Assembly (NCBI GenBank): GCA_004294855.1
Contig: SHOI01000003.1
Span: forward strand, 1,264 to 46,964
DNA from: Sphaerochaeta sp.
GTDB lineage: Bacteria; Spirochaetota; Spirochaetia; Sphaerochaetales; Sphaerochaetaceae
DNA length: 45,701 nt
Reading direction: 5' to 3'
A model generated the notes under the pieces. It was not told where the DNA came from and did no database searches. It saw only the letters and a program-made list of their open reading frames with translations. The position numbers and the translations under genes were made by a program. Positions 1-45,701 of this stretch are shown here, one piece after another. Position 1 is the stretch's first letter, and the number at the start of each line of letters is the position of its first letter.

Positions 1-1295
1 CGATCGTGGAAGAGGTTGGAAACGTCATCATAAAAAAGCCGGCGGCCAAGGGGTTTGAAGACCGCCCTTCGGTGGCTCTTCAAGGCCACATGGACATGGT
101 ATGCGTCAAAACGGAGGGTTCAACCCATGACTTTGCAACCGACCCGATCCGATTGGTCCGCGACGGCGACTGGATTAAAGCCAAAGACACTTCCCTTGGA
201 GCGGACAACGGAATCGCCGTCGCCCTGATTCTGGACATCCTCGCCGATGCGGATGCCAAGCACGGTCCGCTTGAAGGAATCTTCACCGTTGCCGAAGAAA
301 CCGGGCTGACCGGAGCGTTCGGGATTGAAGAGAAGAACATCGACAGTCGGCTCTTGATCAACCTCGACAGCGAGGAAGAGGGGGTGTTCTACATCGGATG
401 CGCCGGAGGAGTCGGAACCAATGCGTACATGGATGTCCTCTGGGAAGAGACCCCCTCCCATCACCGGGGGTTTGAGCTTTCCGTATCCGGCCTGAAGGGC
501 GGACACAGCGGAGCGGAAATCCACACCCAGCGAGCCAACGCGATCAAGCTCGCCGCCCGAATCCTGACCCGGCTGGATGAGTACCGGGTCTTCAAGGCGA
601 CCGGTGGCTCGAAGCGCAACGTGATCCCCTCCACCGCCACGATCGGTTTTTCAATTCCCAAAGAGGATGAAGATCGGCTCTACCAAGTAGTGGAGACGGT
701 TCTCAAAGAAGTCAAAGGTGAATTCGAAATGGCGGACCCCCATATCGCCATTGATGTAACAAAGGTAGAGACGCCTAAAAGAAGCGTGGTCGCAAATACC
801 CTGTTTGATGCCCTCTATGCCGCTCCTCACGGTGTAGATGCAATGAGCATGTCGATTGAGGGCATCGTTGAGACTTCCACGAACCTCGCCATCCTCTCCT
901 TGGACGAGAAGGGGTTTTATGTGAGCGCCAGTCATCGCTCTTCAATTCTCTCCGCCCGCGATGATGTCGCCCGGCGCTTCGCCACGATCTTCAAGCTGGC
1001 CGGAGCGACGACGAAACACAGCGGCGCCTACCCCTCCTGGACCCCCAACATCCACTCTCCGCTTGCCGCCTTGGTGGCTCGGGCTTGGAAGGAGTATACG
1101 AATGAGGATGCCAAGGTGACGGCGATCCACGCCGGCCTGGAGTGCGGAATCATCAACAGCCGGGTTTCGGGAATGGATTCGGTTTCATTCGGACCGAACA
1201 TGGAGGAAGTCCACTCCACCAAGGAGCGGGTTTCAATCTCCTCGACCGGACGAATCAGCAAGTTTACCCGATATCTATTGGAGACGATTCGGTAA
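1..1295 (+). CDS. pepD: Aminoacyl-histidine dipeptidase (PepD, M20 family), 5' end outside window
   Basis: Translation contains GHMDMVCVK, DNGIAVA, AEETGLTGA, GGHSGAEI and GLECGI motifs typical of PepD; ORF appears to continue upstream of base 1. Confidence 0.88.
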   Translation, partial: IVEEVGNVIIKKPAAKGFEDRPSVALQGHMDMVCVKTEGSTHDFATDPIRLVRDGDWIKAKDTSLGADNGIAVALILDILADADAKHGPLEGIFTVAEETGLTGAFGIEEKNIDSRLLINLDSEEEGVFYIGCAGGVGTNAYMDVLWEETPSHHRGFELSVSGLKGGHSGAEIHTQRANAIKLAARILTRLDEYRVFKATGGSKRNVIPSTATIGFSIPKEDEDRLYQVVETVLKEVKGEFEMADPHIAIDVTKVETPKRSVVANTLFDALYAAPHGVDAMSMSIEGIVETSTNLAILSLDEKGFYVSASHRSSILSARDDVARRFATIFKLAGATTKHSGAYPSWTPNIHSPLAALVARAWKEYTNEDAKVTAIHAGLECGIINSRVSGMDSVSFGPNMEEVHSTKERVSISSTGRISKFTRYLLETIR

Positions 1296-1298
1296 GGA

Positions 1299-2513
1299 TT
1301 ACATCGCCTTGATGATCCTGGCCAGTTCTTTCGCCCGGGCAAACGCTTTGTCTTTGTCTTCCTGCGTCGGCGAGCCTTGGAACTCGATCGCTTCGGCGAC
1401 GCATTCAAGCTTCATCGCGGTGACGAACTCGTCGTATTGCTTCTGAGCTCCGCCGGACCACCCATAGGAACCGAAGCGCAGCGTTTTTCTTCCTTTGACG
1501 TGGCTGCGGGCAAGGATGTCCAGCACGTGATACGTCGGCGGGAACATCTTGTATTCATATGTGGGCATTCCGACGATGAGCCCTTCGCTTCGCCAGACCT
1601 TCTCCAGCACGAAGGATTCATGGGTCTGGGGAACCTGAAGGACGTGAATCGGCAGCCCTTCGCTCTCAACACCGGCGATGATCGATTCCAACAGCGCCTG
1701 GGTGTTTCCATACATGCTCGACCACACCAGCGCAACCTCTTTTTCCCGCGGCCCGTTGAGGTAGGAAGCGAGTTTTATGTAGTGGTTGATGATCGCTTCC
1801 GGATGGGAACGCCAGACGACTCCGTGGCTCGGAGCGACCATCGCTATCTTCAGACCCTTCAGTTTTTCGATCCCCCGCAACACGAAGGGGGAGAAGGAAG
1901 AGACGATATTTGCATAGTAGCGCTCCGTTTCGCTGTGCAGGTGAGCCATCGTAGCTTCATCAAGCTCGTCGTCGAAGCAGAAATCATATCGACCGAACGA
2001 TCCGAACGCATCGCACGAGAAAAGGATTTCATCCTCCTGAAGGTAGGTCATCATCGTCTCCGGCCAGTGGATGTTCGGGGTAAGGTGGAAGACAAGCGTC
2101 TTTCCCCCGAGGTCGAGCGTCTGTCCGTCGGCAACCGCCTGAACGTTCTCTTCGATCTTGTAGAACGCTTTGATGAGGGGAACCGCCTTCGGCGAACAAA
2201 GGATTTGGACATCGGGATAGCGTTTCACCACCTCCCGAAGGGCGCCGGTATGATCCGGTTCCATATGGTTGATGATCAGAAAGTCCAAAGTGTTCGTCGT
2301 TACGGAAAGCTCGTCAAGCTGCCTGTTGATGGCATCAAGCGCCCCGTCCCAATCCTTGACCACGTCGATGAGCGCAGTGGATTTGCTGCCCTTCACGACA
2401 TATGAGTTGAGCATCACACCGTCGGGGATCGGCCAAATGCCTTCAAATAAATCACGGTTTCCGATTTTCGCTGCGACGCGATATACATGATCAGTTAACA
2501 GATCGGGTTTCAT
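1299..2513 (-). CDS. FprA-family flavodiiron protein (metallo-beta-lactamase + flavodoxin domains)
   Basis: NHMEPDHTGAL diiron motif and a C-terminal flavodoxin domain (SSMYGNTQALLESI); 404 aa. Confidence 0.92.
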   Translation of the reverse strand: MKPDLLTDHVYRVAAKIGNRDLFEGIWPIPDGVMLNSYVVKGSKSTALIDVVKDWDGALDAINRQLDELSVTTNTLDFLIINHMEPDHTGALREVVKRYPDVQILCSPKAVPLIKAFYKIEENVQAVADGQTLDLGGKTLVFHLTPNIHWPETMMTYLQEDEILFSCDAFGSFGRYDFCFDDELDEATMAHLHSETERYYANIVSSFSPFVLRGIEKLKGLKIAMVAPSHGVVWRSHPEAIINHYIKLASYLNGPREKEVALVWSSMYGNTQALLESIIAGVESEGLPIHVLQVPQTHESFVLEKVWRSEGLIVGMPTYEYKMFPPTYHVLDILARSHVKGRKTLRFGSYGWSGGAQKQYDEFVTAMKLECVAEAIEFQGSPTQEDKDKAFARAKELARIIKAM

Positions 2514-2566
2514 CTCAACAATCCTCCTACTATGGGACTATACCTTAAAGAGTTGGTAGATGTATA

Positions 2567-3262
2567 TCAGTGAATCAGCTGGCTCGCCCGTTGCATGGCG
2601 TACATCCGTTTTTGCCGGATCTTATAATCACTCATGTGGGTTTGAAGGAGTGCTTTGAACTCTCCGGAGTGGTTGAAGTGGACCAAGTGCGCCACTTCAT
2701 GAAGAACAAGATAGGAAAGCTCCTCCTCGCCGAGCGCCTGAGAACGGAGAGAGAAATTCAACCGCCCCTCTTTGGAGCAGCTTCCCCAGCGCTTTTTTGA
2801 ATCACGGATCGTGAACGAAGGAGCTGATACTCCGAGGGTCCGGCTCCACTGCTCCACAAGGGGCCCGATCCGTCTTCTCGCCTCCGCTCGATAAAGTGTT
2901 TTGATTGCGTGAAGAATCCGCCCTTTGTCTTGGATGTTTCGGGCGGAAACGACGAGAAGATCATCTTCTATGTATGCCCGATAATCATTTCCTGTTCGAA
3001 GTTGGAGAGTGACCATTCCTCCCGCATAGGGGAACCGATCCCCGTCCTCATAGGTATGAGCGTCCCGCACTTCTTCATCGATTCGATTGAGGAGATGCTC
3101 CCTGTGTTCGGTGATCAGATCCTCGATGACCCGCCTGCTTACCCGTCTCGGAGCCCGGATCGCCAGAATTCCATCCGGACCGACCCGGATCGTGATCCGG
3201 CGGTTCGCCCGGGAGGTGAGCAGAGTGTACCGGATCGACCCTACTTTACCGGTGCTTTTCAT
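2567..3262 (-). CDS. YgjP-like / DUF45 zinc metallopeptidase
   Basis: KKRWGSCS...LNFSLR...LVLHEVAHLVHFNHSGEF with HExxH; 231 aa. Confidence 0.88.
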   Translation of the reverse strand: MKSTGKVGSIRYTLLTSRANRRITIRVGPDGILAIRAPRRVSRRVIEDLITEHREHLLNRIDEEVRDAHTYEDGDRFPYAGGMVTLQLRTGNDYRAYIEDDLLVVSARNIQDKGRILHAIKTLYRAEARRRIGPLVEQWSRTLGVSAPSFTIRDSKKRWGSCSKEGRLNFSLRSQALGEEELSYLVLHEVAHLVHFNHSGEFKALLQTHMSDYKIRQKRMYAMQRASQLIH

Positions 3263-3280
3263 TTTGTTAGAGTAGCCTCA

Positions 3281-3706
3281 ATGAGCATGATGAACCTCTC
3301 CCTCCGCCAAGGCCTAGCGTACCAAAAACTCCCCTGTGAGGGAAGTTCCGCCGAGGATGCATATCGGGCATTGATCTCGTTCCTTGATCAGGCTCCCGCC
3401 GGCAGTGAAGGAGTCCTTCTTCTCTCCTTTGAGATGAATGTCCTCTTCCTTGGAACGAGCGCTCCCCCGGATGAGGAAACGTTGAAAAAGATTGCTAAGG
3501 CGGAGAAGCTCGATCCGGCGGAGGGCGATCATGTTCTTGAACCGGGACACTACCGCTTCATTCAGATCCCCCTGCCCGCTTCGATCGAAGAGCTCCCCTT
3601 GGAGAACCTCGCCCTGAAGGAGGGGGATCTCCTCTACGTACGAATCCTGAAGGAAGGAAGCTTTGCCTTGGTCGCCCAGCTGTGGATCAGAAGAAGAGCG
3701 GAATGA
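3281..3706 (+). CDS. Hypothetical protein (~141 aa)
   Basis: In-frame ATG at 3281 within the longer ORF 2909-3706; the part before 3281 is antisense to the YgjP-like gene and is probably non-coding. 3' end overlaps the convergent LysO-like gene by 20 bp. Confidence 0.6.
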   Translation: MSMMNLSLRQGLAYQKLPCEGSSAEDAYRALISFLDQAPAGSEGVLLLSFEMNVLFLGTSAPPDEETLKKIAKAEKLDPAEGDHVLEPGHYRFIQIPLPASIEELPLENLALKEGDLLYVRILKEGSFALVAQLWIRRRAE

Positions 3707-4631
3707 GAACCGGGGCGCAGAGGCTCGTAGCCGCCCCATGATAGATCGATCCGATCGTGGTCGCCGAACCGAAATGCTTGGAAAGCAGCACGAGCAGCAC
3801 ATCCATCGTCGTGGCCCCTCCGCAGGAGACCGCCGGATAGTAGTACCGTTTTCCCAATCGTCCGAAAAGGGGGATAAGGAAGAACGAGAAGCTTTCGCGC
3901 ATCAGGTTGGAGAGAAAAGATATTGAGCCCAAAAGAGGAAATCCCAGATCACTGATGAGGATTCCCGAGAGCGAATACCATCCGAACCCGCTGAGCATTC
4001 CGGCGGCTTCCCGAAAGGAGAAGGAGGTCGCAAGGCTCGCTCCGAACGCCCCCAGAAGGGTTCCTGCGATCGTGTAGACCGGCAAAAGAAAGACGCTCGG
4101 GTCGCGGAGCACCGTTTTGAAGGAGACGGAACGCTGAATCAGGTTCATCCCCACGAAAAAGAGCATCACATAGAGCAGATACGACACATAGGAGGATTTG
4201 AACCAATCAAAGAAGGTGCTTTTCATTCCGAAAAGCACTCCGAGAATAACGATTGAAATCAGAAACAGCGGTTCTTTCAAAAGGTCCCACACATAGCGAA
4301 GCAGAGAGCCTTCCTTTCGCCGGGCGACGGCGATCGTTGTATCAAGATCCTTGGGCAGAAACAGGCGGGACCCGGCAAGGGAAACGATGATCGAGCCGGC
4401 CAGACCGAAGAGGGTCAGAACCAGCGCGCTGAGACCGATGCGCCCCAGTTCGCCGGCGATGTTCTCGATCCGGCCGGTGTTGACTCCCATAAAGAACAAC
4501 AATACCCACACCAACACCGTCTGCCCGATCGCACTGAATCGAACCAGTCGCTCCTTTCCGATCGCTTTGGAAAACAGGCTCCCGAGAATGAGCGCCACGG
4601 TGAGCTTTGCCAGATAGATGAGGGTGTCCAT
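3687..4631 (-). CDS. LysO-like (DUF340) lysine exporter family membrane protein
   Basis: Multi-TM protein with GFGWYSLSGILISDLGFPLLGSISFLSNLMRE and SCGGATTMD, characteristic of LysO/DUF340. Confidence 0.85.
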   Translation of the reverse strand: MDTLIYLAKLTVALILGSLFSKAIGKERLVRFSAIGQTVLVWVLLFFMGVNTGRIENIAGELGRIGLSALVLTLFGLAGSIIVSLAGSRLFLPKDLDTTIAVARRKEGSLLRYVWDLLKEPLFLISIVILGVLFGMKSTFFDWFKSSYVSYLLYVMLFFVGMNLIQRSVSFKTVLRDPSVFLLPVYTIAGTLLGAFGASLATSFSFREAAGMLSGFGWYSLSGILISDLGFPLLGSISFLSNLMRESFSFFLIPLFGRLGKRYYYPAVSCGGATTMDVLLVLLSKHFGSATTIGSIYHGAATSLCAPVLIPLFF

Positions 4632-4712
4632 ATAAAAAAGACTCTAGCTGAAAGCGAACGGGAATGTCAAATTCCCTTGTTTAATACCGCCACCTTCGGT
4701 ATATTAGCGCAT

Positions 4713-5906
4713 ATGACCGTCTTGGAGCTCAGCGACACCCGCCGCCTCATCACCCTTGCCGATGGAAGAAGGATCCATCTCATCGGAACCGCCCACGTCT
4801 CAAAGCACAGCGTGGACGAGGTCGCCGAGGCGATCGAAGCCGAACAGCCCGACCATATCTGCCTTGAGTTGGACGAGGGGCGGATGAAGAACAAGGAAGA
4901 GGAGCGCTCCTGGTCGAACATGGACATCAAGAAAGTCCTCAAGGAGGGCAAAGGGTTCCTCCTGCTTGCCAACATGGCCCTGGCCTCCTTCCAAAAACGG
5001 ATGGGGGACGAGACGGAGACGCAGCCCGGGGCGGAGATCCTCGGGGCGGCGCACCTGGCCAAAGAAAAAGAAATCCCCTTCTCCCTCTGCGACCGGGAGA
5101 TTCAGGTAACCTTCAAACGGGCTTGGCGGATGAGCAATCTCTGGAATAAAGCCAAACTGATCGCGACAATCATCAGTGCGGTCTTCTCAAACGAGAAGCT
5201 CAGCGAAGAGGATCTTGAAGATTTGAAGAAAGCGGACGTGATGCAACAGATGATGGACGAAATGGCCGCCGAGCTGCCGGCGGTGAAGTCGGTTCTGATC
5301 GACGAACGCGACCGCTACCTTGCCACGAAGATCTATCTTGCCCCCGGTGAGAACAAGCTGGCGGTCATCGGTGCGGGGCACATGAGCGGAATCGTCAAGA
5401 CGTTGGAAGCCCTCGACTCGAACCGGCTCGATACGGACGTCTCGGAGATTACCGTCGTTCCCGACTCCTCCAGATCATCCAAAGCGCTTTCCTGGGTCTT
5501 CCCCGTCCTGATCGTCTCCCTCCTGCTCTACGGATTCCTCTCCTTCGGCCGGACCGAAGGGATCAGGATGATCGGGCTCTGGTTGGCGGTGAACATGTCG
5601 TTTACCGCGCTTGGGGCGATTCTGGCGCTGGCCCATCCGATAAACATCATCGTTTCGGTTCTGGCCAGTCCGATCACCAGCCTTCATCCGGCGATCGGGG
5701 TGGGAATGGTCAGCGGCCTCTTGCAAGCCACGCTCCGCAAACCCAAAGTCAGAGATTTTGAAAATCTCAACGATGATGCGACGAAGCTGAAGGGGTGGTA
5801 TCGGAACCGAGTCCTCCACATCCTTGTGGTGTTCCTCCTCACGAGTCTTGGCGGCTCGATCGGGAATGTGGTCGTTTTCCCCTTTCTCTTGGCGCGATTG
5901 GCGTAA
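4713..5906 (+). CDS. TraB/PrgY-family protein with C-terminal membrane domain
   Basis: RRIHLIGTAHVSKHSVDEVAEAIEAEQPDHICLELDEGR N-terminus and GAGHMSGI motif; C-terminal TM segments. In-frame ATG at 4713 preferred to the ORF start at 4677. Confidence 0.88.
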   Translation: MTVLELSDTRRLITLADGRRIHLIGTAHVSKHSVDEVAEAIEAEQPDHICLELDEGRMKNKEEERSWSNMDIKKVLKEGKGFLLLANMALASFQKRMGDETETQPGAEILGAAHLAKEKEIPFSLCDREIQVTFKRAWRMSNLWNKAKLIATIISAVFSNEKLSEEDLEDLKKADVMQQMMDEMAAELPAVKSVLIDERDRYLATKIYLAPGENKLAVIGAGHMSGIVKTLEALDSNRLDTDVSEITVVPDSSRSSKALSWVFPVLIVSLLLYGFLSFGRTEGIRMIGLWLAVNMSFTALGAILALAHPINIIVSVLASPITSLHPAIGVGMVSGLLQATLRKPKVRDFENLNDDATKLKGWYRNRVLHILVVFLLTSLGGSIGNVVVFPFLLARLA

Positions 5907-5961
5907 AAATTCATCGCCTCCATCCCCATAATTTGATACACTGCCTCCAATGGAGGTGACA

Positions 5962-6696
5962 ATGGATTATTTCAGTCAAGCCAACAGCGCACCGCTGTAC
6001 ATACTGGTCGGGGTGGTTCTACTCTTCGTCGCAATCAGCTGCGTGCTCTTTATCCGAAAAAGCTATCTTGCCGGCCTCAAGATGGGAATGGATCGCAGCG
6101 TCCTGAGAACCACGATCACATCAAGCGCCCTGTTCACCGTGTTGCCGTCGATCTCCATCCTGCTGGGGGTCATCGCCCTTTCAGGATCGTTGGGGGTGCC
6201 CTCTTCCTGGCTTCGCCTTTCGGTGGTGGGGAACCTCTCCTATGAAGCGATCGCCGCCGAGGCTGCCGCTCAGGCGATGGGCGTTTCCCTGAAAGACGCC
6301 GCCTCGTTGACCACCGGCCATTTGGTAACGATCATCCTGGTGATGACCACCGGGATCAGCTGGGGGATCATCGCTACGATCTTCTTTGGAAAATCCTACT
6401 CCCGCAAATCAACCCAATTGCTCAACAAGTCGAAAAAGAAAGAGGGAAAGAGCTTCGCCGACTGGGCGATGATCGCGATGTTCATCGGCTTCTGCGGAAC
6501 GTTCATCGGTTCCTACGTCGCCGAAGCGGTGGTGTTCAAACACTTCCTTCCGCTCCTCACCGCATTGGTCGCGGCTCTGGTGATGAAAGGGTGTGAATAT
6601 CTGGTGAAAGAAAAGCATCTGGCGTGGATGGAGAACTTTTCCCTCTCCCTTTCGATGTTGATCGCGATGACCGCAGCGGTTCTGCTTGCCCTGTAG
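5962..6696 (+). CDS. DUF5058-like membrane protein
   Basis: MDYFSQANSAPLYILVGVVLLFVAISCVLFIRKSY...; SD GGAGGTGA just upstream of ATG 5962. Confidence 0.75.
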   Translation: MDYFSQANSAPLYILVGVVLLFVAISCVLFIRKSYLAGLKMGMDRSVLRTTITSSALFTVLPSISILLGVIALSGSLGVPSSWLRLSVVGNLSYEAIAAEAAAQAMGVSLKDAASLTTGHLVTIILVMTTGISWGIIATIFFGKSYSRKSTQLLNKSKKKEGKSFADWAMIAMFIGFCGTFIGSYVAEAVVFKHFLPLLTALVAALVMKGCEYLVKEKHLAWMENFSLSLSMLIAMTAAVLLAL

Positions 6697-6706
6697 GAGG
6701 AACGGA

Positions 6707-7381
6707 ATGGAAAAATCGTTTGATTATGAACAGTACGACGACTCGATCCACCGCCTCGGACGGATCACGAACGCAATCGGAATCCTCTCCCTGCTGGCAA
6801 CGCCCTTCCTGTTTGCGTTGATACTCGGAACCTCGATCTCTTGGTCGGGATTCGCAAAGGGCCTTCTCCGAGTCGCCATCACCTATCTGCCGATCACGAT
6901 CGTCGAATTTTTGATCTATGTGCCGATCCTCGGACCGGGAGGATCCTATCTCTCCTTCATCACCGGCAATATCATCAACATGAAGCTGCCGTGTGCCTAC
7001 AACGCCCGGGAGATCGCCAAGACTCAGGCGGGAACTCCGGAAGATTCGATCATCACGACGTTGGCGGTCGGTGTTTCATCCCTCGTGACGATGCTGGTGA
7101 TCTTCATCGGAGTCCTCCTGTTGATTCCCCTGACACCCGTCCTGAACAACCCGACCCTCCGTCCCGCGTTCGACAACCTGCTTCCGGCGCTTTTCGGAGC
7201 GCTTGGCGCCCAGTACTTCTTCAAGAGCTGGAAGGTCAGCGCAATTCCTTTGATCCTGATGATCGCCCTTTCAATCGCGATTCCGGCCCTCATCGCCCAG
7301 ACGACGATCATGATGATCCTTATCGGAGCAATCGCTATCGCCATCACCTATTTCTTCCATAAGAAAGGAGCCCTCCAATGA
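6707..7381 (+). CDS. Multi-pass membrane protein, probable partner of the DUF5058 protein
   Basis: AGGAGG SD followed by ATG 6707; several hydrophobic segments and GPGGSYLSFITGNIINMKLPCAYNA. Confidence 0.75.
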   Translation: MEKSFDYEQYDDSIHRLGRITNAIGILSLLATPFLFALILGTSISWSGFAKGLLRVAITYLPITIVEFLIYVPILGPGGSYLSFITGNIINMKLPCAYNAREIAKTQAGTPEDSIITTLAVGVSSLVTMLVIFIGVLLLIPLTPVLNNPTLRPAFDNLLPALFGALGAQYFFKSWKVSAIPLILMIALSIAIPALIAQTTIMMILIGAIAIAITYFFHKKGALQ

Positions 7382-8700
7382 CCGAACGGGAAAAACGGTA
7401 CGCCCGGCTGCTCTCGAAGATGATTCAGGTGGAGACGATCAGCGAACCGGGAATCATCCATGAAGAAAAGTTCATCAAAAGCGAAGAGGTTCTCGCAAAC
7501 CTCTTTCCCAAGGTGTTCTCGTCGTTTGAGAGACTCCCGATCGAAAGCGGGCTTTTGATGCGCCTGAAGGGAAAGACCGAAGGCGAAGGGGTCCTGCTCA
7601 TGAGCCATCAGGACGTGGTTTCCGCCGAAGGGGAGTGGACATATCCTCCCTTCAGCGGCGAAATCGCCGATGGCAAGATCTGGGGCCGGGGAACCGTCGA
7701 CACCAAGGGAGCGCTGATGTGCATCCTTCAGGCGGCCGAGGAGCTGCTTGAAGAAAAATACATCCCCGAAGTCGATTTCTACATCGCTTCTTCATGGAAC
7801 GAAGAGGTCAGCGGACCCGGAGCTCCGAACGCTGCACGATATCTTCACGACCATGGCGTTCGTCTCCAGCTTCTGATGGATGAGGGAGGCATGGTGGTCG
7901 ATGAACCGGTCAAGGGGATCAAAGGCCGCTTTGCGATGATCGGAACGGTTGAAAAAGGGTATGGCGACATCATTGCCATCGCCCATGGAAAGGGCGGGCA
8001 CGCCTCCGCCCCGCCGAAGAACTCCCCTCTTGCCCGCCTTGCCGGCTTCGTGAACGAGCTTGAGAAGCACGACCCCAACACCGTCGAGCTCAGTCCGACC
8101 CTGATGGAGATGTTCCGTCGGATGGGAAGCAGGGCGGATGGAGTTCTGGGCTTTGTTCTTCGGAACGCCCGGTTCCTGAAACCGCTGCTCAAACGGATCC
8201 TGCCGAAAAAAAGCCCGGTTCTCGCCGCGATGATGAAAACGACGATGGCGTTCACGATGGCCGAGGGATCGCTCGGCCGAAATGTTTTGCCTCAAGTCGC
8301 CAAGGTGAATATCAACACCCGCTTCATCCAACATCAGGGAGTCGAGGAGACGATGGCGATTCTCGCTCCCATTGCAAAGAAGTATGATATCGAGCTGAAG
8401 ATCGAAGATCACTGCCGCGATCTTCAAGAGCCGGTGGATTTCAACGGCAAAGGATTCAAGATCGTCGAAGAAACCGTCAACGAGCTCTTTCCCGGCGTCG
8501 TGGCGACCCCCTATGTGATGACCGGCGGAACGGATGCCTATCACTACCGCATCGTAACGGACAATGCGATTCGGTTCGCTCCGCTCTCCATCAGCAATGA
8601 GCAGCATGCTACGGTCCACGCCGCCGACGAGAACATCGACATAGCGGTCTTGCCGCCGGCGGTCGACTTTTACAAGGCGATCATAAAAAAGGTGAGATAA
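7378..8700 (+). CDS. M20 family metallopeptidase
   Basis: GVLLMSHQDVV, GRGTVDTKGAL, WNEEVSGPGA; ATGA overlap with preceding stop indicates coupling. Confidence 0.9.
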   Translation: MTEREKRYARLLSKMIQVETISEPGIIHEEKFIKSEEVLANLFPKVFSSFERLPIESGLLMRLKGKTEGEGVLLMSHQDVVSAEGEWTYPPFSGEIADGKIWGRGTVDTKGALMCILQAAEELLEEKYIPEVDFYIASSWNEEVSGPGAPNAARYLHDHGVRLQLLMDEGGMVVDEPVKGIKGRFAMIGTVEKGYGDIIAIAHGKGGHASAPPKNSPLARLAGFVNELEKHDPNTVELSPTLMEMFRRMGSRADGVLGFVLRNARFLKPLLKRILPKKSPVLAAMMKTTMAFTMAEGSLGRNVLPQVAKVNINTRFIQHQGVEETMAILAPIAKKYDIELKIEDHCRDLQEPVDFNGKGFKIVEETVNELFPGVVATPYVMTGGTDAYHYRIVTDNAIRFAPLSISNEQHATVHAADENIDIAVLPPAVDFYKAIIKKVR

Positions 8701-8727
8701 AAGCAAAAACATGCTAGAATGCACGCC

Positions 8728-9603
8728 ATGAATACAAGCTCGATGTCCTATACACCGATTGACCTTCCTTCCCTTGCGAAGAAGGTCAATCCCAAGCTTG
8801 CAAAGGTCATCCCTCGCTGCATGTATAGAAAGCTGGAGAGACTTCTTCACGTCAAAGAGATCAACGAGTTCTTTGCAGCTCATCACGATGATGATGCCCG
8901 GACGTTTCTCGATGCGGTGGTCTCCCATCTCGATCTGCAGATCGTCATCGAAGGGCAGGGGATCGAAGCCCTGCACGCTCTTGAAGGGGAACGGGTAATC
9001 TTCGCTTCCAACCACCCTTATGGAGGACCGGAGGCGATGGCCTTGTTCTCCATCGTCCACCAGCTCTTTCCCGATGCGAAGCTGGTAGCTCAATCCTTCC
9101 TGAAGTTCATCAAGCCCATTGAAACAGCGTGCGTGTTCAACAAGAAAGAAGTGAAGACCCTGATGGAAGCGGCGAACAACCGCAGCAGCCTGATCTTCTA
9201 CCCTGCCGGGTACTGTTCGCGAATCCTTTCCAACGGAGAGGTCTTCGACTACAGCTGGCAACCTTCGTTCGTCCGAATCGCCCGAAAACAGCGGATGCCG
9301 ATTCTCATCATCTACACCGACGGCGAGCTGAGCAGGAAAGTCCATCGGTGGACCCGGTTTCGGAAGCTCCTCAGGATCAAGCTTTCAATCGAGACGATCT
9401 TCCTGGTCGATGAGATGTTCAAGCTGAAAGGCAAGACCCTCAGGATGGTCGTCGGATCTGCGATCACGCCCGAGATGATCGACGAAGCAAAGATGAGTGA
9501 TCGCCTCTTAGCCGACAAGCTACGCCAATATTGCTACGAGCTGCGCAAGGATCCCGAGCTCGTCTTTGATCCGAACATCGTTCCGACACTCCCTCAGCTT
9601 TAA
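8728..9603 (+). CDS. PlsC-like 1-acyl-glycerol-3-phosphate acyltransferase family protein
   Basis: FASNHPYGGPEAMA, SLIFYPAGY; ATG 8728 (MNTSSMSYTPIDLP) in frame. Confidence 0.75.
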   Translation: MNTSSMSYTPIDLPSLAKKVNPKLAKVIPRCMYRKLERLLHVKEINEFFAAHHDDDARTFLDAVVSHLDLQIVIEGQGIEALHALEGERVIFASNHPYGGPEAMALFSIVHQLFPDAKLVAQSFLKFIKPIETACVFNKKEVKTLMEAANNRSSLIFYPAGYCSRILSNGEVFDYSWQPSFVRIARKQRMPILIIYTDGELSRKVHRWTRFRKLLRIKLSIETIFLVDEMFKLKGKTLRMVVGSAITPEMIDEAKMSDRLLADKLRQYCYELRKDPELVFDPNIVPTLPQL

Positions 9604-9725
9604 GAACAAATACTATAGTTAGGGGTAATAACTAATAGGATCTTCGATATATTCAACCATATATCTCAGTTTTTAATATGTTTATGTATAACCATTTACA
9701 ATTGTTAGGCTCACTAATTATTGTA

Positions 9726-11081
9726 TCAATGCATCTCTCGGACCGCATCGAGGGCATCCCGAATCGTTCGGGCTCCATATTGAGTCAAAGAAGATTGTTT
9801 GGATGCCTTACTAACTAAGGATCGGGTAAAGCCAAGCTCTTTGGCCGTCTTCTCCCGGCGCTGAATGAACCCGACCGGACGGATCTCCCCCGAGAGGCTC
9901 AGCTCGCCGAAACTCACCAAATCCTTTGGCAGACTCGTCCGGGTAAGCGCCGAATACAGGGCGAGAGCAAGAGCCAGTTCGACGGCGACCTCCCCCACCT
10001 TCATCCCTCCGCCGACATTCACGTAGATGTCCTGATCGCTGAGCCTAAGGCCGGCGTGCCGTTCCAGCACGGCGGCGATTCGGGTAACCCGGGCGCTGTC
10101 GATCCGGTCGGAGAAGATTCTGCTGAAGCCGCTTTTGGCGGGAACGGTAAGAGCTTGGACCTCCACCAGAAAGGAACGGGTTCCTTCCGCCACCGCAGTA
10201 TAGGCTACTCCCGGGGGCAGGGGCCCCTCCGCTCGGTCGGAGAGAAAGAAAGAAGCGGGATTCGCTACCGGATGAAGACCTTTTTCATCCATCGAGAACA
10301 GACCGATCTCATCGACGCTTCCAAAGCGGTTTTTCGCCGCCCGAATAAGGCGGATTCCGGAAGGCAGTTGATCGAAGTACAGAACCGTATCAACAAGGTG
10401 TTCAATGACCTTGGGTCCGGCAATCGTCCCTTCCTTGGTAACGTGGGCGACAAAGAATAAACTGATCCCCAATCGCTTCGCCAAGCTGACCAGCGCGTTG
10501 GAGCAGTGTCTGATCTGGTTCACCGATCCTGCCGGCGAAGGCAGCGTATCACTGCTGAGCGTTTGGAGGGAATCTATCACCACCAGTGAAGCTTTTGAAC
10601 TTGGCAGAACCTTTTCAAGGACTTCCAGCCTGGTATCACAGAAGATATTGATCTTGCTTAGGTGCAAGCCGAGGCGCTGGGCCCGCATTTTCACCTGCGA
10701 AGGTGATTCTTCTCCGCTCACGTAGAGCACCTTGGAGGTATTCCGGGCGCTTTGAAGAAGCTGGAGCATCAGCGTGGACTTCCCGATCCCCGGCTCGCCT
10801 CCGATGAGCACCGAGGAGCCTTTCATCACTCCTCCGCCAAGGACCCGGTCCAATTCGCTGATGCCGCTGGCATAGCGAAATTGAGGATCTACGACAACAT
10901 CCTCCAGCCTTACCGGCTCTTCATCCGTGCTGAGCGGCTTTGCTCCCTTCGAGGGAGCGACGATGAGTTCTTCTTCAAAACTGTTCCATGAGCCGCAATC
11001 GGGGCAGCGACCGAGCCACTTCGCTTCGGTCCTGCCGCAGGTTGAGCATACGAATTGCAGATCGCCGCTTCTTTTCGCCAT
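9726..11081 (-). CDS. radA: DNA repair protein RadA/Sms
   Basis: N-terminal C4 zinc motif CSTCGRTEAKWLGRCPDC, GGEPGIGKST Walker A, KNRFGSVDEIG. Confidence 0.97.
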   Translation of the reverse strand: MAKRSGDLQFVCSTCGRTEAKWLGRCPDCGSWNSFEEELIVAPSKGAKPLSTDEEPVRLEDVVVDPQFRYASGISELDRVLGGGVMKGSSVLIGGEPGIGKSTLMLQLLQSARNTSKVLYVSGEESPSQVKMRAQRLGLHLSKINIFCDTRLEVLEKVLPSSKASLVVIDSLQTLSSDTLPSPAGSVNQIRHCSNALVSLAKRLGISLFFVAHVTKEGTIAGPKVIEHLVDTVLYFDQLPSGIRLIRAAKNRFGSVDEIGLFSMDEKGLHPVANPASFFLSDRAEGPLPPGVAYTAVAEGTRSFLVEVQALTVPAKSGFSRIFSDRIDSARVTRIAAVLERHAGLRLSDQDIYVNVGGGMKVGEVAVELALALALYSALTRTSLPKDLVSFGELSLSGEIRPVGFIQRREKTAKELGFTRSLVSKASKQSSLTQYGARTIRDALDAVREMH

Positions 11082-11093
11082 ATCAAACCGCCT

Positions 11094-12035
11094 TCAGAAG
11101 GAAAGAAGGTGAACCTCGAAGATCAGGTAGGAGTTCGGAGGAATGATTCCCGGATATCCCATCTCGCCGTAGCCAAGCTCCGGAGGGATGATGAGAGTCC
11201 GTTCTTCACCTGCGCTCATCGTCACAAGCGCCTCGTTCCATCCCTCGATCACTTCTCCTACCCGAAACTCCGTCGGCTCGCCGCGTTGAATCGACGAGTC
11301 AAAGATTCGGCCGTCGAGCAGGGAGCCTTGGTAATGGACCTTCACTCGGGTTCCCATCTTCGGAAAACGCTCCCCATCCCCCTTCTTTTTTACTACATAC
11401 CTAAGGCCGGTCTTCGTACGAATCGCTTCAGGATATCGATTCTTCAGTTCCGCCTCCACGTTCGCCCGTGCTTCTTCGAGAGCTTTTTTTCGCTTGTTTT
11501 CCGATTCAACTATATATGATGTAAATATTTGCTTCGTAACCTTAAAGGCTTCGGCATCACTGCCGACTCGAAGAATTTCAACCTTTTTGATCGTATCGCC
11601 TTGAGCAATTGAATCGACGACCTTCTGACCTTCAACGACGTGCCCGAAGACCGAATGTCTGTTGTCAAGCCAAGGGGTTTCTACATGAGTGATGAAGAAT
11701 TGGCTTCCATTCGTTCCGGGGCCGCTGTTCGCCATTGAAAGAATTCCCGCTCGATCGTGCTTCAGGGAAGGATCGAATTCATCACCGAACTTGTACCCCG
11801 GTCCACCGGTTCCCGTTCCCAGAGGGCATCCGCCCTGAATCATGAAGTTCGCGATCACCCGGTGAAACTTCAACCCATCATAGAAGGGTTTATCCTTATT
11901 CAAACTTCCCTCGGCAAGACCGACGAAGTTTGCAACGGTCATCGGTGTTTTCTTATATTCAAGGGCGAGCAGTATATCCCCCTTGCTCGTATGCATAACG
12001 GCATAGAGGCCGTCTTTCAGAGTTTTCGTATCCAT
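11094..12035 (-). CDS. Dual-domain peptidyl-prolyl isomerase: N-terminal cyclophilin + C-terminal FKBP
   Basis: Cyclophilin motifs [36 protein letters not shown] motifs [34 protein letters not shown]. Start 12035 (MDTKTL) preceded by AGGAAGG. Confidence 0.93.
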
Positions 12036-12046
12036 GAATTCCTTCC

Positions 12047-12976
12047 TCAAAATAAATGCTCATTGGGAACAAGGATCTGATATATTCGTTCCAGCTCTTC
12101 CGTGCTGGAAAAGGGGATTTCAATCCTGCCTTTCTTGATCGTACCCTTGATTTCGACTTGGGTGCCGAACGCCATCAAAAAGCTTTCCTCGGCGGCCAGG
12201 ATCTCCAGACTCTTTTCCGCTTCTTTCTTGGATCGCTTTTTCTTTTGATGCGCCACTCGCCTGCCCTGGTTGAACTGAGTGGCCATCTCCTCGGTTGCCC
12301 GAACAGATAAATCTCTTTCAAGTAATGTTTTATACAGAATTTCCCGATCGGCCGGGTTTACAACCGAGAGAATCGCCCTGGCATGTCCGGCAGTGAACTT
12401 GCCCTTAAGAAGCTCATCCTGCATCACGGGGTTGAGCTGAAGCAGTCGGATGCTGTTGCTGATCGTCGATCGATTCTTCCCCAGTCGTCGGGCAAGCTCT
12501 TCCTGAGTGATTCCTGCTTCCTGGATCAGGTAGGCGTACGCCTGCGCTTCCTCGATCGGATTGAGGGATTCCCGTTGAATATTCTCGATCAGGGAGATTT
12601 CAAGGCGCTGCATCTGTGTTACGTCTTTCACCAGTACGGGAATAGTTTTCAAACCCGCCATCTTGGATGCCCGGTATCGTCGTTCCCCGGCTACAATCGA
12701 ATACCGGTTCGGACCGATCTCTTCGACCAGGATCGGCTGCAAGACCCCTTCACGTTTTATCGACTGGGCAAGTTCCTCCAACGTTGCGTTGTCAAACTCT
12801 TTCCGAGGCTGGTTTGGGTTGGGCCGAACCGCATCAAGCTCCACTTCCAAAACCCGGTCTCCCTTCTCTTCCTTTTTGGCTGAGCTCAAGGCGTTGTCCA
12901 GTACTGAATCATAGGAGAAATCCTGCATCAATGAACCGATGCCTTTGCCTAATCCAATCTTTCGTTTACTTTCCAC
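12047..12976 (-). CDS. parB: Chromosome partitioning protein ParB/Spo0J
   Basis: [12 protein letters not shown]-like ParB N-domain, [28 protein letters not shown] start 12976 preceded by AGGAGGT, overlapping parA 3' end. Confidence 0.95.
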
Positions 12977-13727
12977 GTTTAATGACCTCCTTCGCCAAAG
13001 CTCGATACGCCTTCGCTCCGTTGCAGGAGCCGTCATACTGATTAATCGGTAAACCATGGCTGGGGGCCTCGGCCAGGCGGATATTCCGAGGAATCATCGT
13101 ATCAAACACCAGATCATCAAAATAGGAGACAATATCGTCGACGACATCCCGTGAGAGACGGGTTCGCTTGCTGTACATCGTAAAGAGAATTCCCAGTACT
13201 TCCAGCTCCGGATTCAATGATTTTTTAATATTCCCGATCGTATGCATCAAAAGCGTCAACCCTTCCATCGCAAAGTACTCACTTTGCATAGGAATGATGA
13301 TCTCATTTGCCCACACCATCGCATTGATCGTCACCAGGCCCAATGATGGGGGACAATCGATGATGATGTATTCCCAATTGCCTTCAAGGGGTGAAAAAGC
13401 ATCCCTAATGAAATATTCCCGCCGATCCTGATTCACCAGCTCAATCGCAAGCCCGGCCATATGGATATTGCTCCCGATCGCAAAAAGGTTTCTTACGGCG
13501 GTCTGCTGGATCACTTCGTTCAATGCGGCGCTCCCGGCAAGCACTTCATACACTCCGGGTTTTCGAGCGTCCAAACCGACACCGCTGGTCAGGTTTCCTT
13601 GAGAATCGATATCAATCAATAAGGTTCTCTTTCCCATTTCTGCCAAAGAGGCGCCGAGGTTGATCGCCGAAGTCGTTTTCCCGACTCCTCCTTTTTGATT
13701 CAAAAACAAGATGATCTTTGTCTTCAT
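12966..13727 (-). CDS. parA: ParA/Soj ATPase
   Basis: MKTKIILFLNQKGGVGKTTSAINLGASLA deviant Walker A; IIIDCPPSLGLVTINAM. Confidence 0.96.
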   Translation of the reverse strand: MKTKIILFLNQKGGVGKTTSAINLGASLAEMGKRTLLIDIDSQGNLTSGVGLDARKPGVYEVLAGSAALNEVIQQTAVRNLFAIGSNIHMAGLAIELVNQDRREYFIRDAFSPLEGNWEYIIIDCPPSLGLVTINAMVWANEIIIPMQSEYFAMEGLTLLMHTIGNIKKSLNPELEVLGILFTMYSKRTRLSRDVVDDIVSYFDDLVFDTMIPRNIRLAEAPSHGLPINQYDGSCNGAKAYRALAKEVIKRGK

Positions 13728-13821
13728 GATTGATACTATACTCAAATGTCTCCAATCTGTCACCGCCTTGACCGTTATCTTTGAACACGGTATCTTTCTC
13801 TTACCCGATAGGAGGTGTTCC

Positions 13822-14046
13822 ATGTTGGAAGATAAGGTCAAACAAGCAATTCAGGATATTCGTCCCGCTTTGCAGAATGACGGTGGAGATATTGAGTTCG
13901 TCAGCCTGGCAGGCAAGGAGGTCACAGTTCGCCTCGTCGGAGCATGCGCCGGCTGTCCAATGTCACAAATGACTCTTAAGGGAGGAGTGGAGCGCTATTT
14001 GCGCAACTTCGTCGATCCCCAACTTACGGTTGTCAATGAACGGTAG
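13822..14046 (+). CDS. NifU C-terminal-domain protein (Fe-S scaffold-like)
   Basis: LQNDGGDIEFVSL...VRLVGACAGCPMSQMTLKGGVERYL (CxxC); SD GGAGGTG upstream of ATG 13822. Confidence 0.93.
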   Translation: MLEDKVKQAIQDIRPALQNDGGDIEFVSLAGKEVTVRLVGACAGCPMSQMTLKGGVERYLRNFVDPQLTVVNER

Positions 14047-14076
14047 TCCTTATCTGTTCATGTTCTTTGCGAAGAA

Positions 14077-14092
14077 CGTTTCACGTGAAACA
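14077..14092. promoter_or_regulatory. parS site 1
   Basis: CGTTTCACGTGAAACA matches TGTTTCACGTGAAACA at 15/16 positions. Confidence 0.93.
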
Positions 14093-14219
14093 TTCCTTAT
14101 CCTATAAACACGTTCATTAAAAAATATCCCTATATTCCTACACATAGCGATTTCCATTGTCTTCAACCACATTCCTCCTTTTCTCCTATTTAATCGTTTG
14201 TCTTTTTAAAACAATTATG

Positions 14220-14248
14220 TTGTACACTATTTAGTTTCGTGATATAGT
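14220..14248 (+). promoter_or_regulatory. Candidate sigma70 promoter TTGTAC-N17-TATAGT
   Basis: Read directly; -10 5/6, -35 3/6; no ORF of note downstream, but a hairpin/T-tract terminator lies ~210 bp further on. Confidence 0.35.
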
Positions 14249-14402
14249 GGTTCTGTAACGAACGGAAGGGTAGGCGGGGAGATTGGTCCATCCATCATTT
14301 TCGAATAATGTTCAAATTCGGTAACGTTTATCCTGTTTGTTTGTTTTAGGTATAGAGAGGATCTTCACTGGGGTGTAGTGAAGTCGAAATGAAGAAGGGG
14401 TG

Positions 14403-14418
14403 CGTTTCACGTGAAACA
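14403..14418. promoter_or_regulatory. parS site 2
   Basis: CGTTTCACGTGAAACA, same 16-mer as site 1, 326 bp away. Confidence 0.93.
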
Positions 14419-14455
14419 TTTATTGGGATCAGTGCGAACTTATAGCATCCATATG

Positions 14456-14481
14456 TCTCTTGAGCAATTCAAGAGATTTTT
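14456..14481 (+). terminator. Rho-independent terminator
   Basis: Perfect 8-bp stem TCTCTTGA/TCAAGAGA, 5-nt loop, followed by TTTTT. Confidence 0.6.
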
Positions 14482-14668
14482 CTGTATGGTTTTGCCCGGT
14501 TTATTTCAAAAACATTCTGAACACTCCAAAACCTGCATTTAAAAGCGTAGTTTAAAGGTTTTCAACCCGGTTTCTATAAACAGAAACAGAATCGTGTGAG
14601 CAATCCGCCCATTTGTTGTATGCATATATCGCTATAAGCTATATTCTCTTTTCATCCCGATAGTTCCT

Positions 14669-14703
14669 ATAAAAAACCGCGCCGACTTGATTGACGACGC
14701 GGT
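14669..14703 (-). terminator. Rho-independent terminator of gyrA
   Basis: Minus strand ACCGCGTCG...CGGCGCGGT followed by TTTTTTAT, 31 bp after gyrA stop. Confidence 0.8.
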
Positions 14704-14734
14704 AATAGTATGGTTTGAAGAGACTGATCAGAAC

Positions 14735-17248
14735 TTAGGCTTCGTCATCATCCTCGACATCGATATCACTGTCAGCCTGATCGCCTTCCTCGTCGGGGGT
14801 TTCCACTTCAGCTTCATCATCGCGATCGGTTGAGGCGATCGCAACGATCGAGTCATCATCCCACTTCATCCGGACGACCCGGACGCCGCCGGCGTTTCTG
14901 CCTTGAATCGAGATTGTATCGACATGGATTCTCAGTGTTTGGCCCAAAAGCGTAACACAGACGACATCTTCCGTTTCGCTGACGCCTAGCACTCCGATGA
15001 TCTCGTCGTCCTTTCTCAGCCGAAGAATCCGTTGACCTTGGGTTCCCCGGTTATGCGGGATGAACGCATCAAACTCAACCCGTTTTCCCTGTCCGTTGGC
15101 GGTGATCACGAGGATATGTTTCCCTTCTTCGACTTTCACCATTCCGGCAAGCTGGTCATCATCCACCAAGCGGATGCCGCGCACTCCTCGGGTCGCTCTT
15201 CCCATCGCTCGGACCTGATCGCTTTGGAAACGAAGAGCCCGGGCGCCTTTGGTAACGAACATCACCTCATCGCCATCTTCCACCAGCTCGCAGGAGAGCA
15301 GTTCATCACCCTCATCCAAGACAATCGCCCAAATGCCTCGCGATCGAGCATTGACGAAGTTATGAAGGGATACCTTCTTCGTTACTCCATACAGGGTGGC
15401 CATCATCAGGTACTGCTCATCGGTGAACTCCTTGAAGCAGATGATCGAAGTTACCTTCTCTTCCGTTTCAATTTGAATGAAGTTCTTGATCGAAACGCCT
15501 TTGGCATATTTTCCAGCCTCGGGAATATCAAAGACCTTGGTGTAATACGCCTTGCCCATGTTGGTTACAAACATGACGTAATCGTGGGTTGAGGCGACAA
15601 ACATGTGGTCGATGAAGTCGCCGTCTTGAAGCTTCGCGCTGCGAACGCCCATTCCGGCCCGTCCGCGTGCCTCATACTCCTCGGTGGGCACCCGCTTGGC
15701 GAAGCCCTTGTTGGAGATCAGGACGACGACGTCCTCTTCTTTGATGAAGTCGGCCATCGTCGCTTGGCCGAGCTCCTCGACGGTGATCTCGGTTCTTCTC
15801 TTGTCCCTCGGTGCAAGATTTTGAGGCAGCGCATTGATCTCCGCCTGAACAACACCCATCAGCTTTCCTTCATCGGACAGCAGCTCGTTGTAGTAGGCGA
15901 TCTTCGCCTCCAGATCTTCAAGCTCTTCAAGAATCTTGGAAGATTCAAGGTGGCTGAGCCGGCCGAGGCGCATGTCGATGATCGCCTGGGCTTGAATCTC
16001 ATCAAGGGCGAAGGCGGCGATCAGCCGCTGGCTCGCGATGTTGTTGTCAGGCGAATCTTTGATGATTTGAATCACTTCATCGATATGTTCAAGACCGATC
16101 TTAAGCCCGCGGAGGATATGGGCGCGCTCCTGAGCTTTGCGAAGGTCGTAGGTCGTCCGCCTCGTTACGACATCTTTGCGATGCTTCACATAGTAGTGGA
16201 GCATATCCTTCAATCCAAGAAGTTGGGGCCTTCCATCGACCAAGGCGAGATTGTTGACGTTGAAGTTCGATTGCAGAGCGGTCCGCTGGAAGAGCTGGTT
16301 CAAGACGACCATCACTTCAGCGCCCATCTTCAGTTCGATGACGATCCGGATCCCGTTGCGGTCGGATTCATCCCGAATCGTGCTGATCATGGGAATCGAG
16401 CCGTCTTTCCGAAGATCGTCGATCTTCTTCACCAGATCCGCTTTGTTCACCTGATAGGGGATTTCCGTGAAGACAATGACATCGCCTCCGCGGGCGGACT
16501 CTTCGATCTCGTACTTCCCTCGGGTGATGATTCGTCCTCGACCCGTTGAAAACGCGTCCACGATCCCCCTCATCCCGCAAATCACCCCTCCCGACGGAAA
16601 GTCCGGCCCCTTGATGTGCTCCATGAGCTCCATCAACGTTATCTCGGGATCTTCAATCAACGCATTGGCGGCGGCACAGATCTCCTGAAGGTTGTGCGGA
16701 GCCATGTTCGTCGCCATGCCGACTGCGATTCCGCTCGACCCGTTGGCCAGAAGGAAGGGAAACGCGCCGGGAAGAACGGAGGGCTCGGTCAGCGAATCAT
16801 CATAGTTCGGCTTGAAGTCGACGGTTTCTTTTTGGATGTCGCTGAGCATTTCTTCACCGATGCGGCTCATCTTCGCTTCGGTATACCGCATCGCCGCCGC
16901 AGGGTCGCCGTCGATCGATCCGAAGTTGCCTTGCGGATTCACTACCGGATATCGAAGCGAGAAATCCTGGGCGAGCCGGACCAGAGCGTCATACACGGAA
17001 GCATCACCGTGGGGGTGATACTTACCGAGAACGTCTCCGACGATGCGGGCGCTTTTCTTATAGGAGGAGTTGGCCCTGAGGCCCATCTCATACATATCAT
17101 AGAGAATGCGCCGATGAACCGGCTTCAGTCCATCGCGCACATCGGGCAGGGCCCGACTGACGATCACGCTCATCGCGTAGTTGAGATAGCTCGTGCGCAT
17201 CTCGCTTGCGACATCTACTTTAATCGTCCTGTTTTCCATCGTATCCAC
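14735..17248 (-). CDS. gyrA: DNA gyrase subunit A
   Basis: [45 protein letters not shown]; acidic C-terminal tail. Confidence 0.98.
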
Positions 17249-17262
17249 AATTCTATCCTTGT

Positions 17263-19323
<2,061 letters not shown>

Positions 19324-19492
19324 CTATAAATTCCATTCGATAAATTGTATCAGAAATGGCAAAGTGTTGCAAGCGGACCCCGCAGTTTTTCACAAAATAT
19401 ATATACTTTCAAGATAATGATTTATGCTCACATGAAACTGCTCATATGGAGAATGCTTGCACCGTCGTTCACTCAACGGTAGAATAGGTGGT

Positions 19493-20890
19493 ATGAGCGA
19501 CCAACAAACATCATATTATGAGTTCTGGCTGGAGACGGCAAAGAGGATTCAGGAAACCCTTCCGCCTCAGGAATTTTCCACTTGGTTCAGCCGAATCTCC
19601 TATCTCTCCTCCAAAAAAGGAGAGGTCACCCTCGCAGGTCCCAGCCAATTCGTCCTCGATACCGTAACGACCCGTTACCGATCGATCATCGCGAACACCC
19701 TCAGTGAACTTACCGGTGAGGAGATCGCCGTCGAGTTTGTCGTCTCCGACAAAGGAAAAAAAGCCGTCCGGCCGACGGACGGCGATGAAACCGCTGAAGA
19801 AGATCGGAAAGAGAAAAAAGCCGATGATCTTGCCAAGAAGATTTCCAAGCGGAAAAGCGAGGCGAATCTGAATCCCTCCTATGAATTCGAATCCTTCGTG
19901 CTTGGCGACAACTCCGCCTTTGCGTACAACGCGAGTCTGGCGATCGCAAAAAATCCGGGTTCGAGCTACAACCCCTGTTTGATCTATGGCGATGTGGGCC
20001 TCGGGAAGACCCATCTCCTCAGCTCGATCGGAAACTATATCCTCGATCATACCCCCGAATGCAAGGTGATGTACGTCACCGCCGAAACATTCACCAATGA
20101 ATTCATCGAGTCGATCGGAAGCCAGAAAACCCAGCAGTTCAAGAACAAGTTCAGAAACGTCGATGTTCTGTTGATCGATGACATCCACTTTCTTCAGGGG
20201 AAGGATTCCACCCAGGAAGAGCTCTTCCACACCTTCAACAACCTCTATGAAGCGAAGAAGCAGATGGTGTTCACCTGCGACCGCCCGATCAGCGAATTGA
20301 AGAACATCACCGATCGCCTTTCCTCCCGGTTCGAGCGGGGATTGAATGTCGATCTTCAACCGCCAAACTATGAAACGAGGGTCGCAATCCTTAAGAAGAA
20401 GCTTCAAGAACATGGTTCATCCCTCTCAGAGGATATCATCAACTATATCGCCTTCAATGTCGTAACCAACGTTCGAGACCTTGAATCCTCGCTGACGAAG
20501 CTTGTCGCCTACATGGACCTGATCGGGGAAGAGTTGACGTTCGAGAAAGCAAAGCAGCTTCTGGGGATTCTTCCCGCGATGGCCAACATCGCCCGGGATA
20601 CTCTATCCATCGGCGAGATCATCAAGACCGTCGGTGACTATTTCAACGTCTCGACGTTCGAGATGAAAGGGAAGAAGAAAAACAAGAGCCTGGTCCAGCC
20701 AAGGCAGATAGCGATGTACCTCGCCCGGCAAATCACCGACTTTTCAACAACGGAGATCGGGATGGAATTCGGCGGCCGAGATCATACCACGGTGATGTAT
20801 GCGAACAACCGGGTCGAATCGCTGATGAAAGGAGACGAGGCGTACGCGGCGACTGTCAATAAACTGCGTCGTCAATTGACCTCTTCCTGA
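19493..20890 (+). CDS. dnaA: Chromosomal replication initiator DnaA
   Basis: GDVGLGKTHLLSSIGN, LLIDDIHFLQGK, C-terminal GGRDHTTVMYANNRVE DnaA signature; ATG 19493 in frame. Confidence 0.98.
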   Translation: MSDQQTSYYEFWLETAKRIQETLPPQEFSTWFSRISYLSSKKGEVTLAGPSQFVLDTVTTRYRSIIANTLSELTGEEIAVEFVVSDKGKKAVRPTDGDETAEEDRKEKKADDLAKKISKRKSEANLNPSYEFESFVLGDNSAFAYNASLAIAKNPGSSYNPCLIYGDVGLGKTHLLSSIGNYILDHTPECKVMYVTAETFTNEFIESIGSQKTQQFKNKFRNVDVLLIDDIHFLQGKDSTQEELFHTFNNLYEAKKQMVFTCDRPISELKNITDRLSSRFERGLNVDLQPPNYETRVAILKKKLQEHGSSLSEDIINYIAFNVVTNVRDLESSLTKLVAYMDLIGEELTFEKAKQLLGILPAMANIARDTLSIGEIIKTVGDYFNVSTFEMKGKKKNKSLVQPRQIAMYLARQITDFSTTEIGMEFGGRDHTTVMYANNRVESLMKGDEAYAATVNKLRRQLTSS

Positions 20891-20901
20891 GCCGTATATC
20901 C

Positions 20902-21055
20902 TGGGGATAACCTCTTGGGAAAATGTGGACAACGCTTCAAGCCTGTGGATAGCTTATTATTGCTTGTGGATAAACTGTGGATATCTTTTGAACCTATTCA
21001 CAAGCTGGAAAAATTTAATAGGTTCTTTTACAATGAATTGTCTCAGTTATCCACA
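20902..21055. promoter_or_regulatory. oriC DnaA-box cluster in the dnaA-dnaN spacer
   Basis: Boxes on minus strand TTATCCCCA (20902-20910), TTGTCCACA (20924-20932), CTATCCACA (20944-20952), TTATCCACA (20965-20973), ATATCCACA (20976-20984); on plus strand CTATTCACA (20994-21002), TTATCCACA (21047-21055). Confidence 0.9.
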
Positions 21056-21064
21056 GTTTCTGTG

Positions 21065-21085
21065 CTATTATTACTATTATTACTG
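21065..21085. promoter_or_regulatory. DnaA-trio-like unwinding element
   Basis: Plus CTA TTA TTA CTA TTA TTA CTG, i.e. complementary strand 3'-GAT AAT AAT GAT AAT AAT GAC-5', 9 nt after TTATCCACA, continuing into AT-rich ATTAATAATAAAATA. Confidence 0.75.
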
Positions 21086-21113
21086 ATTAATAATAAAATA
21101 GGAGTAGAGTAAG

Positions 21114-22220
21114 ATGAAGTTCATCTCAACAAAAGAAGCGATTCTTTCAGAAATCATATACACGGTGGATTTCACCACTCAGAAGAATAGTCTTGCGATT
21201 ACCAGCAACGTATACCTTCAAACTCTCGGCGATCAGCTGTTGATTAAAGCCACCGACGGCAAAGTGGGATTTTCCACTTCAATCACCGTCGATGTTCAGG
21301 AAGAAGGAAAAGCTCTTGTTCTTCAGGAAAAATTGTTGGAGATTCTTCGTGTTCTACCGGATGGAGATATCAACTTCTCGATGAAGGACGGCTTCTTCAC
21401 GATCGTACCCGTCGGTCATGGGATTGATTTCAAGATCCGAATGATTGAAGCCGATCAGTTTCCGGCTCTTGAAACGATTGACAATGATCGATTCTTCAGC
21501 ATCGCCCAAAGCTCTTTCCTTGAGATGAGTGAACAAGTCATTTTCGCCGTCAGCGATGATACATCCCGATACTTTCTCTGCGGAGTCTATCTTGAACGAA
21601 GCGAAGGCGGAATAACGATGGTGGCGACCGACGGGAGAAGACTTTCGATCGTCGAGCGGGTGTTCGAAGAAAAACTGCCCTCCTTCGCACCGATCATCGT
21701 GCTGCCGAAGTTTTTCCAAATCCTTCGGAAGATCGGCACCGGTGAGGGGGCGGTCGAGCTTGCAATCACCGAGTCGATTCTCTTTGCCCGAATTGGAGGA
21801 CGGACGTTCTATATCACGTTGATCAGGGAGCAGTATCCGAACTTCCGCCGGGTCATCCCCGAGCAGCAGAGCTACCGGTGCACGATGAAAATTCAGGATA
21901 TGGAAGATGCGCTGAGGCGGGTGGCGATCCTTATCGAGTCAAAGGCGAAACGGTTGTTCCTGGATATCAGTGAAGGCGGCGTCCTTCTGACGAGCGATGT
22001 CAGCGAAAGCGGAGAAGCCAAGGAGATCGTTCCCTGCCAGTATGAAGGACCGGATTGCAAGATCTCTTTGAACTACACCTATCTTCTCACTCCGCTCAGG
22101 GTGATGGAGGGGGAGTACTTCTCGATCAACTTCACCGAGCCGAACCGATCGATGACGGTGAAGCCGGAAAGCGGGCGTGACTACATGCATATCATCATGC
22201 CGATGCAGCTTAATCCTTGA
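21114..22220 (+). CDS. dnaN: DNA polymerase III subunit beta
   Basis: Sliding clamp with VATDGRRLSIVER, C-terminal HIIMPMQL; directly follows dnaA. Confidence 0.97.
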   Translation: MKFISTKEAILSEIIYTVDFTTQKNSLAITSNVYLQTLGDQLLIKATDGKVGFSTSITVDVQEEGKALVLQEKLLEILRVLPDGDINFSMKDGFFTIVPVGHGIDFKIRMIEADQFPALETIDNDRFFSIAQSSFLEMSEQVIFAVSDDTSRYFLCGVYLERSEGGITMVATDGRRLSIVERVFEEKLPSFAPIIVLPKFFQILRKIGTGEGAVELAITESILFARIGGRTFYITLIREQYPNFRRVIPEQQSYRCTMKIQDMEDALRRVAILIESKAKRLFLDISEGGVLLTSDVSESGEAKEIVPCQYEGPDCKISLNYTYLLTPLRVMEGEYFSINFTEPNRSMTVKPESGRDYMHIIMPMQLNP

Positions 22221-23308
22221 TGCGCTTTTGTACGATTACGACGAACCAATTCAGAAATCTCAAGGAGGAACCCTTGGAAGTGGACGCTTCCAAGGTTCTC
22301 CTTATCGGTCCCAACGGCCAAGGCAAGACGAATCTGCTTGAAGCGCTGTACACGCTGTGTTACGGCTCTTCCTTTCGAACCGCCCAGATCAAGGAGCTGG
22401 CAACGTATGGCTTCAAGGATTTTCGAATCGAAGGAACGTATCGGGATGAACGGAATCTCCTTCATACCCTCACCCTCACGTTCAAGGACAATAAACGGGT
22501 CATCACCTTGGACGGTACGGTAATCCGTGACCGGAAAGAACTGATCTACAACATTCCGACGATCGTCTTCAGCCACGATGACATCTTTTTTGTCAAAGGG
22601 GAGCCGGAATATCGACGGAAGTTTTTTGATCAGACGATGAGCATGTACAATCCGCTCTTTTTCGACGATCACCGCCGGTATCGTCAGGTTCTGCGTCAAC
22701 GAAACCAGGCCATCAAGGATGAGCAGTACTCCTTGCTGCCGATCTACGATCAACAGCTTGCCCGCCACGGAATAGCCATTCAACGGGAACGGATTCGTTC
22801 CGTCTACGAGTTTCTACAAATCTTTCCGGAAATCTATCAGGAGGTCTCCCGGAGCGACACCCTTCTGGATATCGAGTATCGGCCATCCTGGGAGGAGTGC
22901 GCCACCGAGGAGGAAGTCGTTCACTGCCTCGAATCTCATCGTCGGAGGGATATCAAGCTTCAAACGACGACAAGCGGGATCCATCGTGACCAATTCATGA
23001 TCACCGAGGATGGCTACCCGTTCGCCAACAAAGGGTCGACGGGCCAGCTGCGCTTGGCTTCGCTGGCGCTCCGGGTCGCCCAGATGGCGTACTTCACGAA
23101 AAAAACGGACAAAGAGGCGGTCATCCTTGTCGATGATGTTCTTTTGGAGTTGGATATTCCAAAGCGCGAGCGGTTTCTGACCATTCTTTCCGGCTATAGT
23201 CAGGCGTTTTTCACGTTTCTACCTGGAGAACGGTATATCCACTCCTTTGAAACCTCCGATCGGAAAGTGTATCATGTCAATGAAGGAGCATTTACTCTTG
23301 GCCAGTGA
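22220..23308 (+). CDS. recF: DNA replication/repair protein RecF
   Basis: NFRNL-like N-terminus, GPNGQGKTNLLEALY Walker A, STGQLRLASLALR signature; overlaps dnaN stop (TGATG). Confidence 0.95.
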   Translation: MRFCTITTNQFRNLKEEPLEVDASKVLLIGPNGQGKTNLLEALYTLCYGSSFRTAQIKELATYGFKDFRIEGTYRDERNLLHTLTLTFKDNKRVITLDGTVIRDRKELIYNIPTIVFSHDDIFFVKGEPEYRRKFFDQTMSMYNPLFFDDHRRYRQVLRQRNQAIKDEQYSLLPIYDQQLARHGIAIQRERIRSVYEFLQIFPEIYQEVSRSDTLLDIEYRPSWEECATEEEVVHCLESHRRRDIKLQTTTSGIHRDQFMITEDGYPFANKGSTGQLRLASLALRVAQMAYFTKKTDKEAVILVDDVLLELDIPKRERFLTILSGYSQAFFTFLPGERYIHSFETSDRKVYHVNEGAFTLGQ

Positions 23309-23621
23309 TGAAAAACCCCGCCTCAGCAAAAGCGATGATCCCCTGCATGGTAAAGATGTTCTGGACATCGTCCTCAAAACGCTTGATGTCGATCTTGGAG
23401 AGCCGAGATACGGTCTTGCTGCAAGTTGGGCGGAGATCGTAGGGCCTGAGCTGTATCTCCATGTGAAAGTGGTGGATATTCAGCATGAATCGCTGGTTCT
23501 TCGAGCGGATCATCCCTCGTGGGCCAACCTCGTGCTGCTGCAAAAAAAACGGATTATCAAGGCGATTCAAAACCGTTACCCGAGCCTCGGGATCACAACC
23601 CTTCATGTGCTTGGCGCTTGA
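23274..23621 (+). CDS. DUF721 (DciA-like) protein
   Basis: WAEIVGPELYLHVKVVDIQHESLVLRADHPSWANLVLLQKKRIIKAIQ; recF-adjacent location typical of DUF721. Confidence 0.85.
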   Translation: MSMKEHLLLASDEKPRLSKSDDPLHGKDVLDIVLKTLDVDLGEPRYGLAASWAEIVGPELYLHVKVVDIQHESLVLRADHPSWANLVLLQKKRIIKAIQNRYPSLGITTLHVLGA

Positions 23622-23646
23622 CGGAAAACAGCGCTCTCTATATACT
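23618..23646 (+). promoter_or_regulatory. rpmH promoter TTGACG-N17-TATACT
   Basis: Near-consensus -35 and -10 with 17 bp spacing directly after the DUF721 stop. Confidence 0.75.
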
Positions 23647-23650
23647 GCAC

Positions 23651-23672
23651 CACTCGGGGGGAGTGTCCCCCG
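23651..23672 (+). promoter_or_regulatory. 5' leader hairpin of rpmH mRNA
   Basis: CGGGGG-gagtgt-CCCCCG perfect stem, with alternative overlapping CACTC-ggggg-GAGTG stem. Confidence 0.5.
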
Positions 23673-23719
23673 CTTGATATGAATAATCCGCGTTAAGCGA
23701 TGTAAATTGGAGAATTCCC

Positions 23720-23887
23720 ATGAGTTACAAAGGTAAGAGAACCTACCAACCCAGCCGGGTTAAAAGAAACAGAAAGTTCGGGTTCCGCGCTCGTATGGCC
23801 ACGAAGGGAGGAAGGCTCATCCTCGCTCGCCGCCGGGCAAAGGGTCGCTACAAGCTTTCTGTTGCAGATGAGAAAAAGCCTTTCTAA
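23720..23887 (+). CDS. rpmH: 50S ribosomal protein bL34
   Basis: [55 protein letters not shown], 55 aa; below the ORF-track length cutoff. Confidence 0.97.
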
Positions 23888-24218
23888 GAGTGAAATTGTA
23901 AAACGTAGATCGGAAATAGATCGAATCTTTAAAACCGGGAAGAAAATTTCAAGCCGGGGCATGAACTTGATTGTGACGACCAATGACCTTCCGTTCAGCC
24001 GGATCGTGGTCATTCCCGTCCGAGGGTATGGTTCGTCGGTAAAGCGCAACAGGATCCGTCGACAGATCAAAGAGATCTGGCGCACTGAAAAAGATCGATT
24101 CCTTCCGGGCTACGATTTTGCATTTGTCGTATACCCAGGAAGAAATGTAGACCATGCTCTTCAAAGGCGACATGTACTCACTCTGTGCAAGCAAGCCGGG
24201 GTGATGAATCCTCCCTGA
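23868..24218 (+). CDS. rnpA: Ribonuclease P protein component
   Basis: [29 protein letters not shown]-type motif; overlaps rpmH 3' end by 20 nt if ATG 23868 is used. Confidence 0.93.
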
Positions 24219-24274
24219 TTTCTTTGAGTCTACCTATTCCTGAACAGCACCTTCTTCCGATAGCAGGAGTAGTC

Positions 24275-26056
24275 ATGGACCGAAACACCATATTAGCAGT
24301 CATTCTCAGCGTGCTCGTCATCACCGTGGGGATGACGATCCAAGCGACATTTTTTGCCCCGAGTGCGCAAGAAGAGGTTGCCGAAGAGGCTGCCAACGTC
24401 GAAGAGATCTATCTTCAACCGGAGGCCTACAGCAAACTTCCGAGCAATTTGGCGTGGGGAACCGATCTGCCGGGTTCGTTGATCGCTCTTGAAAGTCCCG
24501 CCAGCTCCTCCCCGTTTGTCTACGAAACGGATATCTTTTTGATCACCTTTGATCCCAAAGGCGCTTCAATTTCATCCTTCAAGCTGAAGAAGCACCTGGA
24601 CAAGGGCGAGCCGGTGGAGCTGCTCTTCGGCGGTTCGAATGCCAACAACGCCTTCCTCATGTATGCCGGATCCGACCGCACTCAACCGATTGACGCTCCG
24701 TTCAACTATCGGATCGCCGGTAACCGGGTGATCTTCACCCAGACGTTCGCGATCAAGGGCGAGGATGTTCCATTCACGTTGACAAAGACGTTCACCTTCG
24801 GAGAGAGCGAGTATCTTTTCCAAATCGATGTGAACCTCGTCAACAGCGAAAACAAGGCGATTCCCCTTTCCTTCGACAATACGGCGTATACGATCGGCTT
24901 TGAGCCGCAGATCGGGCCTTCCTTCACCAGCATCGACAACCGCTACTCCTACCGCCGTTTCTACATCAGAGAGGACGGAGCGAAGAAAAAAGCCACGATC
25001 ACGGTGAAGAACGGAATCTACACCACGGAAAAACCCCTTTCCTGGGTCGCCTTGACCGGCAAGTATTTCTCGATGATCGCGATTCCCGATGCGACCAACT
25101 ATACGGTCACGCTGAGCGAAGACACGAAAACCGATATTCCCCTCGAGTCGAACGTGTTCTTCAGCCGACCGGCGATTCGGAGCGCCGACCAGACGGATAC
25201 CTATCGCTTCTACATCGGACCCCAGCTGAAAGCGGACATGGTTCCCTACAACGATCGGGCGAGCAACAGCTTCGGGCTTTCCAACCTGTTCCTGGAGGAT
25301 ACCCTTGATTCCTCTTCGTGGTTGGGGTGGCTTGAAACGATACTGAAGACGATTCTCAACCTTCTCTACAAGGTGATTCCCAACTATGGGGTGGGAATCA
25401 TCATCCTGACCTTCCTCTTGAAGCTGATTCTCCACCCGATCACCAAGAAGGGGATGGAGTCCACCGCCAAGATGAGCGCCCTCGGGCCTCAGATGGAGGA
25501 GATCAAGGCGCGCTATCCGGATAACCCCACCAAGCAGAACGAGGAGATGGCGGAGCTCTACAAGCGGGAGAAAATCAACCCGATGGGCGGTTGTCTGCCG
25601 ATGCTCCTCCAATTCCCGATTCTCATCGCATTCTACGGATTGCTCAACAAACACTTTGAGCTTCGGGGAGCGATGTTCATCCCCGGCTGGATTCCCGACC
25701 TCTCCGTTCCCGAGACGGTGGCGACCTTGCCGTTCAATTTGCCGTTCCTCGGGAATGAAATCCACCTGCTGCCGATTCTCTATACCGTGAGCATGATCTA
25801 CTCGATGAAAATCACCCAAAGCTCTTCCGGCGGAGCGGCCAGTCAACAGGGAATGATGAAGATGATGACCTACGGCATGCCGATCATGTTCTTCTTCGTT
25901 CTCTACAATGCTCCCTCCGGCTTGATTCTCTACTGGTCGGTGATGAACGTGATCTCGGTCGTTCAGCAGCTTTACACCAACAAGAAGAAACAAAAAGAAG
26001 GAGAGCAGGAGAAGGTCATCCAATTCCAGCCCAAAGCAAAGGGAAAGAAACGATAA
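24275..26056 (+). CDS. yidC: Membrane protein insertase YidC
   Basis: MDRNTILAVILSVLVI N-terminus, C-terminal GMESTAKMSALGPQMEEIKARYPDNPTKQNEEMAELYKREKINPMGGCLPMLLQFPILIAFY. Confidence 0.97.
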   Translation: MDRNTILAVILSVLVITVGMTIQATFFAPSAQEEVAEEAANVEEIYLQPEAYSKLPSNLAWGTDLPGSLIALESPASSSPFVYETDIFLITFDPKGASISSFKLKKHLDKGEPVELLFGGSNANNAFLMYAGSDRTQPIDAPFNYRIAGNRVIFTQTFAIKGEDVPFTLTKTFTFGESEYLFQIDVNLVNSENKAIPLSFDNTAYTIGFEPQIGPSFTSIDNRYSYRRFYIREDGAKKKATITVKNGIYTTEKPLSWVALTGKYFSMIAIPDATNYTVTLSEDTKTDIPLESNVFFSRPAIRSADQTDTYRFYIGPQLKADMVPYNDRASNSFGLSNLFLEDTLDSSSWLGWLETILKTILNLLYKVIPNYGVGIIILTFLLKLILHPITKKGMESTAKMSALGPQMEEIKARYPDNPTKQNEEMAELYKREKINPMGGCLPMLLQFPILIAFYGLLNKHFELRGAMFIPGWIPDLSVPETVATLPFNLPFLGNEIHLLPILYTVSMIYSMKITQSSSGGAASQQGMMKMMTYGMPIMFFFVLYNAPSGLILYWSVMNVISVVQQLYTNKKKQKEGEQEKVIQFQPKAKGKKR

Positions 26057-26083
26057 AAGATCAACACCGAAGAGGTACCATAT

Positions 26084-26755
26084 ATGATACGAGAATTCGA
26101 AGGACGAACGGAACAGGAAGCGATTGCGAAAGCGATCGAGGAACTGAACATCGAGCGGGAAGATTTTGATGTCGAAATCATCGAGCCTGCTCGCAAAGGG
26201 CTGTTCAAGAAGAACAGCGTGAAGATCAGAATTCACTTTGATGACGGAATGGATGGGGAAGAGTCCTACTATGACGAGGGCGAGGATCTGGACGAGCCGT
26301 TTGACAGCGATCTCGAGGATAAGGTTCTCACGTTCGTGGCGACGGTACTCGAAAAGATGGGCTATGCCGGCAACGTCTCGATCGCCTTCAGGAAGGAGCG
26401 GAAGATCGGCTTGAGGATCGACAGCGAGAACTCCAACATCATCATCGGCCGAAAGGGCAAGAACCTTGATGCGCTCCAACTGCTGACGAACGTCTTCGTC
26501 GGACAGCAGAACTCGAACGTTCGAGTGATTGTCGACAGTGAAAACTATCGGATCCGCCACGAGGAGCAGCTGATCCGCCTTGCGTACCGCACCGCCGAAC
26601 AGGTCGCCCGAAGCGGCCAAAGCCGCCTTCTTGAGCCGATGAATCCCTATGAACGGCGTCTGGTTCACACCGCCCTGAACGATTTCGGCGGCGTGGAGAC
26701 CAAGAGCGAGGGGGACGGCCTCTACAAACAGGTGCGAATCATCGCCACGAACTGA
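26084..26755 (+). CDS. jag: Jag/KhpB-like KH-R3H RNA-binding protein
   Basis: EFEGRTEQEAIAKAIEELNIEREDFDVEII Jag-N, IIIGRKGKNLDALQLL KH, C-terminal R3H-like ERRLVHTALND. Confidence 0.92.
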   Translation: MIREFEGRTEQEAIAKAIEELNIEREDFDVEIIEPARKGLFKKNSVKIRIHFDDGMDGEESYYDEGEDLDEPFDSDLEDKVLTFVATVLEKMGYAGNVSIAFRKERKIGLRIDSENSNIIIGRKGKNLDALQLLTNVFVGQQNSNVRVIVDSENYRIRHEEQLIRLAYRTAEQVARSGQSRLLEPMNPYERRLVHTALNDFGGVETKSEGDGLYKQVRIIATN

Positions 26756-26763
26756 CTTGACGC

Positions 26764-26792
26764 TTGACAAGCGTACCGGGTGAATCTACCAT
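26764..26792 (+). promoter_or_regulatory. Candidate nrdDG promoter TTGACA-N17-TACCAT
   Basis: Consensus -35, 4/6 -10, 17-bp spacer, upstream of the riboswitch. Confidence 0.5.
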
Positions 26793-26797
26793 GAGTG

Positions 26798-26815
26798 GTG
26801 TATCGCATGATACAC
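26798..26815. repeat. Perfect inverted repeat GTGTATC-GCAT-GATACAC
   Basis: 7-bp perfect arms read directly; possible operator. Confidence 0.55.
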
Positions 26816-26816
26816 T

Positions 26817-26832
26817 ACACTATATGTTGAGT
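26817..26832. promoter_or_regulatory. NrdR-box-like operator
   Basis: ACACTATATGTTGAGT matches acaCwAtATaTwGtgt at 14/16 positions, upstream of nrdD. Confidence 0.55.
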
Positions 26833-26968
26833 GTATAGGAAAAGGGAAGTTGGGTGAAACGCCCACGCGGTCCCGCCGCTGTGATGGGGAGCGATTGGAG
26901 ATGACCACTGGAGCGATCCGGGAAGGTTCCAAGAGCTGCGATCCTAAGCCAGAAGACCTTGCCTATAT
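26833..26968 (+). ncRNA. Cobalamin (B12) riboswitch
   Basis: GGGAAGTTGGGTGAAACGCCCACGCGGTCCCGCCGCTGTGATGGGGAGC...CCACTGG...GGGAAGG...TAAGCCAGAAGACCTTGCC; closing P1 stem TATAGG/CCTATA. Confidence 0.95.
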
Positions 26969-27049
26969 GGTCACGCCGCCACGGAGCATGGCAGGAGCGT
27001 GAGAGCCGACAGGCTCTTGTCTTCTTGTCGCTTCGGGCAAGGAGCAATC

Positions 27050-29119
27050 ATGGTTACCATTATCAAGCGTGATGGACGGGAGGTTTTCTGCGAGGCACGG
27101 AAGATCACCGACGCAATCTCGAAAGCGGCGCACGCCGCCGGCGAGCCGATCGATTCGGTCGCTCTTACCAATCGGGTGCTGGAGCGAATCTTACATCGAA
27201 CCGCCGTTGAAGTCGAGGAAATTCAAGACCTCGTCGAAGAGGCGCTCATCGAAGCGAACTACCCCAAGACAGCAAAAGCGTACATCCTCTACCGGAAGGA
27301 GCGGCAGCGGATTCGGGAAGGGAACGCCCTGATCAAGGCGACCCGGAACCTCTTCGATTCTTACCTTGAAGACAAAACCTGGCAGATCAAAGAAAACGCC
27401 AACGCCCGCAAGAGCGTCAACGGGATGAACAACTATATCCGCGAGCGGCTGACGGAAAGCTATTGGCTGAACGACATCTACCCAAAGACCATCAGGGAAG
27501 CTCATCTGGAAGGAACTCTCCACCTGCATGATCTGGGGTTCTTCGGACCCTACTGCTGCGGATGGGACCTTCGCCTGCTTCTGGAGAAGGGCTTCGGAGG
27601 GGTGGAGGGGAAGGTCTCCTCGAAACCGGCGAAGCACCTCCGTTCCTTTTTAGGCCAGATCGTCAACGCGACGTTCACCCTTCAAGGGGAGTGCGCCGGA
27701 GCTCAGGCGTGGTCCTCCTTCGATACCTACTGCGCTCCCTTCGTCCGCTCCGACAGCCTGGAGTACAAGGAGGTGAAGCAGGCGATCCAGGAGTTCGTCT
27801 TCAACCTCAATGTTCCGACCCGGGTGGGCTTCCAATGTCCCTTTTCCAACCTCACCTTCGACATCACCCCGCCGAAAACCCTCAGCGAGCAGCCGGTGAT
27901 CATCGGAGGGGCGCTCCAAGACACCTGCTACGGCGAGTATCAGGAGGAGATGGATCTGATCAACAAGGCGTTTTGCGAAGTGATGGAGGAGGGGGACGCC
28001 TCTTCCCGAGTCTTCACCTTTCCGATTCCCACCTACAACGTAACCAAGGAGTTTCCGTGGGAAAGCGAGGTCGTCGACGCGATCTTTTCGATGACCGCCA
28101 AATACGGGATTCCCTACTTCTCCAACTACGTAAGCAGCGACCTCAGCCCCGAGGACGCTCTGTCGATGTGCTGCCGGCTTCGCCTCGATACAAGCGAATT
28201 GCGCAAGCGCGGAGGCGGGCTCTTCGGTTCGAACCCCTTAACCGGCTCGATCGGGGTGGTGACAATCAACCTCAGTCGGCTCGCCTGGGAAAGCGCCGAT
28301 GAAAATGAGTTCAGGGAAAAGCTGTTGTCTGCCGCCCTGCTGGCCAAAGAGAGCCTTGAAATCAAGCGCAAGATCATCGAAGGAGAGACGGATCGGGGGA
28401 TGTATCCCTTCAGCAAAGTGTACCTTTCGAGCGTGAAGGAGAGCCAGGGGACCTACTGGGCGAACCACTTCTCCACGATCGGGGTGCTCGGAATGGAGGA
28501 GGCGTGCATCAACCTTCTGGGAAGCAGCCTGCTCGAGGATGCAGGGCAGGCGTTCGGACTGAGAACCCTTGCCTATCTTCGGGAAGTCATTCAAAGCTTC
28601 CAGGAGACGAGCGGCGGAGTCCTGTACAATCTGGAAGCCACCCCCGCCGAAGGGGCGAGCTACCGTCTGGCGAACCTCGACAGAAAAGCGTATCCCGAGA
28701 TCGTCACAGCGGGGGAGAAGGAACATTATTACACCAACTCCAGCCAACTGCCCGTCTCTTCCACCAAAGACATCTTTGAAGTGCTGGAGAAACAGGATGA
28801 GCTGCAGTGTCAGTACACCGGAGGAACGGTCCTCCACCTCTACCTCGACCAGCGGATCAAGGAGGCCGCCTTGGCGAAGCTTCTGGTCAAACGGGTGTTC
28901 TCCCGCTACAAGCTGCCCTATCTTTCCCTCACGCCGACCTTCTCCACCTGCACCGATCACGGGTATCTCGTCGGCGAACGGAAGACGTGCCCCCACTGCG
29001 GGAAGGCGACCGAGGTGTGGACCCGGGTGGTCGGGTATCTCAGGCCGGTTGAGGACTTCCATCCGGGAAAACAGGAGGAGCACTCCCAGCGCTCCTTCTT
29101 CAAGGCGGAGGCGGTATGA
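27050..29119 (+). CDS. nrdD: Anaerobic (class III) ribonucleoside-triphosphate reductase
   Basis: N-terminal ATP-cone, NYIRERLTESYWLNDIYP, C-terminal zinc motif CPHCG and glycyl-radical RVVGYLRPVEDFHPGK. Confidence 0.95.
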   Translation: MVTIIKRDGREVFCEARKITDAISKAAHAAGEPIDSVALTNRVLERILHRTAVEVEEIQDLVEEALIEANYPKTAKAYILYRKERQRIREGNALIKATRNLFDSYLEDKTWQIKENANARKSVNGMNNYIRERLTESYWLNDIYPKTIREAHLEGTLHLHDLGFFGPYCCGWDLRLLLEKGFGGVEGKVSSKPAKHLRSFLGQIVNATFTLQGECAGAQAWSSFDTYCAPFVRSDSLEYKEVKQAIQEFVFNLNVPTRVGFQCPFSNLTFDITPPKTLSEQPVIIGGALQDTCYGEYQEEMDLINKAFCEVMEEGDASSRVFTFPIPTYNVTKEFPWESEVVDAIFSMTAKYGIPYFSNYVSSDLSPEDALSMCCRLRLDTSELRKRGGGLFGSNPLTGSIGVVTINLSRLAWESADENEFREKLLSAALLAKESLEIKRKIIEGETDRGMYPFSKVYLSSVKESQGTYWANHFSTIGVLGMEEACINLLGSSLLEDAGQAFGLRTLAYLREVIQSFQETSGGVLYNLEATPAEGASYRLANLDRKAYPEIVTAGEKEHYYTNSSQLPVSSTKDIFEVLEKQDELQCQYTGGTVLHLYLDQRIKEAALAKLLVKRVFSRYKLPYLSLTPTFSTCTDHGYLVGERKTCPHCGKATEVWTRVVGYLRPVEDFHPGKQEEHSQRSFFKAEAV

Positions 29120-29799
29120 TCCGGGGGATCGAGGGCGTCTCCTTCCTCGATTACCCCGGCTTGCTCAGTTGCGTCCTCTTTCTCGGAGGATGCAACTATG
29201 ATTGCTTCTACTGCCACAATCGCTCTCTTCTGCAACCGGGAGAGGAAGTTCTCTCACTCGGGGAGGTCGAATCCTTTCTCGCCGAGCGAAAAGGCCTGCT
29301 CGATGCCTTGGTGGTCAGCGGAGGAGAGCCGACGCTGCACAAGGAAATCACATCATTGTTTTCGATCGGAAAAGGGTTGGGGTATCTGACGAAGCTGGAT
29401 ACCAACGGCTCAAGGCCCGAGATCCTCAAAACCCTCTTGGAAGCCGATCTCCTTGATTACGTGGCTCTGGACATCAAGGCGCCGCCGGAGCGGTATCGGG
29501 AGATCTCAGGCGGCTCCTTCCTGCCGGTGTTTGAATCGCTGAACCTGCTGAAGCGACACAGGGAACATAAGAAGACATTCTCCTTCGAGATCCGGACCAC
29601 GATGGCCTCGACGTTGGGGAGGGAGGATATTGAACAATTGGCCTCCATTGTGGGAGAGGTCCCCCGATGGGTTCTCAACGAGTACCGGGTCCCGAGAACC
29701 TTCAAAGAGGAGGATCGGGACCGGGTGCATCAAAAGTATCTTTGTAAAGATGAATTACAAGGACTCTTGCCCCTTCATCCCGCTTTGTGCCTAGGGTAG
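29116..29799 (+). CDS. nrdG: Anaerobic ribonucleotide reductase activating protein (radical SAM)
   Basis: LGGCNYDCFYCHN CxxxCxxC radical SAM motif; ATGA overlap with nrdD stop. Confidence 0.92.
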   Translation: MIRGIEGVSFLDYPGLLSCVLFLGGCNYDCFYCHNRSLLQPGEEVLSLGEVESFLAERKGLLDALVVSGGEPTLHKEITSLFSIGKGLGYLTKLDTNGSRPEILKTLLEADLLDYVALDIKAPPERYREISGGSFLPVFESLNLLKRHREHKKTFSFEIRTTMASTLGREDIEQLASIVGEVPRWVLNEYRVPRTFKEEDRDRVHQKYLCKDELQGLLPLHPALCLG

Positions 29800-30912
29800 C
29801 GACAAGATTCGTTCCCGCTCCCAGGGTAGATCAGGTTTTCCGAAGTGTCCGTAGTTGGTCGTCCGCCTGTAGATCGGAGCCCGTAAATTGAGCGCTTCGA
29901 TCATCCCCTTGGGGGTGAGGTCGAAGTTCCTTCGGATAATCCGAATCAACTCATCTTCGCTCATCACTCCCGTGCAGAACGTCTCGACGGCGATCGAGAT
30001 CGGTTCGGCGATCCCGATCGCATAGGAGAGCTGAACCTCGCACACCGTACAGAGGCCGCTGCGAACCAGATTGGTCGCGATCCACCGGGCCAGGTACGCT
30101 CCGCTTCGATCCACTTTGGAGGGATCCTTGCCGCTGAACGCGCCGCCGCCGTGATGCCCGATTCCGCCGTAGGTGTCGACGACAATCTTGCGTCCGGTGA
30201 GACCGGTATCGCCGGCCGGCCCTCCGATGACGAAGCGGCCGGTGGGGTTGATGTACAATGCGGTGTTCCTGTCGAAGAAGCCGCTGGGTTCCAGAGTGGG
30301 GATGATGACCTCCTTTTTGAGGAAGTCCACGAGATCCTTATGGGCGATCTCTTCGCCGTGCTGGTGGCTGAGCACCACCGCGTCGATATGGTGGGGTCTG
30401 CCGTGTCGGTAGGCGAGGGAGATCTGGCCTTTCGCGTCGGGGCGAAGGAAGTCCGTCTTCCGGCGGACAGAAGCTGCCCGTTTCAACAGTTCGTGCACCC
30501 AGTAGACCGAAGCGGGCATCAGGACGGGGGTTTCTTTGGTCGCATAGCCGAACACCATCCCCTGGTCGCCGGCCCCGTCGTGATCCACCCCCAGGGCGAT
30601 GTCCGCCGATTGCCGGCCGATCAGATTGGTGACGGAAAGGCTTTCTGCGTCAAAGCCGATTCCTTCGATCGTGTAGCCGATCCGCCGTACCGTATCGCGG
30701 ACGATTGCATCAACATCAATGTCCGCATTCGTGGTGATCTCCCCCCCGACGATCACCGTATTCGTGGTGGCGAAAACCTCGCAGGCGACCCGGCTGTTCG
30801 GATCGCCTTCCAGACATGCATCCAGGATCGCATCGGCGATCAGGTCGCAGACCTTGTCGGGGTGTCCTTCACCGACCGACTCCGAAGTAAGAACACGGTT
30901 TCTTAAAAACAT
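29791..30912 (-). CDS. metK: S-adenosylmethionine synthetase
   Basis: TSESVGEGHPDKVCDLIADAILD, GAGDQGMVFGYA, GGGAFSGKDPSKVDRSGAY. Confidence 0.97.
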   Translation of the reverse strand: MFLRNRVLTSESVGEGHPDKVCDLIADAILDACLEGDPNSRVACEVFATTNTVIVGGEITTNADIDVDAIVRDTVRRIGYTIEGIGFDAESLSVTNLIGRQSADIALGVDHDGAGDQGMVFGYATKETPVLMPASVYWVHELLKRAASVRRKTDFLRPDAKGQISLAYRHGRPHHIDAVVLSHQHGEEIAHKDLVDFLKKEVIIPTLEPSGFFDRNTALYINPTGRFVIGGPAGDTGLTGRKIVVDTYGGIGHHGGGAFSGKDPSKVDRSGAYLARWIATNLVRSGLCTVCEVQLSYAIGIAEPISIAVETFCTGVMSEDELIRIIRRNFDLTPKGMIEALNLRAPIYRRTTNYGHFGKPDLPWERERILSLP

Positions 30913-31025
30913 AAAACCCTTCCTGCATGCGGAAGGGGGAACTCAAAGCAAAATCTGCTGCGCTCCCCTTTTAGCATCGTTGTTTATTGACGCCAGCAAG
31001 CCGGGAGGCCATCAAATCGACGTCA
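30913..31025 (-). promoter_or_regulatory. Candidate metK leader RNA with SD-sequestor and competing anti-sequestor hairpins
   Basis: Minus strand: CCCTTCC-gcatgca-GGAAGGG (30917-30937) encloses the SD; AAGGGG (30965-30970) can instead pair CCCCTT (30933-30938). Confidence 0.5.
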
Positions 31026-31032
31026 TGGACAG

Positions 31033-31061
31033 ATAGTAGCACGCTTGAGCTCTTTGGGCAA
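31033..31061 (-). promoter_or_regulatory. Candidate metK promoter TTGCCC-N17-TACTAT
   Basis: 4/6 -35, 4/6 -10, 17-bp spacing on the minus strand. Confidence 0.4.
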
Positions 31062-31066
31062 GAACC

Positions 31067-32065
31067 CTAGCGGTACCGCCATCCTCCGCTTTCAAGAAGG
31101 ATTCTCAGCTCCTTCGCCTTCTCCTCGCTGAACTGGGCTCCCCGTTGGGTGACGATCTCGCCGGCAAGAATCGAGGCGATCATTCCCGAGGCTTCGATGT
31201 CCATCCCCTTGGTCCGGGCATAGAGGAACCCCGCCGCATAGACATCGCCCGCTCCGGTGGTGTCGATCGGGTTGGGGGTTCCCTTAGGTGGAATCTTTAT
31301 GATCGTTCCCTCATGAGCGATGAACGAACCCTTGTTTCCGTCTTTCACGATCGCGATTCTGCAGAGTTTGCCCATCGAGCGGCAGCATTCGTAGGGGTCG
31401 TAGTTGTCAAAGAGGATTCGGGCTTCTTCCCGGTTCGCAAAGACGATGTCGCACGATTCTTTGATCAAGTGAAGGAATGCTTTGTGGTAACGCCCGACGG
31501 CGAAGGGATCCGCCACGTCGAAGGAGACGATGGTGTGGTGCTCTTTGGCGATCATAAGAGCCCGTTCGATCGCCCTTCGCTGGGATGCCGTATCCCACAT
31601 ATAGCCGGTGAAGTGGAAGATCTCGGCGTTTTTTACCGACTCTTCGGAGACGTCGGCCGCTTCATACAGGCGATTCGCCCCCAGAAAGGTATTCATGCTC
31701 CGTTCACTGTCTTCGCTGATGAGAATGATCGTGGAACCGGTCTTCTGCTTGTCGGTACAAACGAGTTCGTCCCGAACCCCCAAGGAGGCAAGGCGCTCCC
31801 GATAGATCGTCGCATAGGAATCGTTGCCCAGCTTCCCCGCCAACGTTGTTTCCACTCCCAGAGATGCGAGGGCGATGATCGTGTTTGGACACGATCCGCC
31901 GCAGGAGTAGGAGACATTCCGATCCTCGACCATCTGCAGAAGCTCTTCCCGGCGCTCTTCGTCGATCAGAGCCATCGTACCCTTATGAATCCCGAGCCGG
32001 GCGATATCTTCGTCGCTCGCGTTGATGATGATATCGATGAGGGGATTGCCAATTCCGTAGACCAT
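31067..32065 (-). CDS. PfkB-family carbohydrate/nucleoside kinase
   Basis: SCGGSCPNTIIALASLG, GKLGND, DTTGAGDVYAAGFLYA signatures. Confidence 0.92.
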   Translation of the reverse strand: MVYGIGNPLIDIIINASDEDIARLGIHKGTMALIDEERREELLQMVEDRNVSYSCGGSCPNTIIALASLGVETTLAGKLGNDSYATIYRERLASLGVRDELVCTDKQKTGSTIILISEDSERSMNTFLGANRLYEAADVSEESVKNAEIFHFTGYMWDTASQRRAIERALMIAKEHHTIVSFDVADPFAVGRYHKAFLHLIKESCDIVFANREEARILFDNYDPYECCRSMGKLCRIAIVKDGNKGSFIAHEGTIIKIPPKGTPNPIDTTGAGDVYAAGFLYARTKGMDIEASGMIASILAGEIVTQRGAQFSEEKAKELRILLESGGWRYR

Positions 32066-32156
32066 TACCGTCTCCTCTGTCCGCGCTCATTCTAACACCA
32101 TAAAGCAGCCTCGTACAACGCTTGATTGGAGGGCGGGACGGAAGTACGATAGAGAT

Positions 32157-33446
32157 ATGAGCGAATATCGGATCATCGGCGGAAACGCGGCAAGTGGCGA
32201 GGTGTTGATCAGTGGCAACAAGAACGCCGCCCTTCCTTGCCTTGCGGCGACTTTGCTCACCGACGATCCGATCCGTCTCTCCAACGTTCCCGAAATTGAA
32301 GATGTAAAGGTGATGATCGCCCTGCTGGAAAGTCTGGGTTCTTCCGTTGTCCGCGAAGGCAAAGGGGTGTATACGATCCAATCCGGAAGCGGCGGGGCGA
32401 GCCTGCCAAAAGATCTGGTCCAAGCGGTCCGCGGTTCGATCCTCCTGCTCGGGCCGCTACTCGCTCGGAACGGCGAAGTGACGATTCCTCCCCCCGGAGG
32501 GGATGTGATCGGCTTAAGAAGATTGGACACCCACTTTATCGGGTTGTCCGCATTGGGAGCAAGCGCCAAGCTCAATGAAGGCGGGTCGCTTCATTTCAAG
32601 ATTACCGGGAGAGGCCTGATCGGGAATGATATCTTCCTTGATGAAGCTTCGGTGACCGCCACCGAGAACGTGATCATGGCCGCTTCCCTCGCCGAAGGAG
32701 AAACGACGGTCTTCAATGCGGCGTGCGAGCCGCATGTCCAGGATCTTTGCCATCTTTTAGTGCGGATGGGCTCCTCGATCGAGGGGATCGGTTCAAACCG
32801 CCTGATCATCACCGGATCGAAGAAGCTCACTGGAGCTTCCTATACGCTCGGCTTCGACTACATGGAAGCGGGCTCGTTCATCGGCCTGGCCGCCGCCACC
32901 GGGGGCGAAGTGCTGATCAAGGGGATCGATCATCGGCATTTGAGGATTCTCCATCTGGGTTTTGAGCGGATCGGCATCGCTTGGGAACATGACGGACCCT
33001 CTTCGATTCTCGTCCCCAAAAAACAACGAAAAGTTCTTGTCAAAGAGGTGGGAGGGCAGACCACCAAGATCGACAGCGCTCCGTGGCCGGGATTTCCGGC
33101 GGATCTGCTGAGCATCCTCACCGTTGCAGCGACCCAATCCCGCGGTTCGATTCTCATCCACGAGAAAATGTTCGAGTCGCGGATGTACTTCATCGACTGG
33201 CTGATCCGGATGGGTGCGGACATCATCCTCTGCGACCCTCACCGGGCGGTGGTTCAGGGGCCGAGCGTTCTGATCGGATCGGTCTTGAGCAGTCCCGATG
33301 TCCGGGCGGGGATGGCCCTCGTCATCGCAGCGGCCGCCGCCCGGGGGGAGTCGGTCATTCAAAATATCTACCAGATCGAGCGGGGATATGAGAATCTGAG
33401 TGAAAAGCTGACCTCGTTGGGAATCGACATGGTTCGAAGCGGTTAG
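32157..33446 (+). CDS. murA: UDP-N-acetylglucosamine 1-carboxyvinyltransferase
   Basis: SGNKNAALPCLAATLLTDDPIRLSNVPEIEDV, DYMEAGSFIGLAA; 429 aa. Confidence 0.93.
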   Translation: MSEYRIIGGNAASGEVLISGNKNAALPCLAATLLTDDPIRLSNVPEIEDVKVMIALLESLGSSVVREGKGVYTIQSGSGGASLPKDLVQAVRGSILLLGPLLARNGEVTIPPPGGDVIGLRRLDTHFIGLSALGASAKLNEGGSLHFKITGRGLIGNDIFLDEASVTATENVIMAASLAEGETTVFNAACEPHVQDLCHLLVRMGSSIEGIGSNRLIITGSKKLTGASYTLGFDYMEAGSFIGLAAATGGEVLIKGIDHRHLRILHLGFERIGIAWEHDGPSSILVPKKQRKVLVKEVGGQTTKIDSAPWPGFPADLLSILTVAATQSRGSILIHEKMFESRMYFIDWLIRMGADIILCDPHRAVVQGPSVLIGSVLSSPDVRAGMALVIAAAAARGESVIQNIYQIERGYENLSEKLTSLGIDMVRSG

Positions 33447-33471
33447 ACGTTTTTTCTTTTTTGTGCACAAG

Positions 33472-33818
33472 TTATCCACAAGGATACTAAACACCCTATA
33501 ACCCCCAAGAAACAGATAAGAAAAACAAAAGGGGCGCCGTCTAAAAATACAGAGATAAGCTATCTGTTAAGTTTTTATATTAAATAAAAATAAACTCTTG
33601 TTTAGTGGTTTGTTTTACTCTAAAACCGATATAAGTTTTATGTGGTTTTTAGTAGGTTGGACACAACTTAACGGAACTCCCTCTACCCAGCGTATCCACA
33701 AGTTGTCCACAGGCTGTACAGAAGAGAAAAACATCATGTAATTACCTTGATAGCGAGAGTTAGAGGTGACTTTCCCGCTGGATCCCGCCGTCTTGTTCAT
33801 CTGATAACATGTGGATAG
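33472..33818. promoter_or_regulatory. Secondary DnaA-box cluster
   Basis: TTATCCACA (33472-33480), GTATCCACA (33692-33700), TTGTCCACA (33703-33711), and TGTGGATAG = CTATCCACA on minus (33810-33818); also TTGTGCACA (33461-33469). Confidence 0.65.
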
Positions 33819-33825
33819 CTTGTCC

Positions 33826-34947
33826 CTACTGCTCTTCTTCGGCAAACTCCTGTTCATCGATCTCGATCCAGCGATTGTTTTTTGCATGAAGCGATGCCCG
33901 CCTCAGGACTGAAAAAAGCTGGCGGACATTTCCCGGCCAGTGGTAGCTTTGAAGCAGCTTGATCGATGTGTCGGTTACCGGGCGTCGTTCGGAGAGGGTC
34001 GAATAAAAATGCCGGATGAGCAGGGGGATGTCTTCCTTGTGCTCCCTTAGCGGCGGCATATGGATCTGGGCATCAGTGATCCGGTAGAAGAAATCTTTGC
34101 GCATCTGTCCTTCGGCGACCAGCCTTAAGAGCTTTTCATTGCTGGCGGTGACGAGTCTGAAATCGCTTGAGCGGAGCTTCGTATCGCCGAGGCGCCGATA
34201 TTCCCCGTTCTCCAGCAAACGAAGCATATGGGCTTGGAAGATGAGCGGCAGATTCTCCACCTCATCCAGAAAGAGGGTGGAGTTGTTTGCCTGGCATAGG
34301 AGGCCGATGAGTTCGTTGGTCGCGTCGGTGAACGCTCCTTTGGCATGTCCGAAGAACACCGATTTGCCGACAGCGTCATTGAGCAGCGAGCAGTTGATGG
34401 CGATGATGTGCCGCTGGGGAAAACGACGGCGGTGAAGATACTCGGCGGCGAGCTCTTTTCCCGTCCCGGTTTCGCCGTAGATGTGCACCGGGCAATCTTT
34501 CGTCGCATAGAACTCAAGCAGGCTTCTCAGCTCGACCATCAGCTTGCTCTCACCGACAAGACCGCTGGACCAGACGGGAGATGATTCTTTGACGAGTTCC
34601 GTCTTTCCGATTCGGCAGATCTCTTGGAACACCTCCTCCCAGTTGACGGTTCGTTTGTGCATCAACCGGATCTTCAGATCATAGGGGTTGCGGAAGTTTT
34701 GAACCGGCTCATCCCGGGTGAAGATGATAATCGGGGCGGAGCATCGACTTTCACCGAGGTGGCGGAGAATTTGGCCGGCGGTAATCTTCGGCTCTTTGGT
34801 GTCGATGATGATCATGTCGGGAGTCTCGGATTCAAGGGCTTCAAAGAGCGCAGCCGGCAGGTTGAAGAGCTGAAGATATGGTTGGGTAAACTGTAGCTTA
34901 AACCGCTCCTTGGTTCTCCAGTCCAAGGAGAGTACGAATAGAGACAT
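33826..34947 (-). CDS. Sigma54-activator-like AAA+ protein with receiver-like N-terminus, no C-terminal HTH, GAFTDA in loop 1
   Basis: GETGTGKELAAEYLH Walker A, GHAKGAFTDATNE, TLFLDEVENLPL Walker B, YHWPGNVRQL; protein ends soon after at WIEIDEQEFAEEEQ. Confidence 0.9.
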   Translation of the reverse strand: MSLFVLSLDWRTKERFKLQFTQPYLQLFNLPAALFEALESETPDMIIIDTKEPKITAGQILRHLGESRCSAPIIIFTRDEPVQNFRNPYDLKIRLMHKRTVNWEEVFQEICRIGKTELVKESSPVWSSGLVGESKLMVELRSLLEFYATKDCPVHIYGETGTGKELAAEYLHRRRFPQRHIIAINCSLLNDAVGKSVFFGHAKGAFTDATNELIGLLCQANNSTLFLDEVENLPLIFQAHMLRLLENGEYRRLGDTKLRSSDFRLVTASNEKLLRLVAEGQMRKDFFYRITDAQIHMPPLREHKEDIPLLIRHFYSTLSERRPVTDTSIKLLQSYHWPGNVRQLFSVLRRASLHAKNNRWIEIDEQEFAEEEQ

Positions 34948-35064
34948 ACGTATACTCCTATCTTGTTTTAAGGGTGTAAAGGAGAGGCAAAGGAGTAGAA
35001 CGCAACCCTACCATAGTCTTACCAAAGACATTCAACGGCTATCTACTATCATTTTGAGAGGTTT

Positions 35065-35835
35065 TTAGCGGTGAAGAAGCTCTTGGAGGCTGCCGAGCGC
35101 GTAGATCGCCGCGGTTTCGCTGCGAAGAATGTTGCTTTTCAGGAAGACAGGGAGAAACCCCGCCTTCTCCAAAAAGACGCACTCCTTCTCGCTGAACCCT
35201 CCCTCGGGACCGATCAGGACACCGATCGGGGCGTTCGGATCGAACGTTTTGGCGTATGTCGAGAGGTCTTTGCTTCGGGTGCGGGAGGACTGGTGAAGGA
35301 AGAGGAGGGGGCCTCTGCCGGCCCACCATTCGGCAAGCTCCCGAAGATCAAGCACCCGGTCAAGCAATGTGGTGGGAACTCTCGACCCGCTCTGCTGAAG
35401 CGCTTCGGTGATTTGAGCCTCGAGCCGGGAGAACCGGGTTCGGGGATTCTTCTTATCCAGCCGGACGGTGCAATATTCGCTGGAGACGAGGACGATCTTG
35501 CCGACGCCGAGCTCGGTGGCCTGGCGAACGACCTGCTCCTCCTTCCTGCCTTTGAGCAGGCAGAGCAGGAGAACCAGCGGAGTAAAGGGCTCCTCGTAGG
35601 AGGGCAGGGCGTCGGTGGAGGCCGATGTGTCTCCGGCGACGGTGAGCCTGATCGTGCAGGAGGCGGATGCGGAAGCGGTGATGACGCCTTGGTAACGCAC
35701 CCCGTTGCAATCTTGGGCGAGAAGGCGTGAGCCGGCCTTGAGGCGCAACACATTCGTTAGATAATGCGCTTCCTTGCCCTTCAGGGTTATCTCCTCCTCT
35801 CCGTCATAGGTAGAGGGGAGGCGGTAGACTCTCAT
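35065..35835 (-). CDS. rsmE: 16S rRNA (uracil-1498-N3)-methyltransferase
   Basis: HYLTNVLRLKAGS, IGPEGGFSEKE, ILRSETAAIYALG. Confidence 0.94.
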   Translation of the reverse strand: MRVYRLPSTYDGEEEITLKGKEAHYLTNVLRLKAGSRLLAQDCNGVRYQGVITASASASCTIRLTVAGDTSASTDALPSYEEPFTPLVLLLCLLKGRKEEQVVRQATELGVGKIVLVSSEYCTVRLDKKNPRTRFSRLEAQITEALQQSGSRVPTTLLDRVLDLRELAEWWAGRGPLLFLHQSSRTRSKDLSTYAKTFDPNAPIGVLIGPEGGFSEKECVFLEKAGFLPVFLKSNILRSETAAIYALGSLQELLHR

Positions 35836-37256
35836 CGCCGGGCTCGAATCACGTCAATCGCCGCCTGCAATTGAGGATCGAAGGCGGGATCGGCCAGCTT
35901 GCGTTCGTCATAGGGAATCTTCGCCTGATACTCATTGCGGAGAAGAATCGCCAGGACCTCATCACGGATTCCCCGCTCCCGGTTGGCGTTCACGAAGGCA
36001 GCGATATTCGCATCACTCGGTTCGGGATGGGCGGCGATGAAGGATGAGACGACTTTTTCTTCCATGAGCTCGGCAAAGGGCTCGAGCTCCTCCTCCGACA
36101 TCACCAGGCTTTCCACGAACACGTCCGGCTCGATTCCTATCTTGTGGATGTTTTCCCCGTTGGGGGTGTAGTAATGAGCGGTGGTAATCTGAGCGAATCC
36201 CTCGCCGAATCTGAAGACATCCTGAACGATTCCTTTTCCGAACGTCTTTTCGCCTACCAGCGTTGCCCGATTGTTGTCCCGCATCGCCGCTGCGAAGATT
36301 TCCGCCGATGAGGCGGAGCCGCCGTTGGTGAGGACGACGATCGGAATCTCCTCGCTGACCTCCGCCTTGTTCGAGGAAAGGTAGCGCTGGTCGCGGCTGG
36401 AGCCGCGCTTGCCCTGGATCGTCACGATCGTCTTGCCCGCATCAAGGAAGATGTTCGCCGCCTGCATCGCCCCGTCAACCGCTCCTCCGGAGTTGTTCCG
36501 TTCATCGATGATGATCCCTTTGATTTCATTGAGATCATATTTGCGGACGTGCTCAAGCAGCTGTTTACCGGTTTGAGGACTGAATTCGGAGATCTGGATA
36601 TAGAGAAGGTCTCGCTCCAGAAGCATCGAATCAACGGTGGGAGCCGTGATGAGCTCCCGGCGGAGCGTCAAATCGAACGAGGTTCCCATCCGATAGACGG
36701 TGATCGTTACGCTCGTATTGGGCTCGCCTCGGAGCTTGCGCGATGATTCAAGGCTGGTGAGGGCATCGACCGGCTCGCCGTCGATGTGGCTGATCAGATC
36801 GCCGGCCCGCAAGCCCACCCGCTGAGCGGGGGAGCCGGGAAATGGGGAGACGATCGTGATCATGTATGTCTCGGGATCGTCCGGATCGATCGAGTCGGGG
36901 TTGGGCTTGGAGAGGTACGTCCCGATTCCTCCGTATATTCCGCTGGTTCCCTCTTCATACTCCTTCGCATCGGAGGGTTTGACGTAGAAGGAGTAGGGAT
37001 CGTCAAGGGAGGCGACGAGCGCCGTGGCGAGATCGGTGAAGACCTTGTCCTTATCGACCTCTTCGATATAGATCGCATCGATGTACCGATACAGGCGCTC
37101 AAGAGCGGAGATGTCAGTGGAAATCTTATCCTGAGCGAATCGACCCGAGGTCAGACCGGTAATGAGCGGCTCGGGATCCCCCCCTGCAAAAACCGGGGCA
37201 AGGGTGAGCGCAATAAGAATAAACACAAATATGTGGAAAGCTCTGAATTTTTTCAT
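35832..37256 (-). CDS. S41-family carboxy-terminal processing peptidase
   Basis: Signal peptide MKKFRAFHIFVFILIALTLAPVFA, PDZ VGLRAGDLISHIDGEPV, NGGSASSAEIFAAAMRDNNRATLVGEKTFGKG. Confidence 0.94.
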   Translation of the reverse strand: MKKFRAFHIFVFILIALTLAPVFAGGDPEPLITGLTSGRFAQDKISTDISALERLYRYIDAIYIEEVDKDKVFTDLATALVASLDDPYSFYVKPSDAKEYEEGTSGIYGGIGTYLSKPNPDSIDPDDPETYMITIVSPFPGSPAQRVGLRAGDLISHIDGEPVDALTSLESSRKLRGEPNTSVTITVYRMGTSFDLTLRRELITAPTVDSMLLERDLLYIQISEFSPQTGKQLLEHVRKYDLNEIKGIIIDERNNSGGAVDGAMQAANIFLDAGKTIVTIQGKRGSSRDQRYLSSNKAEVSEEIPIVVLTNGGSASSAEIFAAAMRDNNRATLVGEKTFGKGIVQDVFRFGEGFAQITTAHYYTPNGENIHKIGIEPDVFVESLVMSEEELEPFAELMEEKVVSSFIAAHPEPSDANIAAFVNANRERGIRDEVLAILLRNEYQAKIPYDERKLADPAFDPQLQAAIDVIRARR

Positions 37257-37338
37257 ACAGCAAGTATACTGCAACGAGTCGTCATCGACTAGGTTTCCCG
37301 GTATTGACCGGGGCCATTTAGCTTACTACACTTGCCGC

Positions 37339-38286
37339 ATGGCAATGTACATCTCCTTCCCAAGCTGGATTAAACCGGAAATTTTCTCATTCCTGCCGAT
37401 TCGATGGTATGGGCTGATGTACATCCTCGCATTTGCGACGGCATATCTTTTCATCGTGATCCAAGCGAAGAACGGCGAGATCGCCCTGACTAGGGAGGAT
37501 GCCCTCGATCTGGTGATGTGGTGCGTCGTCGGCCTGATTCTGGGAGCCCGGCTGTTCTCCGTCCTGTTTTATGACGGCACTGCGTATTATCTGACCCATC
37601 CTCACCTCATATTCTGGCCGTTCCGCAACGGGAAGTTCGTAGGTCTGCCGGGAATGAGCTATCATGGCGGGCTTTTCGGGGCTGCAGCGGGAGGATGGCT
37701 GTACTCAAAAAAAAAGCGGATACCGTTTTTGGAGATCGCCGACACGGTCGTCTACAGCGTTCCGCTGGGCTACACCTTCGGAAGGCTGGGGAACTTCATC
37801 AACGGCGAACTGTTCGGGCGGGTCTCGACGAAACCATGGGCGATGGTTTTTCCCGACGCCCCATCCTTCTCCACAAACTACGAGTGGGTGCGAAGGATCG
37901 CCGATGAGCTGAAGATCCCCTATGAGCTCGGTCAGTACATCAACCTTCCCCGTCATCCCAGCCAGCTGTATGAGGCGCTCTTCGAGGGAGTCCTCCTCTT
38001 TTTCTTCCTCTGGTTCGTCATCAGGCCGAAGCGAAGGGAGAAGCCCGCCGGAACGGGATTGGCGTGGTATCTGATCGGCTACGGAACGGTGCGCTTCGTC
38101 ATCGAATATTTCCGCTCGCCGGATGAACACCTCGGGTACATCATCGCCTGGGGGCGCGGTTCCGATACGATTGCCCTTTTTCAATCCGTCTTCAACATAT
38201 CGATGGGGCAGATCTTCTGTCTGATCATGATCGTCCTCGGAGTGGCGATCCGCCTCATCACCCACTATAGGAGCACCAAACAGTGA
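37339..38286 (+). CDS. lgt: Prolipoprotein diacylglyceryl transferase
   Basis: IRWYGLMYILAF, GMSYHGGLFGA, GRLGNFINGELFGR, HPSQLYEALFEG. Confidence 0.95.
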   Translation: MAMYISFPSWIKPEIFSFLPIRWYGLMYILAFATAYLFIVIQAKNGEIALTREDALDLVMWCVVGLILGARLFSVLFYDGTAYYLTHPHLIFWPFRNGKFVGLPGMSYHGGLFGAAAGGWLYSKKKRIPFLEIADTVVYSVPLGYTFGRLGNFINGELFGRVSTKPWAMVFPDAPSFSTNYEWVRRIADELKIPYELGQYINLPRHPSQLYEALFEGVLLFFFLWFVIRPKRREKPAGTGLAWYLIGYGTVRFVIEYFRSPDEHLGYIIAWGRGSDTIALFQSVFNISMGQIFCLIMIVLGVAIRLITHYRSTKQ

Positions 38287-40061
38287 ATATCATCAATGCA
38301 CGGGTCGAAAGCCTTCGGAGGGCGATGGCCGATGCCGGACTTGATGGCTGGATCATCAACGGAACCGATCCCCATCAAAGCGAATACGTCCCCGAACGAT
38401 ATCGAAGCAGGGCGTTCATCAGCGGGTTCACCGGCAGTGCCGGATTGGCCCTGATCACCAAGGAAAAAGCGCTTCTTTGGGTGGATTCGAGATACTTTCT
38501 TCAAGCGGAGGATCAGATCGCCGGCACGGTCTTCGAGATGATGAAGATCGACACTCCCTCCCATCCCGATCCGTACACCTATCTGAAGATGAACCTCCCC
38601 AAGGGATCGGTCATCGGGATCGACGAGGCGACGATCCCCGTCAGCGAACGGAGGCGGATCGAAGGAGTTTTTCAGAACACCCTCGTCCTCAAACCGATGA
38701 AGGATATCCTTGATGCCGTCTGGACCGATCGCCCGGCGCTGCCGGAGCATGAGGTCGTCGAGGTTCCCGTCAACTATGCCGGCTCAAGCATGCAGGAGAA
38801 GCTTAAGCAGGTTCGCTCTCTGATGATCGAGGCGGGAGCGACCCACCTGCTGCTCTCCACACTGGATGACATCGCATGGCTGACGAACCTTCGCGGGAGC
38901 GACATTCCCTACAATCCGCTCTTCATGAGCTATATGCTGATCAGCACCGAACGGGCGTGCCTGTATACCGGCGAAAAACGCTTTACGGAACAGCTCAGGG
39001 CACGATTGGAAGAAGATCTTGCGATTCGGCCGTATACCCAACTTCAGGACGATCTTCCCAACCTGTGGAAGCACGCCGTGCTCTACTACAACCCCCAAAA
39101 GACCAGTGTGATGGTCGAAAGGAGCTTCGGTCCCTACGAGAAGATCGAAGGACGGGAGTTCACCACCGACCTGAAAGCTCAAAAGAATGAGGTGGAACTG
39201 GAAGGAATGAGAAGAGCCCACCTTCTGGACGGCGTGGCACTGGTCAACTTCCTCGGTCGGCTGGACAGGGAAAACGGCTCCTATACGGAGTTGGAGCTGG
39301 CAAAGCGGCTGCTTGATGAACGATCCAGAAACGAGCACTTCCTGGGGGAATCCTTCAACGCGATCAGCGGCTTCGGAGCCCACGGGGCGATCGTTCACTA
39401 TGCGGCGGATGAACAATCGAACGCCAAGGTGGAAGGAGACGGCCTGCTGGTCCTCGATACCGGAGGGACGTATGCGTTCGGCACGACGGATGTCACCCGG
39501 ACGATTCTGTTCGGAAAGCCGACCGAGGAGCAGATCCGCGATTACACCCTTGTGCTCAAGGGTCATCTCGCCCTTGCTTCCGCCCGCTTCCCCGAGGGCA
39601 CCAACGGATATCAGTTGGATGTGCTTGCCCGTCAGCATCTCTGGCGGGAAGGGCTTTCCTACTTCCACGGAACCGGTCACGGCGTCGGCTTCAGGCTCAA
39701 CGTCCATGAAGGACCGCAGTCGATCAGCCCCAAACCGATCGTCGCACCGCTCAAGGAGGGAATGGTCGTCAGCGACGAGCCCGGAATCTATCGAAGCGGA
39801 TCGCATGGAATCCGGATTGAAAACCTGCTGGCGGTTCAAGAGGATGAAAAGACGGAGTTTGGAACCTTCTACAGCTTCGAGGTCCTCACCCTCTGCCCAT
39901 TTGAGCGGGACCTGATCGACCCGGAGATGCTTACTGAAGAAGAGATCGAGATGGTTGATGCGTACCACGCATGGGTATATGACGAACTGTATGAATTGAT
40001 AGACGACGAGGCGATCGAATATCTTGAATATGCGACACAGAGCTTCTTAGGAGAAGAATAA
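38283..40061 (+). CDS. Aminopeptidase P family protein (Xaa-Pro aminopeptidase)
   Basis: M24 motifs: DTGGTYAFGTTDVTRT, HGTGHGVGFRLNVHEGPQSI, SDEPGIYRSGSHGIRIEN; 592 aa. Confidence 0.93.
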   Translation: MNIINARVESLRRAMADAGLDGWIINGTDPHQSEYVPERYRSRAFISGFTGSAGLALITKEKALLWVDSRYFLQAEDQIAGTVFEMMKIDTPSHPDPYTYLKMNLPKGSVIGIDEATIPVSERRRIEGVFQNTLVLKPMKDILDAVWTDRPALPEHEVVEVPVNYAGSSMQEKLKQVRSLMIEAGATHLLLSTLDDIAWLTNLRGSDIPYNPLFMSYMLISTERACLYTGEKRFTEQLRARLEEDLAIRPYTQLQDDLPNLWKHAVLYYNPQKTSVMVERSFGPYEKIEGREFTTDLKAQKNEVELEGMRRAHLLDGVALVNFLGRLDRENGSYTELELAKRLLDERSRNEHFLGESFNAISGFGAHGAIVHYAADEQSNAKVEGDGLLVLDTGGTYAFGTTDVTRTILFGKPTEEQIRDYTLVLKGHLALASARFPEGTNGYQLDVLARQHLWREGLSYFHGTGHGVGFRLNVHEGPQSISPKPIVAPLKEGMVVSDEPGIYRSGSHGIRIENLLAVQEDEKTEFGTFYSFEVLTLCPFERDLIDPEMLTEEEIEMVDAYHAWVYDELYELIDDEAIEYLEYATQSFLGEE

Positions 40062-40062
40062 G

Positions 40063-41709
40063 ATGGTAAAACCGTTACAAAAACTGGGAAAAATCAAGCG
40101 CAAAGGACCCGTTGTCCTGTTGATCATGGACGGGGTGGGCTTTGGTAAATACAAGGAAGGGGATGCGGTCGCCGCCGCCGTGACGCAGACCCTCGACCGC
40201 CTCTACCGGGAGCATCCCTGGACGAAGCTGAAGGCTCATGGAACGGCGGTGGGGCTCCCCAGCGACGATGACATGGGCAACAGCGAGGTCGGTCACAATG
40301 CGATGGGGTGCGGAAGAGTCTTCAGCCAGGGGGCGAAGCTGGTCGCCAACTCGATCGAAACCAAAGCGATGTATGAAGGGGATACGTGGAAGAAGCTCAT
40401 CCGGAATGTCAAGGAGCACGATTCGACGCTCCACTTCATCGGACTCTTAAGCGACGGAAACGTCCACTCCCACATCGACAACCTCAAGGCGATGGTCGCC
40501 CAAGCCAAGGTCGAAGGGGTATCGAGAGTTCGGGTCCACGCCCTTCTGGACGGGCGGGATGTCGGGGAACTCTCGGCATTGGAGTACTTCCAGCCCTTTG
40601 AAGCGTTTCTGGGAGAGTTGAACGACGAAGACTTCGATGCAAGAATTGCAAGTGGCGGCGGCCGAATGGTGATCACGATGGATCGCTACAACGCCAACTG
40701 GAAGATGGTCGAGAAGGGGTGGCATACCCATGTTCTCGGCGAGGGGCGGCTCTTTGCCTCCCCGACGGAAGCGATCGAGACGCTGAGGAAGGAGACCGGA
40801 GCGATCGATCAGGACCTTCCGCCCTTCGTCATCGTCGAAGGGGGCAAGCCGGTCGGAACGATCGAGGACCACGACAGCGTGATCCTCTTCAACTTCCGCG
40901 GCGACCGGGCTCTTGAGATCACCAAGGCGTTCGAGGCGGAGGAGCTTGTTGAGTTTGACCGAAAGCGGAGGCCGAACGTCGAGTATGCGGGAATGATGGA
41001 GTATGACGGAGACCTGCACGTCCCGGCCCAATACCTCGTCTCTCCCCCGGCGATCGATCGGACGTTGGCCGAGTACCTCACGAAGAGCGGAGTGCGGCAG
41101 TTCTCGATCTCCGAAACGCAGAAGTTCGGCCACGTAACCTACTTCTTCAATGGAAACCGCAGCGGCAAGTTCAGCGAAACCCTGGAGGAGTACGTGGAGA
41201 TCCCCTCCGACACGGTTCCTTTTGAAGAGCGCCCATGGATGAAGTGCGCCGAGATCGCCGACCGGGTGATCGAGGAGATCGAAAGCGGCAAGTGGGACTT
41301 GATCAAGCTCAACTTTCCTAATGGCGACATGGTCGGACATACGGGAGTCTATCAGGCGGTTGTCTGTTCAATGGAGGGGATGGACCTGCAGATCGGACGG
41401 ATCGAAAAAGCGGTTCGAGATGCCGGAGGAGTGTTGATGATCACCGCCGATCACGGAAACGCCGATGATATGTATGAGCATACCAAGACCGGCGAGGTCG
41501 CCCGCAAAGAGGACGGCACACCGAAAGCGAAGACGAGCCACTCCCTCAACCCGGTTCCCTTCATTCTGGTCGATCCGCTCTACAAGGGTGAATATGAACC
41601 GACATTGAAGGAAGGATTGGGCATCAGCAACGTCGCCGCCACGGTGATGAATCTCCTTGACTTCGATCCACCCGAATTCTACGACAGCTCGATCGTCACG
41701 ATGAAGTAA
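40063..41709 (+). CDS. gpmI: 2,3-bisphosphoglycerate-independent phosphoglycerate mutase
   Basis: LLIMDGVGFG, DDDMGNSEVGHNAMG, NFPNGDMVGHTG, TADHGNADDM. Confidence 0.95.
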   Translation: MVKPLQKLGKIKRKGPVVLLIMDGVGFGKYKEGDAVAAAVTQTLDRLYREHPWTKLKAHGTAVGLPSDDDMGNSEVGHNAMGCGRVFSQGAKLVANSIETKAMYEGDTWKKLIRNVKEHDSTLHFIGLLSDGNVHSHIDNLKAMVAQAKVEGVSRVRVHALLDGRDVGELSALEYFQPFEAFLGELNDEDFDARIASGGGRMVITMDRYNANWKMVEKGWHTHVLGEGRLFASPTEAIETLRKETGAIDQDLPPFVIVEGGKPVGTIEDHDSVILFNFRGDRALEITKAFEAEELVEFDRKRRPNVEYAGMMEYDGDLHVPAQYLVSPPAIDRTLAEYLTKSGVRQFSISETQKFGHVTYFFNGNRSGKFSETLEEYVEIPSDTVPFEERPWMKCAEIADRVIEEIESGKWDLIKLNFPNGDMVGHTGVYQAVVCSMEGMDLQIGRIEKAVRDAGGVLMITADHGNADDMYEHTKTGEVARKEDGTPKAKTSHSLNPVPFILVDPLYKGEYEPTLKEGLGISNVAATVMNLLDFDPPEFYDSSIVTMK

Positions 41710-41767
41710 AAGATCTTTTGATACATCCTCCGATTGAAACCTGCTAAGATGGAAGCAGGAGGATCGG

Positions 41768-43825
41768 ATGGGTATTAACGATCGATTGAAGCGCCTGAGC
41801 CGCCTTCAAGGAGGAGATCCGGGGATCTTCGCCTTGGCGGTCCATTCGTTCATCGAAGGGGAGCTGCGCCGGCGGTACGACCTTCCCTATGAAGAGGAGC
41901 CGAGCTTCAATGCGCTCAGCGACCGACTGGTCGAAGAAGTGGGCGAAAAAAGCCGGCAATTCCTGGCGAATCTCAAAGCCGCCCACAAGGCGGTGAATGA
42001 GGTCCGTCATGAGTTCAATGCTCTCGGCGTCGACCACGCGTTGATGGCGGCGGCTCATCTTTACATGTTCTGTTACTTTATCGATATCGATGAAGGGGCT
42101 CTGCAGACGCTCTATAAGATCAAACGGGAATTGGATGATACCTGGACCCGCTCGGAGAGCCGGGGCGAACTGATAACAAGCAATCAAATCCTCCAAATGG
42201 AGCTCCAAAAAATACTTGCCGAGAAAGGATCGCTCTCCGACCAGCTTGCCGAGTTGACGGAACGGGAGGAGGAACGAGAGCAGGTTGATGATCGGATCCA
42301 TTCATTGGAACATCAGATTCGGAACCTTTTGAAAGACAGGGATCGAAACGAAAAAAAGATCAAAGAACTCCGGGATGAACGGCATGCGCTGCAAGTACAG
42401 CGCCGCTCTTTGGAAAAGCAGACCCGCGATCTTGAGGAGTATCTGCACGTGATGCGGACGATGACCTCCTACACCCGGACCCGCCGGGATTATGAACACC
42501 TTATCCTGCGATTATCCGCTCAGCAGGAGGAGGCGCTTCGCCGAATCGATCTGAGCAGCGATTTTTTGATCACCGGTGGCCCGGGAACGGGGAAAACCCT
42601 CGTTCTTCTCAAGGCGATCGGAAAGAAATCGGAAAAGAGCAACGTCGCCCTTCTCACCTATACGAACTCCCTTGCCAAATACGATCAATATCTGACTCGG
42701 CTGCTGGGCATCGAAATGGGGCAGATCATGACGATCCATCACTTTCTTCGGGAGCGGATAGAAGAAGGAGAAAGCATCAAGGTGCTGGCCGGAGGGGATA
42801 CGGACATTCTCATCAGGCTTTGTGAGCCGTACGCCTCTTTACAGTGGACCGCCAAAGATATCTACGATGAAATCGTTCACGTTCTTTGGGCGTTCGGCCA
42901 TACCCGCCAGCGCTACTGCATCGATCTGGTTCAACGATCCGGAATGGAGAAAGAGCTCGATGAAGCGATGCGAAGCCGGATCTGGGAGGCGAAGGAGGCT
43001 GTCGAAGCGTTCATCGAGAAGACGAAACAGCTTCCTTTTCAATACTTCCCGATCCAAGCATTGAAGGTCGCCGAGGAGCATCCCGTTACCATCTTCGATC
43101 ACTTGTTTATCGATGAGGCGCAAGATGCCACCGTCATGACGCTCACCGCCCTGAAGCGGTTCGTTTCCAAATCGATCATTCTTGCCAGCGACGGGGAGCA
43201 GGCGATCTATCAGCCGGGCTTTTCCTTCACTCAAGCGGGGATCGATGTATCCGACAATCGGGTAATCCTCCAAGAGAATTATCGCTCCACGTTGCAGATC
43301 CACCGGCTTGCCCAACGGTTTGAGCGGCGAAGCGAAAGCGAGCAATCAAGAGCGCTGCGCGATGGTCCGAACCCCGAACTTCACCGGGGTCGTGATGGAT
43401 CGGTGTTGCAGAAGTTGGTCGTCGAGCGGGCAATGTTGTTTATCGAACGGCTTGAGTACGAGGAAGAAAACATTTGTATCATGTGCCCCTCGAGCTCCTG
43501 TTATCCGGAGCTTGAGCAGGCTTTGACGAAGGCGGGGATTTCAAGCGTCCGCGTCAATGATGAGCGCTTCACGTTTGGTGAGGAATACCATGGACATCTT
43601 CGCCTCTCCACCCTGCATTCGGCCAAAGGTCTCGATATTCCCGTCGTGCTGCTCTATCTGCCGTTTCTCCCCCGAGTGAATGAATCCTATGATGAATCGG
43701 TCAACAATGAATTGATTCGAAAGCTCCTGTATGTAACGATGACCCGGGCGATCGATCATCTCAACGTCTTTACGCTTGTCAGTCCGAAAGAGGAGATCAT
43801 CAGGGAGTTGATCGCCGCGTTTTAG
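41768..43825 (+). CDS. SF1 (UvrD/Rep-like) helicase with N-terminal helical domain and long coiled coil
   Basis: GGPGTGKTLVLLKAI, FIDEAQDATV, ENYRSTLQI, LSTLHSAKGLDIPVVLL, LLYVTMTRAIDHL; residues ~140-240 highly charged coiled-coil-like. Confidence 0.88.
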   Translation: MGINDRLKRLSRLQGGDPGIFALAVHSFIEGELRRRYDLPYEEEPSFNALSDRLVEEVGEKSRQFLANLKAAHKAVNEVRHEFNALGVDHALMAAAHLYMFCYFIDIDEGALQTLYKIKRELDDTWTRSESRGELITSNQILQMELQKILAEKGSLSDQLAELTEREEEREQVDDRIHSLEHQIRNLLKDRDRNEKKIKELRDERHALQVQRRSLEKQTRDLEEYLHVMRTMTSYTRTRRDYEHLILRLSAQQEEALRRIDLSSDFLITGGPGTGKTLVLLKAIGKKSEKSNVALLTYTNSLAKYDQYLTRLLGIEMGQIMTIHHFLRERIEEGESIKVLAGGDTDILIRLCEPYASLQWTAKDIYDEIVHVLWAFGHTRQRYCIDLVQRSGMEKELDEAMRSRIWEAKEAVEAFIEKTKQLPFQYFPIQALKVAEEHPVTIFDHLFIDEAQDATVMTLTALKRFVSKSIILASDGEQAIYQPGFSFTQAGIDVSDNRVILQENYRSTLQIHRLAQRFERRSESEQSRALRDGPNPELHRGRDGSVLQKLVVERAMLFIERLEYEEENICIMCPSSSCYPELEQALTKAGISSVRVNDERFTFGEEYHGHLRLSTLHSAKGLDIPVVLLYLPFLPRVNESYDESVNNELIRKLLYVTMTRAIDHLNVFTLVSPKEEIIRELIAAF

Positions 43826-44583
43826 ATATGGTATGAACGCGATACCAGCACGAGGATTGTCGCCCCCGCTCCATAGATAATGAGGCCGATGATGTTGTAG
43901 AAGGTCCGTTGGCTGATCGAGACGAAGGCGTTGCCTACGGTAAGGAGCAGGAAGGCGACGGTCTTGAAGCGGGTATCCCGCTTGGTGTGTTCGCCCAGCG
44001 CGATCACGAGATAGGATAGGGCAGCTACGACGGTGAGGGTGATGCAGATCGACAGGAAGAGCGAATCGCTTACTCCTGCCTCCAGGAGGAAGGAGGGGTC
44101 GTTGGGGCTGCTGGGAACCAGCAGGGCCAGAAGCGCGGAGCCTGCCGCCCCCACGAAGGTTATGAAACCGATGCGCGAGGGGCTTAACCGTAGAAACAGC
44201 AGCGACCCGATCAAAAACAGGAACGAGGTATACAGCAGGCTTCCATGGTAGATGAAGGTCAGGACTCCTCCGTCCAGAAGAAACGTTCCGGTGATCGCCT
44301 GATGAAGGGGAAGGATTTTAATGTTCGCAAGAACGATCGTGAGAAAGAGCACCGGCAGGAGCTCCGCTTCGCTGCCGAGGTTCGCCCGATATCGGGTAGC
44401 CAGAAGCAGGGAGACAAGGAAGGTGATCCATATATGAATCAACGCCGGCCAGAGGTGGGCGCGAGCCTCAAGGACAAGGTGCCCATCCTGTGAAGCGATG
44501 AGGGTGACGATTACGACAAAACTCAGGGCCATGGTAACCAGGCCCTGAATGAGGTTGAACGTGAACCGGACCCCTTTGCTCAT
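43822..44583 (-). CDS. Multi-pass membrane protein of unknown function
   Basis: 253 aa with several hydrophobic segments; ATG overlaps stop of upstream symporter gene. Confidence 0.75.
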   Translation of the reverse strand: MSKGVRFTFNLIQGLVTMALSFVVIVTLIASQDGHLVLEARAHLWPALIHIWITFLVSLLLATRYRANLGSEAELLPVLFLTIVLANIKILPLHQAITGTFLLDGGVLTFIYHGSLLYTSFLFLIGSLLFLRLSPSRIGFITFVGAAGSALLALLVPSSPNDPSFLLEAGVSDSLFLSICITLTVVAALSYLVIALGEHTKRDTRFKTVAFLLLTVGNAFVSISQRTFYNIIGLIIYGAGATILVLVSRSYHI

Positions 44584-45701
44584 ACGATGTCACGATGAGG
44601 AGTCTTTACCAGAACACCCATTCGACTGCAGGTGTACGCCGCTCCGAAGGAGGCGACGTATGTATCGATGAGAATGCCGACACCGTTGAGAATCGGCATC
44701 AATGCAACCATCGACATGTGAGCTCCGTAGAGATCGATCTTGAGGAAGTTGAGGGTGAGGGTGGTGATGAAGAAGACCTCAAACCCCACGTACAAAGGAC
44801 TGACGAAGGAGAAGAGCGCCGAAGCGAGGGCGATGGTGAGAAGAATCATGTCTTCGGGCACGCTTCCCGTCGCCGCATAGATCATCGTCAGCGTCGCGAG
44901 GGTCGAGACGAGCGCGGAGCCGCCCCTGCCGATCAAGGTATAGATCGGAATCGCCGTTCCGCTGACCCGCTTCTGGACACTGAGGTTTTGTCTTGCTAGG
45001 CTCATCGTGGCCGGGGTGGTGAAGAAGATCGAGCCGGTGAACATCCCGGCAAGGGCGGGAGCGAGCATCCGGTACAGAATCCGATAGGGGTTCACCGAAA
45101 AGAGGGAGAAGATCGCAAGAAGAAGCGGCAGAATGACGAAGAGGGCGAGAAGCACCCCAAGACCCAAGATCATCAAGAACGGCAACATCACGAAGACGGT
45201 GCCTTCCTTGGCGACGGAGATCAGCCAATGGGAAGAGATGAAGAAGAGAAAGATCGCTCCACATTGGGCCCACGCTCTGGCGAGCCGGAAGAAGGTCTCG
45301 CTGAAGGAGTTCATGACGACATAGGCGGGACGGATGATCTCGACGTTCGGCTTTAAAAACCACCCGAGGAAGAAGGCGATGATGATCACCGGCAGGAGAA
45401 AACCCTCCGCTTTCACCAGCGTGTAGAAGGGGTTGACGATCGTAAGGTGTCCCAGAAAGGTGGAGAACGATTGCAATCCGACACTTGAAAAGGTGCCGGG
45501 GTCCGTTCCCGCCGAAGAGGAGGCGGGGAACGGCAAGGGCAGGAAGCGGAAGACCGCCGCTGCGCTCAAGACAAGGAGCAGGGTGGAAAAAACACTCCAG
45601 AACACGGTGGTTCGAGCAAACGTGCAGCCTTTGCCGTCTTTCCGCAAGGAAGCGATGCCGGCGGAGAAGCTGAAAAAAACCAAAGGAATGAGGATGAACC
45701 C
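44580..45701 (-). CDS. Dicarboxylate/amino acid:cation symporter (DAACS family), N-terminus outside window
   Basis: SIFFTTPATMSLARQNL, hairpin-loop regions and GILIDTYVASFGAAYTCSRMG typical of GltP/DctA-like carriers; ORF open at window edge. Confidence 0.8.
   Translation of the reverse strand, partial: GFILIPLVFFSFSAGIASLRKDGKGCTFARTTVFWSVFSTLLLVLSAAAVFRFLPLPFPASSSAGTDPGTFSSVGLQSFSTFLGHLTIVNPFYTLVKAEGFLLPVIIIAFFLGWFLKPNVEIIRPAYVVMNSFSETFFRLARAWAQCGAIFLFFISSHWLISVAKEGTVFVMLPFLMILGLGVLLALFVILPLLLAIFSLFSVNPYRILYRMLAPALAGMFTGSIFFTTPATMSLARQNLSVQKRVSGTAIPIYTLIGRGGSALVSTLATLTMIYAATGSVPEDMILLTIALASALFSFVSPLYVGFEVFFITTLTLNFLKIDLYGAHMSMVALMPILNGVGILIDTYVASFGAAYTCSRMGVLVKTPHRDIV

Follow-up and report, generated by a model that had tools for sequence, protein, structure and literature searches.

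The window, by which we mean the whole stretch of 45,701 nucleotides that was analysed, belongs to an assembly of 2.2 Mb in 270 contigs. The closest relatives of its MurA were Spirochaetales MAGs (90-91% identity), followed by Sphaerochaeta species at 73-74%, and judging from these relatives the DNA is that of a Sphaerochaeta-type spirochaete MAG. Profile-based gene identification recognised dnaA, dnaN, recF, yidC, nrdD, metK and murA. The gap after murA was described in the initial annotation as lying between two gene 3' ends, which is correct, as murA and the next gene, encoding a sigma-54 activator, are convergent (Table 1). The activator has AAA+ and lid domains, and neither a receiver nor a C-terminal DNA-binding domain was recognised in it.

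Four DnaA boxes had been reported within 380 bp of this gap, one perfect and three with a single mismatch. All four were found again at the same positions, as was the AT-rich core (about 33567-33595), and the proposed distance of about 12 kb to oriC held as well, the boxes being 12.4 kb from those between dnaA and dnaN. To the four we added a degenerate partner box (TTGTGCACA). The dnaA-dnaN gap held the second box cluster of the window, and no further clusters were present. A promoter role had been called not obvious here, with which we agree: the site is convergent, and promoter and terminator consensus patterns were sought in the window's murA gap without a match, by which both functions were ruled out. 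A structured RNA 3' of murA was also ruled out, the gap having no Rfam match. Elsewhere in the window, a Cobalamin riboswitch (26808-26979, +, 81.5 bits) stood directly 5' of nrdD (26999-29119), which codes for the class III ribonucleotide reductase, and a weak SAM_alpha riboswitch-like match (30950-31034, -, 26.1 bits at a gathering score of 36) was located upstream of metK (29791-30912, -).

Table 1. Features of the window around dnaA and in the gap downstream of murA
Feature	Position	Strand	Remarks
M1-like palindrome upstream of dnaA	19400..19424		No adjoining DnaA boxes in Sphaerochaeta; box-flanked in other families (module D)
oriC proper	20902..21082		dnaA-dnaN box cluster and DnaA-trio run CTATTATTACTATTATTA, 9 bp after box at 21047
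murA	32157..33446	+	TIGR01072, E 9e-140; conserved neighbour of the DnaA-box element
Degenerate DnaA box TTGTGCACA	33461-33469	+	Array A; 2 mismatches; 11 bp before perfect box
Perfect DnaA box TTATCCACA	33472-33480	+	Array A
Array A (TTGTGCACA and TTATCCACA)	33461..33480	+	Head to tail, 11 bp apart
M1, AT-rich 25-bp palindrome TAAGTTTTTATATTAAATAAAAATA	33568..33592 (centre 33580)		Putative IHF/HU-type dyad site, by motif
M2, TATAAG...TTTTTAGTAGGTTGGA	33626..33670		Second conserved stretch; Sphaerochaetaceae only
One-mismatch DnaA box GTATCCACA	33692-33700	+	Array B
One-mismatch DnaA box TTGTCCACA	33703-33711	+	Array B
Array B (GTATCCACA and TTGTCCACA)	33692..33711	+	Boxes 11 bp apart; on the strand of array A and 220/231 bp from it
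Box C, inverted, one mismatch CTATCCACA	33810-33818	-	107 bp after array B
Sigma-54 activator AAA+ gene	33826..34947	-	PF00158; convergent neighbour of the element

Box density and conservation downstream of murA

Perfect boxes were rare, with 12 in the whole 2.2-Mb assembly, 3 of these within the window. In a 400-kb sample from the complete congener G005, 70 boxes had one mismatch or none, and a single one was perfect. At this density, which was taken from sampled stretches, 0.065 boxes with at most one mismatch are expected per 380 bp, and the Poisson probability of four is about 7e-7. Furthermore, the perfect boxes within 100 kb around dnaA in eight near-complete congeners were almost confined to the dnaA-dnaN gap and the few hundred bp after murA, the exception being one extra perfect box 0.5 kb further on in G012. 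A similar box density elsewhere would have spoken against the initial annotation; the murA gap stood far above the background in both the G005 sample and the eight congeners.

Conservation in relatives had been proposed as another check, and the box arrays, their spacing and the central palindrome were indeed kept across spirochaete families. In each of the 25 congeners with sequence, the first 75 bp or so beyond the murA stop contained at least one box, and two boxes on the same strand, neither with more than one mismatch, were present downstream of murA. Two same-strand arrays were also present in most of the family and in many other Spirochaetia families. An array spacing of 233 bp was common in the genus, as was one of 223 bp in the family's other genera, and nearly all elements fell between 204 and 237 bp. 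When the genomes were searched as a whole, two perfect boxes 209-237 bp apart were found in 87 of 297 Spirochaetia genomes, not every match being at murA, as some were upstream of dnaA or beside jag. For example, the paired-box pattern of L204-L207, L209, L210 and L250, all from other spirochaete families, adjoined a gene that we take to be jag-like from a reading of its protein, without a profile. In several families, murA and the element were separated by 2.6-4.5 kb of other genes, and the element stayed with the gene block on its far side, presumably PspA-like and STAS-domain genes (named by reading the sequence, without a profile). Inverted box C followed array B at 107-108 bp in about ten relatives. 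Treponema- and Borrelia-type genomes had no such element after murA. By sequence comparison the observation is confirmed, and the conserved element extends well beyond the window.

The central palindrome and the sole HU/IHF-family protein

In an alignment of 40 elements, M1 lay between the arrays with a profile of roughly YAAnTnnWTR.....WAAnnAnTTR, the self-complementarity of which peaked about one centre. The M1 of the window was recovered by a profile that had been built from other families (score 16.5, shuffle p 0.005). With leave-family-out profiles, the best-scoring site coincided with the aligned position in 28 of the 40 elements, while 12 were not re-found there; scores were weak in some Sphaerochaeta, and several fitted better in a register 4 bp away. 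As background, one site scoring at least 14 occurred in a 400-kb sample. The leave-family-out scans, the shuffles and independent sites upstream of dnaA ruled out that M1 was an artefact of MAFFT or simply AT-rich sequence. More M1-like palindromes, with no perfect DnaA box close by, were noticed at about 11519 in the window and, in a similar place, about 10.1-10.3 kb left of dnaN in G001, G005, G012, G018 and G020.

Both halves of M1 read AAN4TTR, with kink steps 9 bp apart. The IHF consensus is WATCAANNNNTTR, and complexes of IHF and HU have kinks 9 bp apart. By motif and kink spacing alone, M1 looks like two inverted IHF-type half-sites, and another dimeric factor could bind it instead. Each Sphaerochaeta genome searched had one HU/IHF-family gene. 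The best models for its product were those of IHF-alpha, below the cut-offs, and the nearest solved structures were IHF and Borrelia Hbb (2np2), the latter being its closest solved spirochaete relative. Since a single gene of this family would yield a homodimer, a symmetric site would be favoured, and we infer that M1 may be the site of this sole IHF/Hbb-like protein. Hbb binds near the Borrelia origin. A literature search for the Borrelia Hbb binding site yielded no paper; the Borrelia-type genome examined was without the murA element.

The distances from the boxes to the M1 centre were mostly near 85, 95, 106, 116 and 126 bp, i.e. in steps of about 10.5 bp. Rayleigh tests at 10.5 bp, to which each family or genome contributed a single value, gave p of about 1e-4 for the arms upstream of dnaA, and 1.5e-4 and 6e-4 for the left and right arms of the murA element; a looser set that kept outlying elements gave 1.6e-3 and 1e-2. 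These values ignore shared ancestry and the choice of box within an array and are indicative only.

Replication origin and rival roles

DnaA-trios, which follow a DnaA box, are part of the basal unwinding system (PMC8287927). In 9/9 genomes, a box in the dnaA-dnaN gap preceded a run of 5-7 trios (6 in the window), in most cases by 9 bp, whereas no trio array was present at the murA element in 9 genomes, where the longest run after any box was 1-3. Likewise, other families had runs of 3-6 trios between dnaA and dnaN and at most 1-3 at the module upstream of dnaA. In Sphaerochaeta, the GC3 skew of the plus-strand genes between dnaN and murA was -0.031, that of the right arm (-0.028) and not of the left arm (-0.157). 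In G040, the cumulative skew minimum was at the dnaA 3' end (1,162,723) and the element at 1,258,464, 96 kb inside the arm; in G059, the skew switched at dnaA and the element was 146 kb inside one arm. That the true oriC was in the murA gap had been suggested by a cumulative skew that was flat from dnaN to murA and had its raw minimum at +4.9 kb; this was ruled out by the gene-strand-corrected skew, the distant genomes and the DnaA-trios. With no trio array after a box, and away from the GC-skew switch, the murA element is not a replication origin. The initial annotation had offered an auxiliary origin element as one of its two possibilities. An auxiliary or former origin, as a second site of DnaA opening and helicase loading, would account for the box arrays, the AT-rich core and the occurrence of the same module upstream of dnaA in other families; but the murA element has no trio array, and the skew points to dnaA-dnaN as the place of initiation also in genomes whose element is 96-146 kb off. 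We regard this possibility as quite improbable. Other spirochaete families, with box-M1-box upstream of dnaA and trios in dnaA-dnaN, resemble the bipartite oriC of B. subtilis and H. pylori; the murA copy differs in lying outside oriC, at a distance of 12-146 kb.

That the boxes are a cluster in AT-rich intergenic sequence due to chance, or a relic, would fit the free divergence of the spacer outside M1 and M2, yet the boxes, their spacing and the palindrome hold amid this diverging sequence and the reversed-pattern control was 0/297; this explanation is barely credible, and conservation across families has already refuted it. DARS-like action, in which DnaA-ADP oligomers on the boxes would release ADP, recharge DnaA and promote initiation, is unlikely. 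It has in its favour that DARS1 and DARS2 are extra-origin DnaA-box elements, that DARS2 uses IHF as the murA element may use a putative IHF-type site, and that part of Sphaerochaeta has inverted box C. However, the DARS core consists of three boxes at fixed spacing, box I being inverted relative to II and III (PMC5742627), an order and orientation not found in the murA element, whose conserved boxes are on the same strand and whose inverted box is 107 bp away and missing in one subclade. A nucleoprotein anchor of DnaA and the IHF-like protein might have a role other than DnaA control, such as origin-region folding, segregation, or insulation of convergent murA and downstream genes. Most copies are in a convergent gap, the phased arms suggest a folded complex, and the linkage to murA and to the far-side gene block is conserved; nevertheless, some Sphaerochaeta (L033, L035-L037) have a next gene that runs in the same direction as murA, and the gap of the window carries no terminator-like signal. 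We hold an anchor to be not very likely.

A putative datA-like locus and its sister module at dnaA

The other possibility in the initial annotation, a DnaA titration or regulation locus, gained support from the conserved arrays, their spacing, the central palindrome and the promoter-free convergent location, and DnaA regulation as the probable role of the element is supported by these features. E. coli datA is a locus that inactivates or titrates DnaA (DDAH); it promotes hydrolysis of the ATP bound to DnaA, and its loss makes initiation untimely. It needs the same-direction boxes 2, 3 and 7, with an IHF site lying between boxes, within a length of 183-262 bp; being close to oriC, it gains in dosage shortly after initiation (PMC5742627). 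The murA element is likewise non-coding, a few hundred bp long, outside oriC and in the oriC-proximal part of one arm, and its arrays A and B form a cluster of same-direction boxes on either side of M1, a candidate IHF-type bend site. E. coli DnaA binds box pairs 2-3 bp apart best (PMC11317965), which is the spacing of the array boxes here. Furthermore, no Hda-family protein over the curated cut-off was found in 13 genomes. The datA architecture, the box-pair spacing and the lack of an Hda over the cut-off favour a datA-like sink or inactivation locus, and we rank this role, which we consider somewhat probable, over the anchor, DARS-like action, an auxiliary origin and chance, in that order. 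The element differs from datA in its locus and sequence, its arrays about 200-237 bp apart, its palindromic homodimer-type site and the Sphaerochaeta background without a detected Hda. It was not filed as datA, the locus being different and its hydrolysis activity putative.

According to the datA-like model, DnaA would bind the head-to-tail arrays A and B, and the single IHF/Hbb-like protein would bind M1 as a homodimer and bend it sharply. The bend would bring the helically phased arrays together and stabilise a DnaA oligomer, in which DnaA would be titrated or inactivated. As the element is near oriC on one arm, it would double soon after initiation; the doubled element would then sequester DnaA or promote hydrolysis of DnaA-bound ATP, resulting in less premature re-initiation. 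However, close linkage to oriC is not universal, the element being 146 and 96 kb away in G059 and G040, respectively. What we infer from this arrangement is that DnaA occupies the boxes, that the IHF-like protein binds M1, that the DNA loops, and that DnaA is sequestered or inactivated and not reactivated. The chromosomal clusters of B. subtilis and Streptomyces are comparable as DnaA boxes outside oriC, and the murA gap is such a cluster in that its box density is far above background; a conserved layout of two arrays with a central palindrome is not known from them. The B. subtilis and Streptomyces clusters are reported to repress untimely initiation (PMC5742627).

No published description of the murA element was found in a literature search with little coverage of subscription journals. 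As a DnaA-box locus outside oriC, it is notable for its class-wide breadth, its central palindrome and its sister module at dnaA. Little is known of how bacteria other than proteobacteria and Bacillus limit initiation, and the genomes searched here yielded no Hda. A compact, conserved and sequence-defined DnaA element of clear architecture offers a testable DnaA control locus for spirochaetes. It also suggests that regulation of the datA type, with an IHF-like bend, either is old or arose twice.

In nine other genomes (G039, G040, G042, G044, G045, G052, G056, G057 and G059), the M1 profile found strong sites (scores 12.6-20.8) upstream of dnaA. DnaA boxes on one strand flanked M1 in these nine; in G056, a box of at most one mismatch was present on just one of the two flanks. 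The dnaA promoter of Sphaerochaeta has kept M1 and lacks the boxes. Tentatively, Spirochaetia may use one standard nucleoprotein module at two chromosomal places, one 5' of dnaA and the other 3' of murA. The module consists of a palindrome for an IHF-like homodimer between DnaA boxes, all in helical register and with no unwinding element, and might serve as a lineage-specific control of DnaA standing in for Hda-based inactivation. As for dnaA itself, the TTG start listed for the window (19457-19493 region) is probably wrong, and an ATG at 19493 follows a plausible promoter.
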